Shown one piece after another: positions 1-64,000 of a DNA stretch of 64,000 nucleotides; position 1 is the stretch's first letter, and every line of letters starts with the position of its first letter. The DNA comes from a virus. Under the pieces are notes generated by a model, which was given only the letters and a program-made list of their open reading frames with translations, did not search any database and was not told the DNA's origin. The stretch lies in the IMG/VR virus record IMGVR_UViG_3300046542_000074, positions 1 to 64,000 of that record; one strand, given 5' to 3'. The translations under genes and the position numbers were made by a program.

Positions 1-2
1 AT

Positions 3-74
3 TACGACTATACTTGGGATAAAGATAGTTTTGAACAGTTTGTGGGTACTGTCACTCTTACAGGGAGTTTGTAA
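3..74 (+). CDS. 3' end of an unidentified gene (partial)
   Basis: An open frame enters from the left edge and ends at a TAA that overlaps the next ATG (TAATG). The visible 23 residues include WDKDSFEQFVG and VTLTGSL, a plausible soluble C-terminus. The TAATG junction suggests translational coupling to the next gene. Too little is visible to name it. Confidence 0.55.
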   Translation, partial: YDYTWDKDSFEQFVGTVTLTGSL

Positions 75-385
75 TGGATCAGAATATTTGGGAATTGTTT
101 ATAGATGATCCAGCACACTGTGCAGTTATGCAAATCAAGTCGAAGTTGTTTATGGTGGTCATCCAGCAAATCCGAGAGAGCAATATGAAACAAGTTGATG
201 CAGCTAAGTTGCTTGGTGTAAGCACCCGACGGATTAGTAACCTGATGAAAGGCTCTCTGGATAAATTCTCCATTGACACACTTGTGGGTATGACTTCGAA
301 GGTTGGCTATAAGGTAGGAACTACATTTGCTGTAGAATACGAGGGACAACCACTTTCCATCATTTTGTACAAAGAAGGTAACTAA
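74..385 (+). CDS. XRE/HigA2-like helix-turn-helix protein
   Basis: A 103-residue DNA-binding protein. Residues about 39-60 (KQVDAAKLLGVSTRRISNLM) form a clear helix-turn-helix followed by a short conserved helix, the arrangement of HigA2-type antitoxins and small XRE regulators. The start overlaps the upstream stop. No RelE/HigB-type toxin is visible next to it: the following genes are unrelated. It could therefore be an orphan antitoxin, active against a host toxin, or a phage transcription regulator. The HTH call is solid; the role is inference. Confidence 0.8.
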   Translation: MDQNIWELFIDDPAHCAVMQIKSKLFMVVIQQIRESNMKQVDAAKLLGVSTRRISNLMKGSLDKFSIDTLVGMTSKVGYKVGTTFAVEYEGQPLSIILYKEGN

Positions 386-386
386 C

Positions 387-794
387 ATGCACAATCCAGC
401 ATTGGCAGCACAACGTGGTATTAGCGCGGAGGATACTGCACAAATTGATGCGCTCCATGACTCAATGAGCCGTTTGATTGAACTATATACACCAGACTGT
501 GGGTATGAGTCTACCAGCGCTATCATCAGGAAGGGGAACAAGGCTCTCTCTGATTTGTGGGGCCTTGAGTATGACGAACGCTATAATGTTTGGAACAAGA
601 AGCTGGATAAGAAGCACTTTGAGTGTACTTGGTCTGGTAGAATCTACAAGTGCATGGACACTGGTGAGACTGTAACCATCGGGGAAGACTTGTTCGAACG
701 TCAACTTGTCCCAATCGGCAAAGGGGCTATTGACTTGGGTGTGTGCAACGGTTATAGTCGTGTCATCGGAAACATTGTGGAGGTGGTATTTTGA
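387..794 (+). CDS. hypothetical protein, 135 aa
   Basis: I do not recognise this protein. It is a soluble, mixed-charge chain with no membrane segment or obvious motif. It starts just after the HTH gene, and its TGA overlaps the TTG start of the next gene (TTGA), so the four genes at the left edge look like one translationally coupled unit. Confidence 0.75.
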   Translation: MHNPALAAQRGISAEDTAQIDALHDSMSRLIELYTPDCGYESTSAIIRKGNKALSDLWGLEYDERYNVWNKKLDKKHFECTWSGRIYKCMDTGETVTIGEDLFERQLVPIGKGAIDLGVCNGYSRVIGNIVEVVF

Positions 795-1216
795 GCACTG
801 AACGTGATGAAGGACTGACTAAGTTGTTGATGGACAAGCTCACAGATTTCAAGTCTGAAATTAATGATCTTGTTGAAAGCGCAGTAGGTCGAGCTTATAC
901 TGATGTTCTCCCTTATGTGCTTAACGACACTGAGCAGAACATTGCTGGTATTGTAAGTGTCTGCCTTGAAAAGATTATTCGTGGAGACTTCAAATCTGAG
1001 GTATCCGGCGAGTATGAAATGCACACCTTGTCGGTTGTGGATCAGAACGATGTGACTCATAATGTTTGGACTGGTTCAAGTAATATTTACAACAACCTTG
1101 TTCAAGCGGTGTTTGACAAGAACCGTGAAGCAATTGTCGATACTCGTGTTAAACAACTTGAGGCTGAGATTGAGATGTTGAAGTCTCGCTTGAGTGATGC
1201 TTATCGGAGGTACTAA
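791..1216 (+). CDS. hypothetical protein with C-terminal coiled coil, 141 aa
   Basis: The TTG start is chosen because a strong GGAGG lies a few bases upstream and TTGA overlaps the previous stop. The last 25 residues (VKQLEAEIEMLKSRLSD) form a heptad-like coiled coil, so the protein may oligomerise. The stop overlaps the next ATG. Function unknown. Confidence 0.75.
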   Translation: MSTERDEGLTKLLMDKLTDFKSEINDLVESAVGRAYTDVLPYVLNDTEQNIAGIVSVCLEKIIRGDFKSEVSGEYEMHTLSVVDQNDVTHNVWTGSSNIYNNLVQAVFDKNREAIVDTRVKQLEAEIEMLKSRLSDAYRRY

Positions 1217-1362
1217 TGAACGGCACTAAGTGGGACTTCCTTTGGCTGTCCTTCAGGCGAATTGGTTATGTTGAAACAATGGAACTTTTTGGCTTTACAG
1301 TGTATCGAAGGTGCGGTAACATTGTCGAAGTCTTTGGATACTCGTGGAGAGTGAAACAATGA
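1216..1362 (+). CDS. hypothetical small protein, 48 aa
   Basis: A 48-codon gene fills the space between two longer genes. Its ATG overlaps the upstream TAA, a GGAGG lies 5 nt upstream, and its own TGA overlaps the next ATG (ATGA). This coupling at both ends is the main evidence that it is real. The chain is aromatic-rich (WDFLWLSFRRIGY) and basic, with no known motif. Confidence 0.65.
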   Translation: MNGTKWDFLWLSFRRIGYVETMELFGFTVYRRCGNIVEVFGYSWRVKQ

Positions 1363-1646
1363 ACACAAGTAACATACAACTAGTGGACTCTGTAATTGAG
1401 AGTCTTAGAGTAACCTTCGGGGATATCATGGGTTATGACCATAACAATTGGTATTGGTCGGATTACTCACTTGAGCTAGCTTTGCTCCAGACGATTCCGC
1501 ACAACCTGTATGACCACATTCAAGAGAGAATCAACAAGTTCACGTATAAACAAGATGGTGGTAAGGACGCTTGCATTGATTTCGCTAGCACTTTGAATGA
1601 ACTTGGCACTGAGCGAACTGGATTGAAATTGTTTGTCTTCAAGTGA
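1359..1646 (+). CDS. hypothetical protein, 95 aa
   Basis: A GTG 15 nt upstream would also be open, but the ATG used here overlaps the previous stop as ATGA and has GGAGAG at a good distance. The protein is soluble, with WYWSDYSLELALL near the middle. Function unknown. Its stop codon sits directly on the -35 of the promoter for the NAD operon. Confidence 0.7.
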   Translation: MNTSNIQLVDSVIESLRVTFGDIMGYDHNNWYWSDYSLELALLQTIPHNLYDHIQERINKFTYKQDGGKDACIDFASTLNELGTERTGLKLFVFK

Positions 1647-1674
1647 TTGACACAAGTAACAAAGGCTGTAGAAT
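1647..1674 (+). promoter_or_regulatory. early-type promoter of the NAD-salvage operon
   Basis: TTGACA, 16 nt, TAGAAT within the context GCTGTAGAAT, which is the same context as the promoters of the 5.6-15.4 kb early block. It starts right after a stop codon and precedes a run of same-strand genes ending at the terminator near 4.95 kb. Confidence 0.8.
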
Positions 1675-1729
1675 ACGCAACACAAACCAAACACACTAAC
1701 ACAAGACTAATACAAGCTAAGGAAATACA

Positions 1730-1939
1730 ATGTACGCAGTAAAAGCATCCGGTAAGAAAGACTACATCTACGAACAAGAGATCAAAGCTTTCCGCAAAGG
1801 TCAGAAAGATAAACGTGATGACCGTAAAGGTAGCCGGACAATGAAGCGTGATCATGGTGGTGAAAGTAGTAACCAGCTTAAGGTCGGTGAAGTGAGTGCG
1901 AACTACGACCAATTCGATAATAATTCTTGGGAGGAATAA
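1730..1939 (+). CDS. hypothetical basic protein, 69 aa
   Basis: First gene after the promoter at 1647-1674, preceded by AAGGAA. Strongly charged (KDYIYEQEIKAFRKGQKDKRD) with a Gly/Lys-rich middle and an acidic tail, probably partly disordered. Function unknown; its place suggests co-expression with PRPP synthetase and NAMPT. Confidence 0.65.
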   Translation: MYAVKASGKKDYIYEQEIKAFRKGQKDKRDDRKGSRTMKRDHGGESSNQLKVGEVSANYDQFDNNSWEE

Positions 1940-1943
1940 GACA

Positions 1944-2189
1944 ATGGCTACTTTGGACATTCGTGAATTCAACGGTGATGCTGTAATTCATCAGATCATC
2001 TTCAATGAACCAGAGGATAAAGAAGGTGATGTGCAAGCTTATAAACTTACTTGTGGTGTGTACCAAGGAGACAAGTTTGTCAGTATCTATGATGGTGGTG
2101 ATGATTTCTTGAACATCAACTCAGAACAAGAAGCACTTGATTTGATCAAGGCACTGAATAAGGCAATTGAACTTCGGTGGGTTGACTAA
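1944..2189 (+). CDS. hypothetical protein, 81 aa
   Basis: The ATG after GGGAGGA is chosen over an upstream in-frame ATG. An acidic small protein with a beta-rich middle (YKLTCGVYQGDKFVSIYDGG) and a C-terminal helix. The stop overlaps the ATG of PRPP synthetase, so it is probably translationally coupled to it. Function unknown. Confidence 0.7.
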   Translation: MATLDIREFNGDAVIHQIIFNEPEDKEGDVQAYKLTCGVYQGDKFVSIYDGGDDFLNINSEQEALDLIKALNKAIELRWVD

Positions 2190-3037
2190 TGGACTTTGAA
2201 TTCAACGAAGGGTTGTATTACACAACTGATGACAACCCCAACCTTCGGGTTGGTGTACGTGAGTGGAAATTTCCAGATGGCTCAGTTGGTGTAGATATCA
2301 ATACCGGAAGTCAGGAAGTGTATTTCGGTATAAAGGAAGTGAAATTGTATGCACGAGGCTCTTTTGACCTGAGTGATAAGATTCTTGCAATCTTGTTCGC
2401 CACTGATGCACTGCGCCGACACTATCCATTTGCAAAGATTCATCTTGGTCTTCCTTACATTCCGTATGCCCGTCAAGATCGTGTGTGTAATGCAGGAGAA
2501 TCCTTACAGGTTAAAGTGTTGTGTGACCTGATTAACCAACAGAACTATGAGTCTGTACTGGTAGTTGATCCACACAGTTATGTTGCTAGTGCATTGCTTG
2601 ACCGTGTTGTGGTGATGGATCAATACGAAGTGTTTAAGAACCTTAAGAAAGACTGGTTCAATTGGACAATCGTTGCACCAGACCAAGGCGCAGTTAAGAA
2701 GTGTGAAGACTTCGCCAAGCGTGTAGGTGCTAAGGCTGTAGTTGGTTTCAGTAAGAGTCGTGAACTCAGCACTGGCAAGATTACGGGAATGAAGCCTCTG
2801 TTTGATATCAATCCAGATGAGAGTTACTTGGTCTTGGACGATATTTGTGATGGTGGTAGGACGTTCACAGAGTTGGTTGATTTCATGTCTCATTGTGGTG
2901 TGCTGGAGTTGGCTGTAACACACGGTATTTTCTCAAAGGGTGCAGAAGTTGTTACCCGACGATTTGACCGCGTTCACACCACTGACTCTTTCCAGTCTCA
3001 CAAAGACGGTGTAAATGTTCTTAAGGTACTACCATAA
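2189..3037 (+). CDS. prs: ribose-phosphate pyrophosphokinase (PRPP synthetase)
   Basis: Makes 5-phosphoribosyl 1-pyrophosphate from ribose 5-phosphate and ATP in the cytoplasm. Family landmarks are in order: YIPYARQDR near residues 90-98 (ATP flexible loop), VVDPHSY near 125-131 (metal/ribose phosphate region, DLHA in cellular enzymes), KSREL near 189-193 (catalytic flexible loop) and VLDDICDGGRTF near 215-226 (PRPP-binding loop). At 282 residues it is shorter than cellular enzymes (about 315), as seen in phage NAD clusters. PRPP is the co-substrate of the nicotinamide phosphoribosyltransferase two genes downstream, so the pair forms a metabolic unit. Assignment secure. Confidence 0.95.
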   Translation: MDFEFNEGLYYTTDDNPNLRVGVREWKFPDGSVGVDINTGSQEVYFGIKEVKLYARGSFDLSDKILAILFATDALRRHYPFAKIHLGLPYIPYARQDRVCNAGESLQVKVLCDLINQQNYESVLVVDPHSYVASALLDRVVVMDQYEVFKNLKKDWFNWTIVAPDQGAVKKCEDFAKRVGAKAVVGFSKSRELSTGKITGMKPLFDINPDESYLVLDDICDGGRTFTELVDFMSHCGVLELAVTHGIFSKGAEVVTRRFDRVHTTDSFQSHKDGVNVLKVLP

Positions 3038-3169
3038 ATGGCTGCCATGACCCCAACAACAATTACTCTGTTAGTGGTAGGTGGACTAGTTGTACTCTAC
3101 TTACTTATTCGATATGCACCAGCCATCCTTCGTGGTGTGGCTGATGTAATTGGCGATATTGTAGACTGA
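3038..3169 (+). CDS. single-span membrane peptide, 43 aa
   Basis: A 43-codon gene between Prs and NAMPT, starting directly after the prs stop. Residues about 8-25 (ITLLVVGGLVVLYLLIRY) form one hydrophobic span flanked by a positive residue. Function unknown. It could be a membrane anchor or a small modulator; its position inside the NAD operon is the only context. Confidence 0.6.
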   Translation: MAAMTPTTITLLVVGGLVVLYLLIRYAPAILRGVADVIGDIVD

Positions 3170-3191
3170 ATACATAATTTAGGAGAAACAA

Positions 3192-4916
3192 ATGAAGCAA
3201 TTTGCACCACACGTAGTTGATATCTATAAAGTGAAACATCCTGACATGTACACCGAGGGAACTGATTTCCTCTACAGTAACTTTACCCCTCGCTCTGATA
3301 AGTACTTCAAAGGTGGTCGTTTGTATGACGGTAAGTTGGTTGTATTTGGTGCTCAAGGTGCCTTACGGGAACTGGTAGAACTGTGGACAGAATCGTTCTT
3401 CAACCAACCTAAGTCAAAGGTTGTTGCACGATATAAGCGTCGTATGGACAAGGCTTTGGGTGTGGGTGCGGTAAGCCCTGATCGAATTGCTGCACTGCAC
3501 GACATTGGTTATCTGCCACTTGAGATCCGCACTATCGATGAGGGTAGTCGTATTGGGATGAAAATTCCGATGCTAACTATTAAGAACACTATTCCTGAGT
3601 TCTTTTGGTTGGTGAACTACCTTGAAACTGCACTAAGCGCACTCATCTGGAAAGGAAGTACTAACGCTACTATTGCTTACGAATACAAGCGTCTGTGTAC
3701 TGATTATGCTGTGCGTACAGGCTCTGCAATTGAAACTGTGATGTTCCAATGCCATGACTTCAGTATGCGTGGTATGCCGGGGATTGAGGACAGTGCTCGT
3801 TCTGGTTCAGGCCACCTGACCAGCTCGTATGGTACAGACACCATTGGTGCAATTGATTACATTGAGGACTACTACGATGTAGGTCTTGATCTGGATACTT
3901 ACTTCATTGCTGGTAGTGTTGCCGCAACAGAGCACGCTGTTAGTAGTAGTAACATCTTGACTAGGGCTAAGCTTATTCAAGAGCGGCACCCTAGTATGTC
4001 GAAAGACGAAGTGTTGTTGCGTGCTGAGATTGGTTTCATGTTCCACTACATTACTCAGACTGTACCAACAGGGATTGCATCTTATGTTGCTGACACTTAC
4101 AACTACTGGGGAGTGTTGACTAAAGTTCTACCAGTGTTGAAAGATGAAATCATGGCGCGCGCCGGTAAATTGGTTATCCGACCTGACTCTGGTGATCCAG
4201 TACAAATTATTTGTGGTATGAGTCCGGTGCGTGGTGAGGACGGTAAAGCAATCAACTTCGAAAGTGAAGACGCTGCTTACGACTGGCTGGATGTTGGTGA
4301 TCGTGTCCGGGAACAACTTAACTCAGATTGCATCAAGATCGGTGGTGTGTTCTATGACTACAGCTCTACTGTCTACGACGATTACACTGAAGGCTGTGGT
4401 ATTGACATGGACGTGGTGTACCCATACGAGGTTGTTGCTGGTTCTATTCGCACTTTGTGGAGCATCTTTGGTGGTACTGTTAACACTAAAGGTTTCAAAG
4501 AACTGGATAGCCACATTGGTTTGATTTACGGTGACAGCATTACACTTGAGCGTGCTGATACTATTCTCAAACGGTTGGAAGAGGCAGGGTTTGCATCGAG
4601 TAACGTAGTGTTCGGCGTGGGTAGTTATACTTACCAAATGAGTTCACGCGATACCTTTGGTAATGCGGTTAAAGCTACAGCTACAAGTGTTAATGGTGAA
4701 TTCTTTGAAATCTATAAAGACCCGGCAACTGGTGACAAGTTGAAGAAAAGTGCTAAAGGTTTGCTGTATGTTGGCCGAGATGAAAACGGTGAATTCTATT
4801 CGGAAGACCAAGTGTCTAAAGAGAAAGAACAAACTGGGGAACTGAAGGTTCGATTTAAAGATGGTCAGTGGAGTAACCTAACCAACATCGAAGTAATTCG
4901 CCAGCGACTGAAGTGA
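3192..4916 (+). CDS. nadV: nicotinamide phosphoribosyltransferase (NAMPT/NadV)
   Basis: Converts nicotinamide plus PRPP to nicotinamide mononucleotide, the first step of the nicotinamide salvage route to NAD. The N-terminus (DIYKVKHPDMY, then NFTPRSDKYF) and HDFSMRGMPG near 188-197 match the family; F190 and R193 correspond to the nicotinamide-stacking Phe and phosphate-binding Arg. GTDTIGA carries the substrate Asp (D216), ATEH carries the catalytic His (H248), and IRPDSGDP (329-336) and YGDSI bind the ribose phosphates. Length 574 residues; human NAMPT is 491. RBS AGGAG. Last gene of the operon, followed by a terminator. No NMN adenylyltransferase is present in the window. Confidence 0.96.
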   Translation: MKQFAPHVVDIYKVKHPDMYTEGTDFLYSNFTPRSDKYFKGGRLYDGKLVVFGAQGALRELVELWTESFFNQPKSKVVARYKRRMDKALGVGAVSPDRIAALHDIGYLPLEIRTIDEGSRIGMKIPMLTIKNTIPEFFWLVNYLETALSALIWKGSTNATIAYEYKRLCTDYAVRTGSAIETVMFQCHDFSMRGMPGIEDSARSGSGHLTSSYGTDTIGAIDYIEDYYDVGLDLDTYFIAGSVAATEHAVSSSNILTRAKLIQERHPSMSKDEVLLRAEIGFMFHYITQTVPTGIASYVADTYNYWGVLTKVLPVLKDEIMARAGKLVIRPDSGDPVQIICGMSPVRGEDGKAINFESEDAAYDWLDVGDRVREQLNSDCIKIGGVFYDYSSTVYDDYTEGCGIDMDVVYPYEVVAGSIRTLWSIFGGTVNTKGFKELDSHIGLIYGDSITLERADTILKRLEEAGFASSNVVFGVGSYTYQMSSRDTFGNAVKATATSVNGEFFEIYKDPATGDKLKKSAKGLLYVGRDENGEFYSEDQVSKEKEQTGELKVRFKDGQWSNLTNIEVIRQRLK

Positions 4917-4943
4917 TTTAAGTAAGATAGCAGAAACAACTAA

Positions 4944-4970
4944 GCCCTCTTAATTGAGGGCTTTCTTTTG
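4944..4970 (+). terminator. rho-independent terminator after nadV
   Basis: GCCCTC-TTAATT-GAGGGC stem-loop followed by TTTCTTTT. Closes the NAD operon. Confidence 0.9.
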
Positions 4971-5575
4971 TCCAGAATTTATACTACTAGACATTTTCAG
5001 ATTTCATCATTTTGGATTTCATCTGAATTTTTCTCCCGTCATGACCATATACCCCTTTTCACTATACGCCTGTTTCCATTTTCAGGAAAACCGATCTGGT
5101 TAAAAATTGACCACCAATAGGCTGACGCTATCGGAACTGGTTGGTTCATAGAAAATCCCTATGTTATTAGGTACAAACTATCAGAACCATTTAGTCCATA
5201 GATTTTCTCAATGCTGGCAAGGCTAATTGAAAGCCTTCGCCCACTCTCCCGCCGACCCCTGTGGGCTGGCAATGACGTAATCCTACTGTAAAGCTTAGCA
5301 GACCGTCAACACTTATTTGAAAATAAATTTACAAGCAAGTTGTGTGCCAACTCCAAACGTCGCCCACCCTCCCGTCTTGTACTCCAGTGTCTGCGCTTTC
5401 GCGTTTCGTTCCTGCTATGTGTAATTATAGTAAAGCCACAAACCAATACAAGCATTATTTTCATATTTCTTTTCATCTAATTTGCTTGACAGATAGGCGA
5501 ACGCTGTGCTATTCGCGCACCCGGTTCATCTATATAAGGCACAAAACGATTGACGAAAATAATCTAAAATGAATG
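4971..5575. other. gene-free region with repeats, left of the early block
   Basis: About 600 bp without a convincing gene. It holds a 20-nt element GACCACCAATAGGCTGACGC (5109-5128) that recurs with two changes at 16351-16370, an imperfect 16-nt repeat CGCCCAC(T/C)CTCCCG(C/T)C (5238-5253 and 5361-5376), the inverted pair AGAAAATC/GATTTTCT (about 5150 and 5201), and CATAG/CTATG. A weak TTGACA at 5486 lacks a good -10. The region may carry a replication or control site; this is inference. Confidence 0.5.
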
Positions 5576-5603
5576 TTGACAGGCTAGCGCAATGCTGTAG
5601 ACT
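5576..5603 (+). promoter_or_regulatory. early-type promoter
   Basis: TTGACA, 16 nt, TAGACT, preceded by TCTAAAATGAA. Drives the first gene of the early block. The downstream CGAAAGCAAACAACGGAA resembles other early leaders. Confidence 0.75.
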
Positions 5604-5638
5604 TACCCATATCGAAAGCAAACAACGGAATCACAGAC

Positions 5639-5824
5639 ATGAAAACCCTGACTTTGACAGACGCTCAACACGCTTTGATTGTTTCCATTTTGCAGGGTGA
5701 CATTCTGGAAACCGAACAAATGATTCACGACCATGATGCTGGTGTGTCAATGGTTTCAAAAGAAGAACTGCAAGAGTATCTTGCACAAGTTTACCAGATT
5801 CTCAAACTAGCAGATGAGGCTTGA
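5639..5824 (+). CDS. hypothetical early protein, 61 aa (paralogue of 11618 gene)
   Basis: Small acidic helical protein. Its N-terminus MKTLTLTDAQHALIVSIL matches MKTLHLTDEQHEALTTLL of the gene at 11618, so the two are probably a duplicated family that diverges after about residue 20. Function unknown. Confidence 0.75.
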   Translation: MKTLTLTDAQHALIVSILQGDILETEQMIHDHDAGVSMVSKEELQEYLAQVYQILKLADEA

Positions 5825-5827
5825 ATC

Positions 5828-6157
5828 ATGGCAGTCTATTACGAATGGGATGTTGAAGAAGTAGCAGACGCAGACCAGACTAGTTGTGGTCAAAAGTTTG
5901 CAAAAGATGATATCATAGAACACTGGCACCAAAAATCATTCAAGGATTGTCTAGCATTCATTGCAGCTAATCCGCCAGCGGAAAACGTCCGTTATGACAT
6001 TGTTCTAGTCCGTGACGACGACGACAGGCGAGCATGGGCACACTCGGACGATGAAAACAAATTTGTCCTTCCTGCAATGTTCTGTGACGCAGAAGGTGTG
6101 GAATATAAGAAGGTTCCTCAAGTGTTCTTTAAAGAAGTTGAAAGAGCATTGAAATAA
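5828..6157 (+). CDS. hypothetical acidic early protein, 109 aa
   Basis: Follows the previous gene by 3 nt and shares its promoter. Soluble and acidic, with a DDDD run near residue 65 (VLVRDDDDRRAW). No recognised domain. Early phage proteins of this size and charge often bind host enzymes, but nothing here shows a target. Confidence 0.75.
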   Translation: MAVYYEWDVEEVADADQTSCGQKFAKDDIIEHWHQKSFKDCLAFIAANPPAENVRYDIVLVRDDDDRRAWAHSDDENKFVLPAMFCDAEGVEYKKVPQVFFKEVERALK

Positions 6158-6161
6158 AAGC

Positions 6162-6189
6162 TTGACGGCTCATTTTAATCCTGTAGAAT
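6162..6189 (+). promoter_or_regulatory. early-type promoter
   Basis: TTGACG, 16 nt, TAGAAT, then GAGCCACACAAACAACGAAA before the next start. Confidence 0.85.
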
Positions 6190-6224
6190 GAGCCACACAA
6201 ACAACGAAACATAGGATTCTCTAA

Positions 6225-6581
6225 ATGAAAACTCTAGAACTTGCACACGCCGACACTTGCCTTTCTTGCTTCTGGTCTGGTCACCACTTGCCACACATTC
6301 AAATCCCTGTGTATAAAGGTATACACTTTTCAGTTGTTAAAGAGTTGTTACATGATGAATTGAATATGGGCGCTTTGATGGGCTCAAACGTTGGTGACGA
6401 TTGTTGGTCTAGTGGGGAAGAAGGTGACAAGTGGTACAAGAAGGCGCACGCCGCTATCAATCGCATTCAACCGGCGATAAAGGGTAAACGTCGAATGTTC
6501 GAAGACCTTGACAAAGTGTCTGAGGACGATGATAATTCGGAAACGGTTTACGCCTACTTTGTTTTCATTGATAAGGAATAA
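6225..6581 (+). CDS. hypothetical early protein, 118 aa
   Basis: Unknown soluble protein. The N-terminal part has CLSCFWSGHHLPH, with Cys and His that could bind metal, and the C-terminal part is acidic (SEDDDNSE). It follows its own promoter with a 30-nt leader. Confidence 0.75.
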   Translation: MKTLELAHADTCLSCFWSGHHLPHIQIPVYKGIHFSVVKELLHDELNMGALMGSNVGDDCWSSGEEGDKWYKKAHAAINRIQPAIKGKRRMFEDLDKVSEDDDNSETVYAYFVFIDKE

Positions 6582-6585
6582 GAAC

Positions 6586-6735
6586 ATGTCTTTAGACCGT
6601 TTCGTTGAGTTGTATCTTGACTATCGCAATAACTTCCTAACTGTCGAAGCATTCGCAAGTTATTATGGGCTGTCGTTGTCTACAGCAACAAAGATTGTTG
6701 AGTGTGGTCGTACAATTAGCGCACTTGAAGAATAA
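6586..6735 (+). CDS. hypothetical early protein, 49 aa
   Basis: The ATG 4 nt after the previous stop, with AAGGAA upstream, is preferred to a longer frame that would begin inside the previous gene. The sequence FLTVEAFASYYGLSLSTATKIV looks like a short helix-turn-helix, so a small DNA-binding role is possible but unproven. Confidence 0.65.
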   Translation: MSLDRFVELYLDYRNNFLTVEAFASYYGLSLSTATKIVECGRTISALEE

Positions 6736-6743
6736 AATAAATG

Positions 6744-6771
6744 TTGACAAGCCCATTCATTGCTGTAGAAT
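6744..6771 (+). promoter_or_regulatory. early-type promoter
   Basis: TTGACA, 16 nt, TAGAAT, preceded by AAATAAATG. The expected start point (about 6778) is right at the foot of the structured leader that follows. Confidence 0.88.
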
Positions 6772-6780
6772 GGGCCACAC

Positions 6781-6872
6781 AAGAGAGGCAAAGGCTTGCA
6801 AGGCTAAATCAAAAGGTGGCATGTGACAGTGTAACCTAGCTGGCCTTTCGGGAATCGACGCCCGACTCTCTT
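6781..6872 (+). ncRNA. structured 5' leader, three-way junction
   Basis: Three nested helices can form at the very 5' end of the predicted transcript: AAGAGAG (6781-6787) with CTCTCTT (6866-6872), AAAGGC (6790-6795) with GCCTTT (6843-6848), and TCGGG (6848-6852) with CCCGA (6861-6865), the last abutting the closing helix as a tRNA T-arm does. It lacks a TTCRA loop and a CCA end, so it is not a tRNA. The gene start follows 24 nt later. Role unknown: stability element or regulator. Confidence 0.45.
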
Positions 6873-6896
6873 ACCCTAACTTTCGGAGTCTCACAA

Positions 6897-7187
6897 ATGC
6901 AAACTAATATGCAAGTCACTGAATTGAACAAACTCCCGGTCATCATCGACGGTGTTGGTATCTATATTCGCCGGGATGGTGGGCGAGTTAATATCACTGA
7001 AATTGTCCCCTACAAAGGCGAGCATGATCCTTTGACAGTGACGGCCTTTGAATGTAAAGGACAGCTTGAACGTTTGTTTCGTGGCATTCTGCGCTTTCGA
7101 GGGTTGGATAGTTGGCATGTCTCCGGGCGCAAGTTCCCGTTAAAGGAATCCTCTTTTGATATTGTGAGTAAAGAAGGCGACTCTTAA
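6897..7187 (+). CDS. hypothetical early protein, 96 aa
   Basis: First gene after the structured leader, with CGGAG upstream. Beta-rich basic protein (VIIDGVGIYIRRDGGRVNIT, then a Gly/Arg-rich GQLERLFRGILRFRGLDSWH). The stop overlaps the next ATG (TAATG). Function unknown. Confidence 0.75.
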   Translation: MQTNMQVTELNKLPVIIDGVGIYIRRDGGRVNITEIVPYKGEHDPLTVTAFECKGQLERLFRGILRFRGLDSWHVSGRKFPLKESSFDIVSKEGDS

Positions 7188-7489
7188 TGTGTCGTCTACA
7201 GAATCCCCATACACAAACGGTGCGTAGTGCCGTCTCAAACTGGCTTTATACAACACTCCACGACTGTTTCAGCCGTTCTATGCTTATACTTGAGCTAACC
7301 CCAAGGTTACAGGATTGCGCTGGTTTAGACCTGCCTAAATCAGTAGACAATGAGCTAATAAGGCGTTGCAAGATGGGCTTGCTTAGTTATACAATAGGCG
7401 AATCGAGGGGAGTAGGGGGCCAACCTCCTAGAATCTATCGGCAAAGGTTCAAAGCGGACGATTCAGAAAATACATTGAATACCGGTTGA
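7187..7489 (+). CDS. putative winged-helix early protein, 100 aa (paralogue of 10316 gene)
   Basis: Translationally coupled to the previous gene. The C-terminal half (NELIRRCKMGLLSYTIGE, then GVGGQPPRIYR) aligns with NDLMRRERAGMLKSELGE and GVGRPPRVYSR of the gene at 10316, so the two arose by duplication. The pattern of a helix, a glycine and a beta wing ending in PPRxY suggests a winged helix that may bind DNA. The N-terminal halves differ more. Confidence 0.7.
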   Translation: MCRLQNPHTQTVRSAVSNWLYTTLHDCFSRSMLILELTPRLQDCAGLDLPKSVDNELIRRCKMGLLSYTIGESRGVGGQPPRIYRQRFKADDSENTLNTG

Positions 7490-7514
7490 CAGGCTACCCG
7501 ACACTGGCTACACT
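7486..7514 (+). promoter_or_regulatory. early-type promoter (weaker -10)
   Basis: TTGACA, 17 nt, TACACT, overlapping the stop of the upstream gene. A leader of about 70 nt precedes the next gene. Confidence 0.6.
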
Positions 7515-7589
7515 TTTAATCAATGACAGACGCAAGCGCTAAGGCTTTATAACGTAAAATTCTTAATTTCTCAATGAGGCTACAACATC

Positions 7590-7796
7590 ATGGCAATGAC
7601 TAAACGTGAATACAATGCACACAAAAAGGCGCTGATGAATACCGCCATGTGTATCACTGTCGAAAGCTTGCAAGCCAGTATCAAAGATGAGTTTGTGAAC
7701 CCTTCGCAACCATACCTAGTCTTTGACGCCATGATGAGCGCTTGCGAAAAGAAATTAGGCAAAAGAGAATTTCAAAAATGGCTTGCCACTCTCTGA
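7590..7796 (+). CDS. hypothetical early protein, 68 aa
   Basis: Basic helical protein with no known motif. Its 3' end carries the -35 element of the next promoter. The RBS is weak. Confidence 0.65.
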   Translation: MAMTKREYNAHKKALMNTAMCITVESLQASIKDEFVNPSQPYLVFDAMMSACEKKLGKREFQKWLATL

Positions 7797-7810
7797 AAAG
7801 TCTGTAGAAT
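7783..7810 (+). promoter_or_regulatory. early-type promoter inside a gene end, with leader hairpin
   Basis: TTGCCA, 16 nt, TAGAAT. The leader holds GGGAAGC-GCGAA-GCTTCCC (7821-7839), nearly the same hairpin as after the promoter at 12573. Confidence 0.75.
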
Positions 7811-7861
7811 GGCGGACATAGGGAAGCGCGAAGCTTCCCATAGTTTGGAAGGAAAGCCTAA

Positions 7862-8014
7862 ATGACACTTTATCTAGTTGTTGACCGTCAAACTGGCTTG
7901 CAAGTTGGCAAGCCTTATACCAGTAAATCCCGCGCCCGTAATCGTGTTGATAAGCTGGATAACGAATACGGCGCCTATCGTTACACTGTCCGTTCCCTTG
8001 AGGTGTCGCAATGA
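7862..8014 (+). CDS. hypothetical early protein, 50 aa
   Basis: A 50-codon gene with GGAAGGAAAG upstream. Its TGA overlaps the next ATG (ATGA). Basic (TSKSRARNRVDKLDNEYG) with a beta-like N-terminus; it may be a small nucleic-acid binder, but nothing specific is visible. Confidence 0.65.
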   Translation: MTLYLVVDRQTGLQVGKPYTSKSRARNRVDKLDNEYGAYRYTVRSLEVSQ

Positions 8015-8274
8015 TCTCCTACACTTCACTGATGCACCCGACCATGATTGCCAAGATCCGGCAAGGTATTAAGTATGCCGCACTAGGTCAAGGGCATATG
8101 ATGAATGGGCATGATTCTCGTGTGTATATTCAAGACAGGCACGGGCGTAATATCATGCGCATTAATTGGTTGAAAGTGCCTGATGCCAATGGTAATAAAA
8201 TTATTGTGTACGGTGATAATTCGCGTATAATCACAGCTACTGTTATCAAGGCACTACAGGAATCGAACCAATGA
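8011..8274 (+). CDS. hypothetical early protein, 87 aa
   Basis: Coupled to its neighbours at both ends by ATGA overlaps. Beta-rich (SRVYIQDRHGRNIMRINWLK), basic, function unknown. Confidence 0.7.
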   Translation: MISYTSLMHPTMIAKIRQGIKYAALGQGHMMNGHDSRVYIQDRHGRNIMRINWLKVPDANGNKIIVYGDNSRIITATVIKALQESNQ

Positions 8275-8384
8275 GCTGGAATCAAGCCTACTGCAAAGCT
8301 ATAGAGCACGCCAAAAGTGGCCAGCCTTGCAAGTTGTACCGCGAGGGTGGTTTGTGGATTGTCGAGCCAAATAAGTTAAAATAA
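8271..8384 (+). CDS. hypothetical early protein, 37 aa
   Basis: Short gene whose start overlaps the previous stop. The chain KLYREGGLWIVEP looks beta-stranded. Its end runs into the A-rich element before the next promoter. Modest support from coupling only. Confidence 0.5.
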   Translation: MSWNQAYCKAIEHAKSGQPCKLYREGGLWIVEPNKLK

Positions 8385-8387
8385 AGT

Positions 8388-8416
8388 TTGACAGGCTACC
8401 AAACTAAGCCTAGAAT
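8388..8416 (+). promoter_or_regulatory. early-type promoter with leader hairpin
   Basis: TTGACA, 17 nt, TAGAAT, preceded by TTAAAATAAAG. AGGC-AAGGT-GCCT follows in the leader (8427-8439). Confidence 0.85.
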
Positions 8417-8462
8417 TACCACAACAAGGCAAGGTGCCTGAATAACAAAAGGAGTGGCTACA

Positions 8463-8543
8463 ATGAATATGTCCGACCTGCTATCAGTTTGCTTCGCGGC
8501 ATTCATTGTCGCCGGTATGCTCTCAATTTATCTGGATGATTGA
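8463..8543 (+). CDS. membrane micropeptide, 26 aa
   Basis: AAAGGAGTGG lies 7 nt before the ATG. The chain is one hydrophobic span (LLSVCFAAFIVAGMLSIYL) ending in DD. The good RBS and promoter context support it despite its size. Function unknown. Confidence 0.5.
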   Translation: MNMSDLLSVCFAAFIVAGMLSIYLDD

Positions 8544-8546
8544 CAA

Positions 8547-8858
8547 ATGAAAGCTTCACAAATTCTTGAAATTGCCTTGAACACTAGATATAGTCCTGAT
8601 GAGTATATGTGCCACTGTATTACGGAGGTATGCGAAGACCTTAAAGGTAATGACGCAGCAGGACTATTTCTTGTTGACAAGATCGAAAAGATCCTAGACA
8701 CTGCTAACACAATCGTTTTGTGTAACTACCTAAAGCGCACTAGTAAGAAATACGCGGCCTTTGAAAAGCGTTGGGGCCATGATTCGAAAGCCTGCTATGA
8801 TATGCGTGTCGCATTCTGGCAGGATATGATCAACGAATTGAAGGTGTCTGGTCTGTAA
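8547..8858 (+). CDS. hypothetical early protein, 103 aa
   Basis: Helical soluble protein with a Cys/His cluster early on (YMCHCITEVCEDL), which could bind a metal. The second half is basic with conserved-looking aromatics (FEKRWGHDSKACYDMRVAFW). It seems to belong to a small-protein type common in phage early regions; role unknown. Confidence 0.75.
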   Translation: MKASQILEIALNTRYSPDEYMCHCITEVCEDLKGNDAAGLFLVDKIEKILDTANTIVLCNYLKRTSKKYAAFEKRWGHDSKACYDMRVAFWQDMINELKVSGL

Positions 8859-8885
8859 CGGTGTTAAAATAAACTAAAATAAAGC

Positions 8886-8913
8886 TTGACCACACCGACC
8901 AACACTGTAGAAT
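8886..8913 (+). promoter_or_regulatory. early-type promoter with leader hairpin
   Basis: TTGACC, 16 nt, TAGAAT, preceded by AACTAAAATAAAG. AAGGC-AGAAA-GCCTT (8925-8939) follows. Confidence 0.87.
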
Positions 8914-8958
8914 GATCACATCGAAAGGCAGAAAGCCTTCACCAACGGAGATAAGAAC

Positions 8959-9255
8959 ATGGCTCGCAAAATTACAGAAGAAGCAATTCACGCTTTCATG
9001 GTTTATGTTAAACCTTTTCACAAAAGCAATATGAGTGTAATGATCGAAAAAGATGTTGTGATCTTACGCCTTCACGGTCATCAGATTGCACGTCGTGAAG
9101 TTGGTAGTAACACCATTGAAGTTACAAATGCTGGTTACTTCACCAACACCACTAAAGAACGTTTGAATGGTCTGCCCGGTGTGTCGATTCAACAGAAAAA
9201 GGGTGTTTGGTTCCTGAATGGTGTTGAGTGGTCTGGTGAATGGACTAAAGTTTAA
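8959..9255 (+). CDS. hypothetical early protein, 98 aa
   Basis: Own promoter and CGGAG RBS. An N-terminal helix is followed by a beta-rich half (VILRLHGHQIARRE, then WFLNGVEWSGEW). I recognise the general look (IEVTNAGYFTNTTKERLNGL) from small phage proteins of unknown role. Confidence 0.78.
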   Translation: MARKITEEAIHAFMVYVKPFHKSNMSVMIEKDVVILRLHGHQIARREVGSNTIEVTNAGYFTNTTKERLNGLPGVSIQQKKGVWFLNGVEWSGEWTKV

Positions 9256-9268
9256 CTAAAATAAAAGC

Positions 9269-9296
9269 TTGACGCCTTTTCTAGAAAGTGTAGAAT
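9269..9296 (+). promoter_or_regulatory. early-type promoter
   Basis: TTGACG, 16 nt, TAGAAT, preceded by AACTAAAATAAAAG. Confidence 0.87.
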
Positions 9297-9330
9297 AGGC
9301 GTTACAAACAACGAACAAGGTGACACAACA

Positions 9331-9483
9331 ATGAATCTGATTCCTTATTGCTTTAACTACAAAGGTCACACCATTTATGAAGATGGGCGCGTTTATCGTA
9401 ATTATGAGTTGATTGGTACATATAAAACCGTTGCAGCGGCAAAGGCAGCGGCAACAAGAAATGCTAAAAAGATTTACAATTAA
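9331..9483 (+). CDS. hypothetical early protein, 50 aa
   Basis: Begins after AAGGTGACACAACA. The N-terminus has two beta-like strands with aromatics (IPYCFNYKGHTIYEDGRVYR) and the C-terminus is an Ala/Lys helix (TVAAAKAAATRNAKK), a fold suited to nucleic-acid binding. Function unknown. Confidence 0.65.
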   Translation: MNLIPYCFNYKGHTIYEDGRVYRNYELIGTYKTVAAAKAAATRNAKKIYN

Positions 9484-9486
9484 GAC

Positions 9487-9514
9487 TTGACCGATAAACT
9501 AATTGCTGTAGAAT
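9487..9514 (+). promoter_or_regulatory. early-type promoter with leader hairpin
   Basis: TTGACC, 16 nt, TAGAAT, starting 4 nt after a stop codon. GAGGC-GAACAA-GCCTC (9526-9541) follows. Confidence 0.87.
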
Positions 9515-9564
9515 AAACCACACAAGAGGCGAACAAGCCTCACAAACCAAAGGAAATAAAGATC

Positions 9565-9900
9565 ATGACTTACAAGACCCGCGAAGAAGCTTTCTGTGTT
9601 GACAATGTAACAACCTTTCAAGGTTATGACGTTCATAATGGTGAAGTGACACTATCTGAGGATGAGTACAAAGAAATTCTAAACGAAATGTATGGCGAAG
9701 TGACAGTGTGTGGTCAAACCTTCCAACAAGGTGATTTGCTAGAAGACGCTGACCCGACAGCTTTCCGGTGTGGAAAGAATGATTATGAAAGCGCGTTGCA
9801 AACTGAACTCGAAACTCAATTAGACCGTGAGGATGATTCGCAAATCGAGTTTGAAATTGACCCGGACGACATTGAAGAAGACGAGAGCGACGACGAATAA
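9565..9900 (+). CDS. hypothetical very acidic protein, 111 aa
   Basis: RBS AAAGGAAA. The last 35 residues are almost entirely acidic (DREDDSQIEFEIDPDDIEED, ending DESDDE), a charge pattern seen in DNA mimics and other host-takeover proteins. No fold is recognised, so a DNA-mimic role is only a suggestion. Confidence 0.75.
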   Translation: MTYKTREEAFCVDNVTTFQGYDVHNGEVTLSEDEYKEILNEMYGEVTVCGQTFQQGDLLEDADPTAFRCGKNDYESALQTELETQLDREDDSQIEFEIDPDDIEEDESDDE

Positions 9901-9921
9901 GGAATTTTATAGTTTAGCCTG

Positions 9922-9950
9922 TTGACACTGACAGGCTAAGCCGGTAAGAT
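9922..9950 (+). promoter_or_regulatory. early-type promoter (variant -10)
   Basis: TTGACA, 17 nt, TAAGAT. The -10 departs from TAGAAT but spacing and place fit. Confidence 0.6.
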
Positions 9951-9989
9951 TCTTTTCACTGAAACATAAACTAAATCAGGAATATTCAA

Positions 9990-10313
9990 ATGGCCACTAT
10001 GTCCGACGTTGCAAAGAAAGTTGTAGCTGACTCGATTGACATGGATTATGTGAAAGAGTGCGGACACACCACAGTATCAGAAGTTTATAAAGCTGAGTTC
10101 GGCTGGCGTGGGCTTACCCCACAAGCGTGCAAGGATTACTTGCAAGGGTTGCCAAGTGTTTGCTCTGTTCCATTCTGGAATAATGAGATTCTTGAAATAC
10201 TGGCGAAGGATGGTATCACACGCAAAACAGATAAGGCGCAGTCTACCCTTATCGATCAATATTGGATAGCTTGTGGTTGCGAACTGTACAAGATCATCAA
10301 GCGCGGGGGTTAA
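9990..10313 (+). CDS. hypothetical early protein, 107 aa
   Basis: Soluble helical protein with several Trp (FGWRGLTPQACKDYLQGLPS). RBS CAGGAA. It immediately precedes the winged-helix paralogue at 10316, whose sibling at 7187 also follows a gene of about 100 residues, but the two upstream proteins are not visibly similar. Function unknown. Confidence 0.72.
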   Translation: MATMSDVAKKVVADSIDMDYVKECGHTTVSEVYKAEFGWRGLTPQACKDYLQGLPSVCSVPFWNNEILEILAKDGITRKTDKAQSTLIDQYWIACGCELYKIIKRGG

Positions 10314-10315
10314 GT

Positions 10316-10576
10316 ATGGCTAGACCACCAAACAAGGAGACCAACGTAATACGCGAGCTTGTATCAGGTTGGCTATCACGAACAACACTCAAGAGCTTTA
10401 CAGTTCCTACGCTGTTACACGAGCTTGATTCGTTGCTGAGTATATACAAGTGTCTTGACCTGAGTAAATGCCTCTCTAACGACTTGATGCGCCGTGAGCG
10501 CGCAGGGATGCTCAAGTCTGAGCTAGGCGAGCCTGTAGGCGTTGGGCGTCCTCCTAGAGTCTATAGCCGGCTTTGA
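10316..10576 (+). CDS. putative winged-helix early protein, 86 aa (paralogue of 7187 gene)
   Basis: Starts at the ATG 2 nt after the previous stop, not at an upstream in-frame codon. The C-terminal block (NDLMRRERAGMLKSELGEPV, then GRPPRVYSR) is shared with the protein at 7187. Likely a small DNA-binding winged helix; the N-terminal MARPPNKET also resembles an AT-hook-like basic tail. Confidence 0.7.
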   Translation: MARPPNKETNVIRELVSGWLSRTTLKSFTVPTLLHELDSLLSIYKCLDLSKCLSNDLMRRERAGMLKSELGEPVGVGRPPRVYSRL

Positions 10577-10594
10577 AATAAACTAAAATAGTTG

Positions 10595-10622
10595 TTGACG
10601 GTGTGAATCAATGCTGTAGAAT
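10595..10622 (+). promoter_or_regulatory. early-type promoter with leader hairpin
   Basis: TTGACG, 16 nt, TAGAAT, preceded by AACTAAAATAG. GGGAGA-AACAGAT-TCTCCC (10635-10653) follows. Confidence 0.88.
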
Positions 10623-10668
10623 GGGCGTCAAGAAGGGAGAAACAGATTCTCCCAAAGGAGATACGAAT

Positions 10669-10875
10669 ATGACCACATTGACTCTTGAACTGGAAAACGG
10701 CAAATCCACTAACGTTATCGTTGGTGCCAAAACAGCGCCGAACATTCGTGAAGCGTTGTTGACAGCGTGCAAGTGCCTTGGTTACAATGGGGTAACAAGT
10801 GGCTACTGTGACGCCTCTACACTGTATCAAAACGGTGTGGTTAAGCTCAAAGGTGCAAAGGCTTACATTAGCTGA
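10669..10875 (+). CDS. hypothetical early protein, 68 aa
   Basis: The ATG behind AAAGGAG is used; an upstream in-frame ATG would lie within the promoter. Small beta/alpha protein (TLTLELENGKSTNVIVGAKT). Function unknown. Confidence 0.72.
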   Translation: MTTLTLELENGKSTNVIVGAKTAPNIREALLTACKCLGYNGVTSGYCDASTLYQNGVVKLKGAKAYIS

Positions 10876-10914
10876 CACCATACGACAAAAGCCCCTTAAA
10901 TGGGGCTGAGTCAG
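10872..10914 (+). terminator. hairpin after the 10669 gene, no U-tract
   Basis: AGCCCC-TTAAAT-GGGGCT within an outer CTGAC/GTCAG stem. No T-run follows, so it may be a processing or stability hairpin rather than a terminator. Confidence 0.45.
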
Positions 10915-10944
10915 TAGAAGACAACCAACTTTATAGGTGTTATC

Positions 10945-11097
10945 ATGTTAACCAAAGAACAACAAGAAGCCATGCGATTGCTAGAAGAAGCAATTAAAGA
11001 AGCAACAAACACAGGATTATTTGACAAACTAGCAGAAGAACACGAAACGAACGCTAATACAATCAACCGCTTTTGTGACTTGATCCAAGGGGTTTAA
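10945..11097 (+). CDS. hypothetical helical early protein, 50 aa
   Basis: RBS AGGTG. Entirely helical and charged (QQEAMRLLEEAIKEATN). No promoter directly upstream; probably read from the promoter at 10595. Function unknown. Confidence 0.6.
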   Translation: MLTKEQQEAMRLLEEAIKEATNTGLFDKLAEEHETNANTINRFCDLIQGV

Positions 11098-11101
11098 TAA
11101 A

Positions 11102-11353
11102 ATGTCAGTCTTCGCAACTATCGCTGTAGTGTGTACCCTTGCAACTTGCAGTGATTACGTTATCGACACGGCTCAAACAGTGACAGATGCGAACATAAAT
11201 ACACATGTTCAAGATGAGCGGTTTCTGTCGCTTTGGGGCGATGAAAAGTTGTTGACAGACTGGCTAGACGAATTTAAGATTGGTGAAACGGTTTTCGAGA
11301 TCGTTTCCCTTGAATTTGAAACTAAAGAAATAACTGAGGATGATGCGCCGTGA
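11102..11353 (+). CDS. hypothetical protein with hydrophobic N-terminus, 83 aa
   Basis: The first 16 residues (SVFATIAVVCTLATC) are hydrophobic and end in Cys, which resembles but does not match a lipoprotein box (Thr at -1). The rest is acidic. It could be exported or membrane-attached; not certain. Confidence 0.65.
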   Translation: MSVFATIAVVCTLATCSDYVIDTAQTVTDANINTHVQDERFLSLWGDEKLLTDWLDEFKIGETVFEIVSLEFETKEITEDDAP

Positions 11354-11607
11354 CTAGTATGAATGACAACCCTATTCACCAGCATGATTGCGAACGGTGT
11401 GTTTTCCTTGGTAGCTTTAACGGTGAGGACTTGTATTACTGCCCGACCTATGATAAATCCTTTCCGAAGGGTTGGACATTGATTAGTCGTTTCGGCATAC
11501 ATGGCGATTATTGTTCCGGTGGTTGGAAAACGGGACACCCTCAAATGCTTGAAGCGCGCCGACGTGCTGTAGAGCGCGGGTTTATTAAGTTTGACGAATA
11601 CACTTAA
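11350..11607 (+). CDS. hypothetical Cys/His-rich protein, 85 aa
   Basis: GTG start overlapping the previous stop (GTGA); an ATG three codons on is the alternative. HQHDCERCVFLG and later CSGGW give a set of Cys and His that could bind zinc. Likely a small metal-binding protein of unknown role. Confidence 0.68.
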   Translation: MTSMNDNPIHQHDCERCVFLGSFNGEDLYYCPTYDKSFPKGWTLISRFGIHGDYCSGGWKTGHPQMLEARRRAVERGFIKFDEYT

Positions 11608-11617
11608 AGGTGACGAC

Positions 11618-11830
11618 ATGAAAACCCTACACTTGACCGATGAACAACACGAAGCTTTAACAACCCTGCTAACTGGCGGATGCACTGGTAGCGCTTTGAT
11701 TAAGCTTGGTTTGGTTGACTTGCAAAAGTTTCTCCGGTGTCAATATGCTGATGTTTACAAGACCAGTGAAGACACCCGACCAGACTTGAAACGACTAAGC
11801 GACTACGGCTGTTACAACACTGTTAAATAA
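11618..11830 (+). CDS. hypothetical early protein, 70 aa (paralogue of 5639 gene)
   Basis: Starts at the ATG behind AAAGGTGACGAC. N-terminal MKTLHLTDEQHEALTTLL is shared with the gene at 5639; the rest is basic and differs. Followed directly by a terminator. Confidence 0.72.
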   Translation: MKTLHLTDEQHEALTTLLTGGCTGSALIKLGLVDLQKFLRCQYADVYKTSEDTRPDLKRLSDYGCYNTVK

Positions 11831-11849
11831 GTCTGAAAAGAGTACACCG

Positions 11850-11871
11850 CCCCGCTTGACGGGGCTTTTTC
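11850..11871 (+). terminator. terminator whose loop holds the next -35
   Basis: CCCCG-CTTGA-CGGGG followed by CTTTTTC. The loop bases are part of the TTGACG of the promoter that starts at 11856, so one sequence ends one transcript and begins the next. Confidence 0.75.
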
Positions 11872-11884
11872 ATGTCTGTAGAAT
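11856..11884 (+). promoter_or_regulatory. early-type promoter overlapping a terminator
   Basis: TTGACG, 17 nt, TAGAAT. GTGAT-CGTT-ATCAC (11895-11908) sits at the expected start point and could be an operator. The 120 bp that follow hold no convincing gene, only a 26-codon frame without an RBS. Confidence 0.7.
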
Positions 11885-12000
11885 CGTGTTCATGGTGATC
11901 GTTATCACTCAGGTGTTAGGTTTAGCACGAGACAAACAGGGAGGGTGGTCGTCATTCCTGAGTGGTTATTAAAACCAATTTCATTATTCCAAAATAGATG

Positions 12001-12028
12001 TAGACATGGATATTCATTCCTGTACAAT
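12001..12028 (+). promoter_or_regulatory. early-type promoter
   Basis: TAGACA, 16 nt, TACAAT, preceded by CAAAATAGATG. Sets the start of the next gene downstream of 12028. Confidence 0.72.
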
Positions 12029-12062
12029 GAACCCATCGAAACAAACAACAGGGAACACGGAC

Positions 12063-12203
12063 ATGACTATTCAACACGCTGTAAAGCAAGCCCGCTCTTG
12101 GAATCAATCAATGGTTCTAGCTATTCGGCTCGGTGGTCTTCCTGCAACTGTCTTGGCTATGCGTAGTCGTCGTAACTACTACATGAACATTGCAAGGGGT
12201 TGA
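12063..12203 (+). CDS. hypothetical basic early protein, 46 aa
   Basis: An in-frame ATG at 12006 lies inside the promoter, so the ATG after CAGGGAACACGG is chosen. Basic, with a Arg-rich C-terminus ([13 protein letters not shown]). Possibly a nucleic-acid binder; function unknown. Confidence 0.6.
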
Positions 12204-12205
12204 TC

Positions 12206-12562
12206 ATGAAAAAGAATATCTGGAAATTCACCAGCGAAGAAAAGAAAGCAATCCGCGCCTTCGCATTGAAAGCTACTGGTCTAGGTCGTGTGAGTTTGCA
12301 ACCCGGTCAGCGTGTGTCTACCGTCAATCATGATTTACCTAAATCTGTCAACGGTTTATTGGTTGATGATATGGAACAAAGCAAGTCAGACCTATGGAGT
12401 CAAGAAGATTGGGCAACCACTTGCAAAGGTGTGGAACTGACGACCGATGGTCAGGCATTGATTGACATTTACGTCTATAGTGTGGGTGAAGACGGACAAC
12501 TTGAAACGAATATCGGTGTTTATTATGCCGATGGAAAGATTCAAAGAATCTTCAATAATTGA
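12206..12562 (+). CDS. hypothetical early protein, 118 aa
   Basis: AAGGGG lies at a normal distance from this ATG; a TTG six bases earlier overlaps the previous stop and is the alternative. Soluble, with a basic N-terminal helix ([15 protein letters not shown]) and a beta-rich C-terminal half. Function unknown. Confidence 0.75.
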
Positions 12563-12572
12563 AAAATAGTTG

Positions 12573-12600
12573 TTGACCTGTTTTCTAGATACTGTAGAAT
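12573..12600 (+). promoter_or_regulatory. early-type promoter with leader hairpin
   Basis: TTGACC, 16 nt, TAGAAT. GGGAAGC-AAAACA-GCTTCCC (12611-12630) follows, with stems identical to the leader at 7821-7839. Confidence 0.87.
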
Positions 12601-12648
12601 GACAGACATAGGGAAGCAAAACAGCTTCCCAAAACCAAAGGTGACAGC

Positions 12649-13116
12649 ATGAACGTAATGGCCGAAGCTCACAAACGCACTAAAGCATTCATCGCTAAAG
12701 GTAGTTGCTTGATGACTTATGCCGCTGTATTACGTGTAACCTTGCGTCACTGTCATAGTGAGAACAAAGCCATGCAACTGACTAAAGATCAAGAGAAAGC
12801 CCTCGCAATTAAACATTTTGAAGATGCCATTGCTGGCACTCTGGAACACTTCGAAAAACTCGGCGTAAACGACTACTACATTGCAGTTGAGAATAATGCT
12901 CAATTGAACGACTACACAATTCTGGCTCACAAGGTGGTCGGTGACACTAGTTCGGCGTTGGGTTGGTCGAACTATACTGGTGCGTTGATCACCAACGGCA
13001 AACAAGCTGACGAATATGTCAAGTCATATCCGGGTGTTATCAAGCTTCACGCTCAAACCTACTTATCTAAAGTGTTGGACTCTTTCCGCGACAATCTGGA
13101 AAAGATCCAAAAATAA
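12649..13116 (+). CDS. hypothetical early protein, 155 aa
   Basis: RBS AAAGGTGAC. The first 40 residues (AEAHKRTKAFIAKGSCLMTY) look like an independent small helical domain seen in phage early proteins; the rest is a helical and beta domain (NDYYIAVENNAQLNDYTILA). Possibly a fusion of two small genes. Function unknown. Confidence 0.75.
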   Translation: MNVMAEAHKRTKAFIAKGSCLMTYAAVLRVTLRHCHSENKAMQLTKDQEKALAIKHFEDAIAGTLEHFEKLGVNDYYIAVENNAQLNDYTILAHKVVGDTSSALGWSNYTGALITNGKQADEYVKSYPGVIKLHAQTYLSKVLDSFRDNLEKIQK

Positions 13117-13129
13117 ACTAAAATAAGTG

Positions 13130-13159
13130 TTGTACAAGGGGCATTGCTGGTGATAGAAT
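13130..13159 (+). promoter_or_regulatory. early-type promoter, TTGTAC class
   Basis: TTGTAC, 18 nt, TAGAAT, preceded by AACTAAAATAAG. GAAAG-AGG-CTTTC (13176-13188) places the AGAGG ribosome site within a small hairpin. Confidence 0.75.
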
Positions 13160-13191
13160 GCTCCTACACCAACACGAAAGAGGCTTTCAAA

Positions 13192-13379
13192 ATGGCTAAG
13201 CGTAGAATCCACACTTACAACAACAACGGAAAACAGCCAAGGTTTATCGCAATGCCGAGTTTGATGAATATGAGGTGCGTTTCTCGGTGTTTGGTGAAGA
13301 CCTTCCCGATGCCGATTATTTCACCAACGATAAGCAAGATGCAATAGAAACCGCCAATCGTTGGATCAACGAAGAATAA
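13192..13379 (+). pseudogene. small early gene with a -1 frame break at an A-run
   Basis: The ATG frame begins MAKRRIHTYNNNGK and then becomes nonsense to a TAG. The -1 frame from the AAAA at 13230-13233 continues as TAKVYRNAEFDEYEVRFSVF and ends at TAA 13379; that frame has no start of its own and reads like a normal small phage protein with an acidic tail (DADYFTNDKQDAIETANRW). Joined, the product would be about 62 residues. A lost A, a sequencing error, or true -1 slippage would all give this picture. Confidence 0.6.
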
Positions 13380-13392
13380 TCTAAAATAAATG

Positions 13393-13421
13393 TTGTAAGG
13401 AGTATTGGTAGTCTGTACAAT
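13393..13421 (+). promoter_or_regulatory. early-type promoter, TTGTAA class
   Basis: TTGTAA, 17 nt, TACAAT, preceded by TCTAAAATAAATG. Confidence 0.72.
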
Positions 13422-13455
13422 ACTCCCATACCCAAACGAAACGGAGTTTTCTAAA

Positions 13456-13650
13456 ATGTTGAACATTCTGACTAAATCGGTTTATGTCCTCCTTACCATC
13501 TTGACCATCATTGTTGTTATTCCCGGTTTCGTCACTGTTGTCGGTTTCGCATTTGCTGTAATTTCCAATAGTGTGTTTGGTGTTGATAATTCTGAAATTG
13601 TTATCAAGGTTGTTAATTACATTTGGCGCTTGTATGGTATCATCCAATAA
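13456..13650 (+). CDS. membrane protein, 64 aa
   Basis: The ATG after CGGAGTTTTCTAAA is used. Residues about 6-40 (VYVLLTILTIIVVIPGFVTV) form one or two spans. Function unknown. The same ACGGAG/TTTTCTAAAATG start context recurs at the next gene. Confidence 0.7.
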   Translation: MLNILTKSVYVLLTILTIIVVIPGFVTVVGFAFAVISNSVFGVDNSEIVIKVVNYIWRLYGIIQ

Positions 13651-13658
13651 GTTATAAT
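13630..13658 (+). promoter_or_regulatory. promoter inside a gene end, TTGTAT class
   Basis: TTGTAT, 17 nt, TATAAT (perfect -10). Serves the gene at 13692. Confidence 0.7.
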
Positions 13659-13691
13659 CACCACACAGACAACGTAAGAGAGTTTTCTAAA

Positions 13692-13904
13692 ATGCGTACA
13701 TTCCAAGTAATCTTTCTGGTGATCCTATCCTTTGTATTGGTTGGTGTGTATGCGCCAATTGTTGCCGACCATTACAAATCTGTATCGTCAAAAGCAATGG
13801 CTGCTAAGTATGAAGCTGACAAAAAACAACGTTTGATCGAAGCTTGTGCAACTGGTAAAACTTCGCATATCATGTACAATGGCAAAGTTTGCAAAGGGAA
13901 CTAA
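13692..13904 (+). CDS. exported or membrane-anchored protein, 70 aa
   Basis: N-terminal hydrophobic segment (TFQVIFLVILSFVLVGVYAP) without a clear cleavage site, then a charged domain with two Cys (EACATGKT, KVCKGN) that could form a disulfide if periplasmic. Function unknown. Confidence 0.7.
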   Translation: MRTFQVIFLVILSFVLVGVYAPIVADHYKSVSSKAMAAKYEADKKQRLIEACATGKTSHIMYNGKVCKGN

Positions 13905-13909
13905 CCACC

Positions 13910-14281
13910 ATGTCCTACAAAGACCTTGAAGCCGAAATTAAAGCATGGGCAAACCTTGAAGCCTACGCGAAGAAACAAAAGGAAGACACCGAAGAAGCAC
14001 GCCGCAAAGCTAAACGTGACAAGCGTGCAAAGAAACAAGGTAAAGGCGTGCTAGTGGCTAAACGTCCGGCTCCTACACTGGCAAAGCCTATCAAGACGTT
14101 TAAGGATGTTACGCTTGAAGTGCGGCCTATTCACCATCGCAAATGGGGTGATATTGAGCAAGTGACGTATACAGTCGAAACTATGTCTGATACAGTGGCA
14201 GAAGTGGAAGCCATTAAGCAAGCAAGGCTAGACGGTTACAGCTTTGATTGTGTGGTAACTATCAAAACAACCGAGGAATAA
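13910..14281 (+). CDS. hypothetical basic protein, 123 aa
   Basis: The ATG 5 nt after the previous stop is chosen. The N-terminal half is a long basic helix (EEARRKAKRDKRAKKQGKG), probably a nucleic-acid-binding or coiled segment; the C-terminal half is a small alpha/beta domain (VTYTVETMSDTVAEVEAIKQ). Function unknown. Confidence 0.72.
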   Translation: MSYKDLEAEIKAWANLEAYAKKQKEDTEEARRKAKRDKRAKKQGKGVLVAKRPAPTLAKPIKTFKDVTLEVRPIHHRKWGDIEQVTYTVETMSDTVAEVEAIKQARLDGYSFDCVVTIKTTEE

Positions 14282-14283
14282 TC

Positions 14284-14454
14284 ATGGGAACTAAAAACGT
14301 ATATGTAGTGATCCCGCGCGCTGTAAATGCTGAGACTAGATACTCAGTTCACAACAAGTCAGAAGCTAAAGGGAAACAGTTTGTTGCTCAGTTTGTGCGA
14401 CAGGCTGATGCATATGATTTTATTGATATGCTTGAGGCTAAAGAACGAAAATGA
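14284..14454 (+). CDS. hypothetical early protein, 56 aa
   Basis: RBS GAGGAA. Small basic protein (YSVHNKSEAKGKQFVAQFVR); the stop overlaps the next ATG. Function unknown. Confidence 0.65.
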   Translation: MGTKNVYVVIPRAVNAETRYSVHNKSEAKGKQFVAQFVRQADAYDFIDMLEAKERK

Positions 14455-14633
14455 GTAAGCATTGGATACTGACCCGCGACCTGATGCAAACCATCATAAC
14501 CAACCTAGACACCAATCGAATGACACTCAAGGCTGCAAAGCTTTATTATCTGGCGTATGGTGTTGAGGTGAAAGGGAGATCAAAAGAGCAATTCATTCGG
14601 AACCTTTGCAAACTAGTAGATCAAGCCCCTTGA
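14451..14633 (+). CDS. hypothetical early protein, 60 aa
   Basis: Coupled by ATGA. Basic, helical (MTLKAAKLYYLAYGVEVKGR). Its TGA stop lies in the loop of the terminator that ends this unit, so a terminating ribosome would cover the hairpin. Confidence 0.65.
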   Translation: MSKHWILTRDLMQTIITNLDTNRMTLKAAKLYYLAYGVEVKGRSKEQFIRNLCKLVDQAP

Positions 14634-14648
14634 ATGGGGCTTTTCTTT
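14623..14648 (+). terminator. rho-independent terminator overlapping a stop codon
   Basis: AAGCCCC-TTGAAT-GGGGCTT then TTCTTTG. The TGA of the upstream gene is in the loop. Confidence 0.85.
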
Positions 14649-14662
14649 GTCTAAAATAAATG

Positions 14663-14692
14663 TAGACACTGATATAAATTCTTTGCTATAGT
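14663..14692 (+). promoter_or_regulatory. promoter of a candidate small RNA
   Basis: TAGACA, 18 nt, TATAGT, preceded by TCTAAAATAAATG as at other early promoters. No gene follows for about 260 bp. Confidence 0.6.
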
Positions 14693-14698
14693 ACAAAT

Positions 14699-14762
14699 AC
14701 CGGTGAGGATCGGAGGCAATCACCGAAGCTGCCTGAGATTTAACGTTGGCACGTTATTTTCC
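14699..14762 (+). ncRNA. candidate small RNA
   Basis: Starts near the expected start point of the promoter at 14663. It can fold as CGGTGA (14701-14706) with TCACCG (14720-14725), then TAACGT-TGGC-ACGTTA (14741-14756) followed by TTTT, which looks like an intrinsic terminator. No open frame. The DNA from 14763 to 14892 holds no gene either, only repeats of TTGGCA/TGGCACG. Confidence 0.45.
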
Positions 14763-14892
14763 CACAACAAATGCAAATGTTGGCATGAAAAGTGGCACGC
14801 TGTTTTAAACTAAAAGACATAGCAGTGTGAAGCTAGAATTTATCGTTGCTGTAATCGCGTTATAGAGCCTTACAGAGCATTGAAAATAATTG

Positions 14893-14921
14893 TTGTATCG
14901 TTGATTGTTTATTGATAGAAT
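14893..14921 (+). promoter_or_regulatory. early-type promoter, TTGTAT class
   Basis: TTGTAT, 17 nt, TAGAAT, preceded by GAAAATAATTG. Confidence 0.72.
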
Positions 14922-14956
14922 ACCCTCACGGAAACGAACTAACAAAGGTGTTTATC

Positions 14957-15352
14957 ATGTCGCACGTATTCACAGAAGCCGGTCTAGGTCAAGCCCCATT
15001 CAAAGTTGTCGGTTTCACTGAAAAGAGCACAGGTTGCGCCTTTTGTGGTCGTGCAATTCAAAAGGTTTGCATTGTCAAGAGTGCTGATGGTATCCGCTCT
15101 AACATTGGTTGCGATTGTGTCAAGAAGACCGGCGACAAAGGTTTGATAGCTGGTGAAAAGGTAGCAATTAGCAATTTCAAACGTGCGGCAAAAGTCAAGA
15201 TTCAAATGGATAAATACTTTGATGTAATGGTTGCAAAGTGGGGCGAGCATGAATACCTTGATCCCACTATTGACAAGAGCGATAAAGAAGCCTTCTTGAA
15301 AGACATGGAACGTTTGATGAAAGAAGTGGTGAATGAGTCGAATCAGTATTAA
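14957..15352 (+). CDS. hypothetical zinc-ribbon-like protein, 131 aa
   Basis: The ATG downstream of the promoter is used. TGCAFCGRAIQKVCIV followed by SNIGCDCVKK gives two Cys pairs about 20 residues apart, typical of a zinc ribbon. The C-terminal half is helical and charged. It may bind nucleic acid or protein; no specific role is evident. Confidence 0.75.
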   Translation: MSHVFTEAGLGQAPFKVVGFTEKSTGCAFCGRAIQKVCIVKSADGIRSNIGCDCVKKTGDKGLIAGEKVAISNFKRAAKVKIQMDKYFDVMVAKWGEHEYLDPTIDKSDKEAFLKDMERLMKEVVNESNQY

Positions 15353-15368
15353 TAAACTAAAATAGGTG

Positions 15369-15397
15369 TTGTACTGGTGAGTAATCACTGGTACAAT
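15369..15397 (+). promoter_or_regulatory. early-type promoter, TTGTAC class, with leader hairpin
   Basis: TTGTAC, 17 nt, TACAAT, preceded by AACTAAAATAGG. AAGCC-GAAA-GGCTT (15409-15422) follows. Confidence 0.78.
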
Positions 15398-15448
15398 GCT
15401 TTCACACCAAGCCGAAAGGCTTAACCCTCCTGATAACGAGCAAAGAAA

Positions 15449-15669
15449 ATGACTTCAGTTAACGAAAATCACGAACTAATCAAACAAGCTTGTGACAAGG
15501 TAATGAAAGATGCCGACGAATATGGCTATGATTGTGACTTGAACGCCTTTCATCTGCAATTGATGCTTGACGTTTTGTCAACAAGGGTATGTCGCCTAAT
15601 GAAATTGTCAGTGAAATGAAAGCGGGTGGCGATACTAACGCAGCTTTCTGGTTTGTGATTAATCGTTAA
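15449..15669 (+). pseudogene. small early gene with a -1 frame break at a T-run
   Basis: The ATG frame reads well up to QLMLDV, then meets TTTT (15573-15576) and ends early. The -1 frame from that run continues as FVNKGMSPNEIVSEMKAGGD and NAAFWFVINR to TAA. Joined, it gives about 73 residues with consistent composition. As at 13192, a lost base in a four-base run or a sequencing error is the simplest reading. Confidence 0.6.
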
Positions 15670-15683
15670 TTGAGGGTTGACAA

Positions 15684-15962
15684 ATGAAACACACTCAAGC
15701 CGAACTAAACAAAGCTTTTGAAGAAGGCAAGCAAGCGGCTCTTGCTGGTTCAAAGCGCACACTAGCCAACCCATACACGAACTGGGAACTTTACACAGCC
15801 TTTAATAATGGATGGAAAGAAGGCTTGACACTGGCCAGTAATGAGCGCCTAATCGTTGCCCTCAAACGTGCGTTTAGTGTGGCAAAGAATGAGTCAACCC
15901 TTGACTTTGAAGAGATTCAATTGATCGAACAACACATTGAAAAGCTGGAGCATGGGGAATAA
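15684..15962 (+). CDS. ribosome modulation factor-like protein, 92 aa
   Basis: Residues about 10-46 (AFEEGKQAALAGSK, then NPYTNWE, then NNGWKEG) follow the RMF pattern of a helix with G/AG spacing, a central CPY/NPY, and GW.EA/G. RMF dimerises ribosomes in stationary phase; the related CrpP proteins of Pseudomonas share this fold. The C-terminal 45 residues are an extra helical part. A role in adjusting host ribosomes is inference from this match by eye. Confidence 0.6.
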   Translation: MKHTQAELNKAFEEGKQAALAGSKRTLANPYTNWELYTAFNNGWKEGLTLASNERLIVALKRAFSVAKNESTLDFEEIQLIEQHIEKLEHGE

Positions 15963-15964
15963 TC

Positions 15965-16219
15965 ATGGGAAAGACAATCAATATAACAACTTTGTCAAGC
16001 ACTCTTGACCTAGCAGAATGCACCGATGGCTTTTGGTTGTATGATAAGACCCGAGGCATGAATCTATCAATGCGTGCCAAGTCTGAACAGGCGGCATTTG
16101 TAGAAGCCTTGACCTATTATCAAGATCGTTTGTCAAGGGTAGAACGTGAATTAAAGGACTTGACTTCTAAGGTTGATGTATTCGTTTCTCAATTCACAGA
16201 TAACGAAGACGATGATTAA
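15965..16219 (+). CDS. hypothetical phage protein, 84 aa
   Basis: Starts 2 nt after the previous stop. FWLYDKTRGMNLSMRAKSEQ then AFVEALTYYQDRL is a pattern I recognise from small phage proteins of unknown function. The C-terminal third is a coiled coil with an acidic tail. Last gene of the early block. Confidence 0.78.
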   Translation: MGKTINITTLSSTLDLAECTDGFWLYDKTRGMNLSMRAKSEQAAFVEALTYYQDRLSRVERELKDLTSKVDVFVSQFTDNEDDD

Positions 16220-16241
16220 TTAGTTGACATTCACTGAAAAC

Positions 16242-16267
16242 AGCCCCTTGAATGGGGCTTTCTTTTG
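16242..16267 (+). terminator. rho-independent terminator ending the early block
   Basis: AGCCCC-TTGAAT-GGGGCT followed by TTCTTTTG. Confidence 0.9.
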
Positions 16268-16297
16268 CCTGAAATTTGACCGATTGACATAGTACTA

Positions 16298-17164
16298 TAT
16301 TCAGTGCCATGCACTGGACAATATACGCTCTTGATCTTGATCGATCAAAAGACCACCACTAGGCTAACGCCTAGCACAAAACAAATAAAAAGAAAACAAC
16401 ACAATACAAAGCCTTTGCTTTGCTCTTGCCCTTTCTTCACATGGAACATGTGGAACAATTAACCACTTGAAAACAAGCCTCATATCAGGCACTTGTGCCT
16501 AGCCATACCCTATCCTGTACCCTGTACAGAACCCATCCTATTCAGTGCCATGCACTGTCCTATGCCCTCATATTCGTTTATGCAATAAACATCTAAGCCT
16601 TTAGTTTATTGGCTTTGCCAATGAGATACGCTCTTAATTCCTGAGCATCGCTCAGAATATCATTCTATTCTGTGATACTATACTTTTCCCCTTTGCGCAG
16701 TATACCGGAGGGATGCTAAGCAACTATCTCTAACTATCCCATATAATGGGATGAATGTTTATCGAATCTGAATAGATTCAAACTATTAATACCCTATCTT
16801 CGATAGGAAATATCAATTAGCATCTGCATTGCAGATAATGTACTATCTATGTCATAGGTGAAGTATCCGCTCCAATTCGGAGCGAGAATATTTATTTGAC
16901 AAACTCATCTATCTCTGATTCGCACCCTATATACAGGGTAGTGCGCACTTCGCATATTGGCTATTATGTTAAATCGATAGCCTAACTCACATCCCCATTC
17001 CAATGTCAAGCATTAACTCTCATTGAATCTCTCAATGGATAACCGATTCCTAATAGATAGATATCCCCTATCGGATTTCAGGATCTAATAGAGTGGGTCT
17101 ATCGGCCAGAGGCAGGGGCGTCAAGCCCTATTCCTGAGTAGCAGCATATATTGCCCAATATATG
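16298..17164. repeat. array of short perfect inverted repeats between converging operons
   Basis: No gene in about 900 bp. Perfect dyads include CAGTGC-CAT-GCACTG (16302 and 16543, within a 19-nt direct repeat), CTAGGC-TAAC-GCCTAG (16359), CAAAGC-CTTT-GCTTTG (16407), CACATG-GAA-CATGTG (16438), AGGCAC-TT-GTGCCT (16487), CTGTAC-CCT-GTACAG (16515), GTTTAT-GCA-ATAAAC (16576), ATTGGC-TTT-GCCAAT (16608), CTGAGC-ATC-GCTCAG (16641), ATCCCAT-ATA-ATGGGAT (16736), GAATCT-GAAT-AGATTC (16764), CCTATC-TTC-GATAGG (16793), ATCTGC-ATT-GCAGAT (16822), CGCTCC-AATTC-GGAGCG (16868), ACCCT/AGGGT (16924), CATTGA-ATCTC-TCAATG (17021) and CATATATTG-CC-CAATATATG (17145). Arms differ but geometry is constant, which argues for selected structure. 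Confidence 0.75.
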
Positions 17165-17256
17165 GGATTCTTGAGGTACACGGATTTCCAAGTAACTGAA
17201 ATCCAAGTTTGTAAAATTCGGGGAATTGGAATTTCCGGGGATTCAGTTTTCTACAG

Positions 17257-17284
17257 ACGAAAGAAAGCCCACACAAGGTGGGCA
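17257..17284 (-). terminator. rho-independent terminator of the minus-strand operon
   Basis: Read on the minus strand: GCCCAC-CTTGT-GTGGGC then TTTCTTTCG, just after the stop of the last minus gene. Confidence 0.85.
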
Positions 17285-17305
17285 AAGTCCGTGTATAGTG
17301 TTTTA

Positions 17306-18079
17306 TTATGCGGAAAAGGGTATCTCATGGGGACAAAAAGGGGACATTTGCTTCAGCCAACGTTTTACTGTCCTGTCTGTAACCCCAAGATGCTTCCCAA
17401 TATCTTTATATGTATAACCAGCATCCCTCAAACCCTTCGCCTTCAACTTAGGGTCAGCACCCCAACCACTTACCTCTTTGATGTGCTCAATATCCATTCT
17501 TTGAATGAGTGCCTGCGCACTTAGGTCTGAAATTTGCTCTGTCTTCTTGTCATCGCTCTCTTGAAGTGCTTGAATCTTCTGATCGATTGTCTGGAATACA
17601 TGGACAGCACCAAGACCTCTATTCAAAGTGGTGCTAGCCTTTACATCCCTCTTCAACTCACTCTTTGGATAGATGCCATTCCCTTCTATTGTGAAGTAGT
17701 CGTCATACTTGCGAAGTACGGTATCTTGGTAGTACCACTTATCATTATGCATCTGAGCTGCCTTGAGTTCGTCATAGTCCATGTTATGAATTACAGCAGA
17801 TTGTTTGATAGACTCACTTGGTCTGCAAGCCTGCTCTATCTGAATACCAAAGGCAGTAAGACTGAAGTCTTTCGACAGTCTTTCTCTTGTACTCATAGCG
17901 CCAAGTTGACGAAGGATGTCTTTCTCCAAACTCTTGGCTACAGCAAATGCCTTACCTTTGTTACCACTCTCTGCCTCCTGTACAAGTCTTTCGCTCATCT
18001 CACTCTGGATGGTTACGAGGTCTAGAGACTTCAAAACTGATTTCATTTGTTCAGGTGTTAGTTCTTCAACGTACAGCAT
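17306..18079 (-). CDS. putative DNA-binding protein with C-terminal HTH, 257 aa
   Basis: The N-terminal 200 residues are helical and unrecognised. Residues about 212-243 (GLRDAGYTYKDIGKHLGVTD then RTVKRWLK) are a clear helix-turn-helix of the resolvase/transposase-HTH type. Last gene of the long minus operon. Likely a regulator, or a protein acting at the hairpin array next to it; the second idea rests on position only. Confidence 0.75.
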   Translation of the reverse strand: MLYVEELTPEQMKSVLKSLDLVTIQSEMSERLVQEAESGNKGKAFAVAKSLEKDILRQLGAMSTRERLSKDFSLTAFGIQIEQACRPSESIKQSAVIHNMDYDELKAAQMHNDKWYYQDTVLRKYDDYFTIEGNGIYPKSELKRDVKASTTLNRGLGAVHVFQTIDQKIQALQESDDKKTEQISDLSAQALIQRMDIEHIKEVSGWGADPKLKAKGLRDAGYTYKDIGKHLGVTDRTVKRWLKQMSPFCPHEIPFSA

Positions 18080-18097
18080 TTTCCCTCCACATAAGTA

Positions 18098-18114
18098 AAC
18101 CCTCCGAAGAGGGC
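18098..18114 (-). terminator. weak hairpin before the last minus gene
   Basis: On the minus strand CCCTC-TTCG-GAGGG then TTTACTT. May reduce read-through into the HTH gene. Confidence 0.45.
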
Positions 18115-18119
18115 TATTG

Positions 18120-18320
18120 TTATTTCAAAGATTCAACAAGCTTCTGCCTGAACTCAGCTCGTTCATCCATAAAAGCCAAATGGTCATCCAGCTTACGTTT
18201 AGCCACTTCAATTGCTTCCTCAAGTCGTGCAGTTTCCTTCTCTTGCATTGGTGTATAAGCATCCAGCATGTCTAGTTGATCTTGTCGATCCATTTCCGAT
18301 TGACGCATTTCCCATTTCAT
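18120..18320 (-). CDS. coiled-coil protein, 66 aa
   Basis: Start overlaps the stop of the upstream gene (ATGA). Almost wholly helical and charged (KETARLEEAIEVAKRKLDDH). Function unknown. Confidence 0.68.
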   Translation of the reverse strand: MKWEMRQSEMDRQDQLDMLDAYTPMQEKETARLEEAIEVAKRKLDDHLAFMDERAEFRQKLVESLK

Positions 18321-18778
18321 GTAGTTTCCTCCAGTTCAATAACCCTACCAATACCCATCTGTAAGTCCCGTCTCTGAGGGCCACACCTCACTTCATGCCA
18401 GAAGTTTTGAGCTAAATGCCTAAGCTCCTTAAACCCTTCTCCCCAAGGACCGGTAATCACCACCGCGAGACAACCTGAGCTACGTGTTATCCGATGGTAC
18501 TCGTTGGCTGGAATAAACAAGAAGCGCTTTCTACTTCTTGGTAGTCCTTCAACTGTGTATCTATTGTTTTCCTCCCGAATAATCTCTTCTGTGTAATCCC
18601 CTTTCAGAAGTATGCTGATTGCATTGAATGCGTGAGTGTGGAAACGATCTTGCTTGCCTGTTGTTGGCAAGAAGTTGAACAGCTTGATGCTGAACCATTT
18701 CTTGTACTCCAAGATGGTAAGTTCACGCACACTCTGTTCACCTAGATCAATCTGCTTGCGCTTCATGAATGTTATCAT
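18317..18778 (-). CDS. cupin-fold protein, 153 aa
   Basis: FHTHAFNAISILLKGDYTEE carries the first cupin motif (H-x-H, then G), and FLFIPANEYHRI carries the second with its His. Such phage cupins are probably metal-dependent, but the substrate is unknown. Starts overlap-coupled to the upstream gene. No catalytic partner is visible nearby. Confidence 0.7.
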   Translation of the reverse strand: MITFMKRKQIDLGEQSVRELTILEYKKWFSIKLFNFLPTTGKQDRFHTHAFNAISILLKGDYTEEIIREENNRYTVEGLPRSRKRFLFIPANEYHRITRSSGCLAVVITGPWGEGFKELRHLAQNFWHEVRCGPQRRDLQMGIGRVIELEETT

Positions 18779-19110
18779 AGACTATTCATCCATCGTTTCT
18801 TAGTGAGTTCTGTCTCACCACATAAGTCCATCCACACACTCACAATCTCATTGGTTGTCATGTCACAGAAATCTTTGTCTATGTATACCAGAACACTCTT
18901 ATCAGTCCAGTTTAGAATGCCTGCGTTATAGCCGTCTTGCCAATAGAACATTTTTGTGTAATCTGCAATACCATGACAATGGTAGCCGTCCATACTCAAG
19001 TACTTCAAGTCTGGATACTTCTCAAGTAAGATGAGGTAAGCCATCCATTGTTCTTTATCTTGGTCTGGAAAGAGTGCTTGTTGAACTACGTGCTTTACTA
19101 GGTTGCTCAT
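18775..19110 (-). CDS. hypothetical protein, 111 aa
   Basis: Soluble acidic protein with Trp/Tyr-rich centre (YTKMFYWQDGYNAGILNWTD). ATGA overlap on both sides. Function unknown. Confidence 0.72.
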   Translation of the reverse strand: MSNLVKHVVQQALFPDQDKEQWMAYLILLEKYPDLKYLSMDGYHCHGIADYTKMFYWQDGYNAGILNWTDKSVLVYIDKDFCDMTTNEIVSVWMDLCGETELTKKRWMNSL

Positions 19111-19271
19111 TGATTCCTCCTGTGTAGTTTGAACATGTCAGACAGCCAACTCAACTTCAATCGCTTGTACTCCGTCAAGGTGATGTACTCACTAGTGGCT
19201 AGCTTCATTACCCAACCAAGGGTGTTATGTTTGTGAAGTACTGCACCCTTGATCCTTTCTCCTGTTGTCAT
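19107..19271 (-). CDS. hypothetical basic protein, 54 aa
   Basis: Short gene filling the space between the helicase and the next gene; start overlaps the helicase stop and stop overlaps the next start. Basic (LTEYKRLKLSWLSDMFKLHR). Function unknown. Confidence 0.6.
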   Translation of the reverse strand: MTTGERIKGAVLHKHNTLGWVMKLATSEYITLTEYKRLKLSWLSDMFKLHRRNQ

Positions 19272-20545
19272 GCTGCTTCCTCTACAGTTTCCCCTGCTCG
19301 TACTCTCTTGATATTGTTGTAGAATTCCACAACGTCATTGTCCAGTATCAAATCTCGTGTACTGAAGTTTGAGGCGAATGACATACGTGTCAAATCCTTT
19401 GCACGGCTCACCATTACATATGCTTGACCATGTGTGAAAGCCCCACGACCCATATCCACAACGAAGTTATCTAGTGTCATACCCTGACTTTTGTGACTAG
19501 TAATCGCCCAACTAAGCAGTAGTGGGATCTGTACATACTCGTGTTCCAAAGTCTTCTTGAGTCCAGATACACCAGTGTTGTAAGTGTAAGTTTCCCAAGT
19601 AAATGGCAACACTTCAACTTCTGTACCTGTATCATCCATCTGGACAATGACAGCACCGACTGTCAACCGTACAACAACACCACGTTGCCCATTTACATAA
19701 GCACCCTCTGGATCGTTTGCACAAAAGATAACACGAGTGCCTTTCTTCAGACGTACAACTTCCTCAACTGGAATAGCCGTATCCCATTTACTTGGATTGC
19801 TGGTGTAACCAGTGTAAGTGTGTTCTTCTTCTTCAATTTTGTTGTAGTGGATTGTGTTAATCCTTGCCGCGTCTTCCTTATAACAAGTCAAATGAAGGTT
19901 GTTGTACTGCTCAGCATCATAAGGACGTGCGTTCTCATGCAGCCACTCAACAGCCCGCCATGACCACTTACTTCCTTCACGGATGGTGTCCAACACTTTA
20001 ACTTGAGTCTCGTTATCCTGTCGGTAAGCCTTCTCCATACTTACAACTTCAAAGTTCCAAGCATCTGAGCCGAAAGCATAGGGTGTGTCATACTCTTGGT
20101 AGAATACTTTGTGATCCCGTTGCCCAACAATCGGATTGAGTTGATAGAAGTCGCCAACCACAACCATTTGTACGCCACCAAATGGAAGCTTATTCTCTCG
20201 TGCTTGTTGAAGGCGATGATTAATCAAGTCCAACATATCTGCTCGCACCATACTGATTTCATCAATAATGATTCGCTTGAGTTTACGAGAGGACAGAAGT
20301 TTACGCACCTTCGTACTAATTTTGGCGTAATCGTCTTTTGTTGGAACGCCAATAGGCAGACCAAAGATTTTGTGGCAAGTACTGCCCTGAATATTCAATG
20401 CAGCAGCACCAGTTGGAGCCACAAGGATTGTATTTTTGTTGGTAATCTGTCGAATAACCCACGATTTACCCCTACCTGCACCAGCAGTAAGGAAAACATT
20501 CTTCCCTGTTTCAATGAGTGCGATTGCAATAGCCTGTGTCGTCAT
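19268..20545 (-). CDS. Pif1/RecD-like superfamily 1B DNA helicase
   Basis: An ATP-driven 5'-3' DNA helicase for phage replication or recombination. Walker A GAGRGKS at residues 22-28, motif Ia VAPTGAAA, Walker B IIIDEISMV near 92-100, motif III GDFYQLNPI at 131-139, and the UvrD-like C-terminal AITSHKSQGMTLD followed by YVMVSRAKDL are all present, as in Pif1, RecD2 and T4 Dda. Length 425 residues. Start MTTQAIAIAL is set by AGGAGAG just upstream; an earlier in-frame start lies within the upstream hairpin. Assignment strong; the exact subfamily is not settled by eye. Confidence 0.93.
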   Translation of the reverse strand: MTTQAIAIALIETGKNVFLTAGAGRGKSWVIRQITNKNTILVAPTGAAALNIQGSTCHKIFGLPIGVPTKDDYAKISTKVRKLLSSRKLKRIIIDEISMVRADMLDLINHRLQQARENKLPFGGVQMVVVGDFYQLNPIVGQRDHKVFYQEYDTPYAFGSDAWNFEVVSMEKAYRQDNETQVKVLDTIREGSKWSWRAVEWLHENARPYDAEQYNNLHLTCYKEDAARINTIHYNKIEEEEHTYTGYTSNPSKWDTAIPVEEVVRLKKGTRVIFCANDPEGAYVNGQRGVVVRLTVGAVIVQMDDTGTEVEVLPFTWETYTYNTGVSGLKKTLEHEYVQIPLLLSWAITSHKSQGMTLDNFVVDMGRGAFTHGQAYVMVSRAKDLTRMSFASNFSTRDLILDNDVVEFYNNIKRVRAGETVEEAA

Positions 20546-20577
20546 TTTCTCTCCTAGAATTAATAAAGTCTTGTTCC

Positions 20578-20618
20578 CAAAGAACAAAGCCCCACCACAA
20601 TCAAGGGCAGGGCTCAGT
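20578..20618 (-). terminator. possible attenuator before the helicase gene
   Basis: On the minus strand AGCCC (complement of 20610-20614) pairs with GGGCT (20588-20592), followed by TTTGTTCTTT. Lies between two same-strand genes, so partial termination would lower helicase expression. Confidence 0.5.
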
Positions 20619-20647
20619 TTACATCAGTTAGTTTGTGTTTGCAACGA

Positions 20648-20875
20648 TTACTCACCCCAATACGTAAGTTCTTCTTTAACAGCTTCTTCTGGTGTGTAGA
20701 TATTCACACCCTCAAACACACAGTTATCCCACAATGACTCTGCAAGATACTGACAGTCCTCATATTCGGAGGCATCGTATAACTTAATGTTGTACATGTG
20801 AGCTTTACACTCTTCGATCCAGCGTTCACGCTCAGCTTCTACTTTGTTACGTACTTGCACTTTTACGATTGCCAT
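20648..20875 (-). CDS. hypothetical protein, 75 aa
   Basis: Start overlaps the upstream stop (TAATG). Basic N-terminus (VKVQVRNKVEAERERWIEE), acidic end. Function unknown. Confidence 0.68.
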   Translation of the reverse strand: MAIVKVQVRNKVEAERERWIEECKAHMYNIKLYDASEYEDCQYLAESLWDNCVFEGVNIYTPEEAVKEELTYWGE

Positions 20876-21036
20876 TAGTAGTCTCCGTACCTACGATTCA
20901 AATCTTTCATCATACTGTCAGCACACTCATCACCTTCCCAATGACGGATGTTTTCAATATGTTCTCGTTCCTCCATGTACTCCCAATCGGTCATACTTTC
21001 TTGCTCAGCCTTGTACCAATCGTCAACTGCGCTCAT
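20875..21036 (-). CDS. hypothetical acidic protein, 53 aa
   Basis: Short coupled gene (MTDWEYMEEREHIENIRHWE) with overlaps at both ends. Highly acidic and helical. Function unknown. Confidence 0.6.
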   Translation of the reverse strand: MSAVDDWYKAEQESMTDWEYMEEREHIENIRHWEGDECADSMMKDLNRRYGDY

Positions 21037-21350
21037 TCAATTCCTCCGTAGTTCCACTGAATACTCTCAAGTGTCTCGTCAATTTGTTTGAATTGTTGTT
21101 CATAGTGTTCCAGTCCATCATCCCACCACTTCCAGCGTTTGACTAGCAATGGGTAAGCCACACACTCAGAGTAACCCGAGGCAACGCACTCGTGTAGAGT
21201 TTGTTGTATGTCAAACCCAGCACCCCAGCCGTAATCAATGATCTGCAACATTGGTGTGTGACGTTGCCAAAGACATTTGTGCCAGTGCTCACGGTATTGG
21301 TACTCAGCCTCTCCGTTGATGTAAGCCAGCCAATTGTCTTTTTCTGTCAC
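21033..21350 (-). CDS. hypothetical protein, 105 aa
   Basis: Aromatic-rich soluble protein (RWKWWDDGLEHYEQQFKQID) with ATGA overlaps. Function unknown. Confidence 0.7.
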   Translation of the reverse strand: MTEKDNWLAYINGEAEYQYREHWHKCLWQRHTPMLQIIDYGWGAGFDIQQTLHECVASGYSECVAYPLLVKRWKWWDDGLEHYEQQFKQIDETLESIQWNYGGIE

Positions 21351-21538
21351 AATTCACCGCCAAGTTTACCGATTACCACTTCCATCCTGTCGAAGAATTC
21401 CTCAATTGTTTTAGCGTCATAAGTTCTTAGTCGTGGTGACGATTTCTTTGGTGTATTAACCAACTCAAAGATTTCTATCAACTCAGAACAAACCTCACTC
21501 TGCAAGTTATCGACCACGTTGTTCGTCCTCGTCGTCAT
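21347..21538 (-). CDS. hypothetical protein, 63 aa
   Basis: Two close ATG codons are possible; the inner one is given. No good RBS. Mixed-charge helical protein. It overlaps the short acidic frame at 21507-21584, so one of the two starts may be wrong. Confidence 0.55.
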   Translation of the reverse strand: MTTRTNNVVDNLQSEVCSELIEIFELVNTPKKSSPRLRTYDAKTIEEFFDRMEVVIGKLGGEL

Positions 21539-21584
21539 AATCATCTGGCTCGTAATCTTGGTAGTCTTCTTGTTTGTAATTCAC
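21507..21584 (-). CDS. possible acidic micropeptide, 25 aa
   Basis: GTG start overlapping the previous stop (GTGA) with GGAGG at a good distance; product NYKQEDYQDYEPDDYDDEDE and a basic tail. The strong RBS is the evidence; the 32-nt overlap with the next gene counts against it. Confidence 0.4.
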   Translation of the reverse strand: MNYKQEDYQDYEPDDYDDEDEQRGR

Positions 21585-21715
21585 TTTTTAGCCTCCACGT
21601 AACAGGAATCTTTCATGAGGCTGGAAGTAATACCATCCAGCAAGTCTGGTGTTCCAGAGCACAACACAATCCACAGTGTAATGAAACCAAAGAACCACTT
21701 ATCTGAATCACTCAT
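21581..21715 (-). CDS. membrane peptide, 44 aa
   Basis: ATGA overlap with the upstream gene. One hydrophobic span (WFFGFITLWIVLCSG). Function unknown. Confidence 0.55.
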   Translation of the reverse strand: MSDSDKWFFGFITLWIVLCSGTPDLLDGITSSLMKDSCYVEAKK

Positions 21716-21891
21716 CCTATGCTAGCCTCACCAATTACTTCACCCTCAAGGATAAGTTGCACTGTGTGCGTCTCTACCCAACGGTAATCACCACAACCCT
21801 CCATGTGAGAACTTGTCTTGACATCCAGAGTAAGATGATCTTTAAGATATTGGTTCAAGTGGTGGTGAAAGTTTTCAATATCAGTAAACAT
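21712..21891 (-). CDS. hypothetical protein, 59 aa
   Basis: Starts just upstream of the end of the membrane protein gene at 21881, with AAGGATG nearby. Begins with a His-rich helix (NFHHHLNQYLKDH) and ends in a beta-rich part. Function unknown. Confidence 0.6.
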   Translation of the reverse strand: MFTDIENFHHHLNQYLKDHLTLDVKTSSHMEGCGDYRWVETHTVQLILEGEVIGEASIG

Positions 21892-22141
21892 CCTTCTTTA
21901 CCTTCCCTTTAATTGTGAAGTTGAATGGCTTGAACAGAATACCAATCGCACCAAACAAATGTGTAATGCCGATAATACAAAGAATCCAACCCATAACACA
22001 CCCAAGTACTGAACTCCAAAACAACCCTCCAAGGCTGATGTCTTTACCGTCGTACCACTCTACAAGGTTGATGCAGTGTGCGGCAATAAAACCTGAAACA
22101 AACCCAGAGACAACTAAGTATGTAAATTGTAATTCAGTCAT
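21881..22141 (-). CDS. membrane protein, two or three spans, 86 aa
   Basis: Hydrophobic stretches near residues 7-25 (YLVVSGFVSGFIAAHCI) and 40-68 (LFWSSVLGCVMGWILCIIGI), then a basic tail. Could be an inner-membrane protein or holin-like, but it is far from the endolysin. Function unknown. Confidence 0.7.
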   Translation of the reverse strand: MTELQFTYLVVSGFVSGFIAAHCINLVEWYDGKDISLGGLFWSSVLGCVMGWILCIIGITHLFGAIGILFKPFNFTIKGKVKKDVY

Positions 22142-22320
22142 TCGTATTTCTCCAGAGCTTTGGTCAGCAACTCCTTACCACTGGGCCAACTACCATCGAA
22201 GATCGCCTCATAGTAGTTGTTTGAGTCTGACAAGTCAATAATAAGGCTAACAACGTCTTCAGGTATACCACGATCTAGCCAGTTTCGTATCTTGATACAA
22301 CTTTCACATGCACAACTCAA
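22138..22320 (-). CDS. hypothetical protein, 60 aa
   Basis: Starts MSCACESCIK, a Cys cluster that may bind metal, then an acidic helical part. ATGA overlaps. Function unknown. Confidence 0.65.
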   Translation of the reverse strand: MSCACESCIKIRNWLDRGIPEDVVSLIIDLSDSNNYYEAIFDGSWPSGKELLTKALEKYE

Positions 22321-22511
22321 ATCGTCCGCTCCCGTGCTTCTGCAAAGATTTCGAAATTTAGTGCAGCTAATTGCCGGTGTGTAAGCTTATCCAGATTCTT
22401 GAGAATATCCCGGTAAGCTTTCATTTGCAAAACACTACCACACCCACGTTTGCATGTCACCGCTCTATTACACTCTTCACAGACAATATTATCAGCTTGT
22501 TCTTGGTTCAT
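22317..22511 (-). CDS. hypothetical Cys-rich protein, 64 aa
   Basis: VCEECNRAVTC then CGSV gives a possible zinc site near the N-terminus, followed by a basic helix. Function unknown. Confidence 0.65.
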   Translation of the reverse strand: MNQEQADNIVCEECNRAVTCKRGCGSVLQMKAYRDILKNLDKLTHRQLAALNFEIFAEARERTI

Positions 22512-22683
22512 TCATGCTCTCCAGTAGTTGTTTAATGAATACAGCCTGAGACTTCACTTGCGCAGTAAGGTCTTTAGCCAGCAAACCTATCTGCTTCTGG
22601 TCAGTCCTGCTTAAGTTATTACGACCAAGGGCTTTGGAAATAAGCTTCTCATTGGTCAGTCGTTCTCCTGAAATACCCGTCAT
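22492..22683 (-). CDS. hypothetical helical protein, 63 aa
   Basis: Start overlaps the upstream stop. Basic, helical (NNLSRTDQKQIGLLAKDLTA). Its end overlaps the next gene by 20 nt. Function unknown. Confidence 0.65.
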   Translation of the reverse strand: MTGISGERLTNEKLISKALGRNNLSRTDQKQIGLLAKDLTAQVKSQAVFIKQLLESMNEPRTS

Positions 22684-22835
22684 TCCATCTCCTTATTCAA
22701 ATCAAACTTATTGTGCCTACGTTTGAACTTCTTGCAACGCTCAAGTTGGAATATCCGCATGTCATCCCAATGGCAAGCTCGCAAGTGCTCCCGGTTGTGT
22801 GCAATGTACAGCTTCAATTCTCTTGGGCCTTTCAC
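22680..22835 (-). CDS. hypothetical basic protein, 51 aa
   Basis: GTG start overlapping the previous stop as GTGA, with its own stop overlapping the next ATG. Basic and His/Arg-rich (LYIAHNREHLRACHWDDMR). Function unknown. Confidence 0.58.
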   Translation of the reverse strand: MKGPRELKLYIAHNREHLRACHWDDMRIFQLERCKKFKRRHNKFDLNKEME

Positions 22836-23032
22836 TTCTGTCCGTCACTCCCTACGTAAGTTAGTTCATACACCAGCTCACCGTCTTCAGCCTGCTTGTA
22901 AGACTGAATGTTGATTGCAAGTGGTTGGAAGATTTTACAGTAATCCAACGCTGAGTCAAGGTTTTTGAACATTCTTTTTCGCTCTGCATCTGTTTCGATC
23001 ATCCCTTCTAAGGCGTCAGTACAGTCTTCCAT
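22832..23032 (-). CDS. hypothetical protein, 66 aa
   Basis: Acidic N-terminal helix then a beta-rich end (GELVYELTYVGSDGQK). Coupled to the phosphatase gene. Function unknown. Confidence 0.68.
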   Translation of the reverse strand: MEDCTDALEGMIETDAERKRMFKNLDSALDYCKIFQPLAINIQSYKQAEDGELVYELTYVGSDGQK

Positions 23033-23694
23033 CAGTTAATCCTCACAATTGTAAATTTACCACCACGGAATACCGCTCCTGTGTCGATGTAATGAACATT
23101 CCCAAGCACTACCATTTCATTGTTTGGGCTGTGCCCAACATAAAGTTTGTGTAGACCGGTAATCGGAGTCTCATCGGCATCTGAAATCTTACTCCTAGCC
23201 CAAATAGCTGTAGCAATTACATAGTCGTCTGGATTCTCCAGCATCTTTCTGGCTTCATACCAGTTATTGCTTGGAGATTCAGCATGGACAATACCAACTA
23301 AGCCGTCTGGTGTATCAACTTCGATTGCAAGAGGAAGTTCAGACATCTCAAGTGCATAACATTGTTGTTCTACTTCTGACATTCCGTAGAACCACTCCCC
23401 ACCGTTCTGCCAGTGAATATCAGACGACCAACTTCCCTTGCCTTCACGCGCAGCATCGATTACAAATTTGTCGTGGTTGCCAAGGGCAGCGTGAAACCAA
23501 GGCTTTCGCAACCAAGTCCAGAACTCTTCACTCTCTGGTCCTCTGTCAACTAGATCACCTACCGAGAACAGACGATCCTTAGTCTCATCGAACCCAATCA
23601 CGTAAAGTTGTTCTTGTAGTTTGCTGAAACAGCCGTGAATGTCACCGACAACATAGTCGGCTCCACTCAAGTTCATACCGAAGTGCTTAATCAC
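23032..23694 (-). CDS. serine/threonine protein phosphatase, lambda PP type
   Basis: A calcineurin-type, two-metal phosphatase close in layout to lambda phosphatase: GDIHG at residues 17-21, GDLVDRG at 46-52, GNHD at 72-75, VHAE near 136-139 and a C-terminal VGHSP near 188-192 supply the Asp, His and Asn metal ligands. Length 220 residues, equal to lambda PP (221). Removes phosphate from Ser/Thr/Tyr or small substrates; the natural substrate is unknown. Lies in an operon with a second, smaller phosphoesterase further upstream. Confidence 0.93.
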   Translation of the reverse strand: MIKHFGMNLSGADYVVGDIHGCFSKLQEQLYVIGFDETKDRLFSVGDLVDRGPESEEFWTWLRKPWFHAALGNHDKFVIDAAREGKGSWSSDIHWQNGGEWFYGMSEVEQQCYALEMSELPLAIEVDTPDGLVGIVHAESPSNNWYEARKMLENPDDYVIATAIWARSKISDADETPITGLHKLYVGHSPNNEMVVLGNVHYIDTGAVFRGGKFTIVRIN

Positions 23695-23897
23695 GGGTAA
23701 TCCTTCCCCTTATAAGTTGCAACAACACCCTTGGCAAGTTCTGGATAAGCTTCAGCGAACTTTGCGTACTCTTCAAGGTAATGCTCAAGACGTTTCTTGT
23801 CCTCTTCCTGTCGAAGCTTCCTTTCTTCTGGCGTACTGTTAATATCTTGCCAGTTTGCCATCATTTCTGATGTAATTTTAACACGACCTACAAACAT
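23691..23897 (-). CDS. hypothetical helical protein, 68 aa
   Basis: RBS GGAGGAAAC. Charged coiled helix (EERKLRQEEDKKRLEHYLEE). ATGA overlap with the phosphatase gene. Function unknown. Confidence 0.7.
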   Translation of the reverse strand: MFVGRVKITSEMMANWQDINSTPEERKLRQEEDKKRLEHYLEEYAKFAEAYPELAKGVVATYKGKDYP

Positions 23898-23929
23898 GTT
23901 TCCTCCTTATCTACTGTGTGTATTTGTAA

Positions 23930-24829
23930 TCAGCCAATATCATCTATATCCCTTACCCCTTTATAAACAGGCAGCCTAGGTTTATCAACTACTCCAACTT
24001 CAAAGTGCTTATAGTTGACGATTACGTCAGTCCACTTGTCACGGTTATCCCAAATCTCTTTCCGAAGTGCAGCATCAAATCCAGTACCAATGCTAAACTC
24101 CACACCAGAGTAAATATCACGAACTTGCAATGCACCAAGGGTGTTAGCTGGAACAAGGTTCTCTTTGTTCTTTGATCGCTTAGTGCGCCCAAGTTCATTT
24201 GTTTCAGCAACGTTCTCATTGTGCATCTGCTCAGTGAAGCCGATAATCACTGCCTCACTGTCACTGAATTTCTTGAGCTTGCCGAGAAGACCTTGCTTCA
24301 TTGTTGATCGACCTTGTTTATACTTCCCATTAGGATCTTTCAGCATTGCACCTTCCCAACCAGCTTCCTCAAGTTCTGTTTGTTTGGCTACAACCTCTTC
24401 TACGGAATGCACCAACTTTTGAAATAAACTAACAACTTGTTTCTCACCCCGAGCCTGAGCTTTATATTGCTCGTATCGAACGCTTGCAATATCGTTACCT
24501 GTGTTATCAAACACATAGAAATAAATGTTGTCTTTTGACATGCCTTCTGGAAGTTCTGTTGACATGCAGGCGCGAGTACTAAGATTGAACACATCTTTGT
24601 GCATTGGCGAACCATAAATAACTTCACCATCCAACCCGTTCAATTCTTCACGACCAAACAACTCTTGAACAGCCTTAGACCTGATTGGCTTGTTTGATCG
24701 CGAATAACATACTGCGTCTTTGACGTACAATCGAATACCATCAACCTTTGGGCTTAGCATCATCGGGAACGACACTTCACCCAAGTCTTCAATCGTGTGT
24801 GCCAGCATAACTTTAAAAATATCGGACAT
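23930..24829 (-). CDS. ATP-dependent DNA ligase
   Basis: Seals nicks by way of a ligase-AMP intermediate. Motif I KVDGIR (K28 takes the AMP), motif III DGEV (67-70), motif IV EGAMLKD (159-165) and motif V GKLKKF (183-188) are in order, followed by an OB-fold part (ALQVRDIYSGVEFSIGTGF). At 299 residues it is a small single-subunit phage ligase, smaller than T7 (359). Start MSDIFKVML is set by GGAGAG upstream. It uses ATP, not NAD, so the NAD operon is not there to feed this ligase. Confidence 0.94.
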   Translation of the reverse strand: MSDIFKVMLAHTIEDLGEVSFPMMLSPKVDGIRLYVKDAVCYSRSNKPIRSKAVQELFGREELNGLDGEVIYGSPMHKDVFNLSTRACMSTELPEGMSKDNIYFYVFDNTGNDIASVRYEQYKAQARGEKQVVSLFQKLVHSVEEVVAKQTELEEAGWEGAMLKDPNGKYKQGRSTMKQGLLGKLKKFSDSEAVIIGFTEQMHNENVAETNELGRTKRSKNKENLVPANTLGALQVRDIYSGVEFSIGTGFDAALRKEIWDNRDKWTDVIVNYKHFEVGVVDKPRLPVYKGVRDIDDIG

Positions 24830-25040
24830 TTTCTTTTCTCTCCAATGAAATAGAATAACCAAATTCGTTACCACCCTTAAGTGGCCGATGTACCAGAGTG
24901 TAATCCAGCAAGTTCATATCCGGGTTGTCCAGAATAATCTTTGCAATGTAACACTCTTGGTTCGCCTGAAGTGCATCTAAACACTTCCTTACAATGTCCT
25001 GTCGTGGGTCAACTGTAAACAAAGACAAGTTCAACACCAT
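24813..25040 (-). CDS. hypothetical protein, 75 aa
   Basis: Overlaps the genes on both sides (17 and 32 nt), so its true start may be further in. Mixed protein with VHRPLKGGNEFGYSISLER. Function unknown. Confidence 0.6.
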   Translation of the reverse strand: MVLNLSLFTVDPRQDIVRKCLDALQANQECYIAKIILDNPDMNLLDYTLVHRPLKGGNEFGYSISLERKENVRYF

Positions 25041-25251
25041 GCTCTTTCAAATGACTCTCACACAAACTCAGTGGAAGGCAGGAGGTGGCTTTAAGTCCAT
25101 GATCATAAGCTGTTGAGCGAATACAGTCTTCTTGGTGGTATTCTTGTTCCCCTTCATTATTTACCCATACATATTCAGGCTGTGAACAACAAGAGGGATC
25201 CCCACAGCCGCCGTATTCCACCCATCTCTCAGTCCAAGTTACAGTCTTCAT
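25009..25251 (-). CDS. hypothetical Cys-rich protein, 80 aa
   Basis: Several Cys and His (GGCGDPSCCSQP, then HQEDCIR, then LCESHLKEH) suggest a metal-binding fold. Function unknown. Confidence 0.68.
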   Translation of the reverse strand: MKTVTWTERWVEYGGCGDPSCCSQPEYVWVNNEGEQEYHQEDCIRSTAYDHGLKATSCLPLSLCESHLKEHGVELVFVYS

Positions 25252-25668
25252 TCAAATACCCTCTTCATACTTCAATACGTGAATTTGTTTTCGTTTGAGG
25301 AATTCAATACCGTCAACTAGTCGATACTCCTCATCGTATGTAACCATTCTCACACCAGCTTGGTAGAGTTGTAATGCACACGGGAGGCAGGGACTGAGCG
25401 TTACATAAATGTCTGCATCTTTAAGCGATATACCTTCCCGTGCAGCTTTCGCCACAATGTTTGATTCAGCATGTAACACTTCAGGGTGTGTCAATTCTGG
25501 ATTAACTTCACAGCAATTACTATCACCAGATGGTCTACCGTTCCAAGAGTAAATCACAACATCTTGGGGAGTTACAGCAATTGCCCCAACCTTCCGTCTT
25601 TCGGCGTGTGATAGTTTAGCGAAAGCCCGTGCTGTTTCCATGTACGGGCGAATCATTTTCGATTTCAT
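25252..25668 (-). CDS. dCMP deaminase
   Basis: Zinc enzyme turning dCMP into dUMP for dTMP synthesis. HAESN (H66, E68) and SPCLPC (C94, C97) are the zinc and catalytic residues of the cytidine deaminase superfamily, and NGRPSGDSNCCE precedes them as in T4-type enzymes. Length 138 residues; the ATG that overlaps the upstream stop is chosen over a longer start. Supports nucleotide supply for phage DNA. Its thymidylate synthase partner is not in the window. Confidence 0.92.
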   Translation of the reverse strand: MKSKMIRPYMETARAFAKLSHAERRKVGAIAVTPQDVVIYSWNGRPSGDSNCCEVNPELTHPEVLHAESNIVAKAAREGISLKDADIYVTLSPCLPCALQLYQAGVRMVTYDEEYRLVDGIEFLKRKQIHVLKYEEGI

Positions 25669-25904
25669 TTGAAGTACTTCACGTAAATACCCCGGACTGC
25701 ATACACAGGCCAACCGACGATACCAATTGTATACACCAGAGCCCACATAACTTTGTCAAATGTTTCTCGTGACATAGTTGCCCCACTATTGGTTGTAATG
25801 AACTCTTTGTACCAACCTTCAAGTTTACCTTTGTAATCTCCCTTCTTAGTTACTGAGGAAGTAATCACGAAACCTGCCAGTAGGTAGATTGCTGTTGTAA
25901 ACAT
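25665..25904 (-). CDS. membrane protein, two spans, 79 aa
   Basis: A span at the N-terminus (FTTAIYLLAGFVITSS) and another near the C-terminus (ALVYTIGIVGWPVYAVRGIY). Function unknown. Confidence 0.68.
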   Translation of the reverse strand: MFTTAIYLLAGFVITSSVTKKGDYKGKLEGWYKEFITTNSGATMSRETFDKVMWALVYTIGIVGWPVYAVRGIYVKYFK

Positions 25905-26251
25905 TATTTCACCTCCTGTAGGAAGTTATAGGCTGCAACAGTTGTTTCAACAAGCGGCTTCTCGATATCCAACATGTCTTCAATCAACTGGATTGCTCGT
26001 TTCAAATCATCAGATTGTTCCAACTTAGCCTCTACAATCTCAAACATTGTTTGTGAGTCAAACTTCCAAGCATCCCTCCCGTGACCAAACCGTGAACCAT
26101 TTGGTGCATAACCGAATCGCGCACGATCCTTGTGATCAAGACCGGAAGTCTTAAAAGAAGCCTTCGCGTGTGCAGTGGTTGCCCAAACAGACTTGCCGGA
26201 TCGCATCTTTACAATTTCACCAGACTCTTTGTGTCGAATAACAAAAGGCAT
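25904..26251 (-). CDS. hypothetical protein, 115 aa
   Basis: Basic N-terminal half (RFGYAPNGSRFGHGRDAWKF) and acidic helical C-terminal half. Start overlaps the upstream stop. Function unknown. Confidence 0.72.
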   Translation of the reverse strand: MPFVIRHKESGEIVKMRSGKSVWATTAHAKASFKTSGLDHKDRARFGYAPNGSRFGHGRDAWKFDSQTMFEIVEAKLEQSDDLKRAIQLIEDMLDIEKPLVETTVAAYNFLQEVK

Positions 26252-26697
26252 TATTTACCCTCCAAGTAATTCTGGTAAGACTTAGTGTAGCAAGCGTTAC
26301 TTGCAAACTTAATGTTGTGATCCTGTACATGGAATCGACGTTTACGGCTATAAGTGGCCTTCACACGTTTAACAATCTTAGCCGAGTGAGCGAACATTAC
26401 AGCAATCAGACTATGACCTACAGTATCGTTGAAGTTAACCAGTTCTTCGAAGTCATTGAAACTACGGATAAACTGGAATGCCTCATTGTTGTAGTCTTCG
26501 TCATTGTGCAGGGCAATCATATTGAGAACACTAATCCGACCAGAACCAGTCCGGTCAAACTCTGGATTACGGAAGGATTTCAGTCGATCTTTTGGATCGT
26601 ATACCGGACTGTATCCCATAGCTTCTGCGAAGCGCACGAGGGAAGTTTCTTGGATACGGCTAGTGTCTTTAGGGATAAAATTACGAATTGGTTGCAT
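26251..26697 (-). CDS. hypothetical protein, 148 aa
   Basis: The ATG after AAGGAGAAAC is chosen, because the longer frame runs into the upstream gene. Soluble, with a basic C-terminal third (KRVKATYSRKRRFHVQDH). Function unknown. Confidence 0.75.
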   Translation of the reverse strand: MQPIRNFIPKDTSRIQETSLVRFAEAMGYSPVYDPKDRLKSFRNPEFDRTGSGRISVLNMIALHNDEDYNNEAFQFIRSFNDFEELVNFNDTVGHSLIAVMFAHSAKIVKRVKATYSRKRRFHVQDHNIKFASNACYTKSYQNYLEGK

Positions 26698-26707
26698 TTG
26701 TTTCTCC

Positions 26708-26998
26708 TTAGTTTGGTTTATTCTGGCCTTTTCGAGTACCAACTCCCGTGCAGCTATAACCGCCACTCTCAAGCTTTGAATTGGTCTTCTGCAACTTACT
26801 TGCTTTGATTGTATACTTTCCTTTACCGTAGTACCGGTCAACTTGAGCCTGTACTGTAGCACGATCACTGTGATGATAAAAGACATATTTACCACTGGCG
26901 TTCAAAATATAAAAGGTCGCGGGCGGAATAAAGTTAATACCAGTGAATGTGCTGAAGTCAACTTCTGTGAACCGTATTTCTTTAACTTTGTCGCCCAT
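26708..26998 (-). CDS. hypothetical protein, 96 aa
   Basis: Alpha/beta protein with a basic, disordered tail (SCTGVGTRKGQNKPN). The middle part (YVFYHHSDRATVQAQVDRYY) may be a small nucleic-acid-binding domain. Start overlaps the upstream TAA. Function unknown. Confidence 0.7.
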   Translation of the reverse strand: MGDKVKEIRFTEVDFSTFTGINFIPPATFYILNASGKYVFYHHSDRATVQAQVDRYYGKGKYTIKASKLQKTNSKLESGGYSCTGVGTRKGQNKPN

Positions 26999-27162
26999 TA
27001 AAATACCTCATCGAACAGAATGTCAAGATTCTCAATCGAGCACTCTTCCAGTTTATACAGTAGTTCCTCAATCTCATGAGAGAACGCGGCAATCATTGCG
27101 TCTGTGTACCCAACTTCTTTAGCTCGCATTGTCACATAGAGCATACTTTCTTTAAGTGTCAT
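26998..27162 (-). CDS. hypothetical acidic protein, 54 aa
   Basis: Coupled at both ends (TAATG, ATGA). Acidic helical protein (SHEIEELLYKLEECSIENLD). Function unknown. Confidence 0.62.
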   Translation of the reverse strand: MTLKESMLYVTMRAKEVGYTDAMIAAFSHEIEELLYKLEECSIENLDILFDEVF

Positions 27163-27359
27163 AGACCATATTTCTCCTTTAGTTTGTCAACTAAATCATC
27201 AGCATGTCGATTCTCCAATGCGTTGAACAGTTCTTTGATAAGTTTGTCTGCTTCTTGTGCGATCACGGCTGCGTTAGACTTGGCATCATTGAACCCGTCC
27301 ATGTAATAGCCGTCACCAGTACCTTCATACATATGTTGGATTCGATCTTCGTAGCTCAT
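27159..27359 (-). CDS. hypothetical protein, 66 aa
   Basis: Helical, acidic (DKLIKELFNALENRHADDLV). Coupled to its neighbours. Resembles the next gene upstream in general design (GFNDAKSNAA versus GHRDARHAAA), so they may be distant paralogues. Confidence 0.66.
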   Translation of the reverse strand: MSYEDRIQHMYEGTGDGYYMDGFNDAKSNAAVIAQEADKLIKELFNALENRHADDLVDKLKEKYGL

Positions 27360-27568
27360 ACACCAGCCTCCGCTTTAATTTCTTGAAGCATTTCATCGCC
27401 CCACATCTTGCGAGCATAATACTCAAGACGTTCAATATAAGCATCTGAGGCTATTGCCAGTTCTGCCGCAGCATGTCGTGCGTCACGATGGCCTGTCTTG
27501 TAGGCAATTGCACCAGCACGATTGTCATGTTTTGTTTGGAGATTCATAATCTCGTTGTGCAAATTCAT
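27356..27568 (-). CDS. hypothetical phage protein, 70 aa
   Basis: AYKTGHRDARHAAAELA is a pattern I recognise from small phage proteins of unknown function. Helical. Coupled to neighbours. Confidence 0.7.
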   Translation of the reverse strand: MNLHNEIMNLQTKHDNRAGAIAYKTGHRDARHAAAELAIASDAYIERLEYYARKMWGDEMLQEIKAEAGV

Positions 27569-27771
27569 TCATCATCTCCTGTCATAGCCCAAAGGTTGTT
27601 CACTTCCACTTCTGCTGGATGACCATTCATATCAAACTCTGTCCAGCAATACCGCCAGAGAACACCTCCTAGCCAGTAATCTTCGTAGTGTACACCAGCA
27701 CAATGGTATTGTGAAGCTGCTTCTGAATCTTTTGTTGCTGATTTAAATTCTTCCCAAGATACTTTTGTCAT
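27565..27771 (-). CDS. hypothetical protein, 68 aa
   Basis: Trp-rich soluble protein (YEDYWLGGVLWRYCWTEFDM). Coupled to neighbours. Function unknown. Confidence 0.66.
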   Translation of the reverse strand: MTKVSWEEFKSATKDSEAASQYHCAGVHYEDYWLGGVLWRYCWTEFDMNGHPAEVEVNNLWAMTGDDE

Positions 27772-27929
27772 TGTGCAAGATACCCAATAGAAGTACCAGC
27801 CCCAACAAAAATAAACAGCATCAGCGCCAACTTTGCATAATCAATCTCGTAACCTCGTCTAAGATTGGCGACTCCAATACTTGACAAAACAATCCAAACC
27901 AAAAACCCTATAACGGCACCATCAATCAT
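27768..27929 (-). CDS. membrane protein, two spans, 53 aa
   Basis: GAVIGFLVWIVLSSIGVANL, a short charged loop (RRGYEIDYAK), then LALMLFIFVGAGTSIGYLA form a helical hairpin in the membrane. GGAGG upstream. Its shape would suit a holin, but no lysis gene is near; function unknown. Confidence 0.6.
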   Translation of the reverse strand: MIDGAVIGFLVWIVLSSIGVANLRRGYEIDYAKLALMLFIFVGAGTSIGYLAQ

Positions 27930-27930
27930 A

Positions 27931-28311
27931 TCAACCCTCCACTACTTTAGAAAGAACTTCGTCTGCATATTCAAGATACAACCCGACAACCCCACGAGCC
28001 CCAATGTTTGGGTTGTTAGCTGCGAACTCAATCAGAGTACCACCACCAATACACTCTCTTACCCATTCATTAACATCAATCCCAACTATTCGGGCTGCCC
28101 TCTTGACATACTTCAATTCAGATGATTGACAAACATAACTTGGCATCTTTATGCCATACTTGCTTGCCAATTCTTTGTGATAGTTCATATCAGCCAGCTC
28201 AACAATGTTGGAAGAGGCTAATTTCTTAGCTTCCCTCGACACTCTTGAGGCTTCTCTGATAGCCAACCTCTCTTCATCTGAGAGATTCGATAGGTAATTA
28301 CTATTAACCAT
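27931..28311 (-). CDS. hypothetical protein, 126 aa
   Basis: The inner ATG is chosen because it overlaps the upstream gene least. Helical and basic (REASRVSREAKKLASSNIVE), with a small C-terminal domain. Function unknown. Confidence 0.7.
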   Translation of the reverse strand: MVNSNYLSNLSDEERLAIREASRVSREAKKLASSNIVELADMNYHKELASKYGIKMPSYVCQSSELKYVKRAARIVGIDVNEWVRECIGGGTLIEFAANNPNIGARGVVGLYLEYADEVLSKVVEG

Positions 28312-28465
28312 TGGCAAATTCCCGATCAATCATCTCTGCCAGCCGAACAATACTGCTTGCATAACCTTGTTCTTCATACTGAGTTAGTTGCATCCAGTTG
28401 TAATGTAGCTTGGAAAGTTTATACCCTCGTGTATTACCTTGAATGCACTTCTGGTAGGCAGTCAA
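28304..28465 (-). CDS. hypothetical protein, 53 aa
   Basis: A longer frame would overlap the antirepressor by 52 nt. A TTG overlapping the antirepressor stop (TTGA), with CGGGAG about 8 nt upstream, is a better start. Product begins LTAYQKCIQGNTRGYKLSKL. Function unknown. Confidence 0.58.
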   Translation of the reverse strand: MTAYQKCIQGNTRGYKLSKLHYNWMQLTQYEEQGYASSIVRLAEMIDREFANG

Positions 28466-29214
28466 GCTGCAATCTCCCGATTCAACATGTCCATAGCAAT
28501 CATTCGCACACAAGGTGCAGTGAACTTACTCATTGTAAACTGTTGACCATAGGTATTCACATGCACTTTAACTTCAAACAAACCACTGTTGATGTGTACT
28601 TGGTACGGATACCAAGCTGTATTAAGTTTGTACATCAACTTATTATCAACAATATGCTTGCGAAGAAGTGCTTCCTTCACGTTTAGCATCTTGGCAACTT
28701 CACGGAATGTGTAAGTGCAGCCACTGGTCACAAAGTTATCAACAAACTCAACTTTCGGTGCGTTGATAGCAGCCTCTGCTTCCAGACGTTCTTTCTCAGC
28801 AAGAATACCCTTGGCTTGGTTCATCAGAAGTTCAAAGTACTTCAGTGGGTTATCCAAAAGCTCTTGAGCCTTGTTCTCGTGAACAGCCACACCTTGGGTT
28901 GCCAGTCCATCATAAGCGCGAATTACCTTCAGATGGTACTCAGGACTGATCCACATGGCGTATGCGTACACCAGTTCACGTACAGCGTATGTGCCGCCAG
29001 AACGGCCGCGCACAGTGACCTTTGAAAACTCTCCGATTTCGGAGATTAAATCTTTAGCCTGATGATTCTCAAAGAATTTTGCAGGCTGCTTGTGCAACAC
29101 CCCACCAGATGCCTTATGCACATCATTCAGGCAGTAACGACCGTCTTTGTCTTGTTTCACCGGGATACCGTCGATGATTACCACTTGTTCTTCTACCGCT
29201 TTTGCTACGTTCAT
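28462..29214 (-). CDS. KilA-N / KilAC antirepressor-type protein
   Basis: A 250-residue DNA-binding protein. Residues about 15-105 match the KilA-N fold (YCLNDVHKASGG, then PAKFFENHQ, then YAVRELVYAYAMWISPEYHL). Residues about 155-245 match the phage antirepressor C-terminal domain (YTFREVAKMLNVKEALLRKH). RBS AGGAG. In temperate phages such proteins relieve repression or control lysis timing; here no repressor is visible, so it may act on a coinfecting prophage or on this phage's own transcription. Confidence 0.9.
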   Translation of the reverse strand: MNVAKAVEEQVVIIDGIPVKQDKDGRYCLNDVHKASGGVLHKQPAKFFENHQAKDLISEIGEFSKVTVRGRSGGTYAVRELVYAYAMWISPEYHLKVIRAYDGLATQGVAVHENKAQELLDNPLKYFELLMNQAKGILAEKERLEAEAAINAPKVEFVDNFVTSGCTYTFREVAKMLNVKEALLRKHIVDNKLMYKLNTAWYPYQVHINSGLFEVKVHVNTYGQQFTMSKFTAPCVRMIAMDMLNREIAA

Positions 29215-29256
29215 TTCTTTCTCCTATGTTTAATTTGTATTCATTTGTTTTGTTGC

Positions 29257-29433
29257 TCAATACTTCCTAAGTACTCCGTCTTCCTTCCCATCAAGTATCG
29301 CCATCATACGCTCTAAATCCTCTCTTGTGTAGTACGTCGATGCCGTCTGACCAATGTAGTTGATATGGAGTACGTCAGTTGTGCTATCGCAAAAGATTTC
29401 ATCAATGTCTCTGTCTGTAAATTTGTAAGTCAT
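29257..29433 (-). CDS. hypothetical protein, 58 aa
   Basis: Strong AGGAGG before the ATG. Acidic (KFTDRDIDEIFCDSTTDVLH), soluble. Function unknown. Confidence 0.65.
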   Translation of the reverse strand: MTYKFTDRDIDEIFCDSTTDVLHINYIGQTASTYYTREDLERMMAILDGKEDGVLRKY

Positions 29434-29503
29434 TTAACCTCCTGTTTCCGTCTAATTCAGTCACCCAGTATGTCAGGGTCTGTTTCCCTTTGCAAGCGCT
29501 AAT

Positions 29504-30022
29504 TCATGGAAGGAGACGTTGATTCTCAGGCTTTTGATTGAATCTTACACGCTCACGCAGGGTAGCCAAGTCGATTGGCCTAAAATTAATGTTCTCTAAA
29601 GAAGTATTGAAGTACCGAGCGTCATTGATTGTGTGCTCGTGGACATGCCCATGAATATTCACCTTCCCACGAAGTTCATCAGGATGAATCGGGCAGTGAC
29701 TCAGCCAGAACTCTTTGTACTTCTTGAATGCGTACACCTCATCGTACACACTACACAAATGTTCCATTGTGATCCCACGCTCCAAATCGTGGTTCCCAAC
29801 AATCAAGATTTTCTTCTCTGCAACCCATGTGCCTACCTCATCTAGCGCTTCAAATGTGAAGGCAGCATCTCCCATGAAGTAAACAACATCCCGCTTAGTT
29901 ACTACTTGATGGTAATTCTCTTTGACCATTTCAGCGTGTTCTGCTTCGCTGTCAAATCCTCGATACTTACCAATGTTCTTATGCCCAAGGTGGGCATCCC
30001 CCAAAAACCATACGTTTGCGAT
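29504..30022 (-). CDS. metallophosphoesterase, probable ATC start
   Basis: Calcineurin-type phosphoesterase: GDAHLGHKN, MGDAAF, GNHD, SHCPIH and NIHGHVH give the full two-metal site, as in small phage and YfcE-like phosphodiesterases. A TTG at 30004 would remove the first beta strand (NVWFLGDAHLGH), which holds the metal-binding Asp. Upstream in frame the only reasonable start is ATC at 30022, which has AGGGAG 7 nt before it, and no ATG, GTG or TTG lies between it and the stop further up. Length 172 residues. Substrate unknown. Confidence 0.82.
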   Translation of the reverse strand: MANVWFLGDAHLGHKNIGKYRGFDSEAEHAEMVKENYHQVVTKRDVVYFMGDAAFTFEALDEVGTWVAEKKILIVGNHDLERGITMEHLCSVYDEVYAFKKYKEFWLSHCPIHPDELRGKVNIHGHVHEHTINDARYFNTSLENINFRPIDLATLRERVRFNQKPENQRLLP

Positions 30023-30023
30023 T

Positions 30024-30206
30024 TTAAGTCTCCCTTAGTTCTCTGTGAACAACAGTTATTTTAACATTCTTTGACTCTTCATACCGTGAAGCTTCGTTAT
30101 ACGCTGAGTCCTCATTCTTGTAAAGCCCCAAAGAGATGTACAGTTCCAGTGGCCCCTTATCTGTGTCATACGACACCAATCGTACAACCTCATACACAGT
30201 TATCAT
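30024..30206 (-). CDS. hypothetical protein, 60 aa
   Basis: The ATG after ACGGAG is chosen; it lies 4 nt after the AT-hook gene. Beta-rich N-terminus (VYEVVRLVSYDTDKGPLELY) and a basic end. Function unknown. Confidence 0.66.
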   Translation of the reverse strand: MITVYEVVRLVSYDTDKGPLELYISLGLYKNEDSAYNEASRYEESKNVKITVVHRELRET

Positions 30207-30210
30207 AAAA

Positions 30211-30456
30211 CTACTCCGTTGTATCAGAAGCATCAGATTTCTTGTTGGTAGAACCTTTCGGCCTTCCTCCAGACCTCTTAGGTGTGGCGTTCAAGTCTAC
30301 CTGATCCACATGAATGACGTAGACCTTTCCAGAAGACTCATCTAAGCCAACAACAGTAGAGGTCTTCACACCCTCTTGCTCATCAGTCCCCACAGATATC
30401 TTAAGAGTCAGACCATCTATCTGCTGCCAGTTGAACACATATGCCCAGTCCTTCAT
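30211..30456 (-). CDS. AT-hook protein, 81 aa
   Basis: First gene of the minus operon. A small beta domain (LTLKISVGTDEQEG, STVVGLDESSGKVYVIHV) is followed by KRSGGRPKGSTNKK, a classic AT-hook (GRPKG in a basic setting) that binds the minor groove of AT-rich DNA. RBS AGGAG. May regulate its own operon or organise phage DNA. Confidence 0.75.
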   Translation of the reverse strand: MKDWAYVFNWQQIDGLTLKISVGTDEQEGVKTSTVVGLDESSGKVYVIHVDQVDLNATPKRSGGRPKGSTNKKSDASDTTE

Positions 30457-30779
30457 TTCTTTCTCCTGTCAGGGTGTGGACAGCATACGCCTACCAACAG
30501 AAGAGAGCAAGCTCTTTCCACAAAGATATCATTCCATTCAGGTGTTGACACACCCAGCACAGAATGAGAGGATGCTTCAGGTCAGGAGGTATACGCACTT
30601 TGTTCCTATAGGTATACGCACTTTATGCGTGACCCATCCTGCACTTTGTGCGTATGAGTAATACTGATCTACCCAAACAGAATAAATAATACTGAAAGAT
30701 CAAAAGCAAAAGCACCCGGCACAGAATCTCTGAGATGCTTATAGAGAGGTGATCAATGAATAATCAATAAAGGTATAAA
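30457..30779. promoter_or_regulatory. divergent control region with TACGCACTTT repeats
   Basis: Lies between the minus operon and the plus-strand wHTH gene. AGGTATACGCACTTT occurs twice (30587-30601 and 30610-30624, 23 bp apart, about two helical turns), and GCACTTTGTGCGTAT follows in partly inverted form (about 30640-30655). ACGCAC/TGCGT and GCAC/GTGC form short dyads. A TTGACA at 30545 has no good -10, and I cannot assign either promoter. Likely binding sites for a regulator or initiator. Confidence 0.6.
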
Positions 30780-31229
30780 ATGGAACAAGAAAGATTTGTG
30801 ATGTTGCCATACAACCTGATGGCGGCACATGGCTACTACAGTCTCAAGACCGGTGAACAGGTCAAGATGTCACAAGGAGTTAAGTTTGTATATTTGTATT
30901 TGAAAGATAGAAACAACTTCTTTGTTAACATCAAGGGCGGTGATCACTTTGAATCACAGGGTACAATCGCTGAAGCGGTTGGTATGGATGTAAGACGTGT
31001 TGGTACAATCCTTACTGAGCTGATGGCTCATTCTGTTGTGGTCGCTACACTTGAGAAGTGTGCCAACGGCAGGAGATATCATTATCATAAGATAAATGAT
31101 CTTTCTTTGTGGACAGACAAGAAAGAAGCAAGTAAGATTAAAGCAGTAGCAAAACCAAACCCATCTGTTGTGGAGTACACAGATGAATTCTTAAGCGGTA
31201 TTGTGTGGGAGAGAGAAGATGCTTACTGA
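30780..31229 (+). CDS. winged-helix DNA-binding protein, 149 aa
   Basis: First plus-strand gene after the repeat region. Residues about 60-85 (QGTIAEAVGMDVRRVGTILT then ELMAHSVV) form a winged helix-turn-helix followed by a beta wing (VATLEKCANGRRYHYHKI), as in replication initiators of the O/DnaD type and some regulators. N-terminal GVKFVYLYLKDRNNFF resembles the first helix of that fold. Replication initiation or transcription control are both possible; the neighbouring repeats fit either. Confidence 0.7.
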   Translation: MEQERFVMLPYNLMAAHGYYSLKTGEQVKMSQGVKFVYLYLKDRNNFFVNIKGGDHFESQGTIAEAVGMDVRRVGTILTELMAHSVVVATLEKCANGRRYHYHKINDLSLWTDKKEASKIKAVAKPNPSVVEYTDEFLSGIVWEREDAY

Positions 31230-31458
31230 AGATTGGAATAAACTTGAGGTTGGTAGTGTTGTATACGCACTCAAGAAGTTGACTGAGTGGAGCGACTGTC
31301 ATGGGCATTGTGTTTGCGCAGAGAAAGGGGATAAGCTTGTTGTGAGAGGGTTCAACACAAGAGGTGATCCACACTTCAGTCATGAACATATTACTGATGG
31401 TCGATCATTCTATTTGGATAAACACGAATGCTCCACTATGAAACACTTTGACCACTAG
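31219..31458 (+). CDS. hypothetical protein, 79 aa
   Basis: The ATG overlapping the end of the wHTH gene, with GGGAGAGAG upstream, is chosen. SDCHGHCVCAEKGDKL holds a Cys/His set; the body is beta-rich. Function unknown. Confidence 0.7.
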   Translation: MLTEDWNKLEVGSVVYALKKLTEWSDCHGHCVCAEKGDKLVVRGFNTRGDPHFSHEHITDGRSFYLDKHECSTMKHFDH

Positions 31459-31471
31459 GAGGAATTATTTA

Positions 31472-31723
31472 ATGTTCGATGAAATCATGCCGATTTGGGA
31501 GGTGTATGCTGATCATGGATATGATGGCGAATCAATACTCTGGTTATGTGTTAAGTTGGAAACAGCCAAGTATCTCTGTGATTGGGAGAATGCACTCATG
31601 GAGAATAAATACCATGAAGCTGTAAAACGAACACCACAAATGGCTCTGGCAATTAATAGACGCTACTGGTGGGTAGGTCAATCGACCTTTGGTGTACGAG
31701 AACAGGAGGTAATTTTAAATTGA
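31472..31723 (+). CDS. hypothetical protein, 83 aa
   Basis: Strong AGGAGG before the ATG; an upstream in-frame start is ignored. Acidic N-terminus, basic C-terminus (PQMALAINRRYWWVGQSTFG). Stop overlaps the next ATG. Function unknown. Confidence 0.68.
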   Translation: MFDEIMPIWEVYADHGYDGESILWLCVKLETAKYLCDWENALMENKYHEAVKRTPQMALAINRRYWWVGQSTFGVREQEVILN

Positions 31724-31935
31724 TGATGCTGTGTGAGTGCAAGTCGTGTGGTGGCAGAGGCTTCCGTGTTCCAGAGTATGATGCTGACGAACACAATATG
31801 ATCCAAGCTGAAATCATCTCTGGTGTTTGGGATTGTAAACCCTGCAACGGTTCTGGATATGTTGAGCGGGAAGTTGATGGTTGTATTTGTTATGCTAACA
31901 GTTGGTTTGAATGTGCCTGTGGATACCACACGTAG
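31723..31935 (+). CDS. DnaJ-type zinc-finger protein, 70 aa
   Basis: CKSCGGRGF and CKPCNGSGY are two CxxCxGxG motifs of the DnaJ central zinc domain, followed by CICY and CACGYH. No J domain is present, so it is a free-standing zinc module, perhaps for protein or nucleic-acid binding. Coupled to the previous gene (TGATG). Confidence 0.75.
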   Translation: MMLCECKSCGGRGFRVPEYDADEHNMIQAEIISGVWDCKPCNGSGYVEREVDGCICYANSWFECACGYHT

Positions 31936-31990
31936 GCATACTACCTGAATCAAACGAAAGCCAGAGATTCAACGTAAATAACACCCTGAA

Positions 31991-32050
31991 AACAACGATC
32001 GTATCCATACCTACCCAACCATACCGGGTAAGGTCTTGTCGTTGTTTCTT
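31991..32050 (+). terminator. long hairpin, probable terminator
   Basis: AACAACGA (31991-31998) pairs with TCGTTGTT (32039-32046), with an inner TACCC/GGGTA, then TCTTGTG. Lies in a 230-bp gap that otherwise holds only the next promoter. Confidence 0.55.
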
Positions 32051-32091
32051 GTGCTTAAAAGCATAGGTCAAATGAACCTCTATCACAACCG

Positions 32092-32120
32092 TTGACAAGA
32101 TAGATTTTGTCTATTACTAT
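32092..32120 (+). promoter_or_regulatory. second-family promoter
   Basis: TTGACA, 17 nt, TACTAT. CTATCAC lies 14 nt upstream of GATAG (which overlaps the -35), and ATAGA-TTTTG-TCTAT spans the spacer, so it may be controlled by a protein that binds CTATC/GATAG. Confidence 0.78.
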
Positions 32121-32167
32121 TAACTCATACAGAAATTTAACTTAAACTTACAGAAGGAATACCACTT

Positions 32168-32356
32168 GTGGAAACTAAACGAGACACAGACCCCGCAACC
32201 CAACATGAATGGTTCATGAAACTCCTTGAGGAAGCTGAGAAGTTCGATGAGGCAGAGTTTGAACGATTGGAGGGTGAGAAGTCATTCCGCTTTGAATATG
32301 CGCACGAGTCTCTGACAGAGAAAACAAGTCGGTTTAAACGAAACAGCTCTTACTGA
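32168..32356 (+). CDS. hypothetical acidic protein, 62 aa
   Basis: GTG start with AAGGAA upstream. Acidic helical protein (KLLEEAEKFDEAEFERLEGE). Function unknown. Confidence 0.62.
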   Translation: METKRDTDPATQHEWFMKLLEEAEKFDEAEFERLEGEKSFRFEYAHESLTEKTSRFKRNSSY

Positions 32357-32365
32357 GGAAATAAC

Positions 32366-32497
32366 ATGAAACAAGAAATTGATTGGGATTTGTTTGTTGG
32401 GTTTGGAGATTCTATTGGGATGGAAGAGATTACTGGTGTCGGTGAGGGTATTCGCCGTGATGAATATGAAGGTTTTGATTTGCGGCCAGATATTTAG
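32366..32497 (+). CDS. hypothetical acidic protein, 43 aa
   Basis: GAGGAAATAAC precedes the ATG. Acidic (GMEEITGVGEGIRRDEYEG). Function unknown. Its stop codon lies directly before the next promoter. Confidence 0.58.
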   Translation: MKQEIDWDLFVGFGDSIGMEEITGVGEGIRRDEYEGFDLRPDI

Positions 32498-32526
32498 TTG
32501 ACTTTAGAAATAAAGATTGATACAAT
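32498..32526 (+). promoter_or_regulatory. second-family promoter of the tRNA cluster
   Basis: TTGACT, 17 nt, TACAAT, then ATG-TACTTA, the same start-point motif as at 35449, 36698 and 49413. The 180 bp up to the first tRNA hold no convincing gene. Confidence 0.75.
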
Positions 32527-32708
32527 ATGTACTTAAGGGAAGAAACGATAACAACAATCAAAGTATTCTCCCAAAGAATTCAAGAGCACCATTCACTGAT
32601 TATTCGGCTAACAATCCTCTCCTATTGTTATCTGATGAGGCTTTGAATGCTGTTACTGAGATAAGTCGGTAGTGAACATGCCCTTCGTTTATCTTAGTAT
32701 TTAGTTTC

Positions 32709-32794
32709 GGGAGTAGTAGAGATACTGGGCAAGTATCAGCGCGCTGTAAACGCGCCGCCTATGGCTAGTGGTTCGATACCATCTGCTCCCACCA
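32709..32794 (+). tRNA. tRNA-Tyr (GUA)
   Basis: Acceptor GGGAGTA/TGCTCCC, D stem GATAC/GTATC, anticodon stem GCGCG/CGCGC with loop CTGTAAA (anticodon GUA), a long variable arm, GTTCGATACC T-arm and an encoded CCA. 86 nt, class II as expected for Tyr. Confidence 0.9.
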
Positions 32795-32903
32795 AACACG
32801 CTTAATCAAGACGTTGGTTATTCTATTAGCCGTTAAGGCACTAGAAGAAGTTTGACGAATCTTCAAAGCCTTCCACTGGTGTAAATGGGAGCAACAAATT
32901 TAT

Positions 32904-32980
32904 TGGCGAGTAGCACAGTTGGTAGTTGCGCGGAACTGTTAATTCCGATGTCGTAGATTCGAATTCTACCTCGCCAGCCA
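32904..32980 (+). tRNA. tRNA-Asn (GUU)
   Basis: Acceptor TGGCGAG/CTCGCCA, anticodon arm CGGAA-CTGTTAA-TTCCG (anticodon GUU), T-arm GTAGA-TTCGAAT-TCTAC, discriminator G and encoded CCA. Confidence 0.95.
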
Positions 32981-32997
32981 AACAATGAAGTATCGTT

Positions 32998-33086
32998 GCA
33001 GAGAACTCAAAGTGGACAACCAGAATGGTCTGTTGATTCACAGCGAGAGTCGAGAAATCAACCGGGCTGGTACACCCGTTCTCGCA
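32998..33086 (+). ncRNA. cloverleaf-like RNA without tRNA signatures
   Basis: Between tRNA-Asn and tRNA-Pro. GAGAA (33001-33005) pairs with TTCTC (33079-33083), extended by TGC/GCA across one bulged A. Inside are ACCA-GAA-TGGT, GTTGATT (33032-33038) with AATCAAC (33056-33062), and CGGG-CTGGTACA-CCCG (33063-33078) directly before the closing strand. No A-box, TTCRA or proper CCA. GCGAGA/TCTCGC is an alternative pairing. Possibly a decayed tRNA or a stable RNA. Confidence 0.4.
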
Positions 33087-33101
33087 GTACCAAGAACTAT
33101 T

Positions 33102-33177
33102 CAGGATATAGCTCAGTAGGCAGAGCGCGTGCTTTGGGAGCATGAGGCCACAAGTTCGAAACTTGTTATCCTGACCA
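33102..33177 (+). tRNA. tRNA-Pro (UGG)
   Basis: Acceptor CAGGATA/TATCCTG, D arm GCTC-AGTAGGCA-GAGC, anticodon arm CGTGC-TTTGGGA-GCATG (UGG), T-arm ACAAG-TTCGAAA-CTTGT, discriminator A, encoded CCA. Confidence 0.95.
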
Positions 33178-33182
33178 AATGT

Positions 33183-33258
33183 AAGTAATTGCTCGGGGTT
33201 CGATCCCCTAGTGTACGGTTGGATTCCGTAGCTCAGAATGGGCTGGTTCAATTACTTA
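33183..33258 (+). ncRNA. tRNA-like element with T-arm before D-arm
   Basis: A 9-bp helix AAGTAATTG (33183-33191) with CAATTACTT (33249-33257) encloses three hairpins in the order GGGG-TTCGAT-CCCC (a perfect B-box/T-arm), TACGG-TTGGATT-CCGTA, and TAGCTCAGAATGGGC (a perfect A-box/D-arm). This is the order of a circularly permuted tRNA or of two fused tRNA halves. No CCA. Not scored as a functional tRNA. Confidence 0.5.
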
Positions 33259-33316
33259 ACAGAGGAAGATCGAAGTACCGGCGCCGGTATGAGTAGATGC
33301 ACCTCGACCTAATTAT

Positions 33317-33390
33317 TGCGGTTTAGCTCAATGGTAGAGCAACGGACTTTGACTCCGTTTATGATTGTTCAACTCAATCAACCGCTTCCA
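33317..33390 (+). tRNA. tRNA-Gln (UUG)
   Basis: U1 start as in Gln tRNAs, acceptor GCGGTT/AACCGC, D arm GCTC-AATGGTA-GAGC, anticodon arm ACGGA-CTTTGAC-TCCGT (UUG), T-arm GATTG-TTCAACT-CAATC, encoded CCA. The first base pair is mismatched. Confidence 0.9.
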
Positions 33391-33393
33391 AAT

Positions 33394-33475
33394 TGCGAGA
33401 AAGCTTAGACTGCCTGTTGGTGTCACCCGGCTCATTCCCGGACGCTTCGTGGTTAAATTCCACTTCTCGCAACCA
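33394..33475 (+). tRNA. tRNA with CAU anticodon (Met or Ile2), atypical D region
   Basis: Acceptor TGCGAGA/TCTCGCA, anticodon stem-loop CCGG-CTCATTC-CCGG (CAU), T-arm GTGG-TTAAATT-CCAC, discriminator A, encoded CCA. 82 nt, because the D region is enlarged (GAC/GTC stem after a 7-nt linker), which is unusual; it may be poorly functional. Confidence 0.75.
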
Positions 33476-33479
33476 AATA

Positions 33480-33562
33480 GCCGAAGTCGCATAGTGGCCG
33501 ATTGCACCTCTCTTGTAAGGAGGAATTCCACACCGTCAGTTCGAATCTGACCTTCGGCACCA
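33480..33562 (+). tRNA. tRNA-Thr (UGU)
   Basis: Acceptor GCCGAAG/CTTCGGC, anticodon arm CCTCT-CTTGTAA-GGAGG (UGU, loop as in E. coli Thr tRNA), T-arm GTCAG-TTCGAAT-CTGAC, discriminator A, encoded CCA. The variable region (11 nt) is longer than usual. Confidence 0.88.
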
Positions 33563-33594
33563 AACAATTACCCGACAAGGAATTGTAAACAACT

Positions 33595-33618
33595 AACCCG
33601 CTTCGGCGGGTTTTCTTG
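33595..33618 (+). terminator. terminator after the tRNA cluster
   Basis: ACCCGC-TTCG-GCGGGT then TTTCTTG. Confidence 0.9.
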
Positions 33619-33641
33619 TATCTGAAGAAAGGAAAACAATA

Positions 33642-34043
33642 ATGGCAAGTCCAGAATTGATTCAAAAACGTGAGGAACTGTACCTTGCAGTATCTCGTGC
33701 TGGTGTAGGCGAAGCAATTGTAGAAGGTCGGTTTGATGCTCTGTGTACAGAACTTGGTTATGTTAACAAGACGGGAGTTACAGCTTACACAGTGTCTGAA
33801 GCTGATGCTAATAAGTTGCTCATCTTTAACCAAGCAACTGTAACGCTCACACTTCCAGCAACTATCGAAGCAGAATCCGATAAAACTGTAACTATCATGG
33901 CGGTTAACACTGTTGGTAAGATTGTTCTGGCAGGTGCTACGCCTGTATCGGTAGCCAACCAAGTTGATGCAAAAGCTATGGCTGGTATTGTTTATGCTGG
34001 TGGTACTTGGGTTGTGACAGGAACTTCTGTAGGGGCTGCGTAA
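33642..34043 (+). CDS. probable virion protein, 133 aa
   Basis: RBS AAGGAAAAC. A short N-terminal helix, then a beta-rich domain (YTVSEADANKLLIFNQATVT, TIMAVNTVGKIVLAGATPVS) of the kind that decorates virions or starts fibres. Stop overlaps the SGNH gene start (TAATG). No specific family recognised. Confidence 0.72.
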   Translation: MASPELIQKREELYLAVSRAGVGEAIVEGRFDALCTELGYVNKTGVTAYTVSEADANKLLIFNQATVTLTLPATIEAESDKTVTIMAVNTVGKIVLAGATPVSVANQVDAKAMAGIVYAGGTWVVTGTSVGAA

Positions 34044-35389
34044 TGTTCGCACTCAATCTATTAGTTTCAAGTTGTGCTCGTGCTGTAGCCTCCGCACCAG
34101 TAACTCCCACAACAATTAACTTCACATCTGCACAGTTCTCTCCGGGGTTTGCAGGTTCGATAAGCCTAACTAAGAATGCTGCTCGTATCTATGCTCGTGG
34201 TGCTTTGACACTTTGGTGTGGATTCATTACAGGCAGTGAAGCTAAGTTGACCAATCCGTCTGACTTCGGTGATAACGCTGGCTCTATGGAAGTTTCGATT
34301 GATAACGCTCCATTTACAGCCGCTGCTAACACTGGTTCGGTTTATACACTGTTCACTGGTCTGGTACATGCCACACGGTTTGTGCAGATTCGCTGGGTAC
34401 AGGCAATGGCTGATGCACCTTATATCGCTGCTACTGGTAACGTGCTGAGTGTCACTGGCGCACCTCCTGCATTGATTGCAGCACAGAACTGGATTCAAGC
34501 TGGTAGTAACTCAAGTACTGGTTTGTATTCTGCTGGTGTTGTTCCAAACAACTCGGGCTTTATACCACCATTGCAAGCTCCTGCTGGACAGGTCTACGGC
34601 ACTAACGTCGGCTCGGTTAAAATCCGTGGCGCATTCACCAAGATTGTTGCCACTGGACGACTGATTGGCGTGAGTAAGAACGGTGGGCCACCGTCCTACT
34701 ACTCCATTGCTGAAGAGTCTAATAACCCACCAGCAGCTCTTGTCATTCCGTGTGACGGCTCTGTAGCCACGTACAACGTGTGGGATAACGGTAACTACAA
34801 AGAACTTGGTGGTCACTTCTCGGTAAGTGGTAACAGCACACTTCTAGACATCGGCATTATCCGTAAGCTCGACCAGTTCGGTGATAGTATTACCGCTGGA
34901 GCACCGCCAGTGCAAACTGAGACTATGCGGGTCGCTGCTGCACTGGGCTTCGTAGGTTCTACGGCTGGTAGGGCTGGCGAGACAATCACAGGAATGAAAG
35001 GCATTCTTGATAATATTCTCCCCCTGAAGACAGTAACCTCCGATGACGTAGCCATCTTGGCTATTGGTGGTAACAGTTTAACTGGTGGTATCGATAGCAC
35101 AGAAAGGGCTGATTACCTTGAGTGTATTAACAAATTGGTGGCTAAAGGTTATGGCAAGATTATTTGCCGTGGTATCCTACCTGCTACTGATGGAAGTAAC
35201 TTGTGGACAACTGAGAACGGCGTACTCCAATCTGTTGTTACAGAACTTGGAAACTCCAACGTGGTGTTTCTCAACACAAGTACTTGGCTTGGCTACGCAA
35301 CCTCGGATGGTGTACACCCAACTGATCCGGGTTACGCAACACTTGCAACGTTCGCACTTCCAGCTTACACAAGTATTCTTGGACTGTAA
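34043..35389 (+). CDS. SGNH/GDSL hydrolase, probable virion esterase
   Basis: A 448-residue protein. The N-terminal 270 residues are beta-rich and probably anchor it to the virion. The C-terminal part is an SGNH hydrolase: FGDSITAG (S282), IGGNS (N344) and SDGVHPTDPG (D422, H425) give blocks I, III and V with the catalytic Ser and Asp-His pair; a block II Gly lies in GRAGETI. Such phage enzymes usually remove acetyl groups from surface polysaccharide. It lies upstream of the terminase and not among the tail genes. Followed by a terminator. Confidence 0.88.
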   Translation: MFALNLLVSSCARAVASAPVTPTTINFTSAQFSPGFAGSISLTKNAARIYARGALTLWCGFITGSEAKLTNPSDFGDNAGSMEVSIDNAPFTAAANTGSVYTLFTGLVHATRFVQIRWVQAMADAPYIAATGNVLSVTGAPPALIAAQNWIQAGSNSSTGLYSAGVVPNNSGFIPPLQAPAGQVYGTNVGSVKIRGAFTKIVATGRLIGVSKNGGPPSYYSIAEESNNPPAALVIPCDGSVATYNVWDNGNYKELGGHFSVSGNSTLLDIGIIRKLDQFGDSITAGAPPVQTETMRVAAALGFVGSTAGRAGETITGMKGILDNILPLKTVTSDDVAILAIGGNSLTGGIDSTERADYLECINKLVAKGYGKIICRGILPATDGSNLWTTENGVLQSVVTELGNSNVVFLNTSTWLGYATSDGVHPTDPGYATLATFALPAYTSILGL

Positions 35390-35394
35390 GACAT

Positions 35395-35416
35395 GCCCGC
35401 TTCGGCGGGCTTTTCT
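35395..35416 (+). terminator. terminator after the SGNH gene
   Basis: GCCCGC-TTCG-GCGGGC then TTTTCTTTG. Confidence 0.92.
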
Positions 35417-35448
35417 TTGTCCACTGAATAGACAAAATCTATCGATAG

Positions 35449-35477
35449 TTGACAAACGATAGAAATAGTTATACTAT
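35449..35477 (+). promoter_or_regulatory. second-family promoter before terS
   Basis: TTGACA, 17 nt, TACTAT, then CT-TACTTAT. CTATCGATAG (35439-35448) directly abuts the -35 and AACGATAG lies in the spacer: likely operator. Confidence 0.8.
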
Positions 35478-35510
35478 CTTACTTATGACCAACTAAAGCA
35501 GGAGTTAACA

Positions 35511-35957
35511 ATGTCAGAAATTGAAGACGTTGGCGATTCTCCATTCGCCAATGAAACATCATGGAAGGGTGGCGTTAGTGCTAATCCCAATGGTCGGCCA
35601 AAAGGTGTGAAGAACGCCAAACCCCGATCCAAAATGCGAAGCACACTTACCAAGCTGTATACGCTTGAGAAAGATGCTGTCGATATTATCCGTGACAGTT
35701 TGAAAGTAAAGAAAGATGCTGAAGGCAATAAAGTTGAGACTGATAAGACCCAACTGGACACCGCCAAGTTTGTAATCAAAGCAATTGAATCCTTCAACAA
35801 TACTTGCCTTCGTGAAGAGATGGCTATCGTTGGTATCCGTGCGAAAGATGACAATGCAGCAAATGAACTTGAAGAGAATCAATCCGTAGCCTCTGAGCCA
35901 GCCGTGAATACTGGTAACTTCAGTATGGACATGGTTGAATCGAACCTTAAACACTGA
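35511..35957 (+). CDS. probable terminase small subunit
   Basis: Located just ahead of the large terminase. The N-terminus NPNGRPKGVKNAKPRSK is the basic NGRPKG segment found in many phage small terminases, and the middle is helical (LTKLYTLEKDAVDIIRDSL). 148 residues. Expected to bind the packaging site. The assignment depends on position plus this motif. Confidence 0.68.
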   Translation: MSEIEDVGDSPFANETSWKGGVSANPNGRPKGVKNAKPRSKMRSTLTKLYTLEKDAVDIIRDSLKVKKDAEGNKVETDKTQLDTAKFVIKAIESFNNTCLREEMAIVGIRAKDDNAANELEENQSVASEPAVNTGNFSMDMVESNLKH

Positions 35958-36238
35958 TGATTATATTGGATGTTTACGGGATACAACCAAAGAATGATAA
36001 GTACTGTCCGGGTATTTACCTTGTCAAGATACCACCAAACTTCACCTACAAAACCCACAGGCTTCCAATATGGTTGTTTAGGGCTAACTCCAACAAAGGT
36101 ATTGTTGACCAAGCCATTATTGGCCACCATCACATAGCCTACAGTGTAAGCCACAATGAAGTATTCTTTATCAATGAAGAAGAACTCGACAGTGATTACG
36201 ACATCATCTACAAACAAGGAGCAATTAATGCTGTATGA
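35957..36238 (+). CDS. hypothetical protein, 93 aa
   Basis: Beta-rich (KYCPGIYLVKIPPNFTYKTH, IAYSVSHNEVFFINEEEL). Lies between the terminase subunits. Start overlaps the last base of the previous stop. Function unknown. Confidence 0.7.
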   Translation: MIILDVYGIQPKNDKYCPGIYLVKIPPNFTYKTHRLPIWLFRANSNKGIVDQAIIGHHHIAYSVSHNEVFFINEEELDSDYDIIYKQGAINAV

Positions 36239-36668
36239 AATTCATGTGACCAGTTCTGACCCTTTGGGTATCAACTTTATTCGTAACATCGTAGACATTG
36301 CCAAGAAAGGTGGTGACTTCAAAGAGAACGAAGTTGTACGGTTGGCATTCCCACATCACTGTAAGATGATTCTGGAATCTGATGTTGAGCCAATCCCTGA
36401 TCCACAACATCGAGTCTTCGAAGTTGAATCTGGTAAGGAAGTGCGCATCAAGAAAATTGAAGCTACACCAGTACAAACAGAAGGTGGCGCTTTTATCATG
36501 GAAGTTGACCCAGCACTAGCCACAACCGATAGCGGCGCTCGTTACACCAAGGAACAGTTGGATGCGTTGGATTGGAACGAGTTTAAGATCGTCCTGAAGG
36601 CTGATGAGATTACTGGTCGTGATCGTAACAAGATGACCACTCAGTATCTGGCAAATAGCGCAAAGTAA
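36228..36668 (+). CDS. hypothetical protein, 146 aa
   Basis: The ATG behind AAGGAG is used, overlapping the previous gene by 11 nt. Soluble, with a possible C-terminal helix-extended peptide (YTKEQLDALDWNEFKIVLKA) like the small helical modules of packaging and head proteins. Function unknown. Confidence 0.7.
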   Translation: MLYEIHVTSSDPLGINFIRNIVDIAKKGGDFKENEVVRLAFPHHCKMILESDVEPIPDPQHRVFEVESGKEVRIKKIEATPVQTEGGAFIMEVDPALATTDSGARYTKEQLDALDWNEFKIVLKADEITGRDRNKMTTQYLANSAK

Positions 36669-36697
36669 GCCATTATTGAAATAATCTATCACATCTA

Positions 36698-36726
36698 TTG
36701 ACAAGATAGGTTATTTCTATTAATAT
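36698..36726 (+). promoter_or_regulatory. second-family promoter before terL
   Basis: TTGACA, 17 nt, TAATAT, then ATC-TACTTAT. CTATC lies 14 nt before GATAG, as in the promoter at 32092. Confidence 0.8.
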
Positions 36727-36777
36727 ATCTACTTATAGAGAGGAAACATTGTTTACTTCTCAAGACAAGGAGAACTC

Positions 36778-38328
36778 ATGTCGAGTAAAGACATCGAAGT
36801 TCGGCCACAGTCTCCATTCCAAGAAAAGTATTTAAAGAGCAACGCCAAGATTCTTATCGTCGGCGGGGCTGCCGGGAGTTCAAAAAGTTACGTAGGGTTG
36901 ATGCGTCACCTACGCTGGACGAATGACCCAAACTATCGTGGATTCTGTATCCGTAAGAACAGTACTGCCATTATGAAATCTGGTGGTTTGTTCGAACAAG
37001 CTAAGCGCTTGTATTCAAAAGTTTATCCGCCTATCAATGGCGTCCCTCAGATTCAAACCAAACTTAAAGATCAGAAACTGGTGTTCCCAAGTGGAGCAAG
37101 TATTAGCTTCTCACACTACGAGAATGATAGTGCCGGTGACTTGTATCAAGGTTTGGAGTTGTCCTCAGTCTTCTATGACGAAGGTACACATGCTGATGAA
37201 TCACATCTCTGGTGGTTGTTCTCTCGTCTACGGACAGAAGCAGACATGGGGTATGATGAAAACGGCAAGAAACTTGAGGCATGTATGTGGGTTTCGTGTA
37301 ACCCCGATCCTGATTCATTTCTTTATGAGTGGGTTAAATGGTGGCTGTATCCAGAAGGTCACGAGAAGTTCGGTCTTCCTGATCCTGAAAAGAACGGCTT
37401 AACTCGTTACTTGCTCCGTGTTGAGGGCGAGTTGGTATGGGGCGATACATGGGAAGAGTTGTATGAGAAACATCATAAACCTGAATTCCCGGTAGACCAC
37501 GAAGAACAAATTAGACCTATTCCTTTCCAAGTGTTGCTCGGGAATCTTTATGATAACCCAACACTTATGAAATCCAACCCCGGCTATAAAGCTGCTCTTG
37601 AAGCACTGCCTGATGTAGAGCGTCGTCGCCTCCTGCTTGGAGATTGGAACGCTCGGGAAGTTGGTAGCACATACTTTCAACGAGAGTGGTGTAAAGAGTT
37701 ACTAGAAGAACCTCCGAAATCGGATATCGTTCGAACAGTCAGAGCATATGACTTTGCAGGTACGTTGAAGTCTTCAGCTAACCCAAGTCCTGACTACACT
37801 GCTAGTGCAAAGATTAGCAAACTAAAGAACGGTGATTATTTTGTACATGATGTTCAACGGACTCGTATGCTCTTTGGAGAATGGGAAAGTCACATTATTG
37901 CCAATGCACGTCGAGATGGTGGTGATTGCGAAATCATTGTCCCACTTGACCCCGGCGCACAAGCCAAAGTTGCAACTGGTATCATGACAAGATCACTGAG
38001 TGAGAAAGGTTATCGCGTTAGAACAATCAAGACAAGTCAATCAAAGCTTGATCGATTCCGTCCATTCTCTTCGCTTGCTCATAATGGTCACATCTCTTTC
38101 CTTAAAGGTTGTGGATATGATTATGAGAACAACATTGAAGCCAACAACAACTTTGTGTTCAAAGAACTTGAAGCATTCAATGGTAAGCGGAAAGGTGGTG
38201 AAGCGGGCCACGATGATATCGTTGACGCCTGCTCTGACTGCATATCCATTCTCGCAACACGAGTAAACATCCCCAACATGGCGAACGCCTTGGGATCAAT
38301 GAAACTAACAAACCCTACTTCATTCTGA
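36778..38328 (+). CDS. terL: terminase large subunit
   Basis: Packaging motor ATPase with C-terminal nuclease. Walker A-like GGAAGSSKS at residues 29-37, Walker B VFYDEGTH near 131-138 (D134, E135), and an RNase H-like nuclease half with AYDFAGTLK (first catalytic Asp) and GHDDIVDACSD near the end. 516 residues, normal length. It has its own promoter, so it is transcribed separately from the small subunit gene. Confidence 0.95.
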   Translation: MSSKDIEVRPQSPFQEKYLKSNAKILIVGGAAGSSKSYVGLMRHLRWTNDPNYRGFCIRKNSTAIMKSGGLFEQAKRLYSKVYPPINGVPQIQTKLKDQKLVFPSGASISFSHYENDSAGDLYQGLELSSVFYDEGTHADESHLWWLFSRLRTEADMGYDENGKKLEACMWVSCNPDPDSFLYEWVKWWLYPEGHEKFGLPDPEKNGLTRYLLRVEGELVWGDTWEELYEKHHKPEFPVDHEEQIRPIPFQVLLGNLYDNPTLMKSNPGYKAALEALPDVERRRLLLGDWNAREVGSTYFQREWCKELLEEPPKSDIVRTVRAYDFAGTLKSSANPSPDYTASAKISKLKNGDYFVHDVQRTRMLFGEWESHIIANARRDGGDCEIIVPLDPGAQAKVATGIMTRSLSEKGYRVRTIKTSQSKLDRFRPFSSLAHNGHISFLKGCGYDYENNIEANNNFVFKELEAFNGKRKGGEAGHDDIVDACSDCISILATRVNIPNMANALGSMKLTNPTSF

Positions 38329-38340
38329 TAAGGAGAAGCA

Positions 38341-39840
38341 ATGGCTGCTGAGTCAGACGATACAACACTCTCCTTGAAACAGGGAGACAATGATGTTCCC
38401 GCTATTACCAAGGGTGAAACAGGTTACAGTGGTTTAGTTACACTTGGTGGAAAGATTTGGGATCAATGCAATCATGAGTTGATTTGGCCCCAAGCCTATC
38501 ACACGTTCAAGAAGATGGCACTTGATGGTGCTGTCCATCCTTCACTGGACTTTGTTGAAACAAAGATTGCTGAAGCCACTTGGAAAGTTCGTATCCCTAA
38601 AGGGTATGAAAAAGAACTGAAAGAACATGCGAAGTTCCTAGACCAAGTTAAAGATGACATGGATCACAGTTGGACACAATTCATTCAGAACGCTGCAACC
38701 TTTAACCGCTACGGTTTCAGTGTTGTAGAGAAAGTATTCCGCTATCGCAACAAGGTTTACGGTAGTAAGTTTGATGACGGCTTGTGGGGCTTGAAACGTC
38801 TCCCAATTCGTGGTCAAGGTACTATCCAAGAGTGGGACTGGCGCAACAGTGGTCGTGACCTAGACGGTTTCTGGCAACGTTGTGTAGTGCCCATTCCTTC
38901 GGCAGATAAGCTTGTCGATATGACTAATGCCCGCAAGCAAGAATACAAAGTTAAATGGATTCCACGTAAGAAGTTCATCCTCTTCCGCCACAACCCACAA
39001 GACGATAGCCCACAAGGTACATCGCCACTGACCGGTGTTTGGCAAGCGTGGAAAATGAAGCAGGCTTTCCAAGAAGCTGAAGCTATTGGTACAGCACAAG
39101 ATAACAACGCCTTTAAGATTCTTTACCTTCCTCCTGAATATCTGGTTGACGATGCTGACGAAGATCGTAAGAAGAGTTATGAACTCTACCAGAAGATGAT
39201 GGAGAACGCACACCAAGCTAAGTCGAGTGGGTTCATTCTGCCTATGCTTCTTGATGCTGACGGTAAAAAGATGTTTGACTTCGAACTGAAGAACATCTCT
39301 GGCGGTAAGTCTTACGATGTGAACATTATCATTCAACGTTACACCAAAGAGATTCAAGTTGGTTTGTTTACCGATGTACTCTCGTTGGGTTCTGGAGGTG
39401 GTTCGTACTCTCTTGCTGAATCTAAAGTAAGCTTTGCAAACTTGGCTGTTAAGTCTCGACTGACAGAGATTAAAGATCAACTTAACCACGACTTGGTTCC
39501 TCAACTCTTCGCGCTGAATGGTTGGCCTACCGATGTCATGCCTTACTTTGACTTTGATATGCCTGACCAAGAAACAATGGACAACAAGGGTAAGTTCTAC
39601 CAGCGTGTGAAAGCTGTTGGCTTGCTTCCAATTGTTCCTGCCACAATTAACCAAGTGTTGAAAGATGCTGGCATTGATTATTACGTTCCTGATGACATGA
39701 GTACAGAAGAACTTATGAAGTTACTGGGTACTCCCACTTCCGAAGCTGGCGGTGGTATGAAGTCTGGATTAAATGGGTCTAACGGTAGCGGCACTGGCAA
39801 GTCTGGTGATAGTTCTACTGGCAATAAGGAGAATTCTTGA
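38341..39840 (+). CDS. portal protein, DUF935 type
   Basis: 499 residues, 12 nt after terL and directly before the protease. The N-terminal half (LDFVETKIAEATWKVRIPKG, FNRYGFSVVEKVFRYR) and the central SPLTGVWQAWKMKQAFQEAE match the Mu/DUF935-like portal fold. Forms the dodecameric ring at the capsid vertex for DNA passage. The Ser/Gly-rich tail (GLNGSNGSGTGKSGDSS) is probably disordered. Confidence 0.88.
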   Translation: MAAESDDTTLSLKQGDNDVPAITKGETGYSGLVTLGGKIWDQCNHELIWPQAYHTFKKMALDGAVHPSLDFVETKIAEATWKVRIPKGYEKELKEHAKFLDQVKDDMDHSWTQFIQNAATFNRYGFSVVEKVFRYRNKVYGSKFDDGLWGLKRLPIRGQGTIQEWDWRNSGRDLDGFWQRCVVPIPSADKLVDMTNARKQEYKVKWIPRKKFILFRHNPQDDSPQGTSPLTGVWQAWKMKQAFQEAEAIGTAQDNNAFKILYLPPEYLVDDADEDRKKSYELYQKMMENAHQAKSSGFILPMLLDADGKKMFDFELKNISGGKSYDVNIIIQRYTKEIQVGLFTDVLSLGSGGGSYSLAESKVSFANLAVKSRLTEIKDQLNHDLVPQLFALNGWPTDVMPYFDFDMPDQETMDNKGKFYQRVKAVGLLPIVPATINQVLKDAGIDYYVPDDMSTEELMKLLGTPTSEAGGGMKSGLNGSNGSGTGKSGDSSTGNKENS

Positions 39841-41202
39841 ATGACGGCTCACAGCCTCGTTAGGATCAAAGGTTCTCTGGTTAACACGCCTCATCTGATT
39901 GAACAGAATAGTTTCAATAGTGTAATGGACTATGTTAACCAGCGGATTAAAGGTGACGCTGTAATTGCTCCTGAAGTTAAGACTGAAGAGTATATGAGCG
40001 GTGCTTTGTATTACAAAGAATCTCGTACTGGTGTGATGAACATCGATGGCCCACTAACTTACAAGTCTTCCGGTTGGGAGGCATTTTGTGGTGGCACATC
40101 TTACGAGATGCTGAAAGAACAAATGGTTGAGTTGGTTGAATCCGGTGCGAAGACTGTAGCTTGGATTTGTGACTCTGGTGGTGGTGAAGCCTTCGGTATG
40201 ATGGACACAGCCAACTACCTGCGCAAACTTGCTGATGAAAATGACATTCAAATCATTGCCTTCGTTGAAGGTATGTCGGCATCTGCTTGTTATGGTTTGG
40301 CTTGTGTAGCTGATGAAATCGTAATGACTAAAGACTCTCAAGTCGGGTCTATTGGTGTGTTGATTCAATTGATGAACAACTCTAAGGCTCTTGAGAAAGC
40401 CGGTTATGAACGAACCTTCATTACTGCTGGTAAAGATAAAGTTCCATTCGACAAAGATGGTGCTTTCACTGAAGCCTTTACCACTCGCTTGCAAGACCAA
40501 GTTAACGCTCTGTATGACGAGTTTACTTCTCACGTAGCCACTCACCGTGAACTCTCGGTTGATGCTGTTAAAGGTACAGAAGCTAATGTATTCCTCAGTG
40601 CTGATGCTGTAAGTCTTGGACTTGCTGACAAGGTAATGACTGTTGAGGAATTTTATGAATATCTTGCGGAAACCGCACAGACAAACGGAGGCTCTATGCG
40701 AAACCCGCTGGAACGCATTCTAACCCAAACAACTAAAACTCAAATCGAGGACACTACTGAAATGGCTAAACTGGAAGAAATTCAAGCGTTGCTGGACACC
40801 GCCACTGGTAAGCTGGAAGCATCTAATACCGAACTGGCTACAATTAAAGCCGCTTATGAGAAACAAGCCGCTGATCTAACTGCTGCTAAAGCTGCACTGG
40901 ATGCTATCGACCAAGCCGCTGCTGTTGCTGAAGTAGAAGCTCGTCGCACCAAACTCTCGGCTGTACTGCCTGCTGACAAAGTGGAAGCTAACTTGGCTGC
41001 TCTGACTGCACTTGATGGCGCTGCTTTCAATATCGTTGTTGCAGGTCTGCAAGCTGGTAAAGATGCCGCTATGGCTTCCGAAAGTGCTCAGGAGCTGGGT
41101 GAAGAGGGTGCTGAACTGGAAGATAAAACTGTAGATGCTCAAGCTGCTCACGATGCAATTACGGCTGCTGCCATTGCTCGTATTAAAGCCCAACGCGCTT
41201 AA
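39841..41202 (+). CDS. S49-family head maturation protease with C-terminal scaffold
   Basis: The first 280 residues are a ClpP-fold S49 protease (SppA/SohB, lambda gpC type): GVMNIDGPLTY, WICDSGGGEAFGM, EGMSASACYGLA with likely nucleophile S148, and QVGSIGVLIQ. The last 150 residues are a coiled coil (ELATIKAAYEKQAADLTAAK) typical of scaffold. An internal ATG at 40762 with GAGG upstream would give scaffold alone, as lambda C gives Nu3. Starts 1 nt after the portal stop. Confidence 0.92.
   Translation: MTAHSLVRIKGSLVNTPHLIEQNSFNSVMDYVNQRIKGDAVIAPEVKTEEYMSGALYYKESRTGVMNIDGPLTYKSSGWEAFCGGTSYEMLKEQMVELVESGAKTVAWICDSGGGEAFGMMDTANYLRKLADENDIQIIAFVEGMSASACYGLACVADEIVMTKDSQVGSIGVLIQLMNNSKALEKAGYERTFITAGKDKVPFDKDGAFTEAFTTRLQDQVNALYDEFTSHVATHRELSVDAVKGTEANVFLSADAVSLGLADKVMTVEEFYEYLAETAQTNGGSMRNPLERILTQTTKTQIEDTTEMAKLEEIQALLDTATGKLEASNTELATIKAAYEKQAADLTAAKAALDAIDQAAAVAEVEARRTKLSAVLPADKVEANLAALTALDGAAFNIVVAGLQAGKDAAMASESAQELGEEGAELEDKTVDAQAAHDAITAAAIARIKAQRA
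40762..41202 (+). CDS. scaffold protein from an internal start (nested)
   Basis: In frame with the protease gene. MAKLEEIQALLDTATGKLEA begins after CGAGGACACTACTGAA. The 146-residue product would be the assembly core that is degraded by the protease. Inferred by analogy with lambda Nu3. Confidence 0.6.
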   Translation: MAKLEEIQALLDTATGKLEASNTELATIKAAYEKQAADLTAAKAALDAIDQAAAVAEVEARRTKLSAVLPADKVEANLAALTALDGAAFNIVVAGLQAGKDAAMASESAQELGEEGAELEDKTVDAQAAHDAITAAAIARIKAQRA

Positions 41203-41237
41203 TACACCAACTTACTAAACAAAGAGGAAACACACTA

Positions 41238-41672
41238 ATGGCTTTCACAAACGTACCTTACGAAAAACGCATCTCTGATGTCATTGTAGATCAATACCCT
41301 GATGGCGGTTACAACTTCGACAATGCCAACATCACCCCTGCCGGTGTCATCCCACTGGGTACTATTGTATTCCGTGCTAAGAGTCAGGATGTAGCTGCTG
41401 CTTGGGCAACTGGTCTGGTAGCTGCTGATCTGGTAACTACTAACGAATTCGCGCTGGTTTATGGTGATGGTTTCAGTTTCAAAGCTGACTTCACTCCAGT
41501 TGCTATTGCCGGTGGTCGTTACAACGCTGTCGTTATGAAACGTGGCCCTGCAACTCTGAAAGAGTTCTACATCAAAGCCGCTCACTCGGGCCTGAACGCT
41601 GCTCAACTGGGCACACTGAAGTCCCTGTTGGCTGCTCAAGGTATTGTCGTTCTCGACGGTATCAACGCTTAA
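41238..41672 (+). CDS. head decoration protein
   Basis: 144 residues between protease/scaffold and major capsid gene, the place of lambda gpD. Beta-rich (NITPAGVIPLGTIVFRAKSQ, GGRYNAVVMKRGPATLKEFY). RBS AGAGGAAAC. Stabilises the expanded head. Confidence 0.82.
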   Translation: MAFTNVPYEKRISDVIVDQYPDGGYNFDNANITPAGVIPLGTIVFRAKSQDVAAAWATGLVAADLVTTNEFALVYGDGFSFKADFTPVAIAGGRYNAVVMKRGPATLKEFYIKAAHSGLNAAQLGTLKSLLAAQGIVVLDGINA

Positions 41673-41694
41673 TACACTCTTCATAGATTAGATG

Positions 41695-41717
41695 AGGACA
41701 CTCAGAGAAAGTGTCCT
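41695..41717 (+). terminator. hairpin between decoration and capsid genes
   Basis: AGGACACT-CAGAGAA-AGTGTCCT then TGTCCTT. Short T-run; probably partial termination or an mRNA processing/stability site that sets the ratio of the two proteins. Confidence 0.5.
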
Positions 41718-41740
41718 TGTCCTTACAAAAGGAATAAATA

Positions 41741-42823
41741 ATGACTCTGGTACTTAATCGTTCGAACACCAACAAGTATGTTGACCGTACTGATATTCTG
41801 GTGGAACTGCCTCGTAACATTGGTCTGACTGGCGCACTGGGCCTGTTCAACGAAACATTTACAACTCAGAAGACCATCGAGATTGCCCGTAAGCAATACA
41901 AAAACAACCTCGTAAAAGATAAAAACTGGGATGAGAAAGATCAGACAGTAGTTGATCGCCCAACTCGTGGCTTCCTGCAACTCAAGATCCCACACTTCCC
42001 ACTGCGTGACGCAATCAAGCCTTCGGATATCGACGGTATCGGTAAAGTGGATTCGATTCTGGAAGCTGCTGGTCTGGAACAAGTTCAAGATGTTCGTCTG
42101 GAAAAGATGGCTACTCTGCAAAACGCGCACTCCCTGACTCTGGAAGCTGCTCGTATGCAACTGATCACCGCTGGTACTGTATATGCACCAAACGGTACTC
42201 TGGCTACTTCCTACGGCCCAACTGTTGACTGCTACACCGAAATGGGTGTGAGCCGTGTAACTAAAGTACTGCCACTGTCCGGCTCTGCTGATCCACGTTT
42301 GATGTGCCAAGAGATTGTACGTGACATGCGTATGGCTCTGCGTAACTCCGAGGGTGGCCTGAAGCGTATTCTGGTTCTGTGTGGTTCGGCGTTCTTCTCG
42401 GCTGTTATCACTAACGCCTACGTTACTGACGCTGTGAAGTACTTCCAACAAGCTCAATCGATCAACATCCTGACCGGTGTTGCTGATCAGGCTGCTGGTT
42501 TCGATGTAGGCTTCGGTCAAATCACTCTGTGGGGTCTGACTTTCGTTGACGCTGGTACTTCGGGCTACGACGACAACGCTGGTACTTTTGTTCCGTTCAT
42601 CGCTGATGCCGAAGCAATCGTAATTCCACAAGGCGTTCGTAACATGTTCCGTACTTGGTACGCTCCAGCCAACACCTTCAGTTCGATCAACCAAAAATCG
42701 AAAGGTTCGTACTACTCGGAATTCGCTTCTGAAGAAGACGATCTGATCAAGATCAAAACTGAGCAAAACTTCTTGAACTTCTGCCTGTTCCCACAAGCGA
42801 TTTTCAAACTCACCAAGTCCTAA
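41741..42823 (+). CDS. major capsid protein, lambda gpE family
   Basis: 360 residues. NIGLTGALGLFNETFTTQKT near the start, IPHFPLRDAIKPSDI and DVRLEKMATLQNAHSLTLEA, then the P-loop/axial part (GGLKRILVLCGSAFFSAVIT) and VIPQGVRNMFRTWYAPANTF match the lambda E branch of the HK97 fold. RBS AAAGGA. The codon use is highly regular, as for an abundant protein. Confidence 0.93.
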   Translation: MTLVLNRSNTNKYVDRTDILVELPRNIGLTGALGLFNETFTTQKTIEIARKQYKNNLVKDKNWDEKDQTVVDRPTRGFLQLKIPHFPLRDAIKPSDIDGIGKVDSILEAAGLEQVQDVRLEKMATLQNAHSLTLEAARMQLITAGTVYAPNGTLATSYGPTVDCYTEMGVSRVTKVLPLSGSADPRLMCQEIVRDMRMALRNSEGGLKRILVLCGSAFFSAVITNAYVTDAVKYFQQAQSINILTGVADQAAGFDVGFGQITLWGLTFVDAGTSGYDDNAGTFVPFIADAEAIVIPQGVRNMFRTWYAPANTFSSINQKSKGSYYSEFASEEDDLIKIKTEQNFLNFCLFPQAIFKLTKS

Positions 42824-42880
42824 TAAGGCGAACACTAGGGCTGGCGTCATGCTGGCCCTTTCTTGTTTAAGGAGAATGTA

Positions 42881-43252
42881 ATGACAGATGATGAAAAGAA
42901 GTCTCTCCTTGCCTTGATGATTGGTGATATTGCTGGCAATCCTTATTTCCCATTGTTTACAGTTGACCAATACGGACAATTCCTGACTGGTTCATCTGGT
43001 AATGTTCAAAGGGCAGTTGTGACGGCTGCTACATCCGCTTCGTTTATTGTTGCTGGCAACCCTACACGGGAAGTGATTGGTGATTTGCAAACATCTAATA
43101 ACCTAAGTGCTAACTACCTGAAAGCCTTGGATTATCTGATTAAGAACGCATCAAGCACACCGCCATCAAATCTTATGCCTTGGTTCGGTGGTATGGATAG
43201 TTGCCAACGTAACAAGTTGCTTGAGTTCACCTTGTGTGATCGTGGGTGCTAA
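42881..43252 (+). CDS. head completion/connector protein, 123 aa (inferred)
   Basis: First gene after the capsid gene. The ATG behind AAGGAGAATGTA is used. Helical (LKALDYLIKNASSTPPSNLM). Position fits an adaptor that plugs the portal (lambda W/FI, HK97 gp6), but the sequence is not recognised. A GGGC/GCCC hairpin followed by TTTCTTG lies just upstream (about 42837-42866). Confidence 0.62.
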   Translation: MTDDEKKSLLALMIGDIAGNPYFPLFTVDQYGQFLTGSSGNVQRAVVTAATSASFIVAGNPTREVIGDLQTSNNLSANYLKALDYLIKNASSTPPSNLMPWFGGMDSCQRNKLLEFTLCDRGC

Positions 43253-43255
43253 CTT

Positions 43256-43651
43256 ATGGCATTAGGTATTCAGGAAAGAATGCGTGGTGTCGCAATCAAG
43301 ATGCTTGGTCTTGCACCTAAAGGATACGGTGGGCCACTGACACTGACACAAGTTACAGAAGGTGTATTTGATCCAAGTACTGGTGGAATTACTGATCCAG
43401 TGGTGACGACTTATAACTGTAGTGGTTTGCGGATGAACTATGAAAGTTGGGACTACAGGAACACAGCAATTGCTTCTGGTGATTATCAAATCTACCTATC
43501 CCCTGTTCTGATTGATGGCACAGAATGCCCTAAGCCAGTCACTGGTAACACTATCACACTCGGCACCGAAGTTGGTGGGGTTGTAAGCATAGAACCTTTC
43601 AACAGTGATGTTGTTAATTGTGGTTGGAAACTCCAGATGAGGCTTGGTTAA
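43256..43651 (+). CDS. head-tail joining protein, 131 aa (inferred)
   Basis: Beta-rich (GPLTLTQVTEGVFDPSTGGI, IYLSPVLIDGTECPKPVTGN), with the look of a head-tail stopper (lambda FII, SPP1 gp16 type): GPLTLTQ..G.YDP.TG. Stop overlaps the next ATG. Confidence 0.68.
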   Translation: MALGIQERMRGVAIKMLGLAPKGYGGPLTLTQVTEGVFDPSTGGITDPVVTTYNCSGLRMNYESWDYRNTAIASGDYQIYLSPVLIDGTECPKPVTGNTITLGTEVGGVVSIEPFNSDVVNCGWKLQMRLG

Positions 43652-44052
43652 TGTCTTTCATGGATACCATTAATCAATGGAAAGCTGAAACAGAAGAGAC
43701 ATTGGATAGCATCCTACAGACCGTCGCTTACAGGATTGGTGAGTCAGTTGTAATGCTCTCCCCTGTTGATACAGGTCTGTTCAAGGGTAACTGGCAATTC
43801 AGCTTAACTGGTACTAACGCAAGTCTATTGCGAGAGGACAAAGACGGAACTGCTGTACTTGCTGACATGCTCTCTGGCTCTAAGACATTCACTGCTGGAC
43901 AAGTTGCTTACATTCAAAACCATCTTGATTATGGATGGGATCTTGAGCATGGCTACAGTCCACAAGCTCGTGATCCAGACGGTATGGTAAGGGTTACAGC
44001 ACTTAGGTTCACAGAGATAGTTAACGAGGCAGTAAAGCTTCACAGTAAATAA
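43651..44052 (+). CDS. tail completion protein, HK97 gp10/lambda Z type
   Basis: 133 residues. SPVDTGLFKGNWQFS is the typical motif of this family, with a helical N-terminus and YGWDLEHGYSPQARDPDGMV near the end. Starts at the ATG that overlaps the previous stop. Confidence 0.8.
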   Translation: MSFMDTINQWKAETEETLDSILQTVAYRIGESVVMLSPVDTGLFKGNWQFSLTGTNASLLREDKDGTAVLADMLSGSKTFTAGQVAYIQNHLDYGWDLEHGYSPQARDPDGMVRVTALRFTEIVNEAVKLHSK

Positions 44053-44063
44053 GGAGATATAGC

Positions 44064-44477
44064 ATGAGTCATGCCAAAGCGAGGAACTTGTTCAACAAGG
44101 CTCTCCAAGACTATGCAACAACTAAAGGATACAAAGTTGCATACGACAACGTGAAGTACTCTCCTGTTGTTGGTGAAGTGTATCTGCAATCACATTTGAT
44201 TCCAGCAAGCACACTGACAGAGACATTGGGTGGTGATCATAAGATGTTTCTTGGTTTGTACCAAGTAAGTATCGTTACAGCATATGGAACTGCTGTACTT
44301 GTATCAGACACCATCGCGGCAGAACTTCAAAACATATTCACAATCGATAAGGTGTTTACAGACACCACTGGATTCCAAGTACAAGTATATTCCCCGTTCC
44401 ATACACCAGAAGGAAAGGTGGTAGGAACTAGCTGGATTGTACCAAGTTACTTTGAATATCGCTCAGACACAAACTAA
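44064..44477 (+). CDS. tail terminator protein, lambda U/DUF4128 type
   Basis: 137 residues between the tail completion and tail tube genes. The N-terminal helix and the pattern VYLQSHLIPASTLTETLGGD followed by LYQVSIVTAYGTA match the tail terminator fold. Forms the hexameric cap that ends tail growth. Confidence 0.78.
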   Translation: MSHAKARNLFNKALQDYATTKGYKVAYDNVKYSPVVGEVYLQSHLIPASTLTETLGGDHKMFLGLYQVSIVTAYGTAVLVSDTIAAELQNIFTIDKVFTDTTGFQVQVYSPFHTPEGKVVGTSWIVPSYFEYRSDTN

Positions 44478-44490
44478 AGAGGAAACACTA

Positions 44491-45138
44491 ATGGCTTTCA
44501 AACTTCCAAACGGTAGTACTTTCGACCACGCTGCTACATACAGCACTGCAAACACTATCACTTCCATTTCCAACGCTACTCAAGCTGTTGTTACTGGCAC
44601 ACACGCCTATTCGGTAGGTGACGTTGTTCTGATTACTTCGGGCTGGGTTAAGCTGACAGGTCGTGCATTCCGTGTTAAGACAGTAAGCACCACTGTATCG
44701 TTCACCATTGACCTCGATACCACAAACACTGCCAAATACCCTGTAGGTAGCTCGGCTGGTACTTCGAAGAAAGTGGCTACTTGGGTCAACATCCCACAAA
44801 TCACTGCTGTAAGTTCGACCGGTGGCGAGCAACAGTTCTACACCTTCGGCTTCTTGGAAGACAGTGATGACCGTCAACTGCCTACAACTAAGACACCTTC
44901 TGTGTTGACACTGACTGTAGCGGATGACCCTGCTCAACCTTTCGTTCCAGTTGTTGAAGCTGCTGACGAAAACAAAACCATCGAAGTTCAACGTCTGAAC
45001 TTGATCAACGGTGACGTTGTAATGTACGCCTCTGTTACCAGCATCAGTTACACACCAACACTGGAACGTAACAATCTGATGACTCGTACAATTACACTGG
45101 CTCAACAAGGTCGTGTAACTCGTTACGTTGCTCCATAA
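44491..45138 (+). CDS. major tail tube protein
   Basis: 215 residues, starting at the ATG after AGAGGAAAC. Beta-rich N-terminal tube domain (QAVVTGTHAYSVGDVVLITS) and C-terminal half (VSSTGGEQQFYTFGFLEDSD, YTPTLERNNLMTRTITLAQQ) as in gpV-like proteins. Placed between tail terminator and chaperones, followed by a terminator, as fits an abundant product. Confidence 0.85.
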   Translation: MAFKLPNGSTFDHAATYSTANTITSISNATQAVVTGTHAYSVGDVVLITSGWVKLTGRAFRVKTVSTTVSFTIDLDTTNTAKYPVGSSAGTSKKVATWVNIPQITAVSSTGGEQQFYTFGFLEDSDDRQLPTTKTPSVLTLTVADDPAQPFVPVVEAADENKTIEVQRLNLINGDVVMYASVTSISYTPTLERNNLMTRTITLAQQGRVTRYVAP

Positions 45139-45162
45139 GACAAACTAACGATGTAACCTTTG

Positions 45163-45192
45163 AAGCCTTGCCGCAAGGTGAGGCTTTTCTTA
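45163..45192 (+). terminator. terminator after the tail tube gene
   Basis: AAGCCT/AGGCTT stem with inner CTTG-CCG-CAAG, then TTCTTATTTC. Probably lets some read-through to the other tail genes. Confidence 0.75.
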
Positions 45193-45208
45193 TTTCAAGG
45201 AGAATAAA

Positions 45209-45595
45209 ATGGCTAAACTATTCAAGATTGCTGTAGCACCAACTTTCAAATCCACTGTTAAAGTTCCTCGTGTTGGTGGTGATCCTCTCGACGTACAGTT
45301 CGAATTCAAAACTATGGATCGTAAGCAACTGGCTAAAGTGTACGGTGCTTGGGAGAAAGCAACTAAAGAAATGATCCAAGAAGCAAATGATAAAGAGTGG
45401 AGTTTGGAGGAATGGGCAGACTCTGAGATTGCCCTGCAAGTAAGCCAACTGAAAGATGTTGTGGTTGGTTGGAACTTTGATGATGAGTTCAATGACGAGA
45501 ATATTGAAGCTCTGGTAAGTTCCAGCATCTCTGTTACTTCGGCTATCACAGAAGTTTATAACGAAGCTTACGTCAAGGCCAAGTCGGGAAACTAA
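45209..45595 (+). CDS. tail assembly chaperone, gpG-like
   Basis: 128 residues. Beta N-terminus (VAPTFKSTVKVPRVGGDPLD) then a helical, acidic body. Chaperones the tape measure during tail assembly. Its last codons include the slippery GGGAAAC (45586-45592), where a fraction of ribosomes shift to -1. Confidence 0.88.
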   Translation: MAKLFKIAVAPTFKSTVKVPRVGGDPLDVQFEFKTMDRKQLAKVYGAWEKATKEMIQEANDKEWSLEEWADSEIALQVSQLKDVVVGWNFDDEFNDENIEALVSSSISVTSAITEVYNEAYVKAKSGN

Positions 45596-45930
45596 TCGAC
45601 GTTGCCCATGCCATGTACGAACCTGACACCAGCGAGAAACAAGCTGCCATGTTTGGTTTGAACCTTTCTGAAATCCCTAATGAAGTTATCGAAGTGTGGG
45701 ATATCAACTGGCCAGCCTTTAGTGTGTTCTATGCAATGAATACACAATGGCGAATGGCGGGTATGGGTGGCGAGAGAACAGGATTAGATTACAACGCAAT
45801 TCCTGTTGTGGCTAAACTTCTCGGCTTGAAGTCCAAACAAACACAAGAGATATTCTCCAGTATTCAAGTTATGGAGAATGAAGCCTTAACCACAATGAGG
45901 GAAAGCACACCAAATGCCAACGATAGCTGA
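45592..45930 (+). CDS. T extension of the gpGT frameshift product
   Basis: Open only in the -1 frame. After shifting on G GGA AAC, the ribosome reads CTA ATC GAC and continues through AHAMYEPDTSEKQAAM to the stop, giving a fusion of about 240 residues starting at 45209. An ATG at 45613 exists but has no RBS. The G/GT arrangement is conserved in lambda-like tails. Confidence 0.88.
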   Translation, partial: LIDVAHAMYEPDTSEKQAAMFGLNLSEIPNEVIEVWDINWPAFSVFYAMNTQWRMAGMGGERTGLDYNAIPVVAKLLGLKSKQTQEIFSSIQVMENEALTTMRESTPNANDS

Positions 45931-48900
45931 GTTAGAAATTAGGGTAGACAGTACCCCAACAGAGAAAGCAACCAAAGCGTTGAATGACTTTGCCAGTGCC
46001 GCTGATAAAGCTGCTCAAGCTGGTAAGGCTAAAGTTACAGTTGACAGAGAAGCTGCTGCTGCAAACGAGATCACCGCTAAGTCTGAAAAGAACCTTTCTG
46101 AAGTTATCGACTACCAAGCTCGTAAGTTAGCAACACTGAAAGAACAACGACGTGAACTTAACAAGTCTGACATGCGCAGTACTGCACCAGAAGAGTTCCG
46201 TAGACTTAACAGTATTCTGGATGCAAACATTGCTCTGGTGTACAAACAAGGCACCGCAAAGGATGTTCTCAACGCGAAGGAAGAACGAGGCATTGAAAAG
46301 CTCAATGCTGTTGTAGCTGGTTACGACAAAGTTTCCAAAGCTACCCTTGAGTATGACCGGAACATTGCTGCACTGAATAAGGGTTATGACAATGGCCTTC
46401 TTAGTACAGTAGCCTACAATAAAGCTCTTGCTGACCAAGCTGCACAACTTGAGAAAGTTAAAGCTGCTCAACCGGGCAGTAGCCAGTCTGTTGCTGCTGG
46501 CTATGAGAATGCTTTGAACAAGCTTGTTCCATATCGTGTGGAGATGACAAACCTTGCTGCTCAGGAAAAGATTCTCCAACAACAACGTGATGCGGGTAGT
46601 GTTAAAACTCCGGCACAGATTGCTGAATGGGATCGTGCAACCGCTGCAATTGCCTCTCAGCGTAAAGAGTATGAGCGACGAATCAAAGCTGGTAATGAGA
46701 TGGGTATCTCTGCCAAACAAGAGCAAGCTGCTCTCCGTGGACTTCCAGCACAATTCACCGACGTTGTTGTTTCCCTGCAAGGTGGTCAAAATCCACTGAC
46801 AGTATTGCTGCAACAAGGTGGACAAGTTAAAGATATGTTCGGTGGTATTGTTCCAGCCTTCAAAGCTGTAAGTACTGCTGTTCTCTCTATGATCAGTCCG
46901 CTCACTGTTGGTGTAGCTGCAATTACTGCTCTTGGTGTTGCTGCCTATCAGGGCAGTCAAGAGTTCACCAACCTGCAAAGATCATTGGTCAAAGGTGGTG
47001 GGTTCTCTGGAGCCACACTCTCAGACCTTTTGGTATTCCAAACAACATTGGATAAAACAGCAGGAACTGCCAGTGATGCAGCCGAAGCGTTAACACTTCT
47101 TGAAGCCTCCGGTAAGATATCTAAAGAAGTTTTTGTGAGCATTGGTGCTGCTGCTATCCAAATGCGGGAAGCCACGGGTCAGTCTATTCAAGACACTGTA
47201 GAGGACTTTGCATCTCTTGGTAAAGACCCTGTAGACTCTGCTGTTCGATTGAACGAGAAGTATAAGTTTCTTACTGCTTCTGTACTTGCTCAAGCTGAAG
47301 CATTGGCTAGAGCCGGGGAGGAACAAAAGGCTACAATCCTCCTGCAAAGCCAAATGTCAGATGCTGCCTCTGATTCAGCAGAAAGGATCATCGATAAAGC
47401 TGGTGGTATCGAACGTGCTTACCGTGGGGTAAAGGGTGCCATATTAGAAACTTGGAATGTTCTTAAGGATCTAGGTCGTACCGATGATGAGTACAGACTT
47501 GCTGATCTTACTGCAAGAGAGGCAGCACTAAAAGCTGAACTTGATAGGAACAAGAATGGAAACTTTCTTGATAAAGCCATGTCTCGCCCAGATGTCTTGG
47601 TGGAAGCTAAGCTCAAAGAAACACAGACAGCTATTGCCGAACTTAAGAAGAAGTCAGACAAGGAAGCTTCTGAGGAAGCCATCAAAAATGCGAGGATTGA
47701 AGCTGATAGGAAGGCTGCGGTTTCTCAAGATTACATCCGACGTATTGCTGCTGGGTACGGAACTGCATCTCAGAAGGCACAGGCAGAGTTAGACAAGATT
47801 GACCAGAAACAAAAGGAAGTCTTGGATGCTGGTGTGCCAAACAAAGACCAAATGGATTTGTATACCAAAGCACGATCTGTAGCTCAAACCAATCTTGATA
47901 AGGCAAAGGAAGCAGAAGCTGCTGCGAACAAACCTAAGACTGATCCAGCTCAAACTCAAGAAGTCGTTGAAGTTAAGAGTAATCTAACTGCTCTGGAAGC
48001 TGAATACGATGGTTACTACAAACGTGTAACTGCACTAGGCAAAGCCAACATCGTGACTCAGGAAGCTACAGTTGCGAGCCAACAAGCCATTCTTGAGGCT
48101 GAAAAGAAGGCTATCTCTGAGAACTATGATGCACAGATTAAAGCCATTCAAGCCCTACAAGGTAAGAAGACTAACTCTGCTGCTACCAACATCTCTCTGG
48201 ATAACCAAGTAACTAAAGCTGAAGCTGCCAAGGTGGCTGCACTTGAGAAACTGAACACTCGTCAAGAAGTGCTGGCTGATCAAGAGAAAGGCAGACTGTC
48301 ACAACGTTCTGCTGCTATTGCCGCTTATGCAGATGCAATGCAACTCCAAGTTGATAACATTGTTGAACAAGGAGAACGCCAAGCTAAGGCTGTAGGTCAA
48401 GGTGCTCGACAAGGCAAGTTGAATGAAGACCTCCGTGAGAATGATCGTAACTTCGAAAAGAACACACTCTCTCTTGCCAAGCGTAAAGATGAGATGGACC
48501 CAATCGAATATGCCGCTAATCTGAAAGCTGCTACACAAGCACACGATGATATGCGCAATGCCATCATCAACAATGATCGCCAGATTGCTGCTGCTGAAGC
48601 TGATTGGACTAATGGTGTTACTCGTGCTTATGAGGATTATGCAGATAAGTCTCGTGACCTTGCCAGTACTGTGGAAGGTGCTATTACGGGTGCATTCAGT
48701 TCGATGGAAGATGCAATGGCTGAGTTTGCCACAACCGGTAAACTTAACTTCCGCAGTCTTGCCAACAGTATCATCAGTGACATGGCTAAGATCGCTGCTA
48801 AGCAAGCCACAAGCTCAGCTCTATCCAGTTTGTTTGGTATGGCACTTGGTGCTTATGGTGGTGGAGCTAACGGCTTTGCCTCGGGTAGTGCAGCGGCTGC

Positions 48901-49372
48901 TTCCTCTTCTGCTGGTGCATCTCAGGCTGGTTATGCCAACTTGAGTAACTGGAACATTAACGCTAAGGGTGGTGCATTCACTGGTGGCCTTAAGTACTTT
49001 GCGAACGGTGGTGCATTCACCAACTCTATTGTTTCCTCTCCTACTGAGTTTGGTATGAGTAATGGTCAACGCGGAGTTATGGGTGAAGCTGGCCCTGAAG
49101 CAATCATGCCATTGAGCCGCACTTCTGACGGTAGCCTTGGTGTTCGTATGACTGGCGGCACTAGTACTTCAACAAGTAATTCTGGTGGGGTTCAAGTAAA
49201 CATCAGCATCTCGGATAGCGGAGTATCCAGTAAAACAGAAGGTGGTGCAGGTGCAGGCTTCGATCAATTCGGTAAAGAGATTGGCGACTTTGTTGACGCT
49301 CGTTATCGTGTTCTTATTGGTCGTGACTTGAGAGACGGTGGTGCGATTAAGACAGCAATGTCTGGTCGCTAA
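45914..49372 (+). CDS. tape measure protein, lambda gpH-like
   Basis: 1152 residues; fixes tail length. N-terminal ELEIRVDSTPTEKATKALND, long helical stretches, a hydrophobic segment near 310-350 (AVLSMISPLTVGVAAITALG), and a C-terminal lambda-type block (GKLNFRSLANSIISDMAKIA, then GRRGVMGEAGPEAIMPL-like GVMGEAGPEAIMPLSR). Overlaps the T frame by 17 nt. Confidence 0.95.
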   Translation: MPTIAELEIRVDSTPTEKATKALNDFASAADKAAQAGKAKVTVDREAAAANEITAKSEKNLSEVIDYQARKLATLKEQRRELNKSDMRSTAPEEFRRLNSILDANIALVYKQGTAKDVLNAKEERGIEKLNAVVAGYDKVSKATLEYDRNIAALNKGYDNGLLSTVAYNKALADQAAQLEKVKAAQPGSSQSVAAGYENALNKLVPYRVEMTNLAAQEKILQQQRDAGSVKTPAQIAEWDRATAAIASQRKEYERRIKAGNEMGISAKQEQAALRGLPAQFTDVVVSLQGGQNPLTVLLQQGGQVKDMFGGIVPAFKAVSTAVLSMISPLTVGVAAITALGVAAYQGSQEFTNLQRSLVKGGGFSGATLSDLLVFQTTLDKTAGTASDAAEALTLLEASGKISKEVFVSIGAAAIQMREATGQSIQDTVEDFASLGKDPVDSAVRLNEKYKFLTASVLAQAEALARAGEEQKATILLQSQMSDAASDSAERIIDKAGGIERAYRGVKGAILETWNVLKDLGRTDDEYRLADLTAREAALKAELDRNKNGNFLDKAMSRPDVLVEAKLKETQTAIAELKKKSDKEASEEAIKNARIEADRKAAVSQDYIRRIAAGYGTASQKAQAELDKIDQKQKEVLDAGVPNKDQMDLYTKARSVAQTNLDKAKEAEAAANKPKTDPAQTQEVVEVKSNLTALEAEYDGYYKRVTALGKANIVTQEATVASQQAILEAEKKAISENYDAQIKAIQALQGKKTNSAATNISLDNQVTKAEAAKVAALEKLNTRQEVLADQEKGRLSQRSAAIAAYADAMQLQVDNIVEQGERQAKAVGQGARQGKLNEDLRENDRNFEKNTLSLAKRKDEMDPIEYAANLKAATQAHDDMRNAIINNDRQIAAAEADWTNGVTRAYEDYADKSRDLASTVEGAITGAFSSMEDAMAEFATTGKLNFRSLANSIISDMAKIAAKQATSSALSSLFGMALGAYGGGANGFASGSAAAASSSAGASQAGYANLSNWNINAKGGAFTGGLKYFANGGAFTNSIVSSPTEFGMSNGQRGVMGEAGPEAIMPLSRTSDGSLGVRMTGGTSTSTSNSGGVQVNISISDSGVSSKTEGGAGAGFDQFGKEIGDFVDARYRVLIGRDLRDGGAIKTAMSGR

Positions 49373-49412
49373 GATGCCGATTAAGTTGCCTCTATCGATC
49401 ACCAAGAATCGA

Positions 49413-49442
49413 TTGACAAAATCTATCCCTACCTAGTAGAAT
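49413..49442 (+). promoter_or_regulatory. second-family promoter in the tail module
   Basis: TTGACA, 18 nt, TAGAAT, then AGA-TACTTAT; CTATCGAT upstream and ATCTATC in the spacer repeat the CTATC motif. Serves the M-L-K-I-J and fibre genes. Confidence 0.78.
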
Positions 49443-49454
49443 AGATACTTATAA

Positions 49455-49491
49455 GGGAGGACTATTCACTTAGTTCCTCCCATTTTTATTT
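49455..49491 (+). terminator. hairpin with U-tract just after the promoter
   Basis: GGGAGGA, 13-nt loop, TCCTCCC, then ATTTTTATTTC. It can end transcripts of the tape measure gene and also lies at the 5' end of the new transcript, as an attenuator would. Confidence 0.75.
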
Positions 49492-49504
49492 CAGGAGATT
49501 AATA

Positions 49505-49852
49505 ATGGCAACACAGACATTTACATGGCGTGTAGAGAGAGCGCCTGCTCCAACTATCAACTATCGAACAATCGAAGCTCAGTTTGGTGATGGGTTCAAA
49601 CAAGTTAGCGCTGATGGTATCAACACAAAAGATGAATCGTTTGATATCACCACCAACGGTACAGATGCTGTGATTCAGGCTATCGTGGATTTCTTTGATG
49701 CTCACAATGGAACTAAGAGTTTCTTGTGGAAACCACCTTTCGGTAAGTTGTCCCTCTTCACATGCAAGACATTCAAAGCTGTCCCTCAAGGACCAAATAT
49801 CAATGTGCTGACAGCAACCTTTGTTAAATCATTTTCGAGTGGAGTACCTTAA
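49505..49852 (+). CDS. minor tail protein, lambda gpM-like
   Basis: 115 residues. FTWRVERAPAPTINYRTIEA then FGDGFKQVSADGINTKDESF is the gpM pattern. Part of the tail tip base. RBS AGGAG; stop overlaps the next ATG. Confidence 0.92.
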   Translation: MATQTFTWRVERAPAPTINYRTIEAQFGDGFKQVSADGINTKDESFDITTNGTDAVIQAIVDFFDAHNGTKSFLWKPPFGKLSLFTCKTFKAVPQGPNINVLTATFVKSFSSGVP

Positions 49853-50586
49853 TGGCAGTAGTTGACATTCATCAGACGATCCAGAATCTTGAAGCAGGCA
49901 ACAAAGTTAAGTTGATCGAAGTGGATTGTACTGAGTTTGGTGGTTCTGTTCTGAGGTTCCATAATTACAACGTCGATTACACAGAAGCTGAACTTCTGGC
50001 TTTAGCGGGTGCTGCAAGTATCCCTCCTAAAGCAATTATGTTTCAAGGTAAGGCTTACAGTTGCTGGCCTTATGAACTAACAGGCATGGATCAAGATGGT
50101 ACTGGTTCCAGTCCAACTCCAACACTGACAGTGGCTAACCTTGACGGAACAATCAGTAGCATGTGTCTTCAGCTTCAGAACTTGTTTGAAGCTAAGGTGA
50201 CAGAGCATACAACATTCTTGCCCTATCTGGATGGTAACTCAGACGCTGACCCAACAATGGAATTTACCCAAACTTGGTATATCAGCCGTAAGAGTAACGA
50301 GGATAACGTAAGTGTTTCTTGGGACTTGTCTTCTCCTGCTGATCTAACTGGACAGCAACTTCCACGTAGGCAGATTCACAGCATGTGCCATTGGGCCTTG
50401 AATGGTCAGTATCGTGGTGCAGATTGTGGATACACAGGCACAAACTACTTCACCGACAAAGGTGTACCAACAGCTAACCCAGCGTTAGATGTGTGCGGTG
50501 GACTATGTAGCGACTGTAAGTTAAGGTTTGGCGCAGAACAACCCTTAAACTTCGGCGGGTTCATTGCAAGTAGTTTGATTGCTTAA
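49852..50586 (+). CDS. minor tail protein, lambda gpL-like, with Fe-S type Cys set
   Basis: 244 residues. N-terminal beta domains (TEFGGSVLRFHNYNVDYTEA), and a C-terminal set of Cys in CHWALNGQYRGADCGYTG and DVCGGLCSDC that in lambda gpL binds an iron-sulfur cluster. Tail tip component. Confidence 0.93.
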   Translation: MAVVDIHQTIQNLEAGNKVKLIEVDCTEFGGSVLRFHNYNVDYTEAELLALAGAASIPPKAIMFQGKAYSCWPYELTGMDQDGTGSSPTPTLTVANLDGTISSMCLQLQNLFEAKVTEHTTFLPYLDGNSDADPTMEFTQTWYISRKSNEDNVSVSWDLSSPADLTGQQLPRRQIHSMCHWALNGQYRGADCGYTGTNYFTDKGVPTANPALDVCGGLCSDCKLRFGAEQPLNFGGFIASSLIA

Positions 50587-50597
50587 TAGGAGTAGAC

Positions 50598-51386
50598 ATG
50601 GACGAGAAAATTGTAAATGCGATGCTCAGGCACGCTGAGAAAGAATACCCGAATGAGAGTTGTGGTGTAGTTGTCAAGTTGAAGACTACGGATAAATACA
50701 TTCCGTGTAAGAACATTGCCAAAGACCCAACTACAGGATTTAAGATGTGCCCTGAGTCCTATGCTAAAGCAGAAGACATTGGTGACGTAATTGGTATTGT
50801 CCATAGTCACCCTGACGGCACAACAGTTCCTAGCGCACATGACTTAGCAATCATGAGTGTAAATCGAGAGATTGAACTAGCTGTTAACCCAAACAGCGAC
50901 GTTATCCCTTGGCACATAGTATCATGGCCTGAAGGTGATTATCGTCAAATTGATCCTGTAATACATGGTGATCTATTGGGTAAACCCTTTGTACATGGTG
51001 TATGGGATTGCTGGCAGAGTTGTGCAGACTTCTACAAGAAACATTATGGCATTGACTTCCCTCATTACGAACGTGAAGACCTCTGGTGGGAAAAGAAAGA
51101 TGGTCCTTCGCACTATGAAGATTTCTACGAGAGCGCAGGCTTCTATATAGTAAGTGAACCTGAGTATGGGGACATGATTGTCATGCAAGTGGGTCATTCA
51201 TACCATCCCAACCATGCGGGTATTTACCTTGGCTCGGTTACTGAGTTTGATGGTACACCACTTGGTGGTAATGGACCATTCATGTTTCATCACATGTACA
51301 ACAAGAAAAGTGAAGTGGTTGTATACGGTGGTCAATGGTCACAACGTACCCGACTTATATTGAGACATAAAAACAAAGGAGTTTAA
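50598..51386 (+). CDS. tail tip protein, lambda gpK-like (JAMM + NlpC/P60)
   Basis: 262 residues with two peptidase domains. JAMM/Mov34 at the N-terminus: E20, then HSHPDGTTVPSAHD (H69, H71, D82). NlpC/P60 at the C-terminus: VWDCWQSCADFY (C138) and HPNHAGIYLG (H206). All key residues are present, so it probably cuts peptidoglycan cross-links during DNA entry or assembly. Confidence 0.93.
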   Translation: MDEKIVNAMLRHAEKEYPNESCGVVVKLKTTDKYIPCKNIAKDPTTGFKMCPESYAKAEDIGDVIGIVHSHPDGTTVPSAHDLAIMSVNREIELAVNPNSDVIPWHIVSWPEGDYRQIDPVIHGDLLGKPFVHGVWDCWQSCADFYKKHYGIDFPHYEREDLWWEKKDGPSHYEDFYESAGFYIVSEPEYGDMIVMQVGHSYHPNHAGIYLGSVTEFDGTPLGGNGPFMFHHMYNKKSEVVVYGGQWSQRTRLILRHKNKGV

Positions 51387-51389
51387 TAG

Positions 51390-52004
51390 ATGGCAGAGAA
51401 ATGGGTTGAGGTTCGCCTCGGTGGTTATCTCAGACAATTCGGTAAGAGTCATCGGTTCCTCGTATCCAAACCTGCTGAAGCAATCCGTGCAATGTGTTTG
51501 CAGATTAAAGGCTTTGAGAATGCCATGCGTACAGCACACCATAAAGGTATTAAGTTCGCTGTGTTCAATGGTACACGCAACGTAGAGGATCCAGACGAAC
51601 TCTGGCTGGGCACTAAGGATGTACTTCGTATTGTTCCTCAGTATGAAGGTAGTAAAAGTGGACTTGGCACAGCACTTGTAGGTGCATTGATTATTGCAGC
51701 GGTTGTACTTGCTGGCCCCGCTGGCTATGCCGCTGCCGGTGGTTTCCTCGCTAGTGGTACGGCTGCTGCATCTATCGCAATGGGTGTGGGTGTTTCCCTC
51801 TTACTTGGTGGTGTTACACAAATGTTAACGCCACAAACACAAGGACTTAGTACAACAGAGGATGCCGACAACTCAGCGTCTTATGCCTTTGGTGGCCCTG
51901 TAGTTACAACAGCGCAAGGTAATCCGGTTCCACTGTTTTATGGGGATCGAGAGGTAGGTGGAGCATGTGTTTCCGTCTATATGATTTCTGAAGATCAAGC
52001 TTAA
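51390..52004 (+). CDS. tail assembly protein, lambda gpI-like
   Basis: 204 residues between K and J. N-terminal ubiquitin-like beta-grasp (EVRLGGYLRQFGKSHRFLVS), then a Gly/Ala-rich hydrophobic segment (GTALVGALIIAAVVLAGPAG) of the I family. Confidence 0.9.
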   Translation: MAEKWVEVRLGGYLRQFGKSHRFLVSKPAEAIRAMCLQIKGFENAMRTAHHKGIKFAVFNGTRNVEDPDELWLGTKDVLRIVPQYEGSKSGLGTALVGALIIAAVVLAGPAGYAAAGGFLASGTAAASIAMGVGVSLLLGGVTQMLTPQTQGLSTTEDADNSASYAFGGPVVTTAQGNPVPLFYGDREVGGACVSVYMISEDQA

Positions 52005-52021
52005 TTAAAGGAGAACGTACC

Positions 52022-55000
52022 TTGCTTGAATACAATATCGAGGGTAGTAAGGGTGGGGGTGATAAACCTCACACTCCGGTAGAAACCCCAAACAACTTGC
52101 TGTCCGTAGCTCAAGCAAAGATTCTGATTGCTGTTGCTGAAGGTACACTGGGTGGCACTCCAACCGGTAAGGATATCTTTCTTGGTGGCACTCCACTCTT
52201 AGATGCAAATGGCAATCCAAACTTTGGCGGTGTTACTTGGGAATGGCGTTCTGGTACTTCCCCACAAACTTACATTCAAGGTATGCCGGATGTAAGTAAT
52301 GAGATGACTGTCGGTGTAGAACTGACCAGCACTACGCCATACGTCCGTGCAATCACCAAGAGCACATTGTCTGCTGTACGAGTTACCCTGTCTTGGGCTG
52401 CTCTTATGCAACAGCAAAGTAACGGTGACACCACTGGCTACAAAATTGATTACGCTATCGACATCGCTACCAACGGTGGTGCTTATGTCTTGTATTCCAA
52501 CTACACAGTTGATGGTAAGACTAACACAACTTACGAGCGTACCCACCGTGTGAACTTGCCTACAGGCACTAACTGGTCGTTGCGTGTTCGTCGTATTACC
52601 CCTAACTCTCAGTCAAGTACTATTCAAGATACCATGACTATCAAGAGTGTGGCTGAAGTAATCGACGTTAAGCAAACCTACCCGAACACGGCTCTGCTGT
52701 TTGTACAGTTTGATTCCCGTTTGTTCGGCGGTACTATTCCAAAGATTTCTGTTCGCACCAAAGGTAAAGTAATTCGTGTCCCTGACAACTACGATCCTGA
52801 GACACGTTCTTACTCGGGTACATGGTCTGGTGCGTTCAAATGGGCATACAGCAACAACCCGGCTTGGGTGTTCTATGACATTGTTACTGGTGATCGTTAT
52901 GGTTTGGGTAGTCGTGTTACTGCCGACCAGATTGACAAGTGGGCTTTATATGAAGTAGCTCAATACTGTGACGTTCTAGTGGATGATGGCAAGGGTGCTG
53001 GCACTAAAGAACCTCGTCACACTTGCAACATCTACATTCAATCGAAAGCTGATGCTTGGACTGTATTGCGAGATATCGCCAGTATCTTTAACGGCATGAC
53101 CTACTGGAACGGTAACAAGTTTGTTGCTGTAGCTGATAAACAAGAGCCTCTGGATAACATCCCGGTGTTCGGTCGTTCCAACGTTGTAAATGGTAAGTTC
53201 AACTATCAAACCACTGACGTTCGTAGTATCAACACGTCGGCTCTGGTAAGTTACGATGATCCAAACAACCACTTCAACACAGAAGTCGAAGCTGTTTGGG
53301 AGAAGAGTCAAATTCTGCGATGGGGCGGTGATAAGCAAACTACTATGTCTGCTATCGGCTGTACCTCCCGTGGTCAAGCTCAGCGAATGGGTAAGTACAA
53401 CCTAATCACTAACATGTACAACCGTACTGTCGTGTTCAAAACTGGCCTGCAAGGTCTGAATGAGCAAGTGGCTCCGGGTTCTGTTATTGGTGTAGCTGAT
53501 CCACTGATTGCTGGTAAACCCTTCACAGGTCGCTTGGCTTCGGGTACAACCACTGTCGTAACTCTGGATCGTACAACAGAAGCTAAAGCCGGTGACAAGT
53601 TGTTCATCACTAAGTCGGATGGCACTACCCAAGGCCGTACTGTTTCTGCTGTTTCGGGTAAAGTGATTACTCTAACTACAGCCTACAGTGAAGTTCCAAA
53701 GATTGATGCTGTGTGGTACTTGGAAGCGTCAGACCTCAAGTCTCAACTGTTCCGAGTTATCAAGATCACTTCCCCAAGTGAATCTATTTACGAGATTACG
53801 GCTGCTGAGTACAATGACAGTAAGTTCGCTGCTATCGACAACGGCGCACGTCTGGAAGCTCGACCAATCAGTAAAGTTCCTTCTGGCTCTCAAGCTGCAC
53901 CAGCTTCTGTAACTGTATCTGCGAAGAGTTACACAGAACAAACTCTTGCTGTAACCACAATGACTGTATCTTGGCCTCAAACACCAAATGCAACCTTGTA
54001 TGAAGGCCAATGGCGAGTTGGTAGTGGTGATTGGGTTCCATTGGGCACAACTGGTGGATTGAACTTCGATGTGAAGGGTATTTACACTGGCGCCTACATT
54101 GCTCGTGTTCGTGCAATCAATGCCAGTGGTGTTATGTCTGTCTGGAAAGAGTCTGTACAAACAAACTTGGCTGGTAAAGTTGGTGCGCCTCCTGCACTGA
54201 CAAGTTTGACAGTTACACCAATAGTGTTTGGTATGCAAATCAACTGGACCTTCCCTCAAGGTGCTGAAGACAGCGCACGTACAGAAATTATGTATAGTCA
54301 AACTCAATTCTTTGCTGATGCCAAGAAACTGGGTGACTTCGCATATCCACAAGCATCACACGAGATGAACGGATTGAAGGCTGGTCAACGGTTCTTCTTT
54401 TGGGGTCGTCTGGTAGACAGGACTGGTAACGTTGGTCCTTACTTCCCACTGACAACTGCTGTTGGTGTAATGGGTGAGTCAAGCACAGACTTTAGCGAGT
54501 ATGAGGAATACTTCAAAGATCAAATCAACAACTCTGCACTTGGTCAAGAGCTAGCTGAGCGTATTGACAAGATCGAAGTCATTGAACGCACCACTGAAAT
54601 TATTGAAGCTCAGCTTGGTGCAACTGAGGCAAGTGTTGCTGAAGTTAAAGAATCTACCGATCTTGCTGTTTCTGATTTGAACCGAGATGTTGACCTGCTG
54701 AATAATGACTTAGCTGCATTGCAGACACAAGTAGATAACATCAAGGATGCTGCACTTTATGATCCAACAAAGACTTATGTGAAGGGTGATAGTGTCCGTG
54801 TTGGAGATCGCCTGTATCAAGCTAAGCAAGCTGTGCCGATCAACACTTCACCACCTAACACCACTTACTGGCTCGATGTAGGTCAGGTGGTTGAAGAGGC
54901 TGGAGCGGTAGCGGTACAGGTTGGACTTAACACTGTGGCGATTTCAAACCAAGGCGGAATTCTTACTGCACAAGGCCAGAAACTTGATGCCCTAGATGTT

Positions 55001-57490
55001 CGTATCGAAGATGCTGAAGGCGATATCATCACTCAAGCCGGTGCCATCTCTAACCTTCAAACAACAGTTACAACTCAAGGCAACACTATTACCTCTCAGG
55101 GTAATAGCATTACGGCGTTGAACAACAGCCTAATCACAACCAACACTAACGTTACAGCCGCTCAGAATGCCGCTAACGCAGCTAACACTCTGGCTGGTGG
55201 CAAAGGTAAGGTACTTGTCCAATCCACTACTCCAGTTGCGGCTGATCAGCTTGCACAGAACTTGTGGATCGATACAACAGGTGGTGCTAACACACCTAAA
55301 CGTTGGTCTGGTAGTGCATGGCTCGCAGTAACTGATAAAGTTGCTACAGACGCAGCAGCAGCAGCTTCAAGCGCATTGACGCAGGTAGCAACTAAGGCTG
55401 ATTCCTCTGTTGTGTCTGCATTGACTGGACGTGTTACAACTGCCGAAGGTTTGATTACTTCTCAAGGCAGTGACATTGTTGCATTGAACCAGAGCATCGG
55501 TAGTGTAGGTGGTGAAAACCTCCTGTACAACCCTTCGTTCGATAAGCCTAGTACAACTACCGGATTAGCGGATGGTTGGACATCAGGCGGAACAGCAGTT
55601 GTTGTGCCTACACTCGTAGCCTCTACCTTAGACCCTGCTGGGTTCACACAACGAGTTGATGCAACTAGCCTGAGTGCATCAGTCTATGCAGATGTGATCA
55701 CCGCTGTAACTAAACGTCCAGTAGCAGTGACAGGACAGATCCATACCGTGTCTGCTTATGTTCGGGCAACGGTAGGGTGTAGTGTACGTCTTTATGTGCA
55801 GTGTGTTAACTCTGCTGGATCTGCAATTGGTACAACCAACGGAACTCTAGTTACTACAGATGGCACTTGGCAACGTATAGTTGTTACATCTAACGCAGCT
55901 CCAGCAGGTGTTGCTAAAATCTCCATTATCGCTCGTTTCTACGGAACAGCAGCAATCAATACAGGGTTTGCGGAATGGGATCGGGCACAGCTTGAGATTT
56001 CCCCTGTAGTAACTGGTTGGAGGGATAGTGGACTTGCATTGTCGTCGGCTCAATCAGCAACCTCTACAGCACTAGACGCTCTAACTTCTGTAGTTACAAC
56101 TCAAGGCAACACTATTACTAGTGTAGGTGCTCGTACTACAACACTGGAAAACTCAGTAAACTCCCCAACTACGGGTCTGGGTTCTAAAGCCAGTGCGACC
56201 AGTGTTGACACCTTAACTAACCGTGTTACCGCCACTGAAACCGCAATCACTGCCTCTGCCCAAGATATCACCAGTCTGACAACAGAAGTTCACTTCCGTG
56301 AACTGGAAGAGTTGTATGCAGGTGACGAGACAGACGCGCAGATTGATGATAGTTTGCGCATCGCAAGTGGAGCGGCAAGTGCTACAGAAGCTCTAACATC
56401 TAAAGTGACACAAGTTGACGGTAAGGTTACAGCACAAGCAGAGCAAATTACTAACCTGACAGCTAGCCTGAGTAATACTGATGGTGTAGTTGCAGGACAA
56501 GCCGCTGCTGTTTCTTCTTTAACTGCAACCGTTACCTCACAAGGTGACGCAATAACCAGTCAAAGTGCTTCTATCACATCGCTTGGTAGTCGTGTTACAA
56601 CTGCCGAAGGAACAATAACTGCTCAAGCTGGTGCCATCTCAACAATGGATACCAAAGTTACTGATCTTGATGGTAAAGTAACAGCTACATCCACTAAGGT
56701 TGACGGTGTATATGCTCAAGTCAACCCAACCTTGGCAGGTGAGGATGCTGGTTATGCTGGCTCTGATCAGGCGTTAGCTGGTGCATGGTCTGAACAGTCT
56801 GCACGTATTGAAGATGGTATTGCTATGGGTCAACGTGTTGATACCGTACAAGCTTCTATCGATGATGTGAGTGCTGCTGTACAAACCGAAACTCTAGCTC
56901 GCGTTAATGCTGACGGCGCACTTGCTAGTCAAGTCACTACGGTACAAGCAAGTGTCACTGTTGCTCAAAATACAGCAGACGCTGCATACAATGGTATGGT
57001 GACTAACACTGCCGCTGTTCAAACTGTCGCACAAGCACAAGTTACAGCAGACGGTAAGGCAAGTGCAATGTGGGGTGTTAAGTTGCAAGTCAACCAATGG
57101 GGTCAATATGTAGTTGCTGGTATTGGGCTAGGTATTGAAAACACTAGTGCTGGTTTGCAGAGTTCGTTGATTGTAAATGCGAACAACTTCTACATCTCTA
57201 ACGGTGTGAATGCTAACGTTGCAGTTCCATTCGCTGTAGTTGGTGGTCAGACATTCATCAGTAGTGCAGTTATCCAAGATGCTTCGATTACAATGTTGAA
57301 GATTGGTGATAACCTACAATCAGATAACTACGTCGCTGGTGTATCGGGTTGGAGAATGCTGAAATCTGGCACTTTTGAAATCAATGGGAATATCGCCGGT
57401 CAAGGTCGTATGACAATGACTAACCGCTCGTTGCGAGTCTACGACGGTAACGGTGTTAAACGTGTGCAATTGGGAGATTTAACAGAATGA
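52022..57490 (+). CDS. tail tip/host-specificity protein, lambda gpJ-like
   Basis: 1822 residues, TTG start with AAAGGAGAACG upstream. The N-terminal 600 residues follow gpJ (TPNNLLSVAQAKILIAVAEG, GTIPKISVRTKGKVIRVPDN), then fibronectin type III units near 650-830, then long heptad-like repeats rich in VTTQGNTITSQGNSITALN-type segments forming a trimeric stalk, and a C-terminal GRMTMTNRSLRVYDGNGVKR end piece. Contacts the receptor. Confidence 0.95.
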   Translation: MLEYNIEGSKGGGDKPHTPVETPNNLLSVAQAKILIAVAEGTLGGTPTGKDIFLGGTPLLDANGNPNFGGVTWEWRSGTSPQTYIQGMPDVSNEMTVGVELTSTTPYVRAITKSTLSAVRVTLSWAALMQQQSNGDTTGYKIDYAIDIATNGGAYVLYSNYTVDGKTNTTYERTHRVNLPTGTNWSLRVRRITPNSQSSTIQDTMTIKSVAEVIDVKQTYPNTALLFVQFDSRLFGGTIPKISVRTKGKVIRVPDNYDPETRSYSGTWSGAFKWAYSNNPAWVFYDIVTGDRYGLGSRVTADQIDKWALYEVAQYCDVLVDDGKGAGTKEPRHTCNIYIQSKADAWTVLRDIASIFNGMTYWNGNKFVAVADKQEPLDNIPVFGRSNVVNGKFNYQTTDVRSINTSALVSYDDPNNHFNTEVEAVWEKSQILRWGGDKQTTMSAIGCTSRGQAQRMGKYNLITNMYNRTVVFKTGLQGLNEQVAPGSVIGVADPLIAGKPFTGRLASGTTTVVTLDRTTEAKAGDKLFITKSDGTTQGRTVSAVSGKVITLTTAYSEVPKIDAVWYLEASDLKSQLFRVIKITSPSESIYEITAAEYNDSKFAAIDNGARLEARPISKVPSGSQAAPASVTVSAKSYTEQTLAVTTMTVSWPQTPNATLYEGQWRVGSGDWVPLGTTGGLNFDVKGIYTGAYIARVRAINASGVMSVWKESVQTNLAGKVGAPPALTSLTVTPIVFGMQINWTFPQGAEDSARTEIMYSQTQFFADAKKLGDFAYPQASHEMNGLKAGQRFFFWGRLVDRTGNVGPYFPLTTAVGVMGESSTDFSEYEEYFKDQINNSALGQELAERIDKIEVIERTTEIIEAQLGATEASVAEVKESTDLAVSDLNRDVDLLNNDLAALQTQVDNIKDAALYDPTKTYVKGDSVRVGDRLYQAKQAVPINTSPPNTTYWLDVGQVVEEAGAVAVQVGLNTVAISNQGGILTAQGQKLDALDVRIEDAEGDIITQAGAISNLQTTVTTQGNTITSQGNSITALNNSLITTNTNVTAAQNAANAANTLAGGKGKVLVQSTTPVAADQLAQNLWIDTTGGANTPKRWSGSAWLAVTDKVATDAAAAASSALTQVATKADSSVVSALTGRVTTAEGLITSQGSDIVALNQSIGSVGGENLLYNPSFDKPSTTTGLADGWTSGGTAVVVPTLVASTLDPAGFTQRVDATSLSASVYADVITAVTKRPVAVTGQIHTVSAYVRATVGCSVRLYVQCVNSAGSAIGTTNGTLVTTDGTWQRIVVTSNAAPAGVAKISIIARFYGTAAINTGFAEWDRAQLEISPVVTGWRDSGLALSSAQSATSTALDALTSVVTTQGNTITSVGARTTTLENSVNSPTTGLGSKASATSVDTLTNRVTATETAITASAQDITSLTTEVHFRELEELYAGDETDAQIDDSLRIASGAASATEALTSKVTQVDGKVTAQAEQITNLTASLSNTDGVVAGQAAAVSSLTATVTSQGDAITSQSASITSLGSRVTTAEGTITAQAGAISTMDTKVTDLDGKVTATSTKVDGVYAQVNPTLAGEDAGYAGSDQALAGAWSEQSARIEDGIAMGQRVDTVQASIDDVSAAVQTETLARVNADGALASQVTTVQASVTVAQNTADAAYNGMVTNTAAVQTVAQAQVTADGKASAMWGVKLQVNQWGQYVVAGIGLGIENTSAGLQSSLIVNANNFYISNGVNANVAVPFAVVGGQTFISSAVIQDASITMLKIGDNLQSDNYVAGVSGWRMLKSGTFEINGNIAGQGRMTMTNRSLRVYDGNGVKRVQLGDLTE

Positions 57491-57813
57491 GTTATGGGCT
57501 AAAAACATGGAGTGATAATGGCACTCCTGAGCTTGATACAGATAATTTCACGTATCAAGTTATCCACAATGGGTTGTATCAGTTGACAGTAAACCAAGTG
57601 CTAACTATCCCCATTGCGGGGTTTAGCCCTTCAAACTGTGCTGCTGCAATTCTTCCGACACAAGCTGCTGGATTCGAAAACAGTGCAAATGCACTACCCT
57701 ATGAAACGGTAAGTGAGGGTTCTGTGACTATTCGGTCGCGTAACCCTTCTGAGCCAAGTTCATCTATTGGATCAGCTATCGAGTTTAGACTTTTAGTAAT
57801 GAGGTATGCATGA
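57487..57813 (+). CDS. tail tip accessory protein, 108 aa
   Basis: Starts MSYGLKTWSDNGTPELDT, sharing MSYGL with the next protein and the general look of phage tail proteins that follow J. Beta-rich. ATGA overlaps at both ends. Probably a virion protein. Confidence 0.75.
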   Translation: MSYGLKTWSDNGTPELDTDNFTYQVIHNGLYQLTVNQVLTIPIAGFSPSNCAAAILPTQAAGFENSANALPYETVSEGSVTIRSRNPSEPSSSIGSAIEFRLLVMRYA

Positions 57814-58502
57814 GTTATGGATTAACGGCAATTAACGGTAGTAACTACGTTCAAATTGATTCGGAAACACCACGATTGTGTTCTTTGTACAATGGGACAT
57901 ATCAAGCAACAAGTGATCACTATGCAAGGGTATACTTTCCAGCACCGATTACAACAAGTGAACCACCTTGCATTTTTATCCGCAATGATCCTTCCAGACC
58001 AAATGACCTTTACTATAAGATGACCTTATATGGAAGTCCCGGTAACTGGACAGGTTTTGAAGTGATGGCAGCTAACGTAACTTTCAGACCACTTGGTAAA
58101 TGGTTTGCTGCTGTATTTGCATCGGTGGCTAAGAACTCTTATGGTTTACGAATTTGGAATGCCGGTGGTGGTCTTTGTTATGACTCTGGTGCGATTCCAG
58201 TGATTGTAACTCGTGCTAATCATTCTTGGGCTTATGCTGGTAGTGCTCAACTTCCTGATTATGGTGCTCAATATTACTGGCAGAATGGTTCAGTTGGAGC
58301 ATTGGCATCTGATGAATACTTCATGATCAATCCCTTCTCTCGTGGTCTGTTACGACCTCAGAATAATGGGTGGATTAACTTAGGGGTACGGTTCAACTAC
58401 AATGAAAATAGATTGCAACTTTATTGTGTTGCACTTGGTGCTGGTCCTTGGACTGATAATGGTCAACCAGCAGCGGTATTTGCTCGACTACCCGGCACTT
58501 AA
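57810..58502 (+). CDS. tail tip accessory protein, 230 aa
   Basis: MSYGLTAINGSNYVQIDSET then RVYFPAPITTSEPPCIFIRN; the second half begins again with SYGLRIWNAGGGLCYDSGAI, so it contains two copies of the unit seen once in the previous gene. Beta-rich virion protein, exact role unknown. Confidence 0.75.
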   Translation: MSYGLTAINGSNYVQIDSETPRLCSLYNGTYQATSDHYARVYFPAPITTSEPPCIFIRNDPSRPNDLYYKMTLYGSPGNWTGFEVMAANVTFRPLGKWFAAVFASVAKNSYGLRIWNAGGGLCYDSGAIPVIVTRANHSWAYAGSAQLPDYGAQYYWQNGSVGALASDEYFMINPFSRGLLRPQNNGWINLGVRFNYNENRLQLYCVALGAGPWTDNGQPAAVFARLPGT

Positions 58503-58534
58503 TGCTTAATACACTTAATTAAGGAGAAACAGAA

Positions 58535-59263
58535 ATGGCTAAACAAACGATTAACTTGGGTACTTTACCAACTGGTGTTGGTGGTGATACACCACGAAGT
58601 GCTTTTACAAAAGCTCAGGCAAACTTTGATGAGCTTTATACTCAACTTGGTGGAACCACTTTACCCGCAGCATTACCGGTAACAAAAGGTGGCACTGGTG
58701 GTACAACAGCAGCAACGGCTCGTACATCTCTTGGACTTGTACCACAAACATCAGCAACTGACACAACAGCAGGAGCATTGCTGACGCCGGGAGCTTTCGG
58801 TTGGGGTTTGAATGGTGGAACTCTTACAACTATTTCAGATGCTAACGGTCAACGACCATCGGGATTGTACTACATTTTAAGTGGTTCTGGTAATGTGCCA
58901 GTCGTAGGCGATGGTCTGTTGGAGGTTAGAAACCTATCAAACGCCGTCCTATACCAAGCCCTCACTTATTGGGGTACTGGTCGAAAGTTTGAGAGAATCT
59001 ATGTTACAAACTCATGGTCTCCTTGGTTTGAAATTCTCACAACTAGGAACTTTGTAGTCTCTATTGTTCCGGGTGAGATTGGCTCGCTATCAATACTAAA
59101 GAACTTAACCGGTACTACTATTACGAGCAACAGCAACGTTGCTGGATCACAACTTAGTTACAGTGACACTGCTAACGCTTCATGGGGTGCGCCACCGGGT
59201 AGTTGGAAATGTATGAGTGCTGTTGGTGCAAATAACGCTACTTTGTTCATGAGGGTCGCATAA
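58535..59263 (+). CDS. tail fibre protein, 242 aa
   Basis: N-terminal attachment part (INLGTLPTGVGGDTPRSAFT), then the fibre motif KGGTGGTTAATARTSLGL, and a C-terminal domain with PSGLYYILSGSGNVPVVGDG. Probably a trimeric side or tip fibre. Stop overlaps the next ATG. Confidence 0.85.
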   Translation: MAKQTINLGTLPTGVGGDTPRSAFTKAQANFDELYTQLGGTTLPAALPVTKGGTGGTTAATARTSLGLVPQTSATDTTAGALLTPGAFGWGLNGGTLTTISDANGQRPSGLYYILSGSGNVPVVGDGLLEVRNLSNAVLYQALTYWGTGRKFERIYVTNSWSPWFEILTTRNFVVSIVPGEIGSLSILKNLTGTTITSNSNVAGSQLSYSDTANASWGAPPGSWKCMSAVGANNATLFMRVA

Positions 59264-59787
59264 TGGAAGTTAGAAATCTATGTTATAATAAATGTGGAAC
59301 AATTGACTGTGAAATCTTACACGAAGATTTTGGTTGGATTCCCTTCACAGCCTCCCCTCATGATAATGTCGGTAATGGTGCTGAAGTGTATGAATCAGCC
59401 ATTTCTGGTGATTATGGTGACATTGAACCGTATATGGAAGTACCGCCAACTGAAGCGCAGTACAAAGCTATTATCGCTGAAAGACGATACAAGGCTGAAA
59501 CGGCTGGAGTGACTGTAAATGGTGTTTCTGTTTACACTGATAGGACAACACAGAACAAACTTACGGCTACATCAGTAAGAGCACAACGTGATCCTAGTTA
59601 TAAAGTTAAGTGGAAGCAGACAGACAACACATTTGTTGAGCTTACAGCGGAACAAATCATTATGATCGGTGATGTAGTTGGTGATTATGTTCAAGAATGT
59701 TACACACGCGAGTCTGAACTAATTCAAGCACTGGTAGACGGTTTGTTTACTGAAGAAATGTTAACGGAGGGATGGCCTAATGGCTAA
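59263..59787 (+). CDS. fibre-associated protein, DUF4376 type
   Basis: 174 residues. The second half RRYKAETAGVTVNGVSVYTD followed by LTATSVRAQRDPSYKVKWKQ is the DUF4376 pattern found in fibre-associated and assembly proteins. Likely assists or caps the fibre encoded just before. Confidence 0.8.
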   Translation: MEVRNLCYNKCGTIDCEILHEDFGWIPFTASPHDNVGNGAEVYESAISGDYGDIEPYMEVPPTEAQYKAIIAERRYKAETAGVTVNGVSVYTDRTTQNKLTATSVRAQRDPSYKVKWKQTDNTFVELTAEQIIMIGDVVGDYVQECYTRESELIQALVDGLFTEEMLTEGWPNG

Positions 59788-60358
59788 GCAAACTTATATC
59801 AACGCCACATCTGGTGGTGGTTGGGTTGATATTGTAGCAGGTGAATGCACGATTGCATCGCTCGTTATGAACGCAACCTCTCAAGATACAATCGTGGCAT
59901 TGCGGATTCTCAAGGGTGGAACAACACCATCTTTGATTATTCCTAGCAACATTCTGAAGTATAACTCACCACACAGACCAGCAGTGGGTGGTATCGCTCT
60001 TAAACCTACAGACAAGTTGCAATGCTTGTCTGAGTATTCGGTAGATTGGATCACCACTACTATCACTGGTGCAGCATACAACACTTTGGTTGCAACATCT
60101 CCCGCTGGTAAAGCATGGGTAACTCTAGTTAGTGGTCCGGTTACTGTCCGTGCAATCTTTGCATGTGTTCCATACGGTGGTGTTGTAGGAATTCGACTCC
60201 ATAAGACAGCCTCCGATGCTGCCGTTGTCTTAGCAGAAGAGGTTACATCAGCGGGTTCTAAGCGGCTAGTTACTCCCATCGTTCTAGCTACGGGGGATTC
60301 AATTCAAGTTCAAAGTACAGAAAACGCCCAGTGGATTGCTACCGGTGTGGGTACATAA
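59780..60358 (+). CDS. virion protein with two tandem beta domains, 192 aa
   Basis: Two related units of about 90 residues: WVDIVAGECTIASLVMNATS...VALRILKG, then WVTLVSGPVTVRAIFACVPY...VGIRLHKT, each ending in L..TDKLQ or LATGDSIQVQS. Resembles small beta-sandwich decorations of tails or capsids. Function not known. Confidence 0.75.
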   Translation: MAKQTYINATSGGGWVDIVAGECTIASLVMNATSQDTIVALRILKGGTTPSLIIPSNILKYNSPHRPAVGGIALKPTDKLQCLSEYSVDWITTTITGAAYNTLVATSPAGKAWVTLVSGPVTVRAIFACVPYGGVVGIRLHKTASDAAVVLAEEVTSAGSKRLVTPIVLATGDSIQVQSTENAQWIATGVGT

Positions 60359-60373
60359 GTAAGGAGAAATAAT

Positions 60374-63052
60374 ATGAGTGCAATGGGTCTTGTGACCACG
60401 CTTCAGGGTGTGGACAACACTGCTAACTTGAACCTAGACTTCATTAACCAGAAGTATTCGGTTAACGGAGTTAACAAAAACTTCAACGATATCATCACGT
60501 TCACACGTAGCAGCACAGCCACTTATTTTGGTAGTGACGGTCTACTTAAAACCGCTGATGTTAACACACCACGATTTGAATATGACCCTGTTACCAAAGC
60601 CATGAGAGGGCTTCTGGCTGAAGAGTCACGTACAAACTTCCTAACATACAGCGAACAGATTGATAACACCACATGGACCAAAGCTGGCTGCACAATTGGC
60701 TCTAATATAGCTACGGCACCTAACGGACTTGCTTCTGCTGATAAACTCACCGAGACGGCTATCACAGGGTCACACTATGTTGAGCAAGTTTACAACTCTA
60801 CCTTCACATCAGGTGTAGTGTACTGTTTCTCTGTGTATCTAAAGGCAAGTGAAAGGACATTTGCAAGGCTCGCGTCATATTACGCGGTAGGGAGTTCTGG
60901 TGGTCTGAGTATGTGGGTGGACCTTGGAAACAAGACCGTGCAATCTACGTCTGCAAGCATCTTAGCTAGTGGTATTGTTGATGTTGGGAACGGGTGGCTT
61001 CGCTGCTGGTTTACGGCAGCCGTCGATACTCCCGCTGAAGCCAGAGTTCTGTTCCGCATCCACACTACACTAGCTGGTCAAGTTAGTTCTTATGCTGGTG
61101 ACGGTGTTTCGGGTGTATATGTTTGGGGTGCTCAACTTGAGACTGGTTTGTTTGCAACATCGTACATGCCGACACAGCCAGTGTTCACTGGGAGAACTAG
61201 TACAGCCACTTACTTTGACAATACTGGTGTGTTGAGAACGGCTGCATCGGGTGTTGCTCGTAACGGTTTCATCTTGATTGGAGCAACATGGGTTCCACAA
61301 GGACTGGTACTAGAAACTGCTGCAACTAATATCACAACATACTCTGCATTGAATCATTCTGTCTGGACAAGAGGGACAGGCGCTACATGGACCGATGGGC
61401 AGGTATTTGTTGATGGCACTAATACAGCAATACTAGCTACAGGGCTTACAGGTAGTTCAATTGTCTTTTCAGGTACAACCATGTATCGTACACTTATCCC
61501 TGTGACTGCTGCTTCGACCTACACATTCAGTGTGTTTGCTAAGTTGAAGACTGCAAGCACTACAGGGCTTAGGTTGCGGGTACAGTCCAACCCGTCTGCC
61601 ACTAACTTCAACGTTGATATCCCGCTGACAACAACCGACTGGACACGAGCATCTATCACTGTAACGATCCCGGCTGGAGACACGAGTGTTGTACTTCTAA
61701 TGGGTACTGCTACATCACCTATCGATGTTTACCTTGGCGGTGTTCAACTGGAGTTAGGGACATATCCAACATCCTATGTTCCGACACCAGCAACTTTTAC
61801 ATCTCGTTCAAGTGTAGCCACTTACCAAGATTCCGCTGGAGTATTGCAGACAGCAGCAACTAACGTGGCTCGTAGTAGTGCTTACAGTTACGACTCGACA
61901 GGCACGTTACGTCCAATCGGTCTGTTGATTGAGTCTACTGCTGCAACCAATCTTCAACCATACAGTGAGCAGTTTGAAAATGCGGTGTATACGAGGGCAG
62001 GTTCCTCGGTTGTTGCAAACTCTACAGCCGCTCCTAACGGTACAACCACTGCTGATAAACTTGTTGAGAGTACAGCGGCAGGTGCCCACTACACGGACTA
62101 CACATATAATGGAACTTTTGCGACAGGGGATACATATACTTACTCGGTATTTGTGAAACCTGCTGGTCGCACGTTTGTTCGGCTCAACCTCTACTATGCA
62201 ATAGGTGCGTCTGGTGGTGCTAACGCGCTATTTAATCTGACGAATAAAACAGCAACTCCGGGTGGTGTGTCGTCAACTCAGGGTGTTGTTGACATGGGTA
62301 ATGGTTGGCTGCGTTGCTGGATTTCTGGTGTTGTTGACACACCGGCTGAAACACGCCTTCTTGCAAGAACAATGATTAGCGACGGTACTGTTGGTAGCTC
62401 GTACACTGGTGATGGTGTTTCTGGTCTGTTTCTGTGGGGCAGTCAACTTGAGGCTGGTAAAGTACCTACTAGCTATATCCAGACAGTGGCAACAAGTGCA
62501 ACTCGTGCGGCAGATGTTTCTACCAGCGTTGCTGCTACAAGAACTGCTGATACATCCACTAGCTCTACTACAACTCGTGTGAAAGATGGTGTATCTATTA
62601 ATACACTAACTCCTTGGTACAACCAGTCGGCTGGTACTATCGCACTTAACTATACACCACTTGGGCCACGGAGTGGATCGGGATTCACTGCTTCGTTTTC
62701 GACCGACGCTAACAACTACTTAGGCTTCTGTTATCAGAATACTAGTCCTACTGGTGCTGTTGGTAACACTTATTGGAGGAATGGTGGTAGTGGTCTTATT
62801 TCCACTTTCGTCAACGGGAACTTCAATATCCGACACAAAGTGGTTAATGCTTGGTCAGGAACTACGCTGTCTACTTCTGCTGATGGGGCAACAACCCTGA
62901 CAGGCACATCTGTTACAGCCATCCCTGCTGCGACGAAGTTTGAACTTGGTGGTAGATTGAGTGGTTATGACACTTCTAACTACTTCAGCGGCGTTCAATT
63001 CTATTCTCGTAGATTGACTGACAGTATGCTTCAAGTAATGAGTTCTTCATGA
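60374..63052 (+). CDS. large fibre/adhesin with three repeats and LamG-like end, 892 aa
   Basis: Three repeats of roughly 210-250 residues, each with a (T)R(S/T)S(T/V)ATY.(D/S)..G.L.TA start, a central carbohydrate-binding-like sandwich (NFLTYSEQIDNTTWTKAGCT; NLQPYSEQFENAVYTRAG) and an end VWGAQLETGLFATSYMPT or LWGSQLEAGKVPTSYI. Repeats 1 and 3 are the closest pair. The last 150 residues look like a concanavalin/LamG domain (NYLGFCYQNTSPTGAVGNTY, NFNIRHKVVNAWSGTTLSTS). Probably binds host glycans. Confidence 0.85.
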   Translation: MSAMGLVTTLQGVDNTANLNLDFINQKYSVNGVNKNFNDIITFTRSSTATYFGSDGLLKTADVNTPRFEYDPVTKAMRGLLAEESRTNFLTYSEQIDNTTWTKAGCTIGSNIATAPNGLASADKLTETAITGSHYVEQVYNSTFTSGVVYCFSVYLKASERTFARLASYYAVGSSGGLSMWVDLGNKTVQSTSASILASGIVDVGNGWLRCWFTAAVDTPAEARVLFRIHTTLAGQVSSYAGDGVSGVYVWGAQLETGLFATSYMPTQPVFTGRTSTATYFDNTGVLRTAASGVARNGFILIGATWVPQGLVLETAATNITTYSALNHSVWTRGTGATWTDGQVFVDGTNTAILATGLTGSSIVFSGTTMYRTLIPVTAASTYTFSVFAKLKTASTTGLRLRVQSNPSATNFNVDIPLTTTDWTRASITVTIPAGDTSVVLLMGTATSPIDVYLGGVQLELGTYPTSYVPTPATFTSRSSVATYQDSAGVLQTAATNVARSSAYSYDSTGTLRPIGLLIESTAATNLQPYSEQFENAVYTRAGSSVVANSTAAPNGTTTADKLVESTAAGAHYTDYTYNGTFATGDTYTYSVFVKPAGRTFVRLNLYYAIGASGGANALFNLTNKTATPGGVSSTQGVVDMGNGWLRCWISGVVDTPAETRLLARTMISDGTVGSSYTGDGVSGLFLWGSQLEAGKVPTSYIQTVATSATRAADVSTSVAATRTADTSTSSTTTRVKDGVSINTLTPWYNQSAGTIALNYTPLGPRSGSGFTASFSTDANNYLGFCYQNTSPTGAVGNTYWRNGGSGLISTFVNGNFNIRHKVVNAWSGTTLSTSADGATTLTGTSVTAIPAATKFELGGRLSGYDTSNYFSGVQFYSRRLTDSMLQVMSSS

Positions 63053-63064
63053 GGAATCTGTGAA

Positions 63065-63427
63065 ATGACAAGCGAGTTTGCAACAACACTAAAGACTGAG
63101 CAATTGGAGCGAACGAAGTTTAGGCTTCTCGCTCCGCTGCACTTCCGTGATCCAGTTGGTGACGTAATTGTACCTGCTGAGTTCACCACAGACTTCGCCA
63201 GTTTGAAAGCTGTACACAACATGTTCCTGTATCCTCTGTATGCTCTTGTGAGTGGGTATGGGAACTACGGTTCCACTGTTCATGACTACCTTTACACCAC
63301 TAAGATGGTAAGCCGTAGGGTAGCCGACAAGTATCTCTATCGTGCCTTGCGTGCAGAAGGAGTAGCTAAATGGCGCTCTTTCCTCTTCTATATCGGTGTA
63401 CGTCTAGGTGGTTGGAAGCATTACTAA
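63065..63427 (+). CDS. DUF1353 protein, 120 aa
   Basis: FTTDFASLKAVHNMFLYPLY, STVHDYLYTT and ADKYLYRALRAEGVAKWRSF are the DUF1353 signature (TDxAS, HDxLY). Usually found near tail fibre and lysis genes of phages; role unknown. Confidence 0.88.
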   Translation: MTSEFATTLKTEQLERTKFRLLAPLHFRDPVGDVIVPAEFTTDFASLKAVHNMFLYPLYALVSGYGNYGSTVHDYLYTTKMVSRRVADKYLYRALRAEGVAKWRSFLFYIGVRLGGWKHY

Positions 63428-63439
63428 AGAGGGTAAAAT

Positions 63440-63997
63440 ATGGGTGTTAGAATAACTGATTCACTTAAGAAGAAAATACTGGTGGCCCTTGTGGCTGCTG
63501 GTATCTCTGGCCCAAGTGCTTATGTCGCCACACAACTTACTGTTCCATCAGAAGGCTTTGAGTTGGTTGTCTATGCTGATCCAGTGGGATTGCCCACCGT
63601 GTGTATTGGTCACATGGATAAGAAGCTTGTTGTCGGAACAAAGGTGACAGAAGAGTATTGTGTTCGAACATTCGTTGAGGATTGGAATAAACATGAGAAA
63701 CTTCTGAATGGAGTTGTCAAGGTTGACTATAAGTCTGAGTGGATGTACGGGGCACTGACAGACTTCACATTCAACAAAGGCATTGGTAATGTCCAATCCA
63801 GTACGCTGCTTAAGCTGTTGAATAATAAGAAATATGACCAAGCTTGTGAGCAACTGTCTCGCTGGGTCTACGCAAAGAAAAATGGAGTTGCTGTTGTACT
63901 GCCGGGGCTGGTAATTAGGGCAAGTAAACAATACTCCTACTGTATGGGTATTGAGCCTGCCGATTATAAACAAACGATGTCTAGATATCTAGAATGA
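63440..63997 (+). CDS. SAR endolysin, GH24 lysozyme
   Basis: 185 residues. Catalytic triad spacing E-x8-D-x5-T is exact: E38 in PSEGFEL, D47 in YADPVG, T53 in PTVCIGH, as in T4 and P21 lysozymes. The N-terminus is a weakly hydrophobic signal-anchor (KKILVALVAAGISGPSAYVA) typical of signal-arrest-release endolysins, which are exported by Sec and activated when released from the membrane. No holin or spanin is visible before the window ends. Confidence 0.93.
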   Translation: MGVRITDSLKKKILVALVAAGISGPSAYVATQLTVPSEGFELVVYADPVGLPTVCIGHMDKKLVVGTKVTEEYCVRTFVEDWNKHEKLLNGVVKVDYKSEWMYGALTDFTFNKGIGNVQSSTLLKLLNNKKYDQACEQLSRWVYAKKNGVAVVLPGLVIRASKQYSYCMGIEPADYKQTMSRYLE

Positions 63998-64000
63998 GGA

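Follow-up and report, generated by a model that had tools for sequence, protein, structure and literature searches.

A conserved array of different short hairpins beside the probable packaging terminus of Plaisancevirus-like Pseudomonas phages

Results and Discussion

Why would gene-free phage DNA carry one short, perfect hairpin after another, each with a sequence of its own? The question is raised by positions 16298–17164 of a 64,000-nt window of viral DNA (positions 1 to 64,000 of IMG/VR record IMGVR_UViG_3300046542_000074; all coordinates are those of the window unless a genome is named). A preliminary description of this window, made from the letters and the open reading frames (ORFs), had proposed that the geometry of these hairpins is what is conserved and that they act at the level of DNA.

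The source phage is a Plaisancevirus-like Pseudomonas phage with a genome of 101,375 bp. By its terminase it falls close to SYP (76%), phiPMW (67%; genus Plaisancevirus), and vB_PsaM_M1 (63%), all of them Pseudomonas phages. It also has many uncultured relatives, whose complete-looking genomes span 87–107 kb. The collections searched hold few core-clade isolates, and our comparison set comprised the records of 13 uncultured relatives together with phiPMW and SYP, found via the terminase and an 83-aa early protein. The latter (11102–11353, plus strand) is conserved in all but one of these 13 relatives (12 of 13), turns up in 46 records of Pseudomonas phages, and is a good marker of the family. 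The helix-turn-helix (HTH) protein encoded beside the array retrieved no relatives when used as a query, and a DNA similarity search with 16298–17164 gave 0 matches among plasmids; its single phage match was short and fell in neighboring coding sequence. In most of the IMG/VR records G000–G010 the terminal redundancy is exactly 127 or 123 bp; these lengths look like assembler k-mer overlaps, so the contigs are probably complete circular assemblies. The window also encodes a ribose-phosphate pyrophosphokinase-like protein and a nicotinamide phosphoribosyltransferase (2189–3037 and 3192–4916, plus strand), an NAD salvage pair.

A dense hairpin array in gene-free DNA

How unusual is this density? 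Counting perfect arms of at least 6 bp around loops of 2–8 nt, the interval holds 20 dyads, compared with 1.65 ± 1.39 in dinucleotide shuffles (n = 300; maximum 7), and 10 of the 20 have a 3-nt loop where 0.27 would be expected. With overlaps removed, 18 dyads are left, with arms of 6–9 bp and loops of 2–6 nt (exactly 3 nt in 9 of the 18), against 1.15 in dinucleotide shuffles (n = 1,000; maximum 6) and 1.23 in order-2 Markov sequence (n = 1,000; maximum 5). Shuffled sequence thus does not reproduce the dense array that was first described. Any other 867-bp interval in the rest of the 101-kb genome contains at most 4 dyads.

The arms are mutually different, as had been noted, apart from a single hairpin, CAGTGC[CAT]GCACTG, that is present twice (16302 and 16543). 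REP, CRISPR, and attC arrays likewise consist of spaced short dyads, but theirs are copies of one sequence; because the arms here are unrelated, with only that one duplicate, we rejected these classes and simple repeats in general.

The setting also agrees with the preliminary description. Among ORFs of at least 80 aa, the gene-free region is bounded by one ending at 16219 on the plus strand and one at 17306–18079 on the minus strand, and converging terminator-like hairpins lie on both sides of the array (16242–16259 and 17267–17283). A 120-aa plus-strand ORF at 17162–17524, overlapping the minus-strand ORF, was judged spurious. A 34-bp sequence farther upstream (14624–14657, plus strand) is nearly the same (88%) as the terminator in front of the array. 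The adjoining minus-strand ORF encodes a 257-aa protein with a C-terminal HTH and a weak match, via the HTH only, to a terminase small subunit PHROG; similar HTH proteins adjoin the arrays of two relatives (G003 and G013). The array and its flanks read as follows, with loops in square brackets and no strand assigned to array hairpins:

16242–16262, plus strand: terminator-like hairpin AGCCCC[TTGAAT]GGGGCT with T-run, ending the plus-strand early gene block
16302–16316: hairpin CAGTGC[CAT]GCACTG
16331–16348: hairpin TTGATC[TTGATC]GATCAA
16359–16374: hairpin CTAGGC[TAAC]GCCTAG
16407–16422: hairpin CAAAGC[CTTT]GCTTTG
16438–16452: hairpin CACATG[GAA]CATGTG, which with its flank (CACATGGAACATGTGGAACA) can be read as two tandem parS half-sites (parS as in PMC4368675)
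16487–16500: hairpin AGGCAC[TT]GTGCCT
16515–16529: hairpin CTGTAC[CCT]GTACAG
16543–16557: hairpin CAGTGC[CAT]GCACTG, second copy
16576–16590: hairpin GTTTAT[GCA]ATAAAC
16608–16622: hairpin ATTGGC[TTT]GCCAAT
16641–16672: overlapping hairpins CTGAGC[ATC]GCTCAG (16641–16655) and CAGAATA[TCATTC]TATTCTG (16653–16672)
16736–16752: hairpin ATCCCAT[ATA]ATGGGAT
16764–16779: hairpin GAATCT[GAAT]AGATTC
16793–16807: hairpin CCTATC[TTC]GATAGG
16822–16836: hairpin ATCTGC[ATT]GCAGAT
16868–16884: hairpin CGCTCC[AATTC]GGAGCG
17021–17037: outlying hairpin CATTGA[ATCTC]TCAATG
17145–17164: outlying hairpin CATATATTG[CC]CAATATATG, past the inferred terminal repeat
17267–17283, minus strand: terminator-like hairpin of the minus-strand gene block

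Geometry is conserved and arms change with compensation

Is the array shared by related phages? In a whole-genome scan with shuffled controls, most complete relatives had a single 800-bp stretch with 8–17 dyads and no close second, located at the convergent junction of two early gene blocks. Isolates of the wider family show this arrangement in weaker form, and arrays are also present in PAK_P2 and KPP10. Felix O1 and Acibel004 have no array, and at the corresponding place PseuGes_254 and Boevelstad, both distant members, have few hairpins or none. The array is real and conserved, and it appears to be undescribed; our literature search found no paper on hairpins at phage terminal repeats.

The arms differ from phage to phage, and what is kept, in line with the original proposal, is geometry: arms of 6–7 bp, a spike of 3-nt loops, and a spacing of 28–32 bp. 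Across 11 arrays, loops of 3 nt were observed 62 times against 2.6 expected, those of 4 and 5 nt about 20 times each, and those of 8 nt or more near background, which is expected of hairpins rather than of sites bound by protein dimers. Successive hairpin centers cluster at 28–32 bp, with 56 of 164 distances within 26–34 bp and only 5 of 164 within 17–25 bp. Arms of orthologous hairpins also change together: compensated changes occur in 56 of 651 pairs versus 15 of 658 in a control with slid partners. These counts are not independent events, since each pair of genomes enters once per direction and certain genomes appear repeatedly. Neither refuting outcome named in the preliminary description, a shuffle-like density or uncompensated arm changes in relatives, was borne out. 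Examples are GTATGC[GGTA]GCATAC/GTATAC[GGTA]GTATAC and ATGGGC[ATA]GCCCAT/ATGTGC[ATA]GCACAT. Between orthologs, loops differ in sequence as well as in length, and a few are inverted (AAG/CTT, AC/GT, CAA/TTG, and GA/TC). Triloops of the form GNA/TNC are enriched over shuffles; because the enrichment is seen with every closing pair, it is only suggestive of action as DNA under the GNA rule of stable DNA mini-hairpins.

The array probably adjoins the packaging cut

What occupies this junction in relatives whose genome ends have been mapped? Terminal repeats defined with PhageTerm measure 526 bp in phiPsa374 (PMC9796965) and 628 bp in PseuGes_254 (PMC11512268). Their left ends read TATACTA|AGCG and TATGTTA|AGCC, respectively, and the right ends of both GTT|AAAC. 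Within the clade of the source phage, the deposited SYP genome has an exact terminal redundancy of 351 bp lying exactly between TTGGCTA|AGCC and GGGGCTATT|AAGCC, the two cut motifs, consistent with a direct terminal repeat of the T7-like kind. The same motifs recur in the source phage at GATGCTA|AGCAAC (16718/16719) and GGGGCGTC|AAGCCC (about 17122/17123), which would make its repeat about 404 bp long; by the same motifs the repeat would be 430 bp in phiPMW and 453 bp in relative G002. The 127-bp redundancy of the source record looks like an assembler k-mer overlap. The predicted features are:

16712–16721, plus strand: predicted site, GATGCTA|AGC, at which the left end of the direct terminal repeat is cut (16718/16719); motif as at the phiPsa374, PseuGes_254, and SYP ends, 11 genomes aligned
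16719–17122: inferred direct terminal repeat, about 404 bp, placed from the motif and not from reads of the source phage
17115–17128, plus strand: predicted right terminus of the repeat, GGGGCGTC|AAGCCC (in relatives GGGGC(G/A)TT|AAACCC)

Since these cut motifs are those of the mapped relatives, 16298–17164 would be the border of a terminal repeat. The array would cover about 420 bp leading up to the left cut and run on into the first part of the repeat. When 11 genomes were aligned on the left cut, hairpins peaked from −500 to −100 and tailed off into the repeat. The array thus probably adjoins the place where the packaging enzyme cuts the DNA, and among the roles that had been listed for it, a packaging site matches this position. 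phiPsa374, PseuGes_254, and related Vandenendeviridae share the syntenic junction, the TA|AGC motif, and a repeat of a few hundred base pairs with the source phage, but the Plaisancevirus-like clade has a far greater density of hairpins, and the sources describing their ends mention no hairpins. The scarcity of hairpins in PseuGes_254 and Boevelstad implies that the array is not required for terminal-repeat packaging in general.

Other features were seen at these termini. By reading rather than by profile, HNH/NUMOD-type homing endonuclease-like genes lie directly beside the terminus in five relatives (G003, G005, G006, G009, and G010), and in PAK_P4 an HNH endonuclease is annotated at the homologous region. 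phiPto-bp6g (JN175269.1), deposited as a complete 26.5-kb genome, contains the terminus region of this family of ~100-kb phages and is therefore probably a fragment.

Is the pairing maintained in DNA or in RNA?

Selection for pairing in one RNA strand should let G.U mismatches persist more often than A.C on that strand, and no such bias was found. Under the assumption that near-perfect dyads are decayed or divergent array members, their mismatches were 41 G.T and 45 A.C; orthologous pairs gave 27 and 25, and the segment behind the promoters (left of the cut, core clade) gave 33 and 47. Triloops of the form GNA are as frequent as their complements (43 and 39). Because G.T and A.C mismatches are equal, pairing appears to be maintained at the DNA level and not in one RNA strand, and the symmetry of mismatches and loops favors selection or drive acting on DNA.

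Promoters in relatives nevertheless weigh against a DNA-level account. Most core-clade relatives have strong sigma-70 promoters (TTGACA-18-TATAAT class) directed into the array, in every case on the same strand, and none comparable points out of it. On the strand that these promoters would transcribe, the linkers between hairpins are G-poor, and purine-N-purine triloops outnumber the reverse 30:17 left of the cut. RNA folding z-scores range from −3 to −8. In PAK_P3, gp112 overlaps the homologous hairpins and belongs to the early transcribed block. The only gene for which published RNA-seq of this phage (PMC4933390) found no transcription is the former gp113; it falls in the gap beside those hairpins, at the predicted end of the genome, in keeping with the packaging-terminus reading. 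The array could therefore give rise to a structured noncoding RNA: a host RNA polymerase promoter behind the upstream terminator would yield an early transcript of about 450–500 nt, whose 10–12 stem-loops and unstructured linkers might soak up an RNA-binding protein of the host or of a defense system. Against this, besides the lack of G.U excess in near-perfect or orthologous hairpins, both strands fold about equally, an Rfam scan at the gathering threshold found tRNAs only and no known RNA family at the array, and the source phage and G001 have no canonical promoter into it. We regard this RNA as unlikely, though the promoters make it the main rival. Of the earlier claims, the DNA-level role is accordingly favored by strand symmetry and opposed by the promoters and G-poor linkers of relatives, and the suggestion that no mRNA includes the block is open to doubt in relatives, where promoters read in and the PAK_P3 interval is partly transcribed, its terminus part being silent.

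Could palindromes instead accumulate without selection? At a terminus that is often single-stranded, template switching may perfect chance quasi-palindromes, leaving compensated palindromes as a mutational by-product. Strand separation is expected at this site, and unrelated arms, loops of variable length that are sometimes inverted, and strand symmetry would all follow. Such a process does not predict the sharp 28–32-bp spacing, in which closer pairs are rare, the grouping of many hairpins at a single place in each genome, the GNA/TNC preference over shuffles, or persistence of the array across diverged genera, and we consider it improbable.

The preliminary description had also pointed to phage N4, whose virion RNA polymerase uses promoters with a 5–7-bp stem and a 3-nt loop. 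N4-type single-strand promoters, or single-strand replication initiation sites, would fit that geometry, with 10 triloop dyads in the interval and GNA-type loops enriched. Here, however, there are many hairpins in an array and no conserved promoter sequence, the flanks sharing at most 0.23 bits per position, and loop orientation is strand-symmetric. A T7-type RNA polymerase (PF00940) gave no match in nine genomes, in a search whose controls also gave none. The comparison with N4 fared poorly, and we give this reading very little credence.

dif-like and parS sites beside the array

What else lies within the inferred repeat? The window contains one site resembling those used by the host XerCD recombinase:

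16947–16974, plus strand: dif-like XerCD site ACTTCGCATAT TGGCTA TTATGTTAAAT; 19 of 22 arm positions as in Pseudomonas-type dif, XerD arm 11 of 11

It has the 11-bp arms around a 6–8-bp center that define dif and is unique in the genome, where the next best candidate matches 16 positions (consensus checked against PMC6199493 and gammaproteobacterial genomes). In 9 of 11 genomes a dif-like site lies at a near-constant distance, +207 to +283, from the left cut. Individual positions, in the coordinates of each genome, are SYP 134, phiPMW 20942, G002 10163, G005 5656, and M1 16961. Being inside the inferred repeat, the site would be carried directly repeated at both ends of linear virion DNA. As in dif itself and the phage sites that use it (CTXphi and XacF1 inoviruses), a 28-bp site has an intact XerD arm and a recognizable XerC arm, which suggests use of the host recombinase; unlike those inoviruses, this is a terminal-repeat tailed phage with the site inside its inferred repeat, and the central 6 bp differ from host dif.

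The sequence TGTTCCACGTGGAACA, a parS of P. aeruginosa (PMC4368675), occurs perfectly in or beside the arrays of several relatives, while the source phage has only half-sites. In 3 of 11 genomes parS lies at +24 to +55 from the left cut. Perfect or one-mismatch copies around the terminus were seen at 294, 963, 4266, and 7655 in SYP, at 15422, 20515, and 20735 in phiPMW, and at 389 in phiPsa374. SYP also has several Fur-box-like words (GAGAATGATTATC) between hairpins (201–290 and 690–910); a Fur-box decoy was rejected, as these words are weak and found mainly in SYP.

Might the array then be a landing or decoy site for host DNA-binding proteins, each palindrome a different operator? Perfect parS and dif-like sites do lie within the same few hundred bases, and the source genome, searched with positive controls, has no ParB or tyrosine recombinase domain of its own. 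Fixed operators, however, would not drift with compensation as these arms do, and assorted operators would not show a 3-nt loop spike; such a role is very improbable.

A proposed shape-read element of the packaging terminus

We propose, with a probability just short of one in two (about 0.48), that the array acts in cis, as a DNA element of the packaging terminus that is read by shape. It would lie across the cut at the left end of the direct terminal repeat, and its dyads would fold into hairpins or cruciforms once the duplex is opened or underwound, by transcription from the upstream promoter in most close relatives and also by strand separation as the repeat is cut and duplicated from the concatemer. 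The hairpins would be recognized by shape and not by sequence, and may mark the region or hold it open for terminase; alternatively, they may restrict strand displacement at the edge of the repeat. Different arms would stop neighbors from mispairing or recombining. As to a partner, no resolvase or terminase small subunit could be tied to the hairpins; a RuvC-like match was sub-threshold and confined to one relative, and endonuclease VII and T7 endonuclease I were not found in searches where controls gave no match either.

The concatemer junction of phage T7 has hairpin ends, short repeat arrays, and a promoter, phiOR, near the right end. The phages studied here resemble T7 in having a terminal repeat with special sequence and a nearby promoter at its border, but where T7 has repeated short words and one hairpin turn-around, they have 10–18 different hairpins of conserved geometry.

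A broader proposal, which we hold to be rather doubtful, is that these phages define a new class of cis-element: a shape-coded array of different DNA hairpins that governs terminal-repeat formation beside a host dif, and often a parS, within the repeat, where host XerCD could circularize the incoming linear genome or resolve concatemers. How terminal repeats are duplicated from concatemers is an old open question in phages. With a conserved, compensated array next to the likely cut site of phages that grow in laboratory P. putida, a role for DNA secondary structure is directly testable. If they function, host dif and parS sites carried within the terminal repeats of lytic tailed phages would tie the way these phages manage their genomes to the machinery for chromosome segregation and dimer resolution in the host.
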